The translations under genes and the position numbers were made by a program. The notes under the pieces were generated by a model. It was not told the origin of the DNA. It ran no database searches and saw only the letters and a list, made by a program, of their open reading frames with translations. From Anaerolineales bacterium (GTDB lineage Bacteria; Chloroflexota; Anaerolineae; Anaerolineales; Villigracilaceae), in contig JALHUM010000211.1 of the NCBI GenBank assembly GCA_022865905.1, forward strand, positions 1 to 41,921: a stretch of 41,921 nucleotides of DNA, read 5' to 3'. Shown here piece after piece: positions 1 to 41,921 of the stretch (positions are counted from its first letter, which is position 1; each line of letters begins with the position of its first letter).

Positions 1-1
1 G

Positions 2-604
2 TTCGTCGCCGTCTTCGTAGCCACGCGTCTCAACATTGACCGCCTCTACGAGACCATCAAGCTGGCCTTTGCCTTCGGGGCGCGCGGCCTGATGCTCAAC
101 CGCTTCAACCCCGGCGGGCGCGGACGGCAGCACGTCGAGGAGCTGCTCCCCACCGCTGGGCAGGTGCGCCAGGCGCTGGAAGTGGCCGATGCCGCTGCGG
201 AGGAATTCGGCCTGCCCATCTCCTGCTCCATCCCTATCCAGCCCTGCCTGATAGACACGCGTCCCTTTAAAAGGTTGGGGTTCGGTTTCTGCGCGGCCGG
301 GAGCGAACGCGCCTACTACACCCTCGATCCACTGGGCAACCTGCGCCCCTGCAACCACACCGATACCATCCTGGGCAACCTGTTCGACGAGCCGTTCGCC
401 GCGCTGATGGCCCCCGAACGGATGGATGCATTCACCTCTGCCATCCCTTCCTTCTGCGCAAAATGTGCGCGCCGCTCTGAATGCCAGGGCGGGTGCAAGG
501 CTGCTGCCCAGGCCTGTTATGGCTCGCTGACGGCAGAAGAGCCTTTCCTTCATCACAGCCGTAATGCAGTGGAGGAAAATTACCTCGAACCCCTTCACCC
601 ATGA
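2..604 (+). CDS. Radical SAM protein with SPASM domain, C-terminal part (5' end outside window)
   Basis: The frame is open from the first bases of the window to a TGA at 602-604, so an internal ATG at 92 is unlikely to be the start. What remains is the end of a radical SAM barrel followed by a SPASM/twitch-type cysteine region that would bind auxiliary [4Fe-4S] clusters. Visible motifs are FCAAG, then RPCNH followed by GNLFD, then CAKCARRSEC and QGGCKAA, the usual SPASM order. Members of this family modify peptides or enzymes, or act in cofactor synthesis; the substrate cannot be told here because the N-terminal CxxxCxxC site and the upstream neighbours are missing. No precursor peptide gene is evident downstream. 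The stop codon overlaps the promoter proposed for the next transcription unit. Confidence 0.85.
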   Translation, partial: FVAVFVATRLNIDRLYETIKLAFAFGARGLMLNRFNPGGRGRQHVEELLPTAGQVRQALEVADAAAEEFGLPISCSIPIQPCLIDTRPFKRLGFGFCAAGSERAYYTLDPLGNLRPCNHTDTILGNLFDEPFAALMAPERMDAFTSAIPSFCAKCARRSECQGGCKAAAQACYGSLTAEEPFLHHSRNAVEENYLEPLHP

Positions 605-610
605 TATAAT
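602..610 (+). promoter_or_regulatory. Extended -10 promoter for the ABC-F leader
   Basis: TGATATAAT is a perfect extended -10 element (TGn followed by TATAAT at 605-610). No good -35 box lies 17 bp upstream, which extended -10 promoters tolerate. Transcription would start near 617, giving a leader of about 130 nt before the ABC-F start codon. It overlaps the stop codon of the upstream radical SAM gene. Confidence 0.55.
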
Positions 611-642
611 TTCATCACCGTACTGATCCAGGAGCAGAAGGA

Positions 643-660
643 ATGACAGACACCCTGTAG
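643..660 (+). CDS. Putative five-codon leader peptide (MTDTL) upstream of ABC-F gene
   Basis: ATG ACA GAC ACC CTG TAG encodes MTDTL. A strong ribosome-binding site, AGGAG at 630-634, stands 8 nt before the ATG, better than the site of the ABC-F gene itself. The stop codon is directly followed by a segment that can pair with sequences around the downstream terminator. This layout (promoter, tiny ORF, terminator, resistance-type ABC-F gene) is that of ribosome-mediated attenuation known for several antibiotic-resistance ABC-F and methylase genes. Translation of the peptide is inference. Confidence 0.45.
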   Translation: MTDTL

Positions 661-707
661 AAAACCAAACGATCCCGGGCAACCCAACCCGCTGGTTTTG
701 ATTCCGG

Positions 708-731
708 CCGGGGGCGTCTGCCCCCGGTTTT
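708..731 (+). terminator. Intrinsic terminator in the ABC-F leader
   Basis: CCGGGGGC (708-715) and GCCCCCGG (720-727) form a perfect 8-bp stem with the loop GTCT, followed at once by TTTT. It lies 18 nt before the ABC-F start codon and downstream of the proposed promoter and leader peptide, so it would stop transcripts before the gene unless disrupted. It could also end the upstream radical SAM transcript. AAAACCA (661-667) is complementary to TGGTTTT (693-699), and its first six bases also to GGTTTT (726-731), the end of the terminator. Confidence 0.7.
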
Positions 732-749
732 GCATTCACAGGCCTGTCT

Positions 750-2369
750 ATGCTTACTGCTCACCAACTCACCAAATCCTACGACCTCCACACCGTACTC
801 CAAAACATCACCTTCAGCATCTCCGCTTGCGAACGTCTCGGCCTGATCGGCCCGAACGGCTGCGGCAAGACCACCCTCTTGCGCATCCTGGCTGGATTAG
901 ATAAGCCGGATTCTGGGACGGTGACGCACACGCGCCCAGATCTGCGGATCGGCTACCTGCCCCAGGGCTTTGACCTCGACCCCAGGCAGACGCTGCGGTC
1001 TACCCTCAGCCTGTCCGCCGTTTCGTTGGACATTCTCGAAGCCGAAGTCACGCGCCTCGCCGCTGCCCTGGCCGCGCGTCCCAATGACGCCTCCCTGCAA
1101 GCCAGGTACGACGCTGCACTGCGCCAACTCTCAAACTCCAACATCAAGCCTGCAACCGTCCTCGCGCCGCTCGGCCTCGCTGACATCCCTTACGACACGC
1201 CCGTTGGCAGGCTCAGCGGCGGACAAAAAACCCGTCTGCTGCTCGCCCGTCTCTTGCTCGCAGAGCCGAACCTATTGTTGCTCGACGAACCCACCAACCA
1301 CCTCGACATCCAGATGCTCGAATGGCTTGAAGGCTGGCTGGCGCGCTTCCCCGGCGCGGCCTTGATCGTCTCGCACGACCGGACTTTCCTCGATCACACC
1401 ACCAGCCGGATCCTCGACCTGAATCTCGAAGCGCACACGATCAGGGAATATATCGGCAATTACAGCGCATACCTCGAACAGTACACAAAAGAACACAAGA
1501 AGCAACTGTCTGCCTATGCTGACCAGGTGGCTGAAGTCCGCCGTATGCGGCAGGACATCGCCCGCACCAAACAGCAGTCCCTGAAAGTCGAACGGGCCAC
1601 CACCTCCCGCGAACCCAGTGTGCGCCGCATTGCCAAAAAGGTTGCTAAAAAGGCGCTCGCGCGCGAGAAGAAGCTCGACCGCTACCTGGCATCGGAAGAG
1701 CGCGTGGAAAAGCCGAAAGAGAGCTGGCAGATGAAGCTCGATTTCACCGCGCCAGTCCACCAAAGCAAGGATGTGCTCATCGCCGAAAAATTGACAATTG
1801 GATATCCGGGTCATGCGCCGCTGCTGGAAAACGTCAATCTGCAGGTGCGCGCCGGTCAACGCATCGCGCTGACAGGGCCGAACGGCTGCGGCAAGACCAC
1901 CCTGCTGCGCACCATCGCCGGGCAACTGGAACCCGTTTCCGGGTCCGTACGGCTCGGTGCGTCTGTCAAACTTGGTTACATGGCCCAGGAACAGGAGCTG
2001 CTCGATCCGTCACTATCTGCATTGGAGCTTATCCAAAGCACGGCGCCCTTCAACCAGACCGAAGCCAGGCACTTCCTGCACTTCTACCTGTTCAGCGGTG
2101 ACGACCCCTTGCGCCCAGCGCGTGACTTGAGCTTCGGCGAGCGCGCCCGCCTGCAACTGGCCTTGCTCGTGGCGCAGGGATGCACCTTCCTGCTGCTCGA
2201 CGAGCCGATCAACCACCTGGACATCCCCTCACGCGCCCGCTTCGAGCAAGCCCTTGGCCGCTTCGAGGGGACTGTCCTGGCGGTGGTGCATGACCGCTAT
2301 TTCATCGAGCGTTTTGCAAAGGAGGTGTGGGCGGTAGAGGATCGGAAGGTGAGAAAGATTCAGATTTAA
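750..2369 (+). CDS. ABC-F family ATPase (ribosome-associated, possible antibiotic resistance factor)
   Basis: This 539-residue protein holds two ABC ATPase domains in one chain and no membrane segments, the ABC-F arrangement. Walker A motifs GPNGCGKT occur at about residues 34-41 and 376-383; signatures are LSGGQK near 155 and LSFGER in the second domain; Walker B/D-loop motifs are LLLDEPTNHLD and LLLDEPINHLD. The linker at about 240-330 is long, charged and Arg/Lys-rich, as expected for the P-site tRNA interaction motif that reaches the peptidyl-transferase centre. ABC-F proteins act on the ribosome: housekeeping ones (EttA, Uup) tune translation, resistance ones displace drugs. The leader with upstream ORF and terminator favours an inducible resistance-type role, but the subfamily cannot be fixed from sequence reading alone. 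The start at 750 has only a weak Shine-Dalgarno site. Confidence 0.9.
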   Translation: MLTAHQLTKSYDLHTVLQNITFSISACERLGLIGPNGCGKTTLLRILAGLDKPDSGTVTHTRPDLRIGYLPQGFDLDPRQTLRSTLSLSAVSLDILEAEVTRLAAALAARPNDASLQARYDAALRQLSNSNIKPATVLAPLGLADIPYDTPVGRLSGGQKTRLLLARLLLAEPNLLLLDEPTNHLDIQMLEWLEGWLARFPGAALIVSHDRTFLDHTTSRILDLNLEAHTIREYIGNYSAYLEQYTKEHKKQLSAYADQVAEVRRMRQDIARTKQQSLKVERATTSREPSVRRIAKKVAKKALAREKKLDRYLASEERVEKPKESWQMKLDFTAPVHQSKDVLIAEKLTIGYPGHAPLLENVNLQVRAGQRIALTGPNGCGKTTLLRTIAGQLEPVSGSVRLGASVKLGYMAQEQELLDPSLSALELIQSTAPFNQTEARHFLHFYLFSGDDPLRPARDLSFGERARLQLALLVAQGCTFLLLDEPINHLDIPSRARFEQALGRFEGTVLAVVHDRYFIERFAKEVWAVEDRKVRKIQI

Positions 2370-2577
2370 TACAAAGGGCACAAAGACGATAGTCTCCCTT
2401 TCCAGTGTGGTTATCGAAGATACGCGAAAGTTAACCGCGAAGACGCGAAGAACGCCAAGACAACCTTTATAAAAGGCCTTTGCGGGCTTCGTTTCTTCGC
2501 GGTTCATATCCGGGATCATTCAACCCCACTCAGTGGGGAGACTACCAAACCAGAGAGGCTGTTATTAATAATACGGT
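2370..2577. repeat. Intergenic palindromic repeat region between ABC-F and padR
   Basis: No gene is seen here. The stretch holds AACCGCGAAG (2433-2442) and its exact inverse CTTCGCGGTT (2495-2504) flanking a partly self-complementary middle. This resembles the dispersed 'CGCGAAG' intergenic palindromes found in many bacteria. A second short hairpin, CCCCAC-TCA-GTGGGG, lies near 2524-2538 without a T tract. The region just downstream of the ABC-F stop also resembles the 'ACAAAGGGCACAAAG' dispersed repeat. Confidence 0.55.
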
Positions 2578-2599
2578 ATGTTTCATTATACTAAATCCA

Positions 2600-2628
2600 T
2601 TGACATACTGTATCATATACAATATAAT
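2600..2628 (+). promoter_or_regulatory. Consensus sigma-70 promoter of padR with internal dyad operator
   Basis: TTGACA (2600-2605), a 17-bp spacer and TATAAT (2623-2628) match the full consensus. Within the spacer lies TGTATCATATACA (2609-2621), a perfect 5+5 dyad around CAT, with further symmetric matches just outside. A PadR-type dimer bound here would block RNA polymerase, so autoregulation is likely. Transcription would begin near 2635, about 12 nt before the chosen padR start codon at 2647. Confidence 0.8.
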
Positions 2629-2646
2629 GTCACCAATGGTGATACT

Positions 2647-2970
2647 ATGACAAACGAATCCTTTGAAAATGTCATCCTTGAACTACGGCGCGGGGTGATT
2701 GTGCTGGCTGTCCTGAGCCGACTCGACCAGGAGCAATATGGCTACTCGCTTATCAAGAACCTGGCCGATAACGGTCTCGAAATTGACCAGGGCACGCTCT
2801 ACCCCCTACTGCGGCGGCTGGAAAGCCAGGGACTTTTGCAATCCAACTGGCGGGTCGAATCCGACCGCCCGCGCCGCTACTATTTGCTCAGCGACGAAGG
2901 CAGGACACTCCTGCCCAGGCTGAAAGAAGAATGGAAAGGCATCGTATCCATGATGAACAAGATGTTGTGA
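2647..2970 (+). CDS. PadR family transcriptional regulator
   Basis: The 107-residue protein is a typical short PadR winged-helix regulator: VILELRRGVIVLAVLSRL, then GYSLIKNL, GLEIDQGTLYPLLRRLESQGLL and the wing with RRYYLLSDEG. The ATG at 2647 is preferred over an in-frame ATG at 2578, because 2578 lies upstream of the consensus promoter at 2600-2628 and its extra 23 residues match nothing in the family. The transcript leader would be very short. PadR proteins often sit beside, and co-vary with, a membrane protein with an N-terminal HAAS domain, as here; the pair probably acts as repressor and membrane partner. A 13-bp imperfect hairpin separates the two genes. Confidence 0.9.
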   Translation: MTNESFENVILELRRGVIVLAVLSRLDQEQYGYSLIKNLADNGLEIDQGTLYPLLRRLESQGLLQSNWRVESDRPRRYYLLSDEGRTLLPRLKEEWKGIVSMMNKML

Positions 2971-2975
2971 TCCTG

Positions 2976-3004
2976 CTTAGGCGAGGGCTAAGCCCTCGCC
3001 CAAG
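2976..3004 (+). repeat. Strong hairpin between padR and the HAAS gene
   Basis: GGCGAGGGCT (2980-2989) and AGCCCTCGCC (2991-3000) are perfect inverses separated by one base, and CTT/AAG extends the stem outward past one mismatch. There is no T tract, so it is more likely a transcript-stabilising or processing hairpin, or a palindromic repeat, than a terminator. It ends about 18 nt before the start of the next gene. Confidence 0.6.
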
Positions 3005-3021
3005 AAGAGAAGGAGAATATT

Positions 3022-4092
3022 ATGAACTTAATAGACACCTATATTTCCGAGGTCGGACGCCGCCTGCCGCGCAAGAACCGCCTCGACATCGAAGCTGAGA
3101 TCCGCTCGGTTTTGCAGGATATACTCGAAGAGCGCTCGCAGACGACCGGTAAGCCCGTTGACGACGAGCTGACCTTCGAGGTGCTGAAAGAACACGGCGC
3201 GCCAGAAAAAGTAGCCGCCTCGTACATGCCGGAACGTTACCTGATCGGCCCGAGGCTGTACCCAATCTTCTTGACGGTCGTCAGAATCGTTTTTCCGGCT
3301 ATCATCATCATCGCTGCGACCAGCGTAATCATCAATCTCAGCCAACACGCTGCAACAGTGAGTGACCTTGCCAGCGCTTTCGGTTATGCACTCGTTGGAT
3401 TGGCGACCTCGGCCATCTCTGCCCTGGGCAACCTCGTGCTGATCTTCGCCATCATCGAGTGGGTACTGCGCAATGAGGGGATAACCGTCAAAGGCAAAGA
3501 CCGGATGAAAGAGAAGGAATGGGATCCGCGCTTGCTAACAAGAATATCAACGCCCGATCAGGTCAAGCTTGGAGAGAAGATCGCCGAGATCGTTACAAGT
3601 TTCGCGGCCATCGTCATCTTCAACTTCTATCCCCAGATCATCGGATTCACGCCAAGTTTGAATAGCGTTGCAGAAACCGGCAACTGGTCATCCGTAACCT
3701 TCGTCCCGCTCCTCTCCGAGGCTTTCTTTTACTACGTTCCCTACCTGACCCTGGTCTGGGCGCTGACCATCTTCCTGGATATTTTCCTGCTGCGCCAGGG
3801 AACCTGGAACGCGGTGACGCGCATCTTCGCGATTGGTCTGAAGCTCATCAGCATCATCATTGCCGCCTCCATGCTGGCTGTCCCCTCGCTGGTAGCCCTC
3901 ACAACCGAAACCCTGGCCGCCGGCATTGGCGACGCAGGTGCGGCGCAAATCCTGATGAGCCTGATTTCCCAGATCGTACACATCGCGCTGTGGATCGTAA
4001 TCATCGTGGAGAGTATCGAAGTGGTCAGGCTCGCCTACCGGCTGGTGGTCAGGGCACCCGCACACCCCCCACTCCCTGGTTTCGTGAGATGA
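3022..4092 (+). CDS. HAAS-domain multi-pass membrane protein, PadR partner
   Basis: The 356-residue product starts with a HAAS signature (helical domain found beside PadR-like regulators): MNLIDTYISEVGRRLP, RLDIEAEIRSVLQDILEER, then VLKEHGAPEKVAASY and the RYLIGPRLYP motif. After about residue 85 come several hydrophobic helices (about 90-115, 125-150, 190-210, 235-260, 270-295, 310-335), giving roughly six membrane spans. A good Shine-Dalgarno site (AAGGAG) precedes the ATG. HAAS proteins are thought to couple a membrane state to the PadR repressor; the signal is unknown. The stop overlaps the next start (ATGA at 4089-4092), so translation is coupled to the nitroreductase. Confidence 0.8.
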   Translation: MNLIDTYISEVGRRLPRKNRLDIEAEIRSVLQDILEERSQTTGKPVDDELTFEVLKEHGAPEKVAASYMPERYLIGPRLYPIFLTVVRIVFPAIIIIAATSVIINLSQHAATVSDLASAFGYALVGLATSAISALGNLVLIFAIIEWVLRNEGITVKGKDRMKEKEWDPRLLTRISTPDQVKLGEKIAEIVTSFAAIVIFNFYPQIIGFTPSLNSVAETGNWSSVTFVPLLSEAFFYYVPYLTLVWALTIFLDIFLLRQGTWNAVTRIFAIGLKLISIIIAASMLAVPSLVALTTETLAAGIGDAGAAQILMSLISQIVHIALWIVIIVESIEVVRLAYRLVVRAPAHPPLPGFVR

Positions 4093-4976
4093 CACGATCA
4101 AGATACATGCCAAACTTCAGCAAACCGATCACAGAGATCATCCGGCGACGTTTCTCGTGCCGGAGGTACCTCGAAACACCAATTGACGAGGGCACACGGC
4201 AACGCTTGCTGGATTTCATGGACACGCCCCAGAGCGGACCCTTCGGCTCGCGTCCGCGCTTCAGCCTGGTCGCGGCCACGGAGCAGGATCGCCGCGCGTT
4301 GAGGGGTCTCGGCACGTATGGATTCATCAAAGGCGTGAGCGGGTTCATCCTAGGCGCGGTGGAACCGTCGGAGAGAGACCTGGAAGATTATGGCTATTTG
4401 ATGGAACGCATCCTTCTGTTTGCAACCGATCTCGACCTGGGTACCTGCTGGCTGGGCGGCACATTTACCCAAAGCAGCTTTGCCAGGAAAATCGCACTGA
4501 CAGGCAATGAGGTCTTGCCAGCCGTTGCTTCCATCGGCTACATTGCCGATCCAGAGAAGGCCCGAGACGGCTTTATCCGTCAATATGCAGGCGCGCACCA
4601 CCGGCTAGCTTGGGAAAAACTGCTCTTCGATAGACAATTCGGCGTTCCACTTGCGCCCGAGGACGCCGGTAAATATGCTATTGTGCTGGAAATGGTGCGG
4701 CTGGGGCCTTCGGCTTCCAACAAGCAGCCATGGCGCATCCTCAAAGATGGCAGCGCCTGGCACTTCTACCTGGGGCGGACGCCTGGCTACCGTGAGGGTT
4801 TCTTCCAGGTGCTCTTGAACCTGGTTGACTTGCAGCGCATTGACATGGGCATCGCTATGTGCCATTTCGAGCTGACAGCCCACGAGGCAGGTTTGAAGGG
4901 CGAATGGATTGTGGAAGAGCCAGAAATCGAAAAACCAGATGGGTTGACGGAATATACAGTAAGTTGGAAAAGTTAA
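4089..4976 (+). CDS. Nitroreductase-fold oxidoreductase, TM1586 type
   Basis: The ATG at 4089 overlaps the stop of the HAAS gene. An ORF start at 3990 is rejected because it would overlap that gene by 100 bp with non-family residues. The 295-residue protein is a duplicated nitroreductase-like fold in a single chain, as in the TM1586-type putative nitroreductases: RRRFSCRRYLETPI near the N-terminus (the Arg/Ser segment binds FMN phosphate), GTCWLGGTF, and in the second half GPSASNKQPWR and DMGIAMCHFELTA. It probably uses FMN to reduce a quinone, nitro or enone substrate in the cytoplasm; the substrate is unknown. Its coupling to the PadR/HAAS pair suggests membrane-stress or redox-linked expression. 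Confidence 0.8.
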   Translation: MTRSRYMPNFSKPITEIIRRRFSCRRYLETPIDEGTRQRLLDFMDTPQSGPFGSRPRFSLVAATEQDRRALRGLGTYGFIKGVSGFILGAVEPSERDLEDYGYLMERILLFATDLDLGTCWLGGTFTQSSFARKIALTGNEVLPAVASIGYIADPEKARDGFIRQYAGAHHRLAWEKLLFDRQFGVPLAPEDAGKYAIVLEMVRLGPSASNKQPWRILKDGSAWHFYLGRTPGYREGFFQVLLNLVDLQRIDMGIAMCHFELTAHEAGLKGEWIVEEPEIEKPDGLTEYTVSWKS

Positions 4977-5037
4977 TAAGCCTTGCGGATTTCCACCCGT
5001 AAAGCTTTTTCATTCCCTCCTGAGAGAAAATACGTAC

Positions 5038-7476
5038 ATGTCTCCCCTACTGAACATTGATCACTGTTCACTGAAAACTATCAGGGTAGGCTGCCCGGCC
5101 CATAACTGCGGCGGACGCTGCCTGCTCATCGCCCATGTTGAAAATGGGCGCATCACCCGCCTGGATACCGACGACCGCCCCGACAGCCTGGCCGCGCCGC
5201 AACTGCGCGCCTGCGTGCGCGGACGCGCCTATCTGCGCCGCCAGTATCATCCCGACCGACTGCTGCATCCGCTGAAACGAGTCGGCGGGCGCGGCGAAGG
5301 CAAATTCGTCCAGATTTCGTGGGAGGAAGCGCTCGATACAGTCGCCGCGCAAATGCAGCGGGTCAAGCAACAATACGGCAACTCGGCCATGTTCGTCCCT
5401 TACGGCACAGGCAGCTACAACCAGCTCAACGGCTCACATATCGCCCGACGGCTGATGAACCTGTTCGGCGGCTGCCTGGGCATCTACAACTCCTACTCGT
5501 GGGCCGCCATCAACGCCGCCACGCCAACCGTCTACGGCACACTGGTCACCGGCAACCAACGCCAGGACTGGCTCAATAGCCGCTACATCATCATGTGGGG
5601 CTGGAACCCGGCCGAGATGCGGGACGGTACGAACAGCGATTACTTCGTCAAGCTGGCGCGCCACGCCTCCGGCAGTGGGGCGCGCGTGGTGTGCATTGAC
5701 CCGCGCCACTCGCTCTCCGCTGCTGCCCTGGCCGACGAGTGGATCCCCATCCGCCCCGGCACAGACACGGCCATGATGAGCGCCATGGCTTACGTGATGA
5801 TCGCCGAGCGGCTCTACGACGCAGAATTCGTGCGCACCCACTGCGTGGGGTTCGACGCCAGCCAGATGCCGGCTGGGAGCGAGGGCGAGGAGAGTTACAG
5901 CGATTACATCCTGGGCATGCGCGATGGCATCCCCAAGACTCCCGCATGGGCGGAAGTCATTACTGCCGTCCCCGCTGAGACAATTGCCCGCATCGCCCGC
6001 GAATATGCCACGATCAAGCCCGGCATGCTCTACCAGGGTTACGGGATGCAGCGCCGCGCCTACGGCGAGCAGGTGGTGCGCGCTGGCTGTGTGTTGGCAG
6101 CCATCACTGGCAACGTTGGCATCCCTGGAGGCTGGGCGAGTGGGTTGGGACTGCAAGCCCCGGACGGTGGCCCGCAGTGGACTGTCTTCCCGGCCGGAGA
6201 GAATCCGATCAAAGCGGCCATCCCGGTCTTTCTCTGGACCGAGGCCATTTTGCGCGGAAAAGCGATGACCCAGACTGACGGTTTGCTCGGCGCCGAGCGG
6301 CTCGATAACGACATCAAGCTCATCTATGCCGTGGCGACGAACTGTCTCATCAATCAGCACGCGGACGTTAATCACTCTGCTGAAATCCTGCGCGACGAGA
6401 GCAAAGTCGAGTTTCTAGTCGTGCAGGATAACTTCCTGACCCCCACCGCCTGCTTTGCTGACATCATCCTACCCGCCTGCACACAATTCGAAACCTGGGG
6501 CGTGGAGGACGGCTGGAAGTATGGCGATGAAATCATTTTGCAGCCCAAGTTGGTCGAACCGCCGGGCGAGTGCAAGAGCGATTACCGCATCTGCGCTGAA
6601 CTCGCCGAGCGTTTGGGCATCGGCGACACATACACCGAAGGACGTGACGAGCGCGCCTGGGTGGAGTGGTGCCTTGACCGTTTCCGCGAAACGCGCTTCC
6701 CGGATCTGCCCACGCTGGAGGAATTCATCGAAAAGAACCTGGGCGTGTACGCCAACCCGGTGACGAAACCGGCCATCGCCTTTGCCAATTTCCGCGCTGA
6801 CCCGGGGAAGCACCCGCTCGATACGCCCAGCGGCAAGATCGAGGTTTTCTCGAAGCAACTCTTCAAGCTGAACAACCCCGAAGAGATTCCCCCAATCCCG
6901 AAATACATTCAGGAATGGGAGAGTCCTTTCCCATATCATTGCGAGGAGGGTCGAGTAGGCAGCGCTCTTCCGCCGTATCGAGACCCAACGAAGCGGTCCT
7001 CCGTTAAACGGGATACACCAACACCCGAGGAGATTGCTTCGGGCACACCTGCCCTGGCGGGCGGTGCCAGGGAAGAACGCCCTCGCAATGACACATACCC
7101 ATTACAAGCCGTCGGACACCACAACCTCGCCCGCGTCCATTCCACCCATGCCAACAACGACTGGCTGGAAGAAGCTTTTCCTCAACGAGTCTTCATCAAC
7201 CCGATTGATGCGGATGCACGTGGCATAAAAGATGGTGAGGAGGTCAAGGTTTTCAACGCGCGCGGCGCTCTGGTGCTGCCTTGCCGCGTCACGCCGCGCA
7301 TCATGCCCGGCGTGGTGGACATCCCGCAAGGGGCGTGGTGGTCACCGGATGAAAATGGCGTGGATCACGGCGGGAACGTCAATGTGCTCACCTCGCAGCG
7401 TTGGACACCGTTCGCTTTCGGCACCGCGCAGCATACGATCATGGTTCAAGTTACCAAACAGGATGGACAGGATTGA
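5038..7476 (+). CDS. DmsA-like molybdopterin oxidoreductase catalytic subunit
   Basis: The 812-residue protein belongs to the DMSO reductase family and is closest by eye to DmsA. The N-terminus carries a [4Fe-4S] site: Cys19, Cys24, Cys28 and Cys59 (CPAHNCGGRC and RACVRGRAY). Mo-bis-MGD signatures follow: GIYNSYSWAA (Ser154 is in the place of the DmsA molybdenum-ligand serine), WGWNPAEMRDG, GYGMQRRAYGEQ, and a C-terminal dinucleotide-binding domain (VKVFNARGALVLP). There is no Tat twin-arginine signal and no upstream in-frame start that would add one, so it should stay in the cytoplasm. Between Tyr633 and Pro688 sits a 54-codon stretch foreign to the family, encoded by a palindromic repeat. 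The C-terminal KQDGQD and stop lie in another repeat arm. It is followed after 52 bp by a DmsB-DmsC fusion. The substrate is undetermined. Confidence 0.88.
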   Translation: MSPLLNIDHCSLKTIRVGCPAHNCGGRCLLIAHVENGRITRLDTDDRPDSLAAPQLRACVRGRAYLRRQYHPDRLLHPLKRVGGRGEGKFVQISWEEALDTVAAQMQRVKQQYGNSAMFVPYGTGSYNQLNGSHIARRLMNLFGGCLGIYNSYSWAAINAATPTVYGTLVTGNQRQDWLNSRYIIMWGWNPAEMRDGTNSDYFVKLARHASGSGARVVCIDPRHSLSAAALADEWIPIRPGTDTAMMSAMAYVMIAERLYDAEFVRTHCVGFDASQMPAGSEGEESYSDYILGMRDGIPKTPAWAEVITAVPAETIARIAREYATIKPGMLYQGYGMQRRAYGEQVVRAGCVLAAITGNVGIPGGWASGLGLQAPDGGPQWTVFPAGENPIKAAIPVFLWTEAILRGKAMTQTDGLLGAERLDNDIKLIYAVATNCLINQHADVNHSAEILRDESKVEFLVVQDNFLTPTACFADIILPACTQFETWGVEDGWKYGDEIILQPKLVEPPGECKSDYRICAELAERLGIGDTYTEGRDERAWVEWCLDRFRETRFPDLPTLEEFIEKNLGVYANPVTKPAIAFANFRADPGKHPLDTPSGKIEVFSKQLFKLNNPEEIPPIPKYIQEWESPFPYHCEEGRVGSALPPYRDPTKRSSVKRDTPTPEEIASGTPALAGGAREERPRNDTYPLQAVGHHNLARVHSTHANNDWLEEAFPQRVFINPIDADARGIKDGEEVKVFNARGALVLPCRVTPRIMPGVVDIPQGAWWSPDENGVDHGGNVNVLTSQRWTPFAFGTAQHTIMVQVTKQDGQD
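6936..7095. repeat. Palindromic (MITE-like) element inserted in frame in the dmsA-like gene
   Basis: Terminal inverted repeats TCATTGCGAGG (6936-6946) and CCTCGCAATGA (7081-7091) are exact inverses. The element is bounded by TA at 6934-6935 and TA at 7096-7097, compatible with a TA target duplication. Internal pieces such as GGAGATTGCTTCGGG and CGAAGCGG match dispersed 'CATTGCGAGG...GATTGCTTCG' intergenic palindromes familiar from Chloroflexota and other bacteria. Element plus one TA equals 162 bp, exactly 54 codons, without any stop in the host frame. Removing it would rejoin ...SPFPY to PLQAVGHH, the expected DmsA-like continuation. Confidence 0.75.
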
Positions 7477-7521
7477 CAGGATAAACCTTTTAAATCACCC
7501 TGTTCATCCTGTCCATCCTGT
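7458..7521. repeat. Near-perfect inverted repeat spanning the end of the dmsA-like gene
   Basis: Two 23-nt arms (7458-7480 and 7499-7521) are inverse copies with two mismatches; each is built from the unit ACAGGATGGACAGGAT. The 5' arm contains the last codons and stop of the dmsA-like gene, and the 3' arm ends 7 bp before the ATG of the next gene. It is a known style of dispersed intergenic palindrome. As RNA it would be a very stable hairpin that also occupies the place of a Shine-Dalgarno site for the downstream gene. Confidence 0.75.
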
Positions 7522-7528
7522 CTAAAAC

Positions 7529-8971
7529 ATGACCTACGCTTTCTACTTTGACTCCACGTACTGCACCGGCTGCAAAGCCTGCCAGGTGGCCTGCAAAGAT
7601 AAGAACCACCTGCCGCTCGGCGTGTTGTGGCGGCGCGTGTATGAGATCAGCGGCGGCGGATGGGAACGGCAGGGCGAAGCGTGGATAACGGATGTATTCG
7701 CCTACAACCTGACCCTCGCCTGCAATCACTGCGAGCATCCCGTTTGCGCCGGGGTTTGCCCCACGCAGGCCTACTCGAAGCGGGAAGACGGCCTAGTGCT
7801 GCTCGACACGGCCAAATGCATCGGCTGCCAGTACTGCGCCTGGGCGTGTCCTTACGGCGCGCCGCAATACAACCCAGACGCCGGTCACATGACCAAGTGC
7901 AACTTCTGCGAAGACAGCCTCGAGGCCGGCCAGCCGCCGGCTTGCGTGGCCGCCTGTCCCATGCGCACGCTCGACTTCGGCCAGCGCGCCGACCTGGAAG
8001 CGCGACCGGATGTGCTGCCCGCAGTCTACCCGATGTCCCAAACGGCATCGCGGGACCCAAATATCCTGATCAAGCCGCACCGGGCGGCGGAACGGGCAAT
8101 GCAAGAAAGCACAGAAATAGCAAACCGAGAAGAGGTTGCACCACGCAAAGCGCAAAGGCTGGAAGAAGCCCCCCTCGTCGCCTTCACGCTCCTGGCGCAG
8201 ATGGCGATTGGCGCGTTCTGGGCTGCGGCGATGATCTTGTTCGGCCTGCCAGACCATTACTTGGGAGAACGGATCACCTTCGATCCAATGCTGGCAGTCG
8301 GCAGCCTCATCGCGATCGCACTGGCGACCTCATTATTCCACCTGGGCGCGCCCAAGAATGCCTGGCGGGTACTGGCGCACCTGCGCAAGTCGTGGTTGAG
8401 CCGCGAGATTCTATTCATGCTGGCATTCGCGGGATCATGGCTAATGACGTTGTCCTCGTGGAGGCCGCCGTATGATGACATCATCTCGAACACGCTGTTC
8501 CTGCGCAATGCGCTGGTGGTCATCACTGCGCTGACCGGCGCGGCGGGCATCTACAGCCTGGCGCGCGTCTATCGCTTGAAGACCGTCCCGGCCTGGTGCA
8601 ATTGGCGGATAATGGCCGGCTTTTTCGTCACGGCCATCCTGCTGGGGCAACTGTTGGCGGCTTCTTTCCTGGCAGCGGACGTGCTGCGGGGATCGCCTGT
8701 CGCTTCCTATGCAGCGCTGCTTGCGCAAACGGGAGTTAGCCTGGTCTTGCTTTTCGGCATCCAATTCTGGCTGGTAATTTCCGGCGGGCAATCAGCTGAC
8801 GTTACAGTACACAGGCTGAGGTTGGGTCTGATAGGGGCCGGGATGCTGGGGGCAGTCGCCATGTCCATCGCAGTGGAAAAGGCCGGGGCGTGGATCACGT
8901 TCCCGATTTTCCTAGTTATTTTAGTTGAAGAAATCATGGGACGCTGGCTATTCTACCGATTGCGCCAATGA
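7529..8971 (+). CDS. Fused DmsB-DmsC: four-cluster ferredoxin subunit joined to quinol-oxidising membrane anchor
   Basis: Residues 1-170 are a DmsB-type iron-sulfur subunit with four cysteine groups for four [4Fe-4S] clusters: CTGCKACQVACK, CNHCEHPVCAGVC, CIGCQYCAWACPYG and CNFCEDS...CVAACPMRTL. After a charged linker at about 175-210, residues 212-478 form a DmsC (NrfD-like) anchor with about eight membrane helices, starting at FTLLAQMAIGAFW. The usual separate subunits are therefore a single 480-residue chain. It passes electrons between the quinone pool and the molybdenum subunit encoded upstream. Since the catalytic subunit lacks a Tat signal, the complex probably faces the cytoplasm. No clear Shine-Dalgarno site is seen; the start is preceded by the repeat hairpin. 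Confidence 0.9.
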   Translation: MTYAFYFDSTYCTGCKACQVACKDKNHLPLGVLWRRVYEISGGGWERQGEAWITDVFAYNLTLACNHCEHPVCAGVCPTQAYSKREDGLVLLDTAKCIGCQYCAWACPYGAPQYNPDAGHMTKCNFCEDSLEAGQPPACVAACPMRTLDFGQRADLEARPDVLPAVYPMSQTASRDPNILIKPHRAAERAMQESTEIANREEVAPRKAQRLEEAPLVAFTLLAQMAIGAFWAAAMILFGLPDHYLGERITFDPMLAVGSLIAIALATSLFHLGAPKNAWRVLAHLRKSWLSREILFMLAFAGSWLMTLSSWRPPYDDIISNTLFLRNALVVITALTGAAGIYSLARVYRLKTVPAWCNWRIMAGFFVTAILLGQLLAASFLAADVLRGSPVASYAALLAQTGVSLVLLFGIQFWLVISGGQSADVTVHRLRLGLIGAGMLGAVAMSIAVEKAGAWITFPIFLVILVEEIMGRWLFYRLRQ

Positions 8972-8990
8972 ACTTTCACGGTTATGTTTG

Positions 8991-8999
8991 TGATATACT
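8991..8999 (+). promoter_or_regulatory. Extended -10 promoter before the GGDEF sensor gene
   Basis: TGATATACT contains TGn followed by TATACT (8994-8999), 44 nt before the preferred start codon. No convincing -35 is seen. It lies just after the dmsBC stop, so the sensor gene probably has its own transcript. Confidence 0.4.
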
Positions 9000-9042
9000 G
9001 CGAGAAATTACTTGAGTGCTCGCGCGCCGTGAATACCAGATC

Positions 9043-11595
9043 ATGAACTGGCAATTCTCTCCCTATTCGATCATCTTATTCGTTTCAGCCATCACCTCCA
9101 CCCTTACAGTTTACCTGGCCACTCGCCAGCGTACAGCAGCCGGGGGAACAGCTTTGGTTTGGCTGATGGTTGCAATCACTGAATGGTCATTTACCGCCGC
9201 GTTAGAAACTGCGTCAGTGGGCGTTCCAGCGAAAGTGTTTTTTTCCAAAGTAGAATACCTCGGCACGGTCAGCGCGCCAGTTCTATATTTGCTTTTTGTC
9301 CTGGAATATACCCGAATGGATAACCGGTTGACGCCTCGAAGAATGCTCCTGATATGGCTGATACCAGCTGCCACGCTCATCCTGGCCGCGACGAATGAAT
9401 GGCACGGATTGGTTTGGAGCAGCTTTACCCCAAGTGCTAACAACCTGCTGATTTACGACCACGGAGCCTGGTTCTGGATCTTCGCCCCGTACGAATATCT
9501 AATGATCGCGGTTGGCATGATCATCCTCGTATGGGCCTTTATTCGCTTTCCAAGACAATTCCGCCGTCAGATTGGCACTTTAATCGTCGGATCGAGTATG
9601 CCAATATTGGGAAACGCAATTTACATCGCGGGCTTGAGTCCGGTTCCTGGTCTGGACCTGACGCCGGTTATGTTCACCTTGACCGGTTTGACTCTCACAT
9701 TCGGCATTTTCAAATTTGGATTGTTTAGCCTCATCCCCGTTGCGCGCGATGCCCTGGTCGAGAGCATGAGCGACGGCGTGATGGTCCTGGATGAACAAAA
9801 CCGCATTGTGGATATCAACCCGGCCGCGCGGCAGTTGATCGGCTCCGCGGCCAGATCCGCCATCGGGCAGCCCGCCGAGGTCATCCTGCCTACGTGGCCC
9901 GAATTGATATCCAAGTGTAAAAACACGTTGGAAGCCCAGGCTGAGATCTGTCTCTCCGAAGAACCACCCAATTATGCTGAACTGCGCATCTCCCCAATTT
10001 ACAACCGACGGGGGCGTTTTACAGGCCGGTTGATCACTATTCGAGATATGACCAAAAGTAAATTTGCCAAGCACGCGCTGGCGCGCAACGCTCAAGAAAT
10101 GGCAGCGTTATATGAGACTTCGCTAGAGATCAACACCCAGCCGGACCTTTCTACTCTTCTACACACTCTCGTCCAGCGTGCAACCAAGCTGCTCGGTACG
10201 ACAATGGGCGCGCTTTACTTGGTCCGTCCAGATGGAAAATCGTTGGAACTGGTGATCAGCTACAACCTCGGCAAGGATCATACGGGAACGATCCTGCAGT
10301 TTGGTGAAGGCTTGTCTGGTCGTGTCGCCCAGAAAAACGAAGCCATCGTGGTGGAAGATTACAGTCAATGGGAAAACCGCGCCGCAGCCTTCAGCGATAT
10401 TGCGATCAAGCGTATACTGGGCGTACCGCTCAAATATAAAGGGAATGTTGTCGGCATTCTCAACATCACCGACGATCAAAAAACCGGCTCTTTCACGCAG
10501 GAGGAAATCCGGCTCGTCGGCCTGTTTGCCGATCAAGCCGCCATCGCCATCGAGAACGTCCGTCTACTGGAAGAGAAGAACCGGCACGTCGAGCAACTAG
10601 GGATCATCAACCGCATCAGCCTGGCCATCACCTCCGGGCTGGACATGGATCACGTATTAAAGACCCTGTACGAGCAATGCCAGCAAGTTGCACAAAGCGA
10701 TGTTTTTTACGTGGCGTTGTACGACGAGGCCAGTTCCCTGATCAACATCCCCCTCTACTACGAAGATGGACAATACCAGGCCGGGCCTTCCCGCGACGTT
10801 CAAGAACACCCCGGCACCCTCGGCAACGTCATCCAGGCGCGCCAGACCCTTTACCTGCACAACCGCACCGAAGCAGACACCCACCCATCTCGATCAACCA
10901 CAGCCAGACTGAGGAACCCATGCCAGTCATATGTCGGCATTCCCCTCACCCTGCGGGAACGGGTAATCGGCGTCATGGTCGTCCAGAGCTATAAGCCGAA
11001 TGCCTACACGGAAGACGATTTACGCATGTTAGAGACCATCGCATTGCAGGCTGCCATCGCCATCGAAAATGCCCGCCTTTATTCTGAAGTACAGCGCCTG
11101 GCGATCATTGACGAGCTGACCCTTGTGTACAATTATCGCGGCTTACTGGCTTTGGGTGGGCGTGAAATTGACCGGGCGCAGCGTTTCAACCGCAATCTCT
11201 CCGCCCTGTTCCTCGACATTGATGGCTTCAGGAACTTCAATAATCAATACAGCCACGCCACCGGCAACCTGGTGCTGAAAGCGGTGGCAGGACAGTGCCT
11301 GTCCAGTATGCGCTCGGTTGACCTGGTTAGCCGGTTTGGGGGTGATGAGTTCGTCGTCCTTCTCCCAGAGACCACAATCGAAACCGCCAGGAATGCCGCC
11401 GAAAGATTGCAGATGGAGATCGCATCTACGCGGGTGAAAACGAAACATGGGGAATTGTCCGTCACCGTCTCGATGGGTGTAGCCCAACTGGCCGCCGACA
11501 TCCCCGACCTGGGCATGCTCATAGACCGCGCGAATCAGGCCGAGCACAAGGCTAAGGAAAAAGGGGACGGCAATCTCGTCGTTTTTGGGGATTGA
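9043..11595 (+). CDS. Diguanylate cyclase sensor: 7TM - PAS - GAF - GAF - GGDEF
   Basis: The product (850 residues) begins with a seven-helix HisKA_7TM-type membrane sensor (about residues 1-230), followed by a PAS domain (from SMSDGVMVLDEQNRIVDINPAA), two GAF domains (about 365-520 and 535-680) and a C-terminal GGDEF domain. The GGDEF domain keeps DELTLVYNYRG, LDIDGFRNFN and the intact active site RFGGDEFVVLLPE, with an RSVD inhibitory site five residues upstream, so it should make c-di-GMP and be product-inhibited. There is no EAL domain. The ATG at 9043 (MNWQFSPYSII) fits the family start; a GTG at 9016 would add nine residues. It is monocistronic, convergent with the minus-strand FtsB-like gene, whose stop lies 6 bp beyond its own. 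Confidence 0.9.
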   Translation: MNWQFSPYSIILFVSAITSTLTVYLATRQRTAAGGTALVWLMVAITEWSFTAALETASVGVPAKVFFSKVEYLGTVSAPVLYLLFVLEYTRMDNRLTPRRMLLIWLIPAATLILAATNEWHGLVWSSFTPSANNLLIYDHGAWFWIFAPYEYLMIAVGMIILVWAFIRFPRQFRRQIGTLIVGSSMPILGNAIYIAGLSPVPGLDLTPVMFTLTGLTLTFGIFKFGLFSLIPVARDALVESMSDGVMVLDEQNRIVDINPAARQLIGSAARSAIGQPAEVILPTWPELISKCKNTLEAQAEICLSEEPPNYAELRISPIYNRRGRFTGRLITIRDMTKSKFAKHALARNAQEMAALYETSLEINTQPDLSTLLHTLVQRATKLLGTTMGALYLVRPDGKSLELVISYNLGKDHTGTILQFGEGLSGRVAQKNEAIVVEDYSQWENRAAAFSDIAIKRILGVPLKYKGNVVGILNITDDQKTGSFTQEEIRLVGLFADQAAIAIENVRLLEEKNRHVEQLGIINRISLAITSGLDMDHVLKTLYEQCQQVAQSDVFYVALYDEASSLINIPLYYEDGQYQAGPSRDVQEHPGTLGNVIQARQTLYLHNRTEADTHPSRSTTARLRNPCQSYVGIPLTLRERVIGVMVVQSYKPNAYTEDDLRMLETIALQAAIAIENARLYSEVQRLAIIDELTLVYNYRGLLALGGREIDRAQRFNRNLSALFLDIDGFRNFNNQYSHATGNLVLKAVAGQCLSSMRSVDLVSRFGGDEFVVLLPETTIETARNAAERLQMEIASTRVKTKHGELSVTVSMGVAQLAADIPDLGMLIDRANQAEHKAKEKGDGNLVVFGD

Positions 11596-11601
11596 GTGAA
11601 C

Positions 11602-11976
11602 TTAGTTCCCGAAGAAAAGTCCCAACCAGATCTGCCAGTTTTCGAGCCGAGGGGTCGGCTGAGGCGGTGCGGGCACTGGCGTCGGCGTGGGAGTCCCAGC
11701 CGGGACGGGCTGTATGGGGTTTTCTCCAGTCCTTGCCATACCGATCCCTCGCGCATAGTCCTCAGCGGCCTTGTCCGAGGTTGCGTAAGCGATTTCCGTG
11801 ATTAATGCGTTCTGGGTCTTCAAGACCGCCGTCCCCTCGACACGGACAGTCGCCACTTGCGTGGATAGCCGGTTCAACCCCTCCAGTCGCTGGTTGAAAT
11901 CCATCACCAGAACGACCAGGATGAACAAGCCAACGAGAATGCCGATGTGCTTCGGTTTGACAGACAACCGGTTCAT
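11602..11976 (-). CDS. FtsB/DivIC-like septum formation initiator family protein
   Basis: This 124-residue protein has a short cytoplasmic N-terminus, one membrane helix (about residues 10-26), a coiled-coil segment (RLEGLNRLSTQVATVRVEGTAV region) and the family motif AEDYARGIGMARTGENPI, which matches the usual A...AR..lgM...GE pattern of FtsB/DivIC. A Pro/Thr-rich stretch (TPTPTPVPAPPQPTP) and a hydrophobic end LENWQIWLGLFFGN follow, an extension not found in model FtsB. It probably links division-site proteins outside the membrane. It lies 9 bp downstream of lysA on the same strand, so the two are co-transcribed. Confidence 0.75.
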   Translation of the reverse strand: MNRLSVKPKHIGILVGLFILVVLVMDFNQRLEGLNRLSTQVATVRVEGTAVLKTQNALITEIAYATSDKAAEDYARGIGMARTGENPIQPVPAGTPTPTPVPAPPQPTPRLENWQIWLGLFFGN

Positions 11977-11985
11977 AGGCCTATT

Positions 11986-13326
11986 TTACCCCTTCTCTAC
12001 TGAATTTGCAGGCAGTTCGCAATCCCTACGCAGCAAGTCTGCAGGCGTCTCGCGCCTCTGGATTTGATACGCGTGCCCCCCATCCAGCCACAATACAGCC
12101 GGGCGCCGGGCAGCGTTATAGTTGCTGGACATGCTGAGGTGATACGCCCCGCTGACGGGGACGGCGATCAATTCGCCCGCTTCGACCTTGGGGAATGGCA
12201 ATCCTTCGATGATAACATCGCCGCTCTCGCAGTAGGGGCCAGCCATCCAGACCATTTCTTCGGCGGGTCTTTCCGGACCCTTGACCGGCAGCGCCGAATA
12301 ACGCGCCCCATACAATGCTGGCCGGGGGTTGTCCGCCAGGCCGCCGTCCAGCAGCAACCAGGTACGGTGCGCCGTCCGCTTGACTGCGCCGAGGCGATAG
12401 AGCGCCACTCCCGCCCGCGCCACCAGGCTGCGGCCAGGTTCCAGTTGCAGGCGCGGCAAAGGAAGTCCGCACTTTTGGCAGCCAGTCTTCACCGCTTCCG
12501 CTACAAAGCGGACATAGGCGGCCACATCCGGCTGCGGTAGTTCATCTTCATGATAAGCCACACCCCAACCGCCGCCGGGGGAGAGGACCCAATCCTCGTT
12601 GAGATCAAGTGATCGGGCAAGATCGAGCGTCTTTTCGATCGCAATTCCCAGCGGCGAGGGGTCGCGGAATTGCGAGCCTTGATGAAAATGCAATCCTTTC
12701 AAGGGCAGTTGATTTCCACGGCATATCCGAGCCGCTTCGAGAATCTCATCCCTGCCCATGCCAAACTTGCTATCTGCATGACCGGTCTGGGTGTAAGCAT
12801 GGGTCTCGACCGCCAGCCCAGGCTGGAAGCGCAGCCACAGGTCGGGGAGAGAATGGCTGGTCGCCAGGGAAACCAGCCGTTCCAGCTCATTCAGATTGTC
12901 CACCACGATGATCCTGGCATGGCGAGTGGCAGCCTCCAGATCGGCCGGTGATTTATTCACCCCATGCACCACGATATGTTCACGCGGCACGCCCGCCGCG
13001 ATGGCAATGACGATCTCGCCCAGGCCGGAGCAGTCCAGCCATAGATCCTGCTGCCGGCACCACTGGGCAATGGCAAGACAAAGAAAGGCTTTGCCAGCAT
13101 AGGTGAGTCCGCTTTCAGCCGGATAATGGTAGCCATATTTCGGGCTACCATACTGCGCATTTAGCGCGCGCCGGTAGAGGGTTACGGACGCATCGAGCGT
13201 GGCGCGGTCGTAGAGGTACAGCGGCGTGCCGTATTCAGCCGCCAGCGCGGATAGGTCACAGCCGGCGATGGTCAAGGCGTCGTTCTCGATGGTGGTCGTA
13301 TCGGGGAAAAGTTCGAGGCGGTCCAT
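11986..13326 (-). CDS. lysA: Diaminopimelate decarboxylase
   Basis: The 446-residue protein is a fold-III PLP decarboxylase that would convert meso-diaminopimelate to lysine. Lys79 in YAGKAF is the expected PLP Schiff-base lysine. HADSKFGMG, LHFHQGSQ, SPGGGWGV, LEPGRSLVA, GPYCESGDVI (substrate-binding CESGD) and SGAYHLSMSSNYNA follow in family order. The segment before Lys79 (PKYGYHYPAESGLTYAGK) is somewhat longer than usual. The CESGD motif favours DAP over other basic amino acids. The gene follows tRNA-Leu on the same strand, with a palindrome in its 5' region, and leads into the FtsB-like gene. Confidence 0.88.
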   Translation of the reverse strand: MDRLELFPDTTTIENDALTIAGCDLSALAAEYGTPLYLYDRATLDASVTLYRRALNAQYGSPKYGYHYPAESGLTYAGKAFLCLAIAQWCRQQDLWLDCSGLGEIVIAIAAGVPREHIVVHGVNKSPADLEAATRHARIIVVDNLNELERLVSLATSHSLPDLWLRFQPGLAVETHAYTQTGHADSKFGMGRDEILEAARICRGNQLPLKGLHFHQGSQFRDPSPLGIAIEKTLDLARSLDLNEDWVLSPGGGWGVAYHEDELPQPDVAAYVRFVAEAVKTGCQKCGLPLPRLQLEPGRSLVARAGVALYRLGAVKRTAHRTWLLLDGGLADNPRPALYGARYSALPVKGPERPAEEMVWMAGPYCESGDVIIEGLPFPKVEAGELIAVPVSGAYHLSMSSNYNAARRPAVLWLDGGHAYQIQRRETPADLLRRDCELPANSVEKG

Positions 13327-13337
13327 GCTCTTGTTTT

Positions 13338-13387
13338 ACCACAGAACGCACAGAGACTTACTCTGTGCGCTCTGTGATCTCCGTGGT
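13338..13387. repeat. Dispersed-type palindrome upstream of lysA
   Basis: CGCACAGAG (13347-13355) and CTCTGTGCG (13361-13369) form a 9-bp stem with a 5-nt loop; ACCAC (13338-13342) and GTGGT (13383-13387) are outer inverted ends. The sequence is of the 'ACCACAGA...CTCTGTGGT' type seen dispersed in many genomes. It lies in the lysA 5' region, on the transcript between tRNA-Leu and lysA. Confidence 0.65.
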
Positions 13388-13451
13388 GAAATATTCAAAA
13401 CAAAAACCCGCGTTCCTGCGGGTCTGCCGCAAAATTCGCGGCACCTTGTTG

Positions 13452-13536
13452 TGCCGAAGGAGGGACTTGAACCCTCACGGGCGTAATGCCCACTAAGCCC
13501 TGAACCTAGCGCGTCTGCCAGTTCCGCCACTTCGGC
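13452..13536 (-). tRNA. tRNA-Leu (anticodon CAG)
   Basis: On the minus strand an 85-nt class II tRNA is seen. The acceptor stem GCCGAAG/CTTCGGC carries discriminator A; the D-arm contains GGCGGAACTGGCAGACGCGC; the anticodon stem CTAGG/CTTAG encloses loop TTCAGGG, giving anticodon CAG (reads CUG). A long variable arm (GTGGGCATTACGCCCGT) is typical of tRNA-Leu, and the T-arm GAGGGTTCAAGTCCCTC is perfect. The 3' CCA is not encoded. Confidence 0.95.
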
Positions 13537-13570
13537 AAGCTCTGTGCAAGCACTTCGGCGTGCGGGGTGT

Positions 13571-13598
13571 ATTTTATCCGAATCCGTCAGTTTGTCAA
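13571..13598 (-). promoter_or_regulatory. Promoter of tRNA-Leu
   Basis: On the minus strand TTGACA (complement of 13593-13598), a 16-bp spacer and TAAAAT (complement of 13571-13576) form a near-consensus sigma-70 promoter. Transcription would start near 13564, about 28 nt before the mature tRNA 5' end. Confidence 0.7.
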
Positions 13599-13915
13599 CC
13601 TGTGGATGTAGAGGGGGTGGCGAATTAGATGGGTTAACCTTTTTGTCTGTCATTCTACCTGCGCCAGCCTGTCCTGGGCAGTCTAGGGTACCGCCCTGGC
13701 CTGGCCACCAGGACAGGCAGGCACAGGTGAGCGACCCCCTCGACAAGCTCAGGGTAAACTCCGGGAGCAAAGAATCTCTTCATTTTGCCAGGAAATCCGA
13801 GATTCTTCGCCGCTTTACGGCTCACACGTGCCTGCGCACGGTGCAGGCAGAATGACAGATGGTTACAGGTTTAATCCACATTCATCGCCACTCCGCTGTG
13901 AAATAGTACCTTATC

Positions 13916-13943
13916 AATAAAATTCTTGTTTTTTGTGCAAGAA
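13916..13943 (-). terminator. Weak terminator-like hairpin after the MalT/SARP-type regulator gene
   Basis: Reading the minus strand, TTCTTG and CAAGAA (complement of 13938-13943 and 13923-13928) form a 6-bp stem followed by TTTTATT. The stem is AT-rich and short, so its strength is uncertain. It lies 35 nt beyond the stop of the large minus-strand regulator. Confidence 0.35.
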
Positions 13944-13977
13944 AATTTCACAACAGAGAACACACACCATCCCGACG

Positions 13978-16900
13978 CTAGGCTTTCATACCTTCAACCA
14001 GTCTTTGGTACAATTTTGTTGTTGAAACCAATGGCTCCATTCCTAATTCAGCAGAAAGCGCTTTCTTCAAATCCTGATACTGGTGTGCCAGCCCAGCCTG
14101 GTCTCCGAGCGCGGCGTAAGCCCGCATGGTCTGGCAATGCAATTCCTCACTCAAATTATCCACGCGCAGTGCACGTTGAAGCAATTCAAGCGCATTGGTG
14201 TAACGCTCATGTGTGAAGTGAAAATCGGCCAGCGTACGCAGAGCAGAAATATAGGTCTGAATCAACCGTCGGCGTTCAGGGAGGAGCCAATCGTAATAAA
14301 GGTTATCCAGATACTCCCCATGGTAGAGTGAAATTGCCCGTTCATACCAGGGAATTGCCAACTCCTCGCTAGAGGCAGCGCGGGCCTTAGCAAGCGCGGT
14401 TTCGAATTCGTCTACATCCACGCTGAACGCGGCAGTATCTAACCAGTAATCGCCGGTCTCGACCAAAATGAAGCGCGGCGCGGTATCGCCCGTCCTCAAC
14501 GCATGGCGCAAGCGTGAAAGTGCGGTATGGAAAGCAGTAATGCCACGCCCGGGCTTATCCGACCAGATTGCATCGAAGGCTCGCTCGCCAGGGATGCGCT
14601 CTCCGCGAAATGTGATGAAATAAGCCAACAGGTCTCGCGCTTTCGCAGAGACCCAGCGCTCCTGTGAAATTTCTTCACCGCCGACGATGACGTGAAATGG
14701 CCCAAGACATTTAACAGCGACAGCCGTATGATCTATCACCTTCGGGAATGGATACAAAGCAGTTGATAGATTTTCCATGACGCGTTGGAGGAAAATACTT
14801 TCCTCGCCGGCATCCTGTAAGGCCTTACAGACCACGCGGCTGCGTTCACCCTGATCGAGGAATAATTGGATAGCCTGCGTGGGTTCAATAAGCGCCAGTG
14901 CCTGGCGGGCAAAATCAAGGCCGGTTGCTCTCCGATTGGTGACAAGATGAATGTATGCTAATCCAAAGTAGACCATAGCTAATGGGATGCGAAACTGCCT
15001 GCGCTCACCAATCTCAAGCAGTTCATTGAAGAGCGTTTCGGCACGCGATAATTGGCGCTGTTCCAACGCCACATCTGCGAGTACGCTACGGCATACGAAT
15101 GCCTCGAAGGTGTCCGGATTGCCGGTATAGGCCCACAGTGCATTCTCTGCCAGTTGCCGGGCCTCGTACACGTAACCTTGACCATATAAGTTATACGCCA
15201 GGTAGCCGGCTGCCATCAATCGCTCGTAGGATGCCAGGCCTAGAGTTTGCGCCAGATCCATAGCTTGATGTAAACACCCTTCCGCGCGGGCTATTTCGCC
15301 GCGCCTGGTAAGGACATTGCCAAGAGCAGAGTAAGCGCTAGGAAGGAGTTCACGCAGGTGTAGTGTTTGAGCTATCTCCAATCCGCGTTCAGCATAATGA
15401 AGCGCCGTATCAAGTTCCTGCCAGTAGAGATATGGACTGACAAGCGAGATATTGGCCTGAGCGGCAATTGGGGATAGCTCATCGGGGGCCAGTTGTAAGG
15501 CTTCTTGGCAGTAACGGATGGTGGCCTGGGGATCGCCATGCCACCAGCACATTTGACCAAGGCTTTGCAGGAAATTGGCGCGCGCCAGTGGAGAAAGACG
15601 GTCGCCTGTCAAGCGAGCTTCTTCTACGGCCTGTTCTGCAAGGGCGCGCCTATGATCCATACCCGTCAAAAAGCCAGCACTTTTAGCAAGCGCCATAAGC
15701 GCATCCGCACGAGCAGCATGGTCATCAACTGGAGCGCAGGAAAGCGCCTCGGAGGCCAATGCCTCAGACTGGCGGTAATTGCCCTGCGCCCGGTTGATTT
15801 CTGCCAGACGTGTCAGGGCACGGCTGACCCCGCTGCGGTCAGCGCGAGCCGCGAAATAAATACGGGCATCCTCGAAGTCGTTGATTGCCAGTCCGGCTTC
15901 TCCCAAACTACGAAGCGCATTTCCGCGCTGAAGCAAAAGCTCTGGATGGCCTTGCATGACTTCAGGCGGAAGTATTGTCAGGTAACGGTGCAAGACCTCG
16001 ACACGGCCGCGCTCAACGTAATCTGGAGCGAAAGCCTGGATGACAAGGGCGGCAGCCTCCCACTCCTTCGCCTCAACATAATGTGCGAACGCAGCTTCCA
16101 ACTCTCCCTGGTGCTCGTAATACTTACCGACGGTCCTATGCAATTCCACCACCTGTTCGGGGCGTTCCTGCTGCAACTTGCTGAACAAGAATTCACGGAA
16201 GAGATAATGATAACGGTACCAATGGCGCTGGGCGTCAAGGCTGGTAAGAAACAGGTTTTCTTGTTCCAATTGGTCGAGCATGGTCTGGGCATTGGTGATA
16301 CCAGGCAGGGCATTGCAAGTAGCAGCATCCATTTGAGAAAGGACGGCAGTATTCATGAGAAAAGACTGACGGTCACCGCTTTGGCGGCGGAAGACTTCTT
16401 CGGTAAGATATTCGAAGATATAGCGGTGAGAACCACTCAAACCGGCGATAAAACGGTCGGCGCTGCGCGCATCCTGGCCCTGCAAGGATGACCGGACGAT
16501 TTGGAGGGCGGCAGCCCATCCTTCCGTCTTTTCAATGAGCAGACTCAGGCTTTGTTCTGAAAGGCCTGGAACACAAAAGTTGATCAAGGCAGAGGTTTCG
16601 TACTCGCCGAAGCGCAATTCGGGTGCTCTCAATTCAGCGAGCATTCCGCGGGCACGCAGGCGGGCCAAGGCAAGCGGCGGGTCAGTACGCGTAGAGATGA
16701 TTACGTGCAGGGGAGTCGGGCCATTTTCGATTAGTAAACCCACCAACTGATGGACAATTGGGCTGGCAATGAAGTGATAATCTTCCAGCACCAGCAGCCA
16801 AGGGTTGGGTAATGTGTCGGTTAATTCATTAACCAACACAGTGAGTATCTGCTGGGGTGAAACGCTGGCATGGGTACTTTCGAGCAAGGTCTGGGTGATA

Positions 16901-17202
16901 TGTCCGATTGATTTTTCATTTGGCCCATGCATGCGATAAATAGCCTCAATGAAATAAGCAAGGAAGACGCTCGGATCACTGTCGGCTGCGTCGAGTTGTA
17001 CCCAGGCCGCCGGAAGCGGCGAAGCGGCAAGGAAATCCGCCAGCAGGGTCGTTTTTCCGTAGCCCGGCGGGGCTGAAAGCAAGATCAATCGTTTATCCAA
17101 TTGATTTTCGAGCCATTCAATGAGATGGGGGCGCGGCACACGGTCAGCCGCGGGCTGGGGGATGAGAAATTTCGTACGAAGTAGTGCGGAAGGTTTCATC
17201 AT
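13978..17202 (-). CDS. MalT-like STAND ATPase regulator with TPR array and SARP-type wHTH-BTAD C-terminus
   Basis: The 1074-residue protein begins LLRTKFLIPQP, the usual MalT/LuxR-type N-terminus, with Walker A SAPPGYGKTTLL near residue 45, LVLEDYHFI as Walker B and ISTRTDPPLALARLRARG of the NB-ARC-like module. A long helical repeat region (about 330-830) of TPR type follows. The C-terminus is not a LuxR HTH: VAVKCLGPFHVIVGGEEI and ITAFHTALSRLRHAL form an OmpR-like winged helix, and VDVDEFETALAKA...ELGMEPL is a bacterial transcriptional activation (BTAD) domain. It probably activates transcription on binding ATP and an inducer. Tandem ATGs at 17202 and 17199 are preferred over 17244, because a TATAAT lies only 7 nt upstream. 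It is divergent from the ABC importer operon, a candidate target. Confidence 0.85.
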   Translation of the reverse strand: MMKPSALLRTKFLIPQPAADRVPRPHLIEWLENQLDKRLILLSAPPGYGKTTLLADFLAASPLPAAWVQLDAADSDPSVFLAYFIEAIYRMHGPNEKSIGHITQTLLESTHASVSPQQILTVLVNELTDTLPNPWLLVLEDYHFIASPIVHQLVGLLIENGPTPLHVIISTRTDPPLALARLRARGMLAELRAPELRFGEYETSALINFCVPGLSEQSLSLLIEKTEGWAAALQIVRSSLQGQDARSADRFIAGLSGSHRYIFEYLTEEVFRRQSGDRQSFLMNTAVLSQMDAATCNALPGITNAQTMLDQLEQENLFLTSLDAQRHWYRYHYLFREFLFSKLQQERPEQVVELHRTVGKYYEHQGELEAAFAHYVEAKEWEAAALVIQAFAPDYVERGRVEVLHRYLTILPPEVMQGHPELLLQRGNALRSLGEAGLAINDFEDARIYFAARADRSGVSRALTRLAEINRAQGNYRQSEALASEALSCAPVDDHAARADALMALAKSAGFLTGMDHRRALAEQAVEEARLTGDRLSPLARANFLQSLGQMCWWHGDPQATIRYCQEALQLAPDELSPIAAQANISLVSPYLYWQELDTALHYAERGLEIAQTLHLRELLPSAYSALGNVLTRRGEIARAEGCLHQAMDLAQTLGLASYERLMAAGYLAYNLYGQGYVYEARQLAENALWAYTGNPDTFEAFVCRSVLADVALEQRQLSRAETLFNELLEIGERRQFRIPLAMVYFGLAYIHLVTNRRATGLDFARQALALIEPTQAIQLFLDQGERSRVVCKALQDAGEESIFLQRVMENLSTALYPFPKVIDHTAVAVKCLGPFHVIVGGEEISQERWVSAKARDLLAYFITFRGERIPGERAFDAIWSDKPGRGITAFHTALSRLRHALRTGDTAPRFILVETGDYWLDTAAFSVDVDEFETALAKARAASSEELAIPWYERAISLYHGEYLDNLYYDWLLPERRRLIQTYISALRTLADFHFTHERYTNALELLQRALRVDNLSEELHCQTMRAYAALGDQAGLAHQYQDLKKALSAELGMEPLVSTTKLYQRLVEGMKA

Positions 17203-17209
17203 CACGTAA

Positions 17210-17215
17210 ATTATA
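17210..17215 (-). promoter_or_regulatory. -10 box giving a near-leaderless regulator transcript
   Basis: On the minus strand TATAAT (complement of 17210-17215) lies 7 nt before the tandem ATG at 17202, with TTGCAA at a long 19-bp spacing upstream. Initiation 7 nt after the hexamer would fall at the start codon itself, so translation is likely leaderless or nearly so. No Shine-Dalgarno site is seen, in keeping with this. Confidence 0.5.
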
Positions 17216-17307
17216 GCCGCTTGAATGCCAATTTTTGCAAACAATTTGAAAACTCGTCATGATAAGATTAACCTAAATCCATATCCTTATTACCCGGAGG
17301 AGAGAAA

Positions 17308-18924
17308 ATGAATAAGAAATCCCTGTTGTTTATTTTTTTGATGGTTGCAGCGCTCATCTTGAGCTCCTGCGGCCCGGCAGCCACCCAAACACCTGTGGCG
17401 ACCCAACCACCCACCGCTACAGAAGCCCCGGTTCTTCCCAGAGTGCTAACGATCGCCTACACGGCAACCTTTACTACCTGGGACCCGGTCAAGTCGTTCT
17501 CGACCGAGGTAGCCTACATGGGAAATATGTACGAGCAGTTGCTGCGCATCAACCCGCCCGGCTCGGCTGAGAAGTTCACGCCCCTGCTGGCCACAAGCTG
17601 GGAATCCAGCGCCGACGGCCTCACGTGGACCTTCCACCTGCGCCCGAACGTGAAGTTCCACGACGGCGAACCGCTCACCGCCGATGCGGTGAAGATGTCC
17701 ATTGATGCGGCTAGGGATCATGCCGGTGCATCCTTTATCTGGTGGATGGTGGACAGCATCGAAGCGGTGGACACTCTGACCGTCAAATTCAATCTGACGG
17801 TTTCTGCTCCAATTGACCTGATCGCTTCGTCGTTCGACGGCGCGTGGATCGTCAGCCCGAAGGCACTCACAGCCTCGGCCGCGGATCCGAACTACTTTGA
17901 GACTGGCGTGGAAGCCGGCACCGGCCCATACATGCTCGAGTCATACAAAGCTGACCAGGAAATCGTCTTTACACGCTTCGACGATTACTGGGGCGGCTGG
18001 CAGCCGGGCCAGTTCGATAAGGTGCTGGTCGAAATTGTAAGCGAGGCAATCACTCAGCAGCAAATGCTGGAGGGCGGTCAGGTTGACCTGGTCCAAAGCA
18101 TCCCGAGCGAGAACCTGGATTCCTTCAAAACCAATCCAAACTACACGTATGATGAAGAGCCGTCCTTTTTCAATTACGTAGGCTTCTTCAACACGCTGCG
18201 CCCGCCGCTGGACAATATCAAGGTGCGCCAGGCACTCTCGTATGCCATCCCCTATAGCGATATCATTTCAATCGCTGTATTCAAGAGGGGTACGCAGAGC
18301 CGCGGCCCCGTCCCGGCCGGTGTATGGCCCTGGTCCGCTGACGTGAACCAATACACCTATGACCTTACGAAAGCCAGGCAACTGCTGGCGGATGCCGGTT
18401 TCCCGAACGGCGGCTTCGCGCTCAAACTGACCTACGCTTCCGAGAACAGTGTTGAAGCATCCTTTGCTCCATTGATCAAGGACTCCTTTGCCCAATTAGG
18501 CGTGGATGTGACCATTGAGCCGATGCTCTGGAATCAGCAGTGGGAGCTGGCAAAGGCCGATCCGGCCAACGCGCAGGATATGTTCCTGGTGCTCTACTGG
18601 CCAACCTACAGCGATGCCGGCTCGGACAACCTGTGGAGCATGTTCTACTACACCGAGAAACCGTTCTTCAATCTTTCGTACTGGAACAATCCGGCTTACA
18701 ATGCCCTCCTGGATGAGGCCATCGCCGACACCGTGACCGATCCGACCACCTCACAGGCCAAGTACGTGGAGGCGATGAATCTGCTGGTGGACGAAGCGCC
18801 CGGCCTGTTCTTCTTCGACACCAAGGCAGTGTATATCATCCCGAAGTACATCGAGGGTTTCAAGTACAATTTGAACTACCCGTTCATCCCGTACTTCTAC
18901 TACGAACTGCGCTCCACCAAGTAA
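17308..18924 (+). CDS. Family-5 extracellular solute-binding lipoprotein (peptide/nickel ABC importer)
   Basis: The 538-residue protein starts with a lipoprotein signal peptide, lipobox LSSC with Cys21, then a Thr/Pro/Gln-rich tether. The mature part is a DppA/OppA-type binding protein: YEQLLRINPPG, LATSWESSADGLTWTFHLRPNVKFHDGEPLTADAV (family 5 signature region), TGPYMLESY, VRQALSYAI and the final domain with PGLFFFD. It would be anchored outside the cell and deliver ligand to the permease pair encoded downstream. The ligand cannot be told; a nitrilase-type hydrolase at the end of the operon suggests an amide, nitrile or N-acyl compound, or a peptide. A strong site CGGAGGAG precedes the ATG. 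Confidence 0.93.
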   Translation: MNKKSLLFIFLMVAALILSSCGPAATQTPVATQPPTATEAPVLPRVLTIAYTATFTTWDPVKSFSTEVAYMGNMYEQLLRINPPGSAEKFTPLLATSWESSADGLTWTFHLRPNVKFHDGEPLTADAVKMSIDAARDHAGASFIWWMVDSIEAVDTLTVKFNLTVSAPIDLIASSFDGAWIVSPKALTASAADPNYFETGVEAGTGPYMLESYKADQEIVFTRFDDYWGGWQPGQFDKVLVEIVSEAITQQQMLEGGQVDLVQSIPSENLDSFKTNPNYTYDEEPSFFNYVGFFNTLRPPLDNIKVRQALSYAIPYSDIISIAVFKRGTQSRGPVPAGVWPWSADVNQYTYDLTKARQLLADAGFPNGGFALKLTYASENSVEASFAPLIKDSFAQLGVDVTIEPMLWNQQWELAKADPANAQDMFLVLYWPTYSDAGSDNLWSMFYYTEKPFFNLSYWNNPAYNALLDEAIADTVTDPTTSQAKYVEAMNLLVDEAPGLFFFDTKAVYIIPKYIEGFKYNLNYPFIPYFYYELRSTK

Positions 18925-18945
18925 TCCCGCACGCACCGAGATTTA

Positions 18946-18976
18946 CCGGCCGGGAGTGGGGCTGGCTCCCGGCCGG
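18946..18976 (+). promoter_or_regulatory. GC-rich intercistronic hairpin after the binding-protein gene
   Basis: CCGGCCGGGAG (18946-18956) and CTCCCGGCCGG (18966-18976) form a perfect 11-bp stem with a 9-nt loop. There is no T run. A hairpin at this place, between an abundant binding protein and its permeases, commonly protects the upstream message and lowers downstream expression; that role is inferred. Confidence 0.7.
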
Positions 18977-19018
18977 CTTCAATAAGAGAACCACCTGTTT
19001 CCCTGGGATGCCTCACTC

Positions 19019-20041
19019 ATGCGCAGACTCGAATTCATCCTTCGCCGTCTATTAAGTTCCATCTTCGTGTTGATCGGCGTCTCGATCATTATTTTTTTCT
19101 TGGCTCGGGTCATACCATCAAACGCGGCGGCACTTTACATTGGCCCCAAGGCCCGCCCGGAGGATATCGAGCGCGTTAGCAAACAATTGGGGCTGGATCG
19201 GCCTTTGCCGGTGCAGTATGCCATCTACATGCGCGACCTGCTGCACGGCGACCTGGGCACCTCCATTGGCACTAAACGCCCGGTTTTGACGGAGATCATT
19301 GATCGCGCCCCGGCCACCCTTGAACTGCTGTTCACGGGCATGTTTCTGGCGGCTTTGATCGGCGTACCGCTGGGCGTGTTGAGCGCTCGCTGGCAAGGGA
19401 AACCACTTGACGTAGCTGCACGCACAATATCCATCTTCGGCGTTTCCATGCCAGCTTTCTATCTTGGCCTCTTATTGCAGATTCTGTTTTTCCGCAACCT
19501 ACACTGGTTGCCCTTGGCGGGACGGATGAGCACCGCCTTGCGTTTTACCAATCCGATCGAACCGATCACCAATTTTCTCGTTCTCGATGCGCTCCTGACC
19601 CGTAATTGGGTCGCCCTTAAGGATACCGCCCTGCACCTCGTGCTGCCTGCGCTTACACTGGCAGCTTATCCGATTGGCTTGATCGCCCGCATGACGCGCG
19701 CCGCCATGCTTGAAGTTCTGGAACAGGATTACATCCGCACGGCGCGCGCCTATGGTATCAAGGATTTCATTATCACCTATCTTTACGCCCTCAAGAACGC
19801 CATCAGTCCTACGCTGACCGTCATCGGCTTGACTGTAGCCTTTGCCTTGACCGGCACGTTTTTCGTTGAGATCATCTTTAATTGGCCGGGGCTGGGGTTA
19901 TTCACCGTGCGTTCCCTGCTCAACGTGGATTATCCTGCCATTATGGGCATGACGCTCTTCGCGGCAACCGCCTATGTGATCATCAACCTGATCGTTGATG
20001 TACTCCAGGCGTGGGTTGATCCGCGCATCAGTCTGAAATAA
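19019..20041 (+). CDS. DppB/OppB-type ABC transporter permease
   Basis: The 340-residue membrane protein has the classic start RRLEFILRRLLSSIFVLIGVSIIIFFLARVIP, the long first periplasmic loop (GLDRPLPVQYAIYMRDLLHGDLGTSI), about six membrane helices and the EAA loop region RAAMLEVLEQDYIRTARAYGIKDF that docks the ATPases. It is the first permease of a family-5 importer. It lies 94 bp after the binding-protein gene, past the intercistronic hairpin, and 2 bp before dppC. Confidence 0.93.
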   Translation: MRRLEFILRRLLSSIFVLIGVSIIIFFLARVIPSNAAALYIGPKARPEDIERVSKQLGLDRPLPVQYAIYMRDLLHGDLGTSIGTKRPVLTEIIDRAPATLELLFTGMFLAALIGVPLGVLSARWQGKPLDVAARTISIFGVSMPAFYLGLLLQILFFRNLHWLPLAGRMSTALRFTNPIEPITNFLVLDALLTRNWVALKDTALHLVLPALTLAAYPIGLIARMTRAAMLEVLEQDYIRTARAYGIKDFIITYLYALKNAISPTLTVIGLTVAFALTGTFFVEIIFNWPGLGLFTVRSLLNVDYPAIMGMTLFAATAYVIINLIVDVLQAWVDPRISLK

Positions 20042-20043
20042 TT

Positions 20044-20937
20044 ATGCCTGCCATACCCGCCCTCTCCGTCGAATCCGAGCTACAAAGCACGCGCACATTC
20101 CGTCACGTGTTGAGCGTAATCGTGCGTGATCCGCTCGCGTTGGCGAGCACGATTATGATCGTCCTGTTCATCTTGATTGCCATCTTTGCTTATCAGGTCG
20201 CCCCGTACCCCCAAGAAGGGATCGGGAGGACAAATGCGCCAAATACTATGCTTGTACCGTCGGCGGGACATATCCTGGGCGCTGACCGCCTCGGGCGTGA
20301 CATACTTAGTCGCGTCATCATGGGGGCGCGACCGGCGCTGATCGTTCCGATTGGCGTGGTTGTCTTTGCCGTGCTGATTGGCGCACCGCTCGGGGCAATC
20401 GCCGGCTACAAGGGCGGGAGAGTGGACGATGTCATCATGCGCATCACCGACCTGTTCCTGGCGTTTCCATCGCTCCTGCTGGCGTTGGCGATCACCTCCG
20501 CCCTTGGCCGCGGTTTGCAGAATGCAGCGATTGCCTTGATTATCTCCTGGTGGCCCTGGTACACCCGTTTGGTGCGCGGTGTGACCATCAGTCTGCGGGA
20601 GCGCTACTTCGTCGAGGCGGCCCAGGCTATCGGTGTGCGCGATTCGGTCATCATCCTGCGCCACATCCTGCCGAATACCATTAGCCCGATCCTCGTCCAG
20701 GCGACGGTTGACTTCGGCACAGTGATCCTGGCAATGGGCGGACTGGCGTTCCTTGGTCTGGGCACGCAGCCGCCCGCGCCCGATTGGGGCTTGATGGTCA
20801 GCGAAGGGCGCGAATATATTCTCAATCAGTGGTGGGTTTCCACCTCCGCTGGCCTGGCAATCTTTATCGTCGTTCTGGCATTCAATCTGCTGGGTGATAC
20901 CCTGCGCGATATCTTCGACCCGAGGCAGTATAGATGA
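20044..20937 (+). CDS. DppC/OppC-type ABC transporter permease
   Basis: The 297-residue permease has the short N-terminal cytoplasmic tail of OppC proteins (FRHVLSVIVRDPLALASTIM), the sequence HILGADRLGRDILSRVIMGARPAL, and the ATPase-coupling loop RERYFVEAAQAIGVRDSVI followed by RHILPNTISPILVQ. About six membrane spans are visible. Its start is 2 bp after the dppB-like stop and its end overlaps the following ATPase start by 4 bp (ATGA), so the subunits are translationally coupled. Confidence 0.93.
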   Translation: MPAIPALSVESELQSTRTFRHVLSVIVRDPLALASTIMIVLFILIAIFAYQVAPYPQEGIGRTNAPNTMLVPSAGHILGADRLGRDILSRVIMGARPALIVPIGVVVFAVLIGAPLGAIAGYKGGRVDDVIMRITDLFLAFPSLLLALAITSALGRGLQNAAIALIISWWPWYTRLVRGVTISLRERYFVEAAQAIGVRDSVIILRHILPNTISPILVQATVDFGTVILAMGGLAFLGLGTQPPAPDWGLMVSEGREYILNQWWVSTSAGLAIFIVVLAFNLLGDTLRDIFDPRQYR

Positions 20938-21905
20938 CCGCCCTGCTCGAAGTTCGTGACCTGTTCCTGGAATTCAAATCCTCGCGCGGCCGTTTGAAGG
21001 CACTCAACGGCATCACGTTTGACGTACAGCCGGGCGAGGTCTTTGGCCTGGTTGGAGAAACCGGCTGCGGCAAGACGGTAACAGGTCTCTCGGTCTTACG
21101 CCTGCTGCCCAGGTCAGCGTCCATAACGGGGGGGCAGGTTATCTTCGAGGGTGTGGATTTACTCACCCTGGGTCAGAGTGAAATCGAATCCGTGCGCGGC
21201 AGAAAGATTGCCATGATCTTCCAGGACCCAAGCACGTCGCTCAATCCGGTCTTTAGCAACGGTTCGCAAATCGAGCGGGTCATCCGCCAACACATGAAGG
21301 TGACAAAGCAGCAGGCCGCCGTAAAGGCACTTGAGGTACTGGCGGCGGTCGGCTTGCCGGACGTGGAACGCATCCTGAGGTCATACCCCCACCAACTCTC
21401 CGGAGGCATGCAGCAGCGCGTGATGATTGCGATGGCGCTATCCTGTAACCCGCGGCTTCTGATTGCGGATGAGCCGACGACCTCTCTTGACGTCACGATC
21501 CAGGCGCAAATCTTAAAGTTACTGCGAGGTTTGCAGAAGAAATTTGACGTATCGGTTATTTTAATAACCCACAACCTCGGCGTCATCGCGCAGACCTGTG
21601 ACCGGTTGGCCGTTTTATATGGCGGACGCGTGGCCGAAAGCGGGCCCACGCGCGAAATCTTCGTCAATCCCCAGCACCCTTACACGCGCGGCCTGATGAA
21701 TGCCATTCCCCGACCCGGCAGCCGTGGGAAAAGGATGGCCGCAATCCCTGGCGCAGTCCCAACAAATCCAGGTGCGATAGTTGGCTGTGCTTTTGCCCCG
21801 CGCTGTGAATTCGCCCTTGAGCGCTGTCGTACTGAAAGCCCCCCATTGGTCCAAGTGGGTAAAAACCATTTGAGCGCCTGTTTTCTCGCTGAGCACAAGC
21901 CATGA
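20934..21905 (+). CDS. DppD/OppD-type ABC transporter ATP-binding protein
   Basis: The 323-residue ATPase shows Walker A GETGCGKTVT (near residues 40-49), the Q-loop MIFQDPSTSLNPVF, signature LSGGMQQRV and Walker B LLIADEPTTSLDV, followed by the oligopeptide/dipeptide-type C-terminal region with VNPQHPYTRGLM and a cysteine segment (GCAFAPRCEFALERC), where OppD-type proteins often bind an Fe-S cluster. Start and stop both overlap neighbours by 4 bp. Confidence 0.93.
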   Translation: MTALLEVRDLFLEFKSSRGRLKALNGITFDVQPGEVFGLVGETGCGKTVTGLSVLRLLPRSASITGGQVIFEGVDLLTLGQSEIESVRGRKIAMIFQDPSTSLNPVFSNGSQIERVIRQHMKVTKQQAAVKALEVLAAVGLPDVERILRSYPHQLSGGMQQRVMIAMALSCNPRLLIADEPTTSLDVTIQAQILKLLRGLQKKFDVSVILITHNLGVIAQTCDRLAVLYGGRVAESGPTREIFVNPQHPYTRGLMNAIPRPGSRGKRMAAIPGAVPTNPGAIVGCAFAPRCEFALERCRTESPPLVQVGKNHLSACFLAEHKP

Positions 21906-22879
21906 TGACAGCCCCACTGGTTCAAGTCCGTTCTCTTACCAAGCATTTCCGTCTGCCAGGCGGATGGCTTTCCGGCGGCGCGCGTTACGTCTACGCCGTG
22001 GACGGCGTGGATTTGGATATTGCGGCTGGCGAGGTTTTCGGGCTGGTGGGCGAATCGGGCTGCGGCAAGACCACCCTGGGGCGCATCATCCTGCGTCTAA
22101 TTGAGCCGACTGCTGGCCAGGTACTCTTCGCTGGATGCGACTTGACCACTCTGAAGGGTAACAAAATGCGTGCCATGCGCCAGCAGATGCAGGTAGTTTT
22201 TCAAAACCCACTGTCCTCCCTTAGCCCGCGGTTCAAGGTCGAACAGATCGTTGCCGAACCGCTGGCCACACACCATGTTCTGCCCAAGAACGAAATCCGA
22301 GGCAGGGTGATTGAACTGCTCGAACAGGTTGGACTGGGAAAACAGCATCTCGACCGCTTTCCGCACGAATTATCTGGCGGGCAGTGCCAGCGCGTGGCCG
22401 TTGCACGTGCATTAGCCGTCAACCCAAAATTGATCGTATTGGATGAGCCGACCTCCGCTCTGGATGTGTCCGTGCAGGCGCAAATTATCAACCTGCTCGA
22501 AGACCTGAAGAAGATGCATAGATTGACGTATCTCTTCATTTCGCACGATTTGAATGTCGTCCAACACATCAGCGACCGTATCGGTGTAATGTATCTCGGT
22601 ATGTTGGTTGAACTCGGCCCAAGCGGGGCAATCTTTGGTGAGCCGCTTCATCCATACACAAAGGCTCTTTTTGGTGCAATCCCGCTGCCAGTGGTGGATA
22701 GCGGACGTGAGTTGACCATCCTGGAGGGCAATGTGCCTAGCCCGGTCAACCCGCCCTCAGGATGCCGCTTCCATACCCGTTGTCCTTTGGTGCAGGAAAT
22801 CTGTAAGCAAAGTCAGCCCGAATTACGGCAGGTACGGCTTGAGCGATTTGTTACCTGTCATTTCGTTGAATCAAACTAA
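21902..22879 (+). CDS. DppF/OppF-type ABC transporter ATP-binding protein
   Basis: The 325-residue partner ATPase has Walker A GESGCGKTTLGR, Q-loop VVFQNPLSSLSPRF, signature LSGGQCQRVAVARAL and Walker B LIVLDEPTSALDV, then PLHPYTKALFGAIP and SGCRFHTRCPLVQEIC at the C-terminus. It completes the ATPase heterodimer of the importer. Eighteen bases separate it from the nitrilase gene, which has its own good ribosome-binding site. Confidence 0.93.
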   Translation: MMTAPLVQVRSLTKHFRLPGGWLSGGARYVYAVDGVDLDIAAGEVFGLVGESGCGKTTLGRIILRLIEPTAGQVLFAGCDLTTLKGNKMRAMRQQMQVVFQNPLSSLSPRFKVEQIVAEPLATHHVLPKNEIRGRVIELLEQVGLGKQHLDRFPHELSGGQCQRVAVARALAVNPKLIVLDEPTSALDVSVQAQIINLLEDLKKMHRLTYLFISHDLNVVQHISDRIGVMYLGMLVELGPSGAIFGEPLHPYTKALFGAIPLPVVDSGRELTILEGNVPSPVNPPSGCRFHTRCPLVQEICKQSQPELRQVRLERFVTCHFVESN

Positions 22880-22896
22880 GAATTAGGAGAGACACT

Positions 22897-23802
22897 ATGA
22901 CTCGCTTGTTAGGTATCGCTGGAATACAAATGACCGTCGTCCCGTGGGATGCCAACGCCACCGTAGATAAGATGGCGGATATTGTCGAGAACATTAATAA
23001 AATTTTTCCATGGGTCCAATTGATGATGTTCCATGAATTGGTCGTTCCGGGTCTTGAGCAGTTTGTTACAACAGAAAATAATGATACCTGGAAGAAAAAC
23101 GCCGAGCCGATTCCAGGCCCACTGACCGAGCGGTTGTGCGCCCTGGCGCGTAAGACGGGGAAGTGGCTCGTCCCGGGTTCGATGTATGAACAGGAGGGCG
23201 ACAAACTTTATAACACGGCGGTTGTCATCTCCCCTATGGGCGAGATTGTGGCGAAATACCGCAAAATGTTTCCCTGGCTGCCCTACGAGAGCGGCACGAC
23301 CCCCGGCGACCAGTTTTGCGTTTTCGATATCCCCAATATAGGGCGCTTCGGGTTGTGTATTTGCTACGATATGTGGTTCCCCGAAGTTGCGCGCACGCTG
23401 GCGTGGATGGGTGTGGAAGTTATCCTCCAACCTACGCTGACGACCACTTCTGACCGCGAACTGGAATTAATTATGTGCCGGGCCAATGCCCTGTTCAACC
23501 AGTGCTACTTCATCAGCGTCAATGGAATTGGGACATGGGGCGGCGGGCGCTCGACGTTCATTGACCCGGATGGGCGCGTATTGCAGGAAGCCGGCGCCAA
23601 CCAGACGATCCTGACCGAGATCATTGACCTCGACCACGTCACCCGAACGCGTGAATACGGCACTCTTGGGCTGGCGCAAACGCTCAAGCAGTTGCGCGAC
23701 TCCGAGCACAAATTCCCGATTTACGAGGATGGTCGATTGGCAAAGGGCAGCTTCGACCAACTGGGCGCTATAAAGTACCATCACTCCCTGAAGATCCCTT
23801 AG
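22897..23802 (+). CDS. Nitrilase-superfamily carbon-nitrogen hydrolase
   Basis: This 301-residue cytoplasmic enzyme has the Glu-Lys-Cys triad of the superfamily: Glu47 in MMFHELVVPG, Lys123 in KYRKMFPW and Cys156 in CICYDMWFPE, with a further glutamate in YESGTTPG. Members hydrolyse amides or nitriles, or form N-acyl bonds; the sequence looks amidase-like (related by eye to aliphatic amidase, formamidase and carbamoylase groups), but the substrate is unknown. As the last gene of the ABC importer operon (site TAGGAGAG before the ATG) it probably acts on the imported compound, releasing ammonia. The region after the stop (AAACCGGACTCCCGGGTTT) is hairpin-like and may end the operon. Confidence 0.88.
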   Translation: MTRLLGIAGIQMTVVPWDANATVDKMADIVENINKIFPWVQLMMFHELVVPGLEQFVTTENNDTWKKNAEPIPGPLTERLCALARKTGKWLVPGSMYEQEGDKLYNTAVVISPMGEIVAKYRKMFPWLPYESGTTPGDQFCVFDIPNIGRFGLCICYDMWFPEVARTLAWMGVEVILQPTLTTTSDRELELIMCRANALFNQCYFISVNGIGTWGGGRSTFIDPDGRVLQEAGANQTILTEIIDLDHVTRTREYGTLGLAQTLKQLRDSEHKFPIYEDGRLAKGSFDQLGAIKYHHSLKIP

Positions 23803-23863
23803 CAAACCGGACTCCCGGGTTTAAGACCGGAAGCGCTTACCAGGCGGGAAGGCCAGGAAAGCC

Positions 23864-24373
23864 ATGAACGTTCGAAACGTGCAGCCTTCGGATTACCCAG
23901 CCATCATTTCGGTGCTCGACGAGTGGTGGGGCGGACGGAAGATGAGCGACATGCTGCCGCGCTTGTTCTTCGAGCATTTCTGCGAAACCAGCTTCATCAT
24001 CGAAGAAGACGGCCGATTCGCGGCTTTCCTGATCGGCTTTTTTTCGCAGAGCCGGCCCGAGGAAGCTTACATTCACTTCGTCGGCGTGCACCTGCAGTAC
24101 CGCAAACGCGGCTTCGGCCGTGAGCTGTACGAGCGCTTCTTCGCCGCCATGCGCCAGGGTCAGCGCAGGCTGGTGCGCTGTGTCACCGCGCCGATCAACA
24201 CGGGCTCGATCGCCTTCCATACCCGCATGGGTTTCCGGATCGAGCCGGGGAAGGCTGAGTTGAATGGGGTGGCCTATGATCCCGATCACGACGGGCCCGG
24301 CGAACACCGGGTGCGTTCCGTCCGGCAGTTCAGACCGGTCTGCTGTCCTGCTCTTCTGAAGGTTAAAATATGA
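23864..24373 (+). CDS. GNAT family N-acetyltransferase
   Basis: The 169-residue protein has the GNAT acetyl-CoA site: VGVHLQYRKRGFGRELYERFF (the R-x-x-G-x-G/A loop and following helix), preceded by EAYIHFVGV (strand 4) and followed by INTGSIAFHTRMGFRIEPG. The N-terminus NVRNVQPSDYPAIISVLDEWWGG is usual for small-molecule acetyltransferases. The substrate is unknown. The stop overlaps the start of the following lipoprotein gene (ATGA at 24370-24373), linking the two. Confidence 0.85.
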   Translation: MNVRNVQPSDYPAIISVLDEWWGGRKMSDMLPRLFFEHFCETSFIIEEDGRFAAFLIGFFSQSRPEEAYIHFVGVHLQYRKRGFGRELYERFFAAMRQGQRRLVRCVTAPINTGSIAFHTRMGFRIEPGKAELNGVAYDPDHDGPGEHRVRSVRQFRPVCCPALLKVKI

Positions 24374-25001
24374 TTCGGAGACCCATCCTATTGGTTGTTG
24401 TCACCGCGCTGCTGCTCGCGAGCGCCTGCGGCCCCACCCCCCCCAACCGCCCGCCGCCAGCTCTGAAACCGAGACCCTCCCGACTGCGACCCCCATGCCG
24501 ACCAACACCCCCCAACTCCCCCCCACCGAACTGCCGCCCAGCGCCCGCCTGGGCGCCGTCCTGACCGGCTCGGGCGCCGTGGACCGCAGCCTGCTGACCT
24601 ACGACGACCTGATGACCGGCGCCAGCACTGCCCCGCTGGACGACGGTGCCTTCGCCCTACCAGAAGCGGCCGCCATGCCGGCTGTCGTTTTTAAAGGCCG
24701 CCTGGAACTGGTTGGAGAGGCGGACAATGGTGGCTTTGAGACGATCAGAGATGCTCTCAACTACAGTGCGGATTCCGGGCGTTTGCATCTGCCCAAATTT
24801 GATTTCGAGTTTGTGCAGGACGGCAGCTACTTGATTCCGGTCACTCAGGGCTTGAGCATCAGTGGGCATCCATATTGGAATTACATCGTAGGCCCTGGGC
24901 GCATCTGGAAAGAAAACAGTATCTTTCTGGCGTTGAAGTCAATTGGTTTGTCGGATGATGAAACCCGACGGGCATGGGTGCGTCAGCAGTGCAACTGCTG
25001 A
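24370..25001 (+). pseudogene. Lipoprotein gene split by a frameshift in a poly-C tract
   Basis: The first frame (ATG 24370) encodes a clear lipoprotein signal, ILLVVVTALLLASACG with Cys20, then passes into nonsense Pro/Arg residues and ends at 24564. The body of the protein lies in another frame, which reads back through TETLPTATPMPTNTPQLPP, a typical Thr/Pro tether, and continues to 25001 (FALPEAAAMPAVVFKGRLEL, GLSISGHPYWNYIVGPGRIW). The two frames meet at CCCCACCCCCCCC; the C8 run is 24437-24444. One extra C would restore a single lipoprotein of about 210 residues. I do not recognise the body. The end may also be altered. This may be a mutation, slippage-based variation or a sequencing error. 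Confidence 0.65.
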
Positions 25002-25110
25002 CATCCGTGCGGGCATACTCCCTACTTCAGGTGACTATCATCTTGTAGATGCCATATCACTCATGGGGGCGCGCGTTTGCTCGCCTGCACCGCCTAAACC
25101 GCCACTTTGT

Positions 25111-25125
25111 AGGTGACAGTCACCT
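25111..25125. repeat. Short perfect palindrome
   Basis: AGGTGAC (25111-25117), one A, GTCACCT (25119-25125) form a perfect 7-bp inverted repeat. A partial relative (AGGTGACTATCATC) lies about 80 bp upstream. The 223-bp gap between the lipoprotein and the acyl-CoA dehydrogenase otherwise holds only the TetR-type palindrome and promoter. This is probably a dispersed repeat; no T tract follows. Confidence 0.5.
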
Positions 25126-25155
25126 GGATTCGCGATTAAGAAAGCCACTCATTCC

Positions 25156-25173
25156 CTACCGACCGGTCGGTAG
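25156..25173 (+). promoter_or_regulatory. TetR-type operator upstream of acyl-CoA dehydrogenase
   Basis: CTACCGACCGGTCGGTAG is an 18-bp perfect palindrome just upstream of, and overlapping the -35 region of, a TATAAT box at 25190-25195. From memory it closely resembles operators of TetR-family fatty-acid-degradation regulators such as Thermus PfmR (TACCGACCGNTNGGT). Binding would block RNA polymerase, so acyl-CoA dehydrogenase expression is probably released by an acyl-CoA. The regulator gene is not in this window. Confidence 0.7.
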
Positions 25174-25189
25174 ATTGGAAATTTTGAGA

Positions 25190-25195
25190 TATAAT
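25190..25195 (+). promoter_or_regulatory. -10 box of the acyl-CoA dehydrogenase promoter
   Basis: TATAAT at 25190-25195 would start transcription near 25202, about 23 nt before the ATG, leaving room for GGAG at about 25216. The -35 position is poor and falls in the palindrome, consistent with a regulated promoter. Confidence 0.55.
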
Positions 25196-25224
25196 TAAAC
25201 CAAACCCCCTCCCCTGGAGACGCC

Positions 25225-26433
25225 ATGGACTTCACCCTCAGCGACGAACACTCGATGACGCAAAAGATGGTACGCGACTTCGCCCAGAAAGAAGTCGCGC
25301 CTGTTATTAAGGAATACGACCGCAAGCAGGAACCGATCCCCTGGTTGCTCGAACGCATGGGCGAATTGGGCATCCTAGGTATTTGCTTCCCCGTCCGTTA
25401 CGGCGGGCAGGGCATGGACTACATCTCGCTTGGGCTGGCTTGCGAGGAGCTGGAAGCGGTGGATACCACCCTGCGCGTGGTCATGTCGGTACACGTTGGG
25501 CTGTGCGCTGGGACGCTGTTCCAGTGGGGCACGGAAGAACAGAAACAGAAATTCCTCGTCCCACTGGCACAAGGTGAAAAGGTAGGCTGCGGAGCGTTTA
25601 CGGAACCCGGCATGGGGTCCGACGTGGCCGCCATGCGCACCCATGCGGAGCGGGACGGCGATCACTACATCCTGAACGGCGAGAAGATGTGGATCTCGCT
25701 TGCCAGCCTGGCCGACTATGCTTTGGTCACGCTGCTCACGGGATCGAAAGCGACCAAACCTTCGGCAGGGCTCTCAACCTTCATCGTTGACCTGCACTCA
25801 CCCGGCGTCAAGACCGGCGACATCCACGGCAAGCTGGGCGTGCGCGCCGGTTCGACCGGTTGGATCAACTTCCAGGATGTGCGCGTGCCGGTCGCCAATC
25901 GCATCGGCGAGGAAGGCGAGGGCTTCAAGGTTACCATGTCCGCTTTCGACCACGGACGCTACACCGTCGGCTCGGGCGCGACCGGCCTCGTCCGCGCCGC
26001 GCTGGAAGCCAGCGTAAAATACGCCAAAGAACGGACTACCTTCGGCAAGCCGATTGCCGAGTACCAACTCATCCAGGAAAAGATCGCCCGTATGTCGCAG
26101 GATTACGAAATCGCCCGTCTGCTGTACCTGCGGGCTGGCTGGCTGCAAAACCAGGGCGAACGCTGCACGCGTGAGATCTCGATGTGCAAGAAATTCGCCA
26201 CCGAGGTCTCGTTCAACGCTGCCAATGACGCCATTCAAATCCACGGCGCGTACGGTTTCAGCGACGAGTACGACGTGGAGCGCTACCTGCGCAACGCGCG
26301 CGGGGCAGTCATCTACGAAGGAAGTTCGGAAATCCAGACGCTTATCCAGGCCGGGTACGCTCTCGGTGAACGAACTGACAGACCATTGCGCTGTGAACTT
26401 CCGCGGTATGACCCCGAAATCTGGCAAAGTTAG
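25225..26433 (+). CDS. Acyl-CoA dehydrogenase
   Basis: The 402-residue flavoprotein matches medium/short-chain acyl-CoA dehydrogenases throughout: MDFTLSDEHSMTQKMVRDFAQ, GCGAFTEPGMGSD and LNGEKMWISLAS for FAD and substrate, RTTFGKPIAEYQLIQ, and AYGFSDEYDVERYLRNAR with YEGSSEIQ near the end. Glu365 in YEG is the expected catalytic base. It oxidises an acyl-CoA to the 2-enoyl-CoA, passing electrons to EtfAB, which is encoded 3 kb downstream. With the CaiB-type transferase it resembles a CaiA/CaiB/Fix set, though general fatty-acid oxidation cannot be excluded. It is controlled by the palindrome at 25156-25173. Confidence 0.92.
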   Translation: MDFTLSDEHSMTQKMVRDFAQKEVAPVIKEYDRKQEPIPWLLERMGELGILGICFPVRYGGQGMDYISLGLACEELEAVDTTLRVVMSVHVGLCAGTLFQWGTEEQKQKFLVPLAQGEKVGCGAFTEPGMGSDVAAMRTHAERDGDHYILNGEKMWISLASLADYALVTLLTGSKATKPSAGLSTFIVDLHSPGVKTGDIHGKLGVRAGSTGWINFQDVRVPVANRIGEEGEGFKVTMSAFDHGRYTVGSGATGLVRAALEASVKYAKERTTFGKPIAEYQLIQEKIARMSQDYEIARLLYLRAGWLQNQGERCTREISMCKKFATEVSFNAANDAIQIHGAYGFSDEYDVERYLRNARGAVIYEGSSEIQTLIQAGYALGERTDRPLRCELPRYDPEIWQS

Positions 26434-26461
26434 CGCTCCACACGCGAAGAAAAGCAGTAGA

Positions 26462-26779
26462 ATGATCGAGCAAATACGAAAAAAGATACAATCGGGTCAG
26501 TTCGAGTTTACACGGCACGCTGTTGACCAAAGCATCCTTCGTCGCATTAGTGTGCAGGAATTGCAGGAGGCGATTGTAAATGCTGAGATCATCGAAGATT
26601 ATCCGGAAGACAAATACGGGCCAAGCTGCTTGATCTTGGGCTTTACTATAAAAGGCAGACCTTTACATTTCCAATGCAGTTACCCTACCCGTCCTTTAGT
26701 CAAAATAGTGACCCTTTACGAACCAACCCCCAATGAGTGGATTGAGTTCAAAGGAAGGAGAATACAACATGGCCAATAG
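26462..26779 (+). CDS. DUF4258-domain protein, probable toxin of a toxin-antitoxin pair
   Basis: The ATG at 26462 opens a 105-residue protein beginning IRKKIQSGQFEFTRHAVDQSILRRISVQELQEAI, the DUF4258 pattern (RelE/BrnT-like fold) with the conserved T-x-H-A segment, followed by DYPEDKYGPSCLILGF and RPLHFQCSYP. DUF4258 proteins frequently pair with a YgiT-type antitoxin gene placed directly after, as here. They are thought to act as ribonuclease-like toxins; activity here is inference. The frame stays open far upstream inside the acyl-CoA dehydrogenase, but that extension is a shadow. The stop overlaps the next start by 11 bp, a toxin-first arrangement. Confidence 0.75.
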   Translation: MIEQIRKKIQSGQFEFTRHAVDQSILRRISVQELQEAIVNAEIIEDYPEDKYGPSCLILGFTIKGRPLHFQCSYPTRPLVKIVTLYEPTPNEWIEFKGRRIQHGQ

Positions 26780-26993
26780 CCTGTGGAACGAGAAATTTGT
26801 GAAGCGAAATGTCACTTACACTCTTGAAGTGGAAGATAAACTGGTTGTCATCGAAAACGTTCCTGCGCGGGTTAATCTGGAAACGGGCGAACAGCTTTTT
26901 TCTCCTGATACTGTGGAACGCCTGCATAAAATATTCTGGGAACATAGGAAACCAAAACGCATGCTTCAAGTTCCTGTGTATGAGTATGCTTGA
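26769..26993 (+). CDS. YgiT-like antitoxin lacking the zinc-binding cysteines
   Basis: The ATG at 26769 follows a strong AAGGAG site and gives 74 residues; the ATG at 26733 lies too far inside the toxin gene. The pattern VTYTLEVEDKLVVIENVPARV...GEQLFSPDTVERL matches YgiT-type antitoxins (usually TLERG.TTVVIK.VPA.VC..CGE.yls), but the N-terminal CxxC and the second C..C pair are absent: NLETGEQ stands where C-x-x-CGE is expected. It should bind the DUF4258 protein without a zinc knuckle. There is no separate HTH, so autoregulation is uncertain. The pair lies inside an otherwise metabolic cluster. Confidence 0.7.
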   Translation: MANSLWNEKFVKRNVTYTLEVEDKLVVIENVPARVNLETGEQLFSPDTVERLHKIFWEHRKPKRMLQVPVYEYA

Positions 26994-27133
26994 TCCTCGT
27001 TGCAGAATATTCTAATAGGGGTAGTACCATGTGCGAAGTTCCAGACACCATTCACTATTCTCTAATCTCGAATCCCGCCAATCGTCAATCCTCAATCCCC
27101 TAACGGGAACACTCTTAAAATCGTAAATCCACC

Positions 27134-28321
27134 ATGCTTCCTCTCGACGACCTCCTTGTGATAGACCTCTCCCGCGTGCTGGCCGGCCCGTATTGCACCA
27201 TGATGTTGGCTGACCTGGGCGCGCGCGTCATCAAGGTCGAGCTGCCGGGCAGCGGCGACGATACGCGCGCCTGGGGGCCGCCGTTCCTCGAAGGCGAGAG
27301 CGCCTATTACCTCTCGGTCAACCGCAACAAACTGGGCATCACGCTCAACCTGAAAAGCGAACGCGGGCGCGAGTTGCTTCGGGAACTGCTCGAACAGGCG
27401 GACATCCTGGTCGAGAACTTCAAACTTGGCACAATGGAATCCTGGGGGCTGGGTTACGAAACCATCCGGACCCTCAACCCGCGCCTGATCTACTGCAACA
27501 TCTCCGGTTACGGCACGGATGGTCCTGAGGCTGGCAAGCCTGGCTACGACTTCATCACCCAGGCCGAGGCCGGGTTGATGAGCATCACTGGGCCTGTAGA
27601 CGGGCCGCCAATGAAGGTCGGGGTGGCGATTTCGGACATCACCGCTGGGATGTTCGCCGCCAGCGGCATCCTGGCCGCGTTGCACGCCCGCCAGCGGACG
27701 GGCGCGGGCCAGCGCGTGGACGTGTCGCTGCTGGAGGCGCAGGTAGCCTGGCTGGCGAACGTCGGGCAGGGATATTTGGTGTCAGACCAGCCTCCGAAAC
27801 GTTATGGCAATGCCCATGCCGTCATTGTGCCATACGAGGTTTTCCACGCCCGCGACTACTATTTCGCCCTGGGCGTCGGTAACGATACACAATTCCGCAA
27901 ACTTTGCCAGATCATCGAACGTCCACCCCTCGCTGATGAGCCGCGCTTCGCTACGAATCCGGCGCGTGTCCAGAACCGGGGCGAGTTGGTCCCGCTGCTA
28001 CAAGCCGAGTTCGAAAAACGGGAAGCATCCCATTGGCTGAACGAACTGACGCAGGCCGGCATCCCGGCCGGTCGCATCAAGGGCATTGATCAGGTCCTGA
28101 CCGACCCGCAGGTGCTGCACCGCCAGATGGTGGTCGAGGTGGCGCATCCAAAAGCCGGGAAGGTCAAGTTGCTCGGCGTTCCATATAAATTCAGCGAGAC
28201 ACCCGCCAGCGTCCGCACTGCTCCGCCCCTGCTCGGACAGCACACCGAGGAAGTATTGAGTTCCATGCTCGGAATGACCGCCGGAGAAATTGCCGATCTA
28301 CACGGCGCAGGCGTAGTTTAG
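27134..28321 (+). CDS. CaiB/BaiF family CoA-transferase (class III)
   Basis: The 395-residue protein starts LDDLLVIDLSRVLAGPYCTMMLADLGARVIKVE, the class III CoA-transferase signature, with Asp139 in KPGYDFITQAEAGLMSITG as the expected CoA-carrying carboxylate. AVSL-type motifs are seen as QRVDVSLLEAQVAWL, and the C-terminus has PAGRIKGIDQVLTDPQVLHRQM. It transfers CoA between carboxylic acids in the cytoplasm; the acid is unknown. Proximity to acyl-CoA dehydrogenase and etfBA recalls the carnitine (caiAB/fixAB) arrangement. The 140 bp before it hold no recognisable gene or clear promoter. Confidence 0.88.
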   Translation: MLPLDDLLVIDLSRVLAGPYCTMMLADLGARVIKVELPGSGDDTRAWGPPFLEGESAYYLSVNRNKLGITLNLKSERGRELLRELLEQADILVENFKLGTMESWGLGYETIRTLNPRLIYCNISGYGTDGPEAGKPGYDFITQAEAGLMSITGPVDGPPMKVGVAISDITAGMFAASGILAALHARQRTGAGQRVDVSLLEAQVAWLANVGQGYLVSDQPPKRYGNAHAVIVPYEVFHARDYYFALGVGNDTQFRKLCQIIERPPLADEPRFATNPARVQNRGELVPLLQAEFEKREASHWLNELTQAGIPAGRIKGIDQVLTDPQVLHRQMVVEVAHPKAGKVKLLGVPYKFSETPASVRTAPPLLGQHTEEVLSSMLGMTAGEIADLHGAGVV

Positions 28322-28366
28322 ACTCATTCGTAAATCCAAAACTGGTAAATAAAAAAGGAGGCAACC

Positions 28367-29137
28367 TTGAAAATCGTAGTGTGTGTCAAACAAGTGCCCG
28401 ACTCGGCGGCCAAAGTAGTCGTCGAGAACGGCAAGATCTCGTGGGGCGATGCACCCCTGGTCATCAACCCGTGGGACGAGTACGCGGTGGAAGCCGCTAT
28501 ACAGCAAAAGGAAGCGCTGAGCGGCACCGTGACCGCCATCACCATCGGCGGGGAGGGCAGCAAGGACGCCCTCAAGCATGCCCTGGCCATGGGCGCGGAT
28601 AACGCCATCCTGATCTCCGACCCAGCCCTGGTCAACATGGATACCCAGGCCACCGCGCAGGTGCTGGCCACCGCCGTCAAAAAGATCGGCGGCGTGGATG
28701 CGGCCTTCTTCGGCCGCCAGGCCATTGACTCCGACTCCGGTCTCGTCCCGGCGCAGACCGCCCGCCTGCTGAAGTGGCCCGCGCTGACCCTCTCCGCAGT
28801 CATCAAAGTGGACGGCAGCAGCGTACGCGTCGCGCGCGGCGTCGAGGAAGGTCGGCAGATCGTCACGGCCAAGCTGCCGGCGGTCTTCAGCCTGGTCAAA
28901 GATTTCGGCGAGCCGCGCTACCCCTCGTTCATGGGCATCCGCAAGGCCAGCCGCGCCGAGATCCCGGCCTGGTCGCTGGCCGAGCTGGGCATCCCCGCGC
29001 CGGCCTCCGTCATTGCCTGGCCGGAGATCATGAACCCGCCCAGCCGGGAAGTCACCTGCGAGGTCATCACCGGCGGCAGCCCGGCGGAAATCGCCGAAGC
29101 ACTGGCCAATAAAATTTTGGCGGAGAAAGTCCTATGA
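28367..29137 (+). CDS. etfB: Electron transfer flavoprotein beta subunit
   Basis: The 256-residue protein shows MKIVVCVKQVPDSAAKVVVENG at the start, INPWDEYAVEAAIQQKE, AMGADNAILISD, and the family signature VKKIGGVDAAFFGRQAIDSDSGLVPAQTA. It starts with TTG at 28367, placed 6 nt after an ideal AAGGAGG, so no other start is needed. EtfB binds AMP and, with EtfA, carries electrons from acyl-CoA dehydrogenases to the quinone pool or other acceptors. The stop overlaps the etfA start by 4 bp. Confidence 0.93.
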   Translation: MKIVVCVKQVPDSAAKVVVENGKISWGDAPLVINPWDEYAVEAAIQQKEALSGTVTAITIGGEGSKDALKHALAMGADNAILISDPALVNMDTQATAQVLATAVKKIGGVDAAFFGRQAIDSDSGLVPAQTARLLKWPALTLSAVIKVDGSSVRVARGVEEGRQIVTAKLPAVFSLVKDFGEPRYPSFMGIRKASRAEIPAWSLAELGIPAPASVIAWPEIMNPPSREVTCEVITGGSPAEIAEALANKILAEKVL

Positions 29138-30150
29138 ACACCTGGGTTTACGTTGACCACTTCAAAGGCACGGCTCTCCCCGCTTCGTGGGAGGCCATCG
29201 GCGTCGGCAAGACGCTCGGAACGGTCAAAGCGCTGGTATTCGGACAAGGCGTGGAAGCGCTGGCGAAAACAGCATTCGAGTACGGTGCGGACGAAGTACT
29301 GCTGGCGGATGATCCCGCCCTGGCTGATTACCGCGCTGAGGCCTTTGCCGCCACCCTGGGCAAACTCGCAGCGGACGGGGCTCCAGACCTGCTCCTGTTC
29401 CCGACCACGACACGCGGCCGTGAGTTGGCCGCCATGGCCGCCATTGACCTGAAGACCGGCGTGATGGTGGACGTAACTGCTTTAGAAGCCGCGGACGGGA
29501 AGATCACCGTCACGAGGCCGATCTACGCCGGGAAACTGCTGACCAAGGAGACTTGCTCGTCCAAGCCGCAGATCAATACCCTGCGCGGGCGCGCCTTCCC
29601 GAAACCGGCGCAGCAGGCTGGCAAATCTGGCACGCTGACAAAAGTGGCTGCCGCAACCGGCGACTTCCCGACCAAAGTCGAGGGCTACACCACCAGCGAA
29701 GGCGGCGTCAGCCTGACGGATGCAGGTGTGATCGTCTCCGGCGGGCGCGGCGTGAGCAACAACCCTGCCCTGACGCCACCGTCCGGTCTCGACGAAAAGC
29801 AAGCCGAGATCTGGAAGGCGCAGCAGGGCTTCGCGTTGGTCAAGGAACTGGCCTCGGTGTTGGGCGCAGCCGTCGGCGCAAGCCGCGCGGCAGTAGATGC
29901 AGGCTACGTCCCTTACCCCAACCAGGTCGGGCAGACCGGCAAGGTCGTCTCGCCGGACGTGTACATCGCATGCGGTATTTCGGGTGCCATCCAGCACCTG
30001 GCCGGGATGCGCACCAGCAAGGTGATAGTCGCCATCAACAAGGATGCCGAAGCGCCGATCTTCAAACTGGCGCGCTACGGCGTGGTTGGCGATTTGTTCC
30101 AAATCCTGCCCGCGCTGACCGCGGCGTTCAAGAAGAAATTGGGAAAGTAA
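29134..30150 (+). CDS. etfA: Electron transfer flavoprotein alpha subunit
   Basis: The 338-residue protein has the EtfA N-terminal domain ([52 protein letters not shown]) and the C-terminal FAD domain: [66 protein letters not shown] and [22 protein letters not shown]. It forms the FAD-carrying half of the EtfAB dimer. ATGA overlap with etfB couples their translation. A perfect 18-bp palindrome directly after its stop probably marks the transcript end. Confidence 0.94.
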
Positions 30151-30153
30151 TAT

Positions 30154-30190
30154 TAAGATACCAGGTTTCTTAAAGAAACCTGGTATCTTA
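30154..30190. repeat. Perfect 18-bp palindrome after etfA, next to a RAYT gene fragment
   Basis: The arms 30154-30171 and 30173-30190 are exact inverses around one base; each contains GATACCAGGTTTCTT. It can act as a terminator or message-end hairpin for the etf genes. Since a REP-associated tyrosine transposase fragment begins 16 bp later, it is also a candidate REP-type substrate of that family; this is inference. Confidence 0.75.
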
Positions 30191-30205
30191 TTCTCACTAT
30201 TAGCA

Positions 30206-30487
30206 ATGCCTCACCGCATCACTCCCTTCTTTGCCGGTGGCTATTATCATATTTTCAGTCGCGGCAACAATCGCCAGCCGATTTTCTATGAACGCGAAAA
30301 CTATTGTTACTTCCTGCGACAGTTACGAAATTATTTCGCTCCGGATAAGGTGGAAATCGTTGCTTACTGCCTGATGCCCAATCATTATCACCTGCTTGCC
30401 CACCTCATCACCGACAGTCTTGCCCCCCTTATGCAACCACTTGCCCTATCTTATGCCAAAGCCATCAATAAAAGAAGTAGTGGTTAA
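30206..30487 (+). pseudogene. REP-associated tyrosine transposase (RAYT, Y1_Tnp) fragment cut by an IS1-family element
   Basis: The surviving 93 codons match the RAYT N-terminus: ITPFFAGGYYHIFSRGNNRQPIF, ENYCYFLRQL and the HUH motif in YCLMPNHYHLLAHL, then LMQPLALSYAKAINKR. Full-length relatives run on through the nucleophile tyrosine region for at least another 60-100 residues. The reading ends in the first bases of the IS inverted repeat, which supplies the TAA. No continuation is found beyond the IS, so the 3' part has been deleted and the gene should be dead. Confidence 0.85.
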
Positions 30488-30516
30488 ATCGCAAGTGATA
30501 TGATAGATTTAGCGGC

Positions 30517-30798
30517 ATGATACAGAAAACAATCACCTACGAATGCCGCCATTGTCGCAGCACCAACATCGTCAAAAATGGGCATAATGCTCAAGGTCAG
30601 CAACAATATTGGTGCAAGGATTGTGGTAAACGGGCTGTTCTGGAACTGATGCCGCGCTATACCGAAGAAAAGAAGGAACAGATTATTGCAGATTACTATG
30701 AGCGCCCCAGTATGCGCGGGGTCGAGCGTGTTTTTGGCGTGATCCGCTTCACCTTGGCTGCTTGGCTCAAAAAAAAGGCGACACCAGCCCATCAGTAA
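30517..30798 (+). CDS. insA: IS1-family InsA (zinc-ribbon/HTH DNA-binding protein)
   Basis: The 93-residue frame encodes a zinc ribbon (YECRHCRSTNIVKNG and YWCKDCGKRAV) and a helix-turn-helix (MRGVERVFGVIRFTLAAWLKKK), as in InsA, which binds the IS ends and represses the element. Near its end lies A8 (30769-30776), read as KKK, where ribosomes can slip back one base into the InsB frame to give the InsAB transposase. Confidence 0.88.
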   Translation: MIQKTITYECRHCRSTNIVKNGHNAQGQQQYWCKDCGKRAVLELMPRYTEEKKEQIIADYYERPSMRGVERVFGVIRFTLAAWLKKKATPAHQ

Positions 30799-31244
30799 AG
30801 GATACGTTACTGCCTGTACAGCCAGACGATAGGCTGGAACTGGACGAAATATGGTCATTTGTCCTGAAAAAGGTGAACAAACGTTGGCTTTGGATCGCCA
30901 TTTGTCGTCGTACACGCCAGGTTGTGGCGTTTGTGATCGGGGACCGTAGCGAAAAGGATTGCCGCAAACTGTGGGATCGCATCCCCGAAGAGTACAAACA
31001 GTGCTGTACCTTCAGCGACTTTTGGGAGGCCTACGAGAAGGTGTTTCCCAAAGAGACTCATCGCAGTGCCGGCAAGGAGAGTGGTGAAACCAACCATGTG
31101 GAACGGTGGAACAATACCTGCCGCCAATCGAACGCACGCTACGTTCGTAAGACCTTATCGTTTTCAAAGTCCGATTTCTACCACGAACTGGTTACACGAC
31201 TGTATATCGTCCGTTACAACCTCAAATTATCACTTGCGATTTAA
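30762..31244 (+). CDS. insB: IS1-family InsB' frame (DDE transposase domain)
   Basis: This frame is -1 relative to insA and overlaps it by 37 bp around the A8 slippery run, so it is expected to be made as an InsAB fusion rather than from its own start. Catalytic motifs are LELDEIWSFV (first Asp), TFSDFWEAY (second Asp) and NHVERWNNTCRQ (Glu), with the usual IS1 ending RKTLSFSKS. Both frames are uninterrupted, so the element may still be active. Confidence 0.87.
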   Translation: MAQKKGDTSPSVKDTLLPVQPDDRLELDEIWSFVLKKVNKRWLWIAICRRTRQVVAFVIGDRSEKDCRKLWDRIPEEYKQCCTFSDFWEAYEKVFPKETHRSAGKESGETNHVERWNNTCRQSNARYVRKTLSFSKSDFYHELVTRLYIVRYNLKLSLAI

Positions 31245-31246
31245 CC

Positions 31247-31415
31247 ACTACCGGTAATTGAAGCCCTGGAAAAAGCTGGTATCCGCGAGTCGGTAAAAGT
31301 CATGGTCGGCGGTGCGCCGGTGACTCATGACTGGGTGCAAAAGATCGGCGCAGATGTTTACAGCGAGGATGCCATCGGCGCGGTCGAGGTCGCCAGGCAC
31401 GTTCTAGGTTTGTGA
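31247..31415 (+). pseudogene. C-terminal remnant of a corrinoid (B12-binding) methyltransferase protein, MttC/MtbC type
   Basis: Directly after the IS, an open frame without a start reads VIEALEKAGIRESVKVMVGG, then APVTHDWVQKIGADVYSEDA and ends in ARHVLGL with TGA at 31413-31415. GGAPVT...IGAD...DA is the end of the cobalamin-binding domain of MtaC/MtbC/MttC-type proteins. Only about 55 of the usual 210 or so residues are left; the DxHxxG cobalamin-binding motif and the N-terminal cap are gone. Its place 67 bp before an MttB-family gene indicates a former mttC-mttB pair. Confidence 0.8.
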
Positions 31416-31482
31416 ATGGGTGATCATACCCTAGAATCTCAGATACCTCATCCACAGAAATTAATTCTCAAAGGAGCCTGAT

Positions 31483-32952
31483 ATGTTGCATCCGAAGCTG
31501 GAAATACTTGACATCGATTTGGTCAATCAAATCATTTCTGAGGGGATCGCGCTTTTGGAAAATCCCGGGATTCGGGTTCATAATCAAGAGGCATTGGAGA
31601 TATTAGCGAATGCTAGCGCAAAAGTAGATTTTCAGGCTCAGATCGCCTGCATTCCTGAAAACATTATCCGCCAAGCTTTGAAAACCGCCCCACACGAGTT
31701 TACTCTGTTCGACCTGAATGGTAATCCCGCGGTTCACTATTTTGGAGATAAAATCCATTTCGATCCAGGGTCGGGAGGGCTGACCATCATCGACAGCCAG
31801 ACCGAACGGCCTCGTTTACCTTTAACAAACGACTTAATAAAATTCATCAAGCTCGTAGAGACCCTTCCCCAGGTTGACGCTCAAAGCACGGCTTTTGTAT
31901 GCTCGGATGTCGTCCCAGAAATTGGTGATCTCTATCGTCTATATCTGGCTCTGAATTACATGAATAAACCGATCATCACCGGAGCATTTCGTAAAGATAC
32001 CTGGTGGACGATGAAAGAAATGCTATCAGCAGTTGCTGGCGGTGACCAGGCTTTTGCGTTAAAACCAACTGCCGTCTTCGATGTCTGCCCATCGCCTCCC
32101 TTGCTTTGGAGTGATACAACCTGCCAAAATTTAATCGATTGCGCTCGTTTCTCCATCCCTGCGCAACTTATTTCCATGCCGCTTGCCGGGGCAACTGCGC
32201 CGATTACGCTTACTGGAGCGATCGTTCAGCATACTGCCGAAAGTTTGAGTGGGGTGGTAATCCATCAATTGGCAAAAGAGGGCGCACCAATTGTCTGGGG
32301 AGGCTCACCGGCGATATTTGACATGCGGGAAGGATCAACACCCATGGGGGCGGTCGAAACCTGGATGATCAGTTCAGCATGTGTACAAGTCGGGAAAGCA
32401 TTGGGGCTGCCAACACATGCTTATATGGGCATGAGCGATGCGAAGATTATCGATGCACAATGTGGGATAGAGTCGATGGGTAGTAATTTTGTCGCAGCCC
32501 TTTCTGGAGCAAATGTCATTTCGGGCTGTGGTATGCTGGATCTTGAATCGTGTCTGAGCTTTGAAAAGCTGGTCATCGATGCTGAAATGATTGGCATGGT
32601 TAAACGCTTTGTGAAGGGGATCGAGGTACGTGACGATCCAATTGCACTCTCCTTGATGCAGAAGAGCGGGCATAAAGGAGATTTCTTGACTTTACCGCAT
32701 ACTCGCAAGTGGTACCGGGAGGAACAGTACCTGCCTTCTGAAGTAATTGACCGGGCTTCATTTGAAGGTTGGAAAAGCCGAGGAGAGAAATCGACTTTTG
32801 AGCGAGCGCGAGACCGGGTGGAAAAGCTAATCACGACTTACCAACCGACTAAGATCACAGAGGAACTGCATCAGGAACTTCGAGCGATCACATTACATGC
32901 AGCACAGACATTTGGCATGCAATCCCTTCCACCTTTACCGCAGGGAGAGTAA
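31483..32952 (+). CDS. MttB superfamily (non-pyrrolysine) methylamine/betaine-type methyltransferase
   Basis: The 489-residue protein belongs to the trimethylamine methyltransferase (MttB) superfamily: LVNQIISEGIALLENPGIRV at the start, HFDPGSGGLTIIDSQT, LVETLPQVDAQS, PLAGATAPITLTGAIVQHTAE, and GMSDAKIIDAQCGIESMGSNFVAALSGAN near residue 330. No in-frame TAG interrupts it, so it is not the pyrrolysine enzyme but of the MtgB/MtpB/MtcB-like group, which demethylates glycine betaine, proline betaine or carnitine-type quaternary amines, passing the methyl to a corrinoid protein. That partner is destroyed just upstream. AAAGGAG precedes the ATG. Base use is slightly more AT-rich than in the etf genes. 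Confidence 0.88.
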   Translation: MLHPKLEILDIDLVNQIISEGIALLENPGIRVHNQEALEILANASAKVDFQAQIACIPENIIRQALKTAPHEFTLFDLNGNPAVHYFGDKIHFDPGSGGLTIIDSQTERPRLPLTNDLIKFIKLVETLPQVDAQSTAFVCSDVVPEIGDLYRLYLALNYMNKPIITGAFRKDTWWTMKEMLSAVAGGDQAFALKPTAVFDVCPSPPLLWSDTTCQNLIDCARFSIPAQLISMPLAGATAPITLTGAIVQHTAESLSGVVIHQLAKEGAPIVWGGSPAIFDMREGSTPMGAVETWMISSACVQVGKALGLPTHAYMGMSDAKIIDAQCGIESMGSNFVAALSGANVISGCGMLDLESCLSFEKLVIDAEMIGMVKRFVKGIEVRDDPIALSLMQKSGHKGDFLTLPHTRKWYREEQYLPSEVIDRASFEGWKSRGEKSTFERARDRVEKLITTYQPTKITEELHQELRAITLHAAQTFGMQSLPPLPQGE

Positions 32953-32981
32953 CGATCACTCAACTGGTGAAAAAATAAAAA

Positions 32982-33125
32982 ATGACTGGAACCTTCATCA
33001 ATGTCACCGCCATCATTGTCGGCGGTCTGCTCGGTATTTTCTTTGGAGCGCGGCTATCAGACAATCTTAAGAACACCGTTGTTGCAGGCATGGGTTTGTT
33101 CACTACGGCCATCGGTGATGGAATG
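32982..33125 (+). pseudogene. DUF554 (YdfK-like) membrane protein, N-terminal fragment
   Basis: About 48 residues match the start of DUF554 proteins: MTGTFINVTAIIVGGLLGIF, FGARLSDNLKNTVVAGMGLFTTAIG. Full-length members have about 230 residues and several helices; here the match stops near 33125, where the sequence becomes the reverse strand of a prepilin peptidase. The ORF runs on to 33197 only by chance. Confidence 0.75.
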
Positions 33126-33137
33126 ACGCGGCACGAG

Positions 33138-33272
33138 ACTGGCCCAGGCCGCGGCCAGCGCCATGCAGGCCAGCCACAGATCCAGATTGCCGGGTAAATG
33201 GGCGGTGAACCCGGCCGCGAGCACAGAAAGGGTGACCCAGTTTGGGATGCGCCGGGTGCGCAGGTCATACAC
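33138..33272 (-). pseudogene. Prepilin peptidase (A24 family) fragment
   Basis: On the minus strand YDLRTRRIPNWVTLSVLAAG, then HLPGNLDLWLACMALAAAWA match the region around the first catalytic Asp of type IV prepilin peptidases (D-x5-IPN). The preceding membrane helix and all of the C-terminal half are missing. It runs head-on into the DUF554 fragment near 33126-33137, so the junction is a rearrangement point. Confidence 0.7.
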
Positions 33273-33287
33273 TGTCGTTAAATAAGC

Positions 33288-33320
33288 GACAGCCGTCCTT
33301 GACGGGCGGCTGTCTTTATT
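33288..33320 (+). terminator. Intrinsic terminator
   Basis: GACAGCCGTCC (33288-33298) and GGGCGGCTGTC (33304-33314) form an 11-bp stem with one G-T pair and a 5-nt loop, followed by TTTATT. On the minus strand the stem is followed by GCTTATTT, so it may also end transcripts of the M24 peptidase fragment, which stops at 33345. Confidence 0.75.
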
Positions 33321-33344
33321 GTGACCTAATATCTGGGTTTAAAT

Positions 33345-34043
33345 TTATGCTTCTCCAATTACCCGTAATTCTCGACTGAAGGTAGTAAGGCTCTCACAGT
33401 CATCCTTGGTCACCACTATATCGTCCTCGATACGCACACCGCCCCACCCGTCCAAGTATGCTCCAGGTTCGATGGTAAACACCATACCCTCTTCCAAGCG
33501 CATTTCGTTCCCCTCCACGATCCACGGCTCTTCATGTACATCCAGGCCTAACCCATGCCCTGTGCGGTGAATAAAATTAGGGCCTAAGCCAGCATCTACC
33601 AAGACTTGGCGTGCGGCACGATCGACATCTTGGCAAGTTACGCCAGGCCGGACTGCCGCGCGTCCAGCCTCGTTGGCGGCTTTTACTACTGAGTACACTG
33701 CATGCAGCCTCTTGTCTGGCTTCTTGGAAAACACAAAGGTACGTGAGAAGTCGGCATAATAGCCGTTCACAGTTGTGACGAAATCAAAAAGCAGGATATC
33801 CCCAGTCCTTACTTGCCGTTCGCCGGCCCGGCCGTGGGGCGAAGCGGAATTGGGTCCGCTCAACACCAGCGGCTCGATAGATGTAACCTCGCCGCCGAGG
33901 TTCAGGACGGCGCTGGCGAGCCGGTTGCAGATCTGGCGTTCTTTTGCTTCGCCCGCTGACAACGTTGAAAGCACATCTTCCAACGCCGCTTCACAGATCC
34001 GGGCAGCTTTGCTGTGCGAGGCGATGATGCTTCTCAGCTTGCC
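33345..34043 (-). pseudogene. M24 metallopeptidase (Xaa-Pro aminopeptidase type) catalytic domain, N-terminus lost
   Basis: Residues from KAARICEAALEDVLSTLSAG to the end match the creatinase-fold catalytic domain of Xaa-Pro peptidases. All metal ligands are present: two Asp (LLFDFVTT and YYADFSRTF), His in RTGHGLGLDVHE, Glu in FTIEPG and Glu in VRIEDD. The upstream 85 codons of the ORF (to 34298) are not peptidase: they are antisense to an MFS transporter end on the plus strand. The usual N-terminal domain of about 120 residues is thus replaced at about 34040. Translation would need a fortuitous start; function is doubtful though the active site is intact. Confidence 0.75.
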
Positions 34044-34200
34044 GATCGCCGGCCCGGTATCCGACTGGCTGGGGGTGCGCGTCTGGTACGTGTTCGGCGG
34101 GGCGGTCTGCATCCTGATGACGGTCGCGGCGCTGTTCATCCCGGCCATCATGAATATCGAGCAGTACCGCCAGCCTGCTGCCGAAATAGCTGACGTATGA
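34036..34200 (+). pseudogene. MFS transporter, C-terminal fragment
   Basis: In the plus-strand frame ending at 34198-34200, SLPIAGPVSDWLGVRVWYVF, GGAVCILMTVAALFIPAIMN and IEQ form the last two helices of a major facilitator transporter with its natural end. Upstream of about 34036 the frame is antisense to the M24 peptidase and unrelated to MFS, so this is a truncated tail joined at a rearrangement point. Confidence 0.7.
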
Positions 34201-34233
34201 CTTACAGAACGAATCTGCTTACCTGAAAAAGCA

Positions 34234-34263
34234 AATGAGCCGCCCATCTCCAGGCGGCTCATT
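34234..34263 (-). terminator. Terminator of the cold-shock gene
   Basis: AATGAGCCGCC (34234-34244) and GGCGGCTCATT (34253-34263) form a perfect 11-bp stem with an 8-nt loop. On the minus strand it is followed by TTGCTTTTT. It lies about 70 nt after the cold-shock stop codon and just past the MFS fragment on the other strand. Confidence 0.8.
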
Positions 34264-34331
34264 ATTAGAGTTATCTCTTCATAATAACCGGTTTCCATCG
34301 GATCTCGGCTCCGGTCAAGCGCAACGGACTA

Positions 34332-34541
34332 TTACAGAGGTACCACGTTGGCAGCCTGCAGTCCTTTCGGCCCCTGCTCAATGGAGAACTCCACCTTCTG
34401 GTTCTCTTCGAGGCGCTTGTAGCCCTCCATCTGGATAACTGAGAAGTGGACGAATACATCCTCGCCATCTTCACGGCCGATGAAGCCATAACCTTTGGTG
34501 GTGTTGAACCACTTGACGGTCCCAACAAAACGATCTTCCAT
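34332..34541 (-). CDS. CspA-family cold-shock protein
   Basis: The 69-residue single OB-fold protein has [18 protein letters not shown] (RNP1) and DVFVHFSVI (RNP2), the normal length and layout of CspA proteins, which bind single-stranded RNA and DNA and melt RNA structure. AGGAG lies 9 nt before the ATG. A near-consensus promoter gives a 5' leader of about 50 nt, containing the direct repeat GCCTGGC-GAAA-GCCTGGC (plus-strand sense); this is shorter than the long cold-responsive leader of E. coli cspA. Confidence 0.93.
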
Positions 34542-34598
34542 CTTTCTTTCTCCTACACAAGATTTGACGCCTGGCGAAAGCCTGGCATAACGGGCACA

Positions 34599-34627
34599 AG
34601 ATTATCACGGTTGCAAGGGCGTGTCAA
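34599..34627 (-). promoter_or_regulatory. Promoter of the cold-shock gene
   Basis: On the minus strand TTGACA (complement of 34622-34627), a 17-bp spacer and TAATCT (complement of 34599-34604) form a strong sigma-70 promoter, with a start near 34592. Confidence 0.75.
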
Positions 34628-34669
34628 GCGACTGTTTCAATATAAAACCTGCTACGAAGCTCCTAACTC

Positions 34670-34837
34670 GACAATGTCACATTCGAATTTCACCCCCCGT
34701 TCATCCCCCCATTTGCGCCTTCAGCTATGGTAGCCGTAGGCTACCACTATCTGTCAAACCTAACTTTCGGCGGCGCAAATGGGGGGACAGAGGGGGTAGA
34801 TGCGCCGAGAAGCTTAACGTAACATTGTGACATTGTC
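34670..34837. repeat. MITE-like nested inverted-repeat element between csp and the S9 peptidase gene
   Basis: Three nested inverse pairs are seen: outer 12-bp ends (34670-34681 and 34826-34837, core ACAATGTCACA), middle 15-bp arms (34705-34719 and 34772-34786, CCCCCCATTTGCGCC) and an inner GGTAGCC-GTA-GGCTACC (34729-34745). The 168-bp unit has no coding capacity. The right end overlaps the stop codon of the S9 peptidase on the minus strand. Confidence 0.7.
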
Positions 34838-36857
34838 AAACCAAGTACTTCTCAAACCAGCGCGAAATGTGATTCAGCCGCGCGATGCGGCGATCCGTTC
34901 TCCCTGTGCGCGAAAGCCCGTGGAACTCATCGGGAAATCTCACGAATTCCGTGTCCACGCCCAAACGCTTGAGCGCCACGAAGACCTGCTCGCTCTGTTC
35001 GATTGGACAGCGCAAGTCGCCCTCGTTGTGGATCACCAGCGTCGGCGTCTTGGCGCTGCCAATGTAGGCGATGGGGGATAATTCCCACCACTTCTTGAAG
35101 TCCTTGAAGGGCGGCTCAGCATCCACTTCGTACTCGAAGGTCCAGTTGAAATCGCTGGAGCCCCACTCGCTAACGAAATTGCTCACGCAGCGCTGCGTCA
35201 CCGCGGCCTTGAAGCGCTCAGTGTGGCCGATCAACCAGACCGTCATGTAACCGCCATAGGAGCCGCCGGTCACACCCATGCGCCGGCTGTGTATGTACGG
35301 CTTCTTCGCTATGAAATCCGCCCAGGCCATTATGTCAACGTAGTCAGCCTGCCCCCACGCACCCCAAATCGCTTTGGCATGTTCCTCGCCATAGCCGCGC
35401 CCGCCGCGTGGATTGGAGAAATATACCACAAAGCCCTTCGAGGCCAGGTAGTAGAACTCGTGCATGAAGAACTTGCCATACTGCGTCAGCGGGCCGCCGT
35501 GAATCTCCATAATGGACGGATACTTCTTCTTCGGATCGAACTTCGGCGGAAAAACGATCCAGCCTTGTAGCTCGTTGCCATCCGGACCCTTGAACCAGGC
35601 CTCCTCCACCTTGCCCAGGTCAACCCCGTCGAGCAATCCCCGGTTGAGGCGCGTCAGGCGACGGGTGCTCCTGTTACCGATCTCATGAACGTAGACCTGT
35701 CCGGGGTCATCCATCTGGCCGTAGAAGTAAGCCACCCTGGACTGGGCGCGGTCCAGGCTGAAGCTGCCGACCACGCCCCCCTCGCCGATCATATCCTTGA
35801 GATCCTCGCCACTCACCGAAATGGATTTCAAGACCGACGAGCCAAGAATGGCAACCTGGAAATACAACCTCTTGCCATCGTTCGACCAGGTTGGTGGCAT
35901 CTGTTCGGGCGAGCCGCAGTCGTTGATGACCCCAGCCAGGGTGTGAAGATCGTATTTCTCGGTCAGATTCTTGGCCGGCTTCGAGCCATCCGCCAGGACG
36001 ATCCACAGCCCGAAATTCTTATACCCCAAGCCCTTGCCTTCCTGGCCGAAATATGCAATCCACTTACCTTCCGGTGAGAAGGAAGGTTGGATTTTGCTGC
36101 CTTCAGGCGTCTTGATCTTCTTGGGGTTGCCGCCCTTCCCGCCTCCGTCCGGCACGGGCATCACGAACAAGTCCACCGCATCCGGGTCGAGGTCCGGATC
36201 GGGAGCGTGGTTGGAGAGGAAGGCGATCCGCTTCCCATCGGGCGAAAAGGTGGGGTTCTGCTCGTCCCAGACGGGGTGGTCAGTCAATTGTTTACCTTTG
36301 CCGGTGCGGACATCCACCAGCCAGAGATGGGTGCGCTCGTGCGGCAGGTAGCCGTAGCCGTCCAGCTTGTAGAAGACGCGGTCGTAATGGCGTGCGACCA
36401 CGCCGAGCTTTTTCTTTTGCTCGTCCTTCTCGCGCTCCAGCTCTTCCTTATCGGTTTTGCGGACAGTGCAGAGCAGATTCTTGCCATCCGGCGACCAGGA
36501 AAGCTCGCCGATCTCTCCCTGGATGTCGGTCAGTTTGCGAGCTTCGCCTCCGCCGAACGGGATGAGGTAAACCTGCGCCGGTTTCTCTTTGTCGGCGCGG
36601 TTGGAGAGGAAGGCGATCTGGCTGCCATCCGGCGACCAGCGCGGGCTGCTGTCGGCCTGGTCGCCGTGGGTGAACCGGCGCGGCGCGGCAGCCTGCGTGG
36701 ATACCATCCAAAGATTGCTGTATTTCTTCTCGGTTTTCTTTTCCACGCGTTGAACCTTATAGATGACGTGCCTGCCATCCGGGGAGAGACGCACATCGGA
36801 AGGCAGTTCGATCCGGTACAGGTCTTCAGCGCTAATGAATCGTTTTGCAGTAGGCAT
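34836..36857 (-). CDS. S9 family peptidase (acylaminoacyl-peptidase / prolyl oligopeptidase type)
   Basis: The 673-residue protein has an N-terminal propeller of TolB/PD40-type repeats (SPDGRHVIYKV, SPRWSPDGSQIAFLSN, LSWSPDGKNLL, NPTFSPDGKRIAFLSN, SPEGKWIAYFG) and a C-terminal alpha/beta-hydrolase domain: YPSIMEIHGGPLTQYG (oxyanion region), VTGGSYGGYMTVWL with the nucleophile Ser, HNEGDLRCPIEQSE with the catalytic Asp, and PDEFHGLSRTG with His. There is no signal peptide, so it should degrade peptides or acyl-peptides in the cytoplasm. AGGAG precedes the ATG. Its stop codon falls in a repeat element, so the last residues (EKYLV) may have been set by that insertion. Confidence 0.92.
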   Translation of the reverse strand: MPTAKRFISAEDLYRIELPSDVRLSPDGRHVIYKVQRVEKKTEKKYSNLWMVSTQAAAPRRFTHGDQADSSPRWSPDGSQIAFLSNRADKEKPAQVYLIPFGGGEARKLTDIQGEIGELSWSPDGKNLLCTVRKTDKEELEREKDEQKKKLGVVARHYDRVFYKLDGYGYLPHERTHLWLVDVRTGKGKQLTDHPVWDEQNPTFSPDGKRIAFLSNHAPDPDLDPDAVDLFVMPVPDGGGKGGNPKKIKTPEGSKIQPSFSPEGKWIAYFGQEGKGLGYKNFGLWIVLADGSKPAKNLTEKYDLHTLAGVINDCGSPEQMPPTWSNDGKRLYFQVAILGSSVLKSISVSGEDLKDMIGEGGVVGSFSLDRAQSRVAYFYGQMDDPGQVYVHEIGNRSTRRLTRLNRGLLDGVDLGKVEEAWFKGPDGNELQGWIVFPPKFDPKKKYPSIMEIHGGPLTQYGKFFMHEFYYLASKGFVVYFSNPRGGRGYGEEHAKAIWGAWGQADYVDIMAWADFIAKKPYIHSRRMGVTGGSYGGYMTVWLIGHTERFKAAVTQRCVSNFVSEWGSSDFNWTFEYEVDAEPPFKDFKKWWELSPIAYIGSAKTPTLVIHNEGDLRCPIEQSEQVFVALKRLGVDTEFVRFPDEFHGLSRTGRTDRRIARLNHISRWFEKYLV

Positions 36858-36877
36858 GGTTTTCTCCTGAGAATGTT

Positions 36878-36902
36878 GGAGTCCGGCGACTCCGTTGTCG
36901 GA
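36878..36902. repeat. Short palindromic repeat related to the one inside comM
   Basis: GGAGTCCGGCGACTCC followed by GTTGTCGG is an imperfect palindrome. It matches in layout the unit GGAGTGCGACGACTCC-TGTCGTCGC at 38558-38582 in comM. The following bases (GAGACTTCAGACTCC) look like a second degraded unit. It lies between the S9 peptidase and the truncated GT39-like gene. Confidence 0.5.
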
Positions 36903-36906
36903 TTTC

Positions 36907-37125
36907 CTAAGTCAGAGACTTCAGACTCCGTAAAGGATAGTAATATCCCAGCCCGATCCCCTTCAACAGATTTCGCACCGAAACTATATAAGCTACCGAG
37001 TCGCTATACCCCCATGGCCCTTTCGCTGTACTATAGACAGCCGCCGCACCACCGAGGATACTTAGTAATCCAACTATGACAAGAACGATATGACAGGTAG
37101 AGGCCTTCTGTGCGACTTTCTCCAT
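36907..37125 (-). pseudogene. N-terminal fragment of a GT39-like multi-pass membrane protein
   Basis: The 72-residue frame has one membrane helix (HIVLVIVGLLSILGGAAAVY) followed by GPWGYSDSVAYIVSVRNLLK and GIGLGYYYP, which is the start of large ArnT/GT39-like membrane proteins common in Anaerolineae. Normal members exceed 400 residues; here the match ends after YYYP and a stop follows nine residues on, at the edge of repeat-rich DNA. It starts 13 bp after the PlsC-like stop on the same strand. Confidence 0.65.
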
Positions 37126-37138
37126 AGTTCTTCAGAGA

Positions 37139-37864
37139 TCACTTACGCTGTGGCGTCAGCTCCCCGACGTACTCCTCACCGCCCATCTGCGCGTACATTC
37201 CTTTGATTGTCTCCTCCAGCAGATTCTTCAGGCGCTGCCGTTCCACACCGTGAGCGTTCAAGGGATTGTAAGCGATGGGCTTCCCCACCATGACCTTATT
37301 GGATTCGTGCACGGCCACCGGATAGAACAATAAACGCTGTCCTATGGACTCGTGATACATCTCTCCCAGCCTGAACACGGTCTTCTGGAAAGGATACATC
37401 TTGACGAACGTGTCCAACCCCACGAGTGAGTATTCAGGAAACACAAGCAGGCATTTCCCCTCCAGGAGCAGGGATAGGCTCGCCTTCAACGTATCATATA
37501 GCCGTTCCTGACCGCCCAGATAGGCGGGAATGCACCCCAAGGATTTCAGCATGGGCACCGTGATCTTCGAGAGGGCTTTCGAAAAGACCCGGCTGAATGG
37601 GAGTTTGAACTTCAAGCGCGGCTCGACGAAGTCAATCCTCACGTACTCTGGGGCCAACTCTTTATCCATCATATCCCCTGCAGCCCAAGGATGCAATTGG
37701 AGCGGGATCGAACATACGACTGCGATCGGGCCGGTAGGTCCGAGGTGATTGGCGATGAACACCGCCGGGCCTTCCTTCGGTAGATTCTCCTCGCCGATGA
37801 GTTCGCCGCTCCACAAAAAGAGATCGAGCGCGCCGGTCAGGAATTGATAGAAAATGTATTTCAT
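37139..37864 (-). CDS. PlsC-like glycerophospholipid acyltransferase with atypical motifs
   Basis: The 241-residue protein follows the lysophosphatidate acyltransferase layout: a hydrophobic start, GEENLPKEGPAVFIANHLGP, then LKSLGCIPAYLGG, LEGKCLLVFPEYS and FYPVAVHES. In the usual H-x4-D motif the His is present (NHLGPTG) but the Asp position is Gly, and the FPEG(T)RS motif reads FPEYS. The His-Asp dyad is normally needed for catalysis, so either this is a divergent subgroup with another base or an inactive relative. It would act at the inner membrane face. The gene is followed by the truncated GT39-like gene. Confidence 0.75.
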   Translation of the reverse strand: MKYIFYQFLTGALDLFLWSGELIGEENLPKEGPAVFIANHLGPTGPIAVVCSIPLQLHPWAAGDMMDKELAPEYVRIDFVEPRLKFKLPFSRVFSKALSKITVPMLKSLGCIPAYLGGQERLYDTLKASLSLLLEGKCLLVFPEYSLVGLDTFVKMYPFQKTVFRLGEMYHESIGQRLLFYPVAVHESNKVMVGKPIAYNPLNAHGVERQRLKNLLEETIKGMYAQMGGEEYVGELTPQRK

Positions 37865-37908
37865 ATTCTCTACCCTCCGATCATGTTACCTTCTACATCA
37901 CTTCAAAC

Positions 37909-38010
37909 CCCGGCCGGGTAGAAACGCTTCGGCCAGGTATGCAGGCTGGATCGCCTCACTCACCCCTCAAATCCGCAGTCGCACGCGTCCGCCTCAGGAC
38001 GCGGGAATCA
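37909..38010 (-). pseudogene. Degenerate second copy of the comM 3' end
   Basis: By eye this stretch aligns over about 100 bp, at roughly three-quarters identity with a few single-base gaps, to the end of the intact comM at 38331-38435. On the minus strand one frame gives RVLRRTRATADLRG (intact: RVLKLARTIADLAG), and after a frameshift SEAIQPAYLAEAFLPG (intact: SEVIHPAHLAEALQ). It is a frame-broken tail duplicate, separated from comM by an HlyD fragment. Confidence 0.6.
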
Positions 38011-38087
38011 GCCCACACTGACAATTATAACTGATTCAGCGCCAGATGTATCACGGCTGGAAGTATGCTCGCTGGGGCTCTACCTGG

Positions 38088-38285
38088 CTATCGGCCGGAT
38101 GCCTGGCTGGCAAACGTGACATTCATCGGCATTCCGGGTTTGAGTTTTCCACCCATATTATCTATGGTCAATTGCACTTCATAAACGGTCGTCTGGCGTT
38201 GTTCGTTGGATTGGACATCTTGTGGGTTGAATTCGGCCTTGTCCGAGATGCGCGTCATGTCAAGTAATCTGGGGGGGGTAAAAAG
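38088..38285 (-). pseudogene. HlyD-family efflux adaptor, C-terminal fragment
   Basis: On the minus strand MTRISDKAEFNPQDVQSNEQ, RQTTVYEVQLTIDNMGGKLK and PGMPMNVTF match the last beta-barrel segment of YbhG/HlyD-type membrane-fusion proteins, which carry ISdkAEFtP..VQt and LKPGMp motifs. The upstream part is lost; the frame passes through a G8 run (minus-strand C8) at 38270-38277 just before the match begins. The other 37865-38320 bases hold only the comM-tail remnant and no intact gene. Confidence 0.65.
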
Positions 38286-38320
38286 GGCCATTTGCAGCCT
38301 TCCCACCTGGGGGGAAAAGC

Positions 38321-39865
38321 TCAAATGAGATTCAACCTTGGCCGGTACTGCAATGCCTCGGCCAGATGCGCAGGGTGGATTACCTCACTCCCCGCCAAAT
38401 CTGCAATCGTGCGCGCCAGCTTGAGCACGCGGTGATAGGCTCGCGCCGAGAGCTGCAACTGGCTCATCGCTGATTTCATCAGGGCCTGACCGGTTTCATC
38501 AAGGCCACAATACTTGCGCACTTCTGCCGGACGCATATCCGCGTTGCAGGTTATGTCGGAGTGCGACGACTCCTGTCGTCGCAACGCTTCAAACCGGACC
38601 CGTTGCCGGTCACGCGCTGCCTCGACCCTTTCGCGCACCGCAGCGGACGGTTCACCCAGCCGCTCGCTGCTCAGCTTCTCGTACTCGACGCGCGGCACCT
38701 CGACGTGGATGTCAATCCGATCCAGCAATGGCCCGGAGATGCGCTTCTGGTATTTCGTCACCACCATCGAAGAACAGGTGCAGGGTTTGACCGGATCGCC
38801 GAAATAACCGCACGGGCAGGGGTTCATCGCCGCCACCAGTTGAAAATTAGCCGGGAAGGTCAGCGATCCCTGGGCGCGGCTGATGGTCACAACCTTGTCT
38901 TCGATTGGCTGGCGCAGCACTTCCAGCACGCGCATCCCGAATTCGGGAAACTCATCCAGGAATAGCACACCACGATGGGCCAACGAGATTTCCCCCGGAT
39001 GCGGCCAGTTCCCCCCGCCGACCAGCCCGGCGTGGCTGATGGTGTGATGCGGGGCGCGGAATGGCCGATGTCGAATGAGCGGGATCTCGGGCGGCAACTG
39101 GTCGGCCACCGAGTAGATGCGTGTCACGTCCAGCGCCTCGTCAATACTCATCTTTGGCAGAATGCCCGGCAGCGCACGCGCCAGCAGGGTCTTACCGGCT
39201 CCGGGAGGACCGATAAGCAAGATGTTGTGCCCACCGGCCGCGGCGACCTCGAAGGCGCGCTTGACGTGCTCCTGGCCTTTCACATCACAGAAATCGGTGG
39301 GCACCATGATCGGCGCATCTTCCGCTTCGACCGGCGGCTGCGGCGCGATGGGCTTGCGACCGTTCAGGTGATGATAGAGGGCGGCGAGCGAGGTTACGGG
39401 TATGACTTTCAGATCGGGAATGAGGGCTGCCTCGGCTGCGTCCACTTCGGGGACGACGATGCACTTGAACCCGGCCTGGCGGGCGGTGGCGGCCATCGAC
39501 AACACACCGCGCGCGTGGCGCACAGCCCCATCCAGCGAGAGTTCGCCGACCACCATCATGCCGTCCGCCGCTTCAGGAGGCAGGAATCCACTGTAGATGA
39601 GCACGCCCAGCGCGATGGGCAGATCGTAGGCTGGCCCCTCTTTTCGGACGGCAGCCGGCGCCAGGTTCACCACGATGCGCTTGCGCGGGTAGGGGATGCC
39701 GGCGTTCTTGACCGCCGCCTGCACCCGTTCACGGCTCTCCTGCACGGCCGCGTCCGGCAGGCCGACGATGGTCATACCGGGCAGGCCATGACCAGTATCC
39801 ACCTCGACCTCGACCACCACGCCATCGAGACCGACCACTGCGCAGGAGAAAACGCGTGCAAGCAT
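38321..39865 (-). CDS. comM: YifB/ComM family Mg-chelatase-like AAA+ ATPase
   Basis: The 514-residue protein has the ComM N-terminal domain (VFSCAVVGLDGVVVEVEVDT, GLPGMTIVGLPDAAVQESRERV), Walker A LLIGPPGAGKTLLARALPG, Walker B HRGVLFLDEFPEF, the cysteine cluster CPCGYFGDPVKPCTC, and the C-terminal SARAYHRVLKLARTIADLAG. ComM is a hexameric helicase that drives branch migration in natural transformation; related YifB proteins are widespread. Between RFE and ITCNADM stands ALRRQESSHSD, not expected in the family, encoded by a palindromic repeat. The next plus-side (downstream) sequence is a fragment field that includes a copy of this gene's tail. Confidence 0.92.
   Translation of the reverse strand: MLARVFSCAVVGLDGVVVEVEVDTGHGLPGMTIVGLPDAAVQESRERVQAAVKNAGIPYPRKRIVVNLAPAAVRKEGPAYDLPIALGVLIYSGFLPPEAADGMMVVGELSLDGAVRHARGVLSMAATARQAGFKCIVVPEVDAAEAALIPDLKVIPVTSLAALYHHLNGRKPIAPQPPVEAEDAPIMVPTDFCDVKGQEHVKRAFEVAAAGGHNILLIGPPGAGKTLLARALPGILPKMSIDEALDVTRIYSVADQLPPEIPLIRHRPFRAPHHTISHAGLVGGGNWPHPGEISLAHRGVLFLDEFPEFGMRVLEVLRQPIEDKVVTISRAQGSLTFPANFQLVAAMNPCPCGYFGDPVKPCTCSSMVVTKYQKRISGPLLDRIDIHVEVPRVEYEKLSSERLGEPSAAVRERVEAARDRQRVRFEALRRQESSHSDITCNADMRPAEVRKYCGLDETGQALMKSAMSQLQLSARAYHRVLKLARTIADLAGSEVIHPAHLAEALQYRPRLNLI
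38558..38582. repeat. Palindromic repeat lying in frame inside comM
   Basis: GCGACGAC (38563-38570), TCCT and GTCGTCGC (38575-38582) form a perfect 8-bp hairpin, preceded by GGAGT, which itself inverts to ACTCC within the unit. A related unit lies at 36878-36902 between genes. In comM it encodes most of the 11 extra residues ALRRQESSHSD without breaking the frame. Confidence 0.6.
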
Positions 39866-39903
39866 GTTATAAGTTTAGACGAGGGTGATGTAAAAGTCAA
39901 CTA

Positions 39904-41921
39904 TCATGGAAAATGCAACAACTGGTTATTGCCCGCATCGCTGACCCACACGCCACCGGCGTCATCCACGGCCACGCCAACCGGCAGGCCAAAGCCGTTG
40001 ATGTCAGAGCTACATATCCCCCAGGCGCGGACGATTTGCCCGCTCTCTGTGAACTCCAGCACGCGGCAGGCTTCCGGGTCGGTGACGTAGATGTGCTGCT
40101 GTGCATCCACCGCGATGAAAGGTTTGTTTTGCACCGAACCGCCGTACCAGCCACTGACCGCCCACTCGGAAATCGGCGTGTAGATCAAACCGGTCTCATC
40201 CGGGGCGAAAACCTGCACGCGCTGATTCCAGGTATCGGTGACATACACATTGCCATCTCCATCCAGCGCGATGCCGACCGGCTCATCGAACTGACCCGGC
40301 TCCAGCCCCGCGCCGCCGAACTGGGTCAGGTAGCTGCCGTCCGCGTCGAACACGACAACGCGCTTGTCCCCCGTATCCACGACTAATACCCGCCCGTGCG
40401 CGTCCACGGCAATGCCACGCGGACCGTAGAACCCATCCGTCTTATCCGGGCCGAAAGTCTGCCACATGGACAGGAACTGTCCATCCGCAGTAAACTTCTG
40501 GATGCGATAATTCCAGGTGTCCGCCACGTAGACCGTCCCATCCGGCGCGACGGCCACACCCCACGGCTCGTTGAACGTGCCGCCGGGGGCGTCTCCTTGG
40601 GTGGCATCACCGTATTGACCCCAGACTTGCAGCACCTCCCCACTTGGATTGAGGTGCTGGATGCGATTGTTACCCGAATCGGCCACGTACAGGCTGCCAT
40701 CCGGCGCGACGGCCACCGCGCGCGGCGACTGGAACTGGCCCGCGCCAAAGCCGGCCGCGCCGATGTCCTGATCCGGCGCAAGCTGGACGGTCGCGCTGGC
40801 GTAGGGGTCTGTGACCACAGCCTCTTGCGCTGCCAGGCCATGCGTCCAGATTTGCGCAGCGATATCCTTGCGGATGTAAACCCGCATCCGCTCGATGGTG
40901 TTCCAGTTGGTCAGCGTAAACGCATTGCTCTGCTTCAAGGCGGCGTATTGGGTGTAATCGCGGTTGAACCAGATCTGCCAGATGGCGCTGCGCACAGCCG
41001 GGTCGGTGAAGAATGGACGGATGTGGTCCCAGGCGCGCACCAGGTACTCGCCCAGGCTCATCGGCGGCGCGTCCGCCCCCAGCTCCAGGCGCCGCTCATT
41101 ATCAATCGAGGTCCATTTCAAGCTCCAGTAATCCATGTTCGGCCACCACAGACGGTTGTAGTCTAACGACACATAGTTATCGCGCGACACCGCGGCGACT
41201 TTGTCATAATAGGAAGGAGTGGTCACAATGATGGCGGCGCGGCGCAGGTCGTTGGTCGGGTTGACATCGTAATCAATCCGGTTAGGATAGCGGCGCATGT
41301 ACCACCAGTAAGGGTAGCGGGCGTAATTGTCATACGCAACGACGATATCCAAGCTGCCGGTCGTGCGCTGAGAGATTTCTTCAATCTCACCCAACACCAT
41401 CTTCGGGTCGGGTGCGGAGTGGGCGTAGACCAGGTACTCGAAGGGGTAATCGTAATTGATATACGCTACGCGGTAGGAAGCCCGGAAAGTCAAGACGGCC
41501 AGGAAACCCAAGCACGCAAGGATGAGCACCTTTAGATCGTGTTTCCAAGTCCATCTTGCCACGTCGCCCCAGGGGATCGTCTCGACCAGCCAACCAACCG
41601 CCCAGGCCGTTCCCAGGATCAGCGGCAGGGTGATGTGGATGGTCAACCAAGGCATTTTCTCACCCGCCAGGCTAAAGGCAACCAGATTGCCGAACGACCA
41701 GTAGGCCACAAGCAGGATGGTCGGCACCGGTTGGTCAGCCGGATCGCCCGCCTGAGCAGATATAAAAGGTTGCTCCGGCTGCGCCTGCCACAGCCGTTTG
41801 TACCCGGCAATGATGACCGCCGCGAGTATCCCCAAGGCAGGCAAGAACTCATACATAGGTATCTGTAACAAGCCGTAATAGTACCAGGGTTGCCCGCCTC
41901 GGGCCGCGGCTTGCTGCTCCA
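39904..41921 (-). CDS. TIGR03663-like membrane protein with C-terminal NHL beta-propeller (5' end outside window)
   Basis: The frame is open on the minus strand to the window edge: upstream of the TTG at 41871 it reads RGGQPWYYYGLLQIPMYEFL, a conserved stretch of this family, so the true start is beyond 41921. The visible part has several membrane helices (about the first 150 residues: LPALGILAAVIIAGYK, TILLVAYWSFGNLVAFSLAG, ITLPLILGTAWAVGWLV, VLILACLGFLAVL), an extracytoplasmic domain, then about six NHL repeats (AVAVAPDGSLYVADSGNNRI, GVAVAPDGTVYVADTWNYRI, GIALDGDGNVYVTDTWNQRV, GVAVDDAGGVWVSDAGNNQL). Relatives are GT39/oligosaccharyltransferase-like flippase-associated proteins; the propeller probably binds protein or glycan outside the cell. 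Confidence 0.85.
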   Translation of the reverse strand, partial: EQQAAARGGQPWYYYGLLQIPMYEFLPALGILAAVIIAGYKRLWQAQPEQPFISAQAGDPADQPVPTILLVAYWSFGNLVAFSLAGEKMPWLTIHITLPLILGTAWAVGWLVETIPWGDVARWTWKHDLKVLILACLGFLAVLTFRASYRVAYINYDYPFEYLVYAHSAPDPKMVLGEIEEISQRTTGSLDIVVAYDNYARYPYWWYMRRYPNRIDYDVNPTNDLRRAAIIVTTPSYYDKVAAVSRDNYVSLDYNRLWWPNMDYWSLKWTSIDNERRLELGADAPPMSLGEYLVRAWDHIRPFFTDPAVRSAIWQIWFNRDYTQYAALKQSNAFTLTNWNTIERMRVYIRKDIAAQIWTHGLAAQEAVVTDPYASATVQLAPDQDIGAAGFGAGQFQSPRAVAVAPDGSLYVADSGNNRIQHLNPSGEVLQVWGQYGDATQGDAPGGTFNEPWGVAVAPDGTVYVADTWNYRIQKFTADGQFLSMWQTFGPDKTDGFYGPRGIAVDAHGRVLVVDTGDKRVVVFDADGSYLTQFGGAGLEPGQFDEPVGIALDGDGNVYVTDTWNQRVQVFAPDETGLIYTPISEWAVSGWYGGSVQNKPFIAVDAQQHIYVTDPEACRVLEFTESGQIVRAWGICSSDINGFGLPVGVAVDDAGGVWVSDAGNNQLLHFP

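Follow-up and report, generated by a model that had tools for sequence, protein, structure and literature searches.

A palindromic repeat in frame within a dmsA-type gene of Chloroflexota, at a linker probably re-filled by unrelated repeats in orthologous genes

Short palindromic repeats that are read in frame as part of proteins are already known in bacteria. Rickettsia palindromic elements (RPEs), which form coding palindromes in Rickettsia genes, are reviewed in PMC10969869, with citation of Ogata 2000 and 2002. A CGTC-tagged superfamily, including RPE-4 and RPE-6 of R. conorii, dRS3 of Neisseria, and repeats of Wolbachia, has been reported from five phyla, Chloroflexi not included (PMC3733652). 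The same study described intragenic copies of both CGTC and GTAG repeats and suggested that they occupy flexible linkers or loops. It identified no transposase for the CGTC repeats. With RPEs and the CGTC and GTAG repeats, protein-coding palindromes as such are therefore not new. In-frame palindromes have been described mainly from an obligate intracellular genus, whereas the examples reported here come from free-living Chloroflexota and from both catabolic and biosynthetic enzymes.

The stretch of DNA analysed here (the window) comprises 41,921 nucleotides from an Anaerolineales bacterium, whose genome (G000) is represented by 3.17 Mb in 359 contigs. An original prediction, made from the letters of the window, had proposed that a Rickettsia-like palindrome lies in a tolerant linker of a molybdoenzyme. 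This idea is supported by our analysis, but the story of a single element is not, as the orthologous genes carry unrelated repeats and the copy in the window is composite. Very probably, a copy of a repeat family that we call F1 entered the linker of dmsA and survived in frame, and the loop is a shared landing site that has been re-filled by unrelated repeats. The features of the locus are as follows.

5038..7476, plus strand: gene for the catalytic subunit (812 aa) of a DMSO/selenate-reductase-type molybdoenzyme, its frame open through the insert
6934..7093, plus strand: F1 composite palindrome, 160 bp, coding for residues ~633-685, predicted to be disordered
6934..6946, plus strand: left terminal repeat TATCATTGCGAGG, with the tag TGTC mutated to TATC
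6948..6986, plus strand: nested hairpin of the left half-unit, GGGTCGAGTAGGC...CCGTATCGAGACCC, which is repeat family F6
6987..7002, plus strand: degenerate inner arm AACGAAGCGGTCCTCC (family form CGACGAAGCAATCTCC)
7029..7044, plus strand: inner arm GGAGATTGCTTCGGGC
7048..7072, plus strand: nested hairpin of the right half-unit, CCTGCCCTGGCGGGCGGTGCCAGGG, of a family also found inside other F1 copies
7081..7093, plus strand: right terminal repeat CCTCGCAATGACA, with the minus-strand TGTC tag intact (12-mer match, C142:7082-7093)
7529..8971, plus strand: partner gene for a fused DmsB-like Fe-S and DmsC-like membrane anchor subunit (PF13247, PF04976)

The host was correctly recognized as a DmsA-like catalytic subunit: in a profile search, the protein scored 857.9 bits against TIGR02166 (cut-off 777.7), and it contains the Pfam domains PF00384, PF01568, and PF04879. 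The insertion is also in frame and free of host-frame stops, as had been proposed, the open reading frame at 5038-7476 (812 codons) running without interruption across 6934-7093. The F1 segment lies just ahead of the molydopterin-binding domain (PF01568), which starts at residue 692, and this agrees with the predicted position in the linker before the last domain. Solved relatives align with the host protein up to about residue 625 and resume at about residue 686, and the extra segment is located exactly in between. In an AlphaFold2 model (pTM 0.80), residues 626-683 have no secondary structure and a pLDDT below 50 (24-31 for the insert), a low value that is partly expected because the segment is thinly covered in the alignment. 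The remainder of the modelled fold resembles DMSO reductases (TM 0.76, E 2e-53). The F1-derived segment is thereby predicted to be a disordered loop, and the molybdenum enzyme seems to gain an additional floppy loop by translation of the F1 copy.

The element had been described as 160 bp long with exact 11-bp terminal inverted repeats. Both the perfect repeat, TCATTGCGAGG (6936-6946) and CCTCGCAATGA (7081-7091), and the length hold, but the boundaries had to be redrawn: because the F1 family ends with TGTC...GACA, the copy is best drawn at 6934-7093, TATCATTGCGAGG...CCTCGCAATGACA, which is likewise 160 bp. A BLAST search of G000 with these 160 bp gave 32 matches; the exact 11-mer TCATTGCGAGG occurs there in 32 copies and the exact 12-mer end TGTCATTGCGAG in 51, and the reversed control of each occurs in 0. 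The copies read in G000 share a common architecture, TGTCATTGCGAG-(hairpin A)-CGAAGCAATCTCC-loop-GGAGATTGCTTCG-(hairpin B)-CTCGCAATGACA, with TGTCATTGCGAG as the left end and CTCGCAATGACA as the right end. In other words, two half-units of the form TGTC-ATTGCGAG...(variable hairpin)...AAGCAATCTC are joined head to head, and such ATTGC...GCAAT pairs are seen in nearly all complete copies. The TGTC tag is present at 28 of 29 left ends and 20 of 22 right ends, the outer stem is 5 bp, the apical segments are 11-102 bases, and the tail is CTC. Among 52 distinct half-units, the ends are alike and the apices differ. Several apices belong to other repeat families, such as GGTCGAGTAGGC...GTATCGAGACC and CCTGCCCTGGCGGGCTAGGCCAGGG, and the window copy bears both, the F6-type at 6948-6986 and the other at 7048-7072. 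F6 has also been found standing alone. The window copy thus reads as a composite with other repeat families nested inside it.

As a mobile element, the segment should have further copies and should resemble intergenic repeats, and both are the case: dozens of copies were found in the genome, mostly intergenic. Judged from the sequence stretches around the copies, about 3 of some 36 F1 loci in G000 are intragenic, and about 33 of the copies examined appear to be intergenic. Among 150 other genomes of the phylum, the F1 end motif is patchy, ranging from none to 164 copies. A plasmid collection searched with the F1 core gave only partial matches, in Halomonas (6 places) and Methylosinus, and the half-unit motif is therefore not confined to Chloroflexota. 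A literature search for the motif TCATTGCGAG returned, among the matches listed, no title or abstract about a repeat, their subjects resembling primers or unrelated sequence. Six Y1_Tnp matches (Y1-type transposase) were found in G000, none of them adjoining an F1 copy. On these sequence features, F1 can be regarded as a dispersed, non-autonomous palindromic repeat, and its movement would be due to machinery acting in trans.

It should be mentioned that the window also contains, at 30206-30487, the 5' part of a gene resembling REP-associated tyrosine transposases (NF047646, E 7e-10), with a near-perfect 26-bp palindrome directly upstream (30146-30198). This gene is cut by an IS1-family element at 30477-31251, which has 24-bp perfect terminal repeats and encodes its transposase in two overlapping frames. 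Beyond its right end (window to 31416) lies a 3' end that resembles, by eye, a corrinoid-binding protein and not the remainder of the transposase gene; this junction is either a deletion caused by the insertion sequence or an assembly join.

The same linker was then compared in an alignment of 86 rows, which 11 genomes entered via both collections. Inserts of at least 10 residues follow window residue 632 in 18 of the 86 rows, or in 16 of about 83 distinct orthologues when two duplicate rows are removed. Elsewhere in the interior of the protein, there is a single insert of that size (27 aa after residue 417, in L094). At the DNA level, the linker inserts fall into at least five unrelated families, distributed as follows.

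F1: the window, L061, L063, and L091 (in which the tag is CGTC)
F2, GGCTGAGCGAAG...CTTCGACTCCGCTCAG: L062 and L077, and decayed in L064
F3, GACACGGATTACGCGGATTACACGG: L073 and L076
F4, ACCACAGAGACCACAAAG: L070, with a related hairpin in L066
F5, GTAGGGGCGGATCGCGATCCGCCCCTAC: L072
F6, GGTCGAGTAGCC...CGTATCGAGACC: L071, the same family as the left nested hairpin of the window copy

Three further orthologues (L065, L067, and L069) have lengthened linkers with no clear repeat. F3 matches 21 and 20 times in precisely the two genomes whose gene contains it, and 15 times in one other genome. For F1, four genomes gave 52, 55, 50, and 42 matches; for F6 there were 6, and for F2, 5 together with many weaker candidates. 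F4 matches 3 times in its own genome and as many as 15 times elsewhere. These counts indicate that most of the linker inserts are dispersed repeats of their own genomes. All, or nearly all, shuffled versions of the F1, F3, F4, F5, and F6 inserts fold less well than the inserts themselves. The F2 inserts and those of L064, L067, and L069 fold no better than shuffles, and part of the linker length is therefore decayed or ordinary sequence.

In a gene tree built without the insert columns, all of the insert-bearing rows group together in a single clade (SH-aLRT 99), and the family of the insert must have changed at least 12 times. The L061 and L070 proteins are 92% identical, yet they carry F1 and F4, respectively; L071, L072, and L073 are 91-93% identical in the pairs compared, yet they carry F6, F5, and F3. 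Within a family, the inserts are more similar than the third codon positions of their hosts (0.95 versus 0.79 for the F3 inserts of L073 and L076, and 0.81 versus 0.45 for the F2 inserts of L062 and L077), as would be expected if the inserts arrived recently or independently, or if copies underwent conversion. Before the F1 end, the window, L061, and L091 have TTTCC(C)AT-like letters in common at their left junctions, and because of this similarity, one older F1 insertion that was afterwards overwritten by F4 in L070 is plausible.

Repeats of these families are also found in frame in other genes. Two genes of G000 carry F1 in this way, pyrD (L149; PF01180) and a moeA-PBP fusion (L162; PF03453, PF00994, and PF12727). 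Between HPVILG and PIIGVPGYP, the MoeA loop contains F1 in three species; in other species, a congener among them, it contains different repeat-like sequences. The PyrD loop contains F1-like sequence in four species. Sister genomes have F1 in frame in alr (alanine racemase), in genes for a polysaccharide flippase and a UvrD-type helicase, and in one for a YyaL-like protein (named by eye, with no Pfam match), and they have F3 in frame in anmK. The open-reading-frame method that collected these intragenic copies would miss out-of-frame ones in other genes. PSPS(R/G)RGAG segments, derived from another apparent repeat (of the GGGGCTGGGGGTGAGG type), are present in the PyrD of G000 (L149:590-1690) and in the UvrD-type helicase of G112 (L276:2-1774), so one protein can hold repeats of more than one family. 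Two further observations concern gene borders. The F1 end CTCGCAATGACA appears to provide the ATG of a MerR-like regulator gene (L147:239-250, in C103 of G000). In G112 (L272:3-1841, minus strand), a GlpA-like FAD/BFD protein and a second FAD oxidoreductase are separated by an F1 copy and read as one open frame, possibly a gene fusion bridged by F1.

Could the insert be a conventional IS630/Tc1-mariner-like miniature element, duplicating TA and precisely excising? The TA letters that flank the 160 bp and the perfect terminal repeats of the window copy would favour such an element, and the original prediction took the TA for the target site. The TA does not withstand comparison with the rest of the family: across 22 complete F1 copies, the mean target duplication is 0.41 bases versus 0.34 in shuffled pairs (P 0.33), and TA duplication is thereby rejected. 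The left TA is merely the first two bases of the mutated tag (TATC from TGTC), the right one is the start of the Tyr codon in YPLQ, and since the complete copies show no duplication, the flanking TA dinucleotides are coincidental. Nor would excision restore the family sequence, as had been proposed, because deleting 162 bp gives ESPFPYPLQ and insert-free orthologues read ESPFGPEAxxYPLQ; something was lost or replaced when the copy inserted. The CATA...CATA letters, 162 bp apart at the window copy, are a 4-bp coincidence or microhomology. No dmsA orthologue above the limit occurs in three genomes of the same genus (G001-G003; G002 has only a 34% relative), and hence no close empty site was found among them. 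We consider a conventional element of this kind highly improbable. It is equally improbable that the insert is transcribed and then bypassed by ribosomes or spliced out. Translational bypassing of hairpin byp elements occurs in some yeast mitochondria, and the inserts have strong potential for RNA hairpins (z -4.0 for the window copy, and down to z -10 for other linker inserts). Against this, the frame across the linker is open in all 83 scored orthologues (0 broken), including the 16 with an insert, and neither skipping nor splicing would need that. A search of the insert against Rfam, up to E = 1, gave no match to an intron or any other RNA family, and a self-splicing intron is also at odds with a length of only 160 bp and an open frame.

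Another view takes the linker for a normal variable region that evolves slowly, with the match to repeats as a secondary matter, either because the repeats were seeded from genes or because the similarity is convergent. The long linkers without a clear repeat (L065, L067, and L069) agree with this, but the inserts belong to multicopy, mostly intergenic families of the same genomes, and the linker of insert-free relatives in Bacteroidota, Acidobacteriota, and Aminicenantes is short and constant, with length differences of 1 and 2 residues. The greater likeness of same-family inserts than of host third codon positions also argues against it, and we regard this view as very unlikely. Somewhat less remote, and still improbable, is co-option of the insert for a function of the enzyme or mRNA, for example ribosome pausing between domains. 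The inserts lie exactly at the domain boundary, most of them form stable hairpins, and some are more conserved than synonymous sites. The main objections are that many unrelated families and lengths occupy the site, that relatives with intact genes have linkers of 5-10 residues, and that the higher conservation is also explained by recent insertion or by conversion among copies.

We therefore return to the reading that an F1 copy entered the dmsA linker and that the loop has been re-filled by unrelated repeats. The copy would have entered the region of a dmsA-type gene that codes for the loop between the molybdopterin oxidoreductase and the C-terminal molydopterin-binding domains, and would have survived because its net length was a multiple of three, the host frame ran through it without a stop, and about 53 additional disordered residues could be tolerated in the loop. 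In the same loop of orthologous genes, unrelated repeat families would have entered, replaced one another, and decayed, with the frame kept by selection. A protein-friendly design of F1 was rejected: 62 of 138 frames are open, compared with 55.8 in shuffled sequences (P 0.12). As F1 is not specially open, the frame is explained by selection after insertion and not by design. The best-supported mechanism is a neutral filter, in which repeats spread and most genic insertions are purged; an insertion that keeps the frame, brings no stop, and falls within a disordered loop may persist, and the loops that pass the filter may then be filled repeatedly. Here, we infer both the neutrality of the inserts and the order of replacement. 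The nested hairpins suggest that repeats may insert at the apex of a palindrome already in place, and the re-filling would then have the same explanation. We can only tentatively propose, as a possibility that is rather doubtful at present, that repeats insert preferentially into existing hairpins, so that a linker once filled becomes a self-renewing landing site. If this were true, the nested hairpins of F1 and the re-filled loops of DmsA, MoeA, and PyrD would be two outcomes of palindrome-into-palindrome targeting, and these free-living bacteria would have a general route to lengthen and rewrite the loops of housekeeping enzymes.

These natural replicate insertions at one site make loop tolerance and the rate of insert turnover open to direct study, and the same system allows one to ask whether small repeats regularly supply new linker sequence. 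For annotators, linker segments of this kind are derived from repeats and are not conserved domains.

Compared with the systems described so far, F1 shares with the RPEs a dispersed palindromic form of about 100-160 bp, the existence of several families, and in-frame positions in unrelated metabolic genes, where they are apparently tolerated (PMC10969869). It differs in that it belongs to another phylum and is mostly intergenic, and in that several unrelated families occupy the same loop of orthologous genes; its likeness to the RPEs, drawn from architecture, is a lead. Like the CGTC repeats, F1 has a terminal CGTC/TGTC tag, a stem starting with AT, mostly head-to-head dimers, and intragenic copies; unlike them, it has an outer ATTGC/GCAAT stem with a long variable apical hairpin, in place of an 8-9-bp stem and a 4-5-base loop, and its tail is CTC instead of CCA. 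GTAG REPs and their RAYT systems (PMC3733652, PMC2817692) are likewise based on short dispersed palindromes; the insert of L072, GTAGGGGCGGATCGCGATCCGCCCCTAC, opens with GTAG, and Y1 transposase genes occur in these genomes. However, the tag of F1 is TGTC, and no F1-flanked RAYT gene was seen. Enterobacterial RU-1, RU-2, and RU-3 (ERIC-like; PMC2759123) are also small mobile repeats that become parts of proteins, although the sequences and hosts of F1 are different, and our literature search found no report of several families at one orthologous site. What is new here is the F1 family of Chloroflexota with its interchangeable nested hairpins, together with a re-filled loop that is common to orthologous genes.
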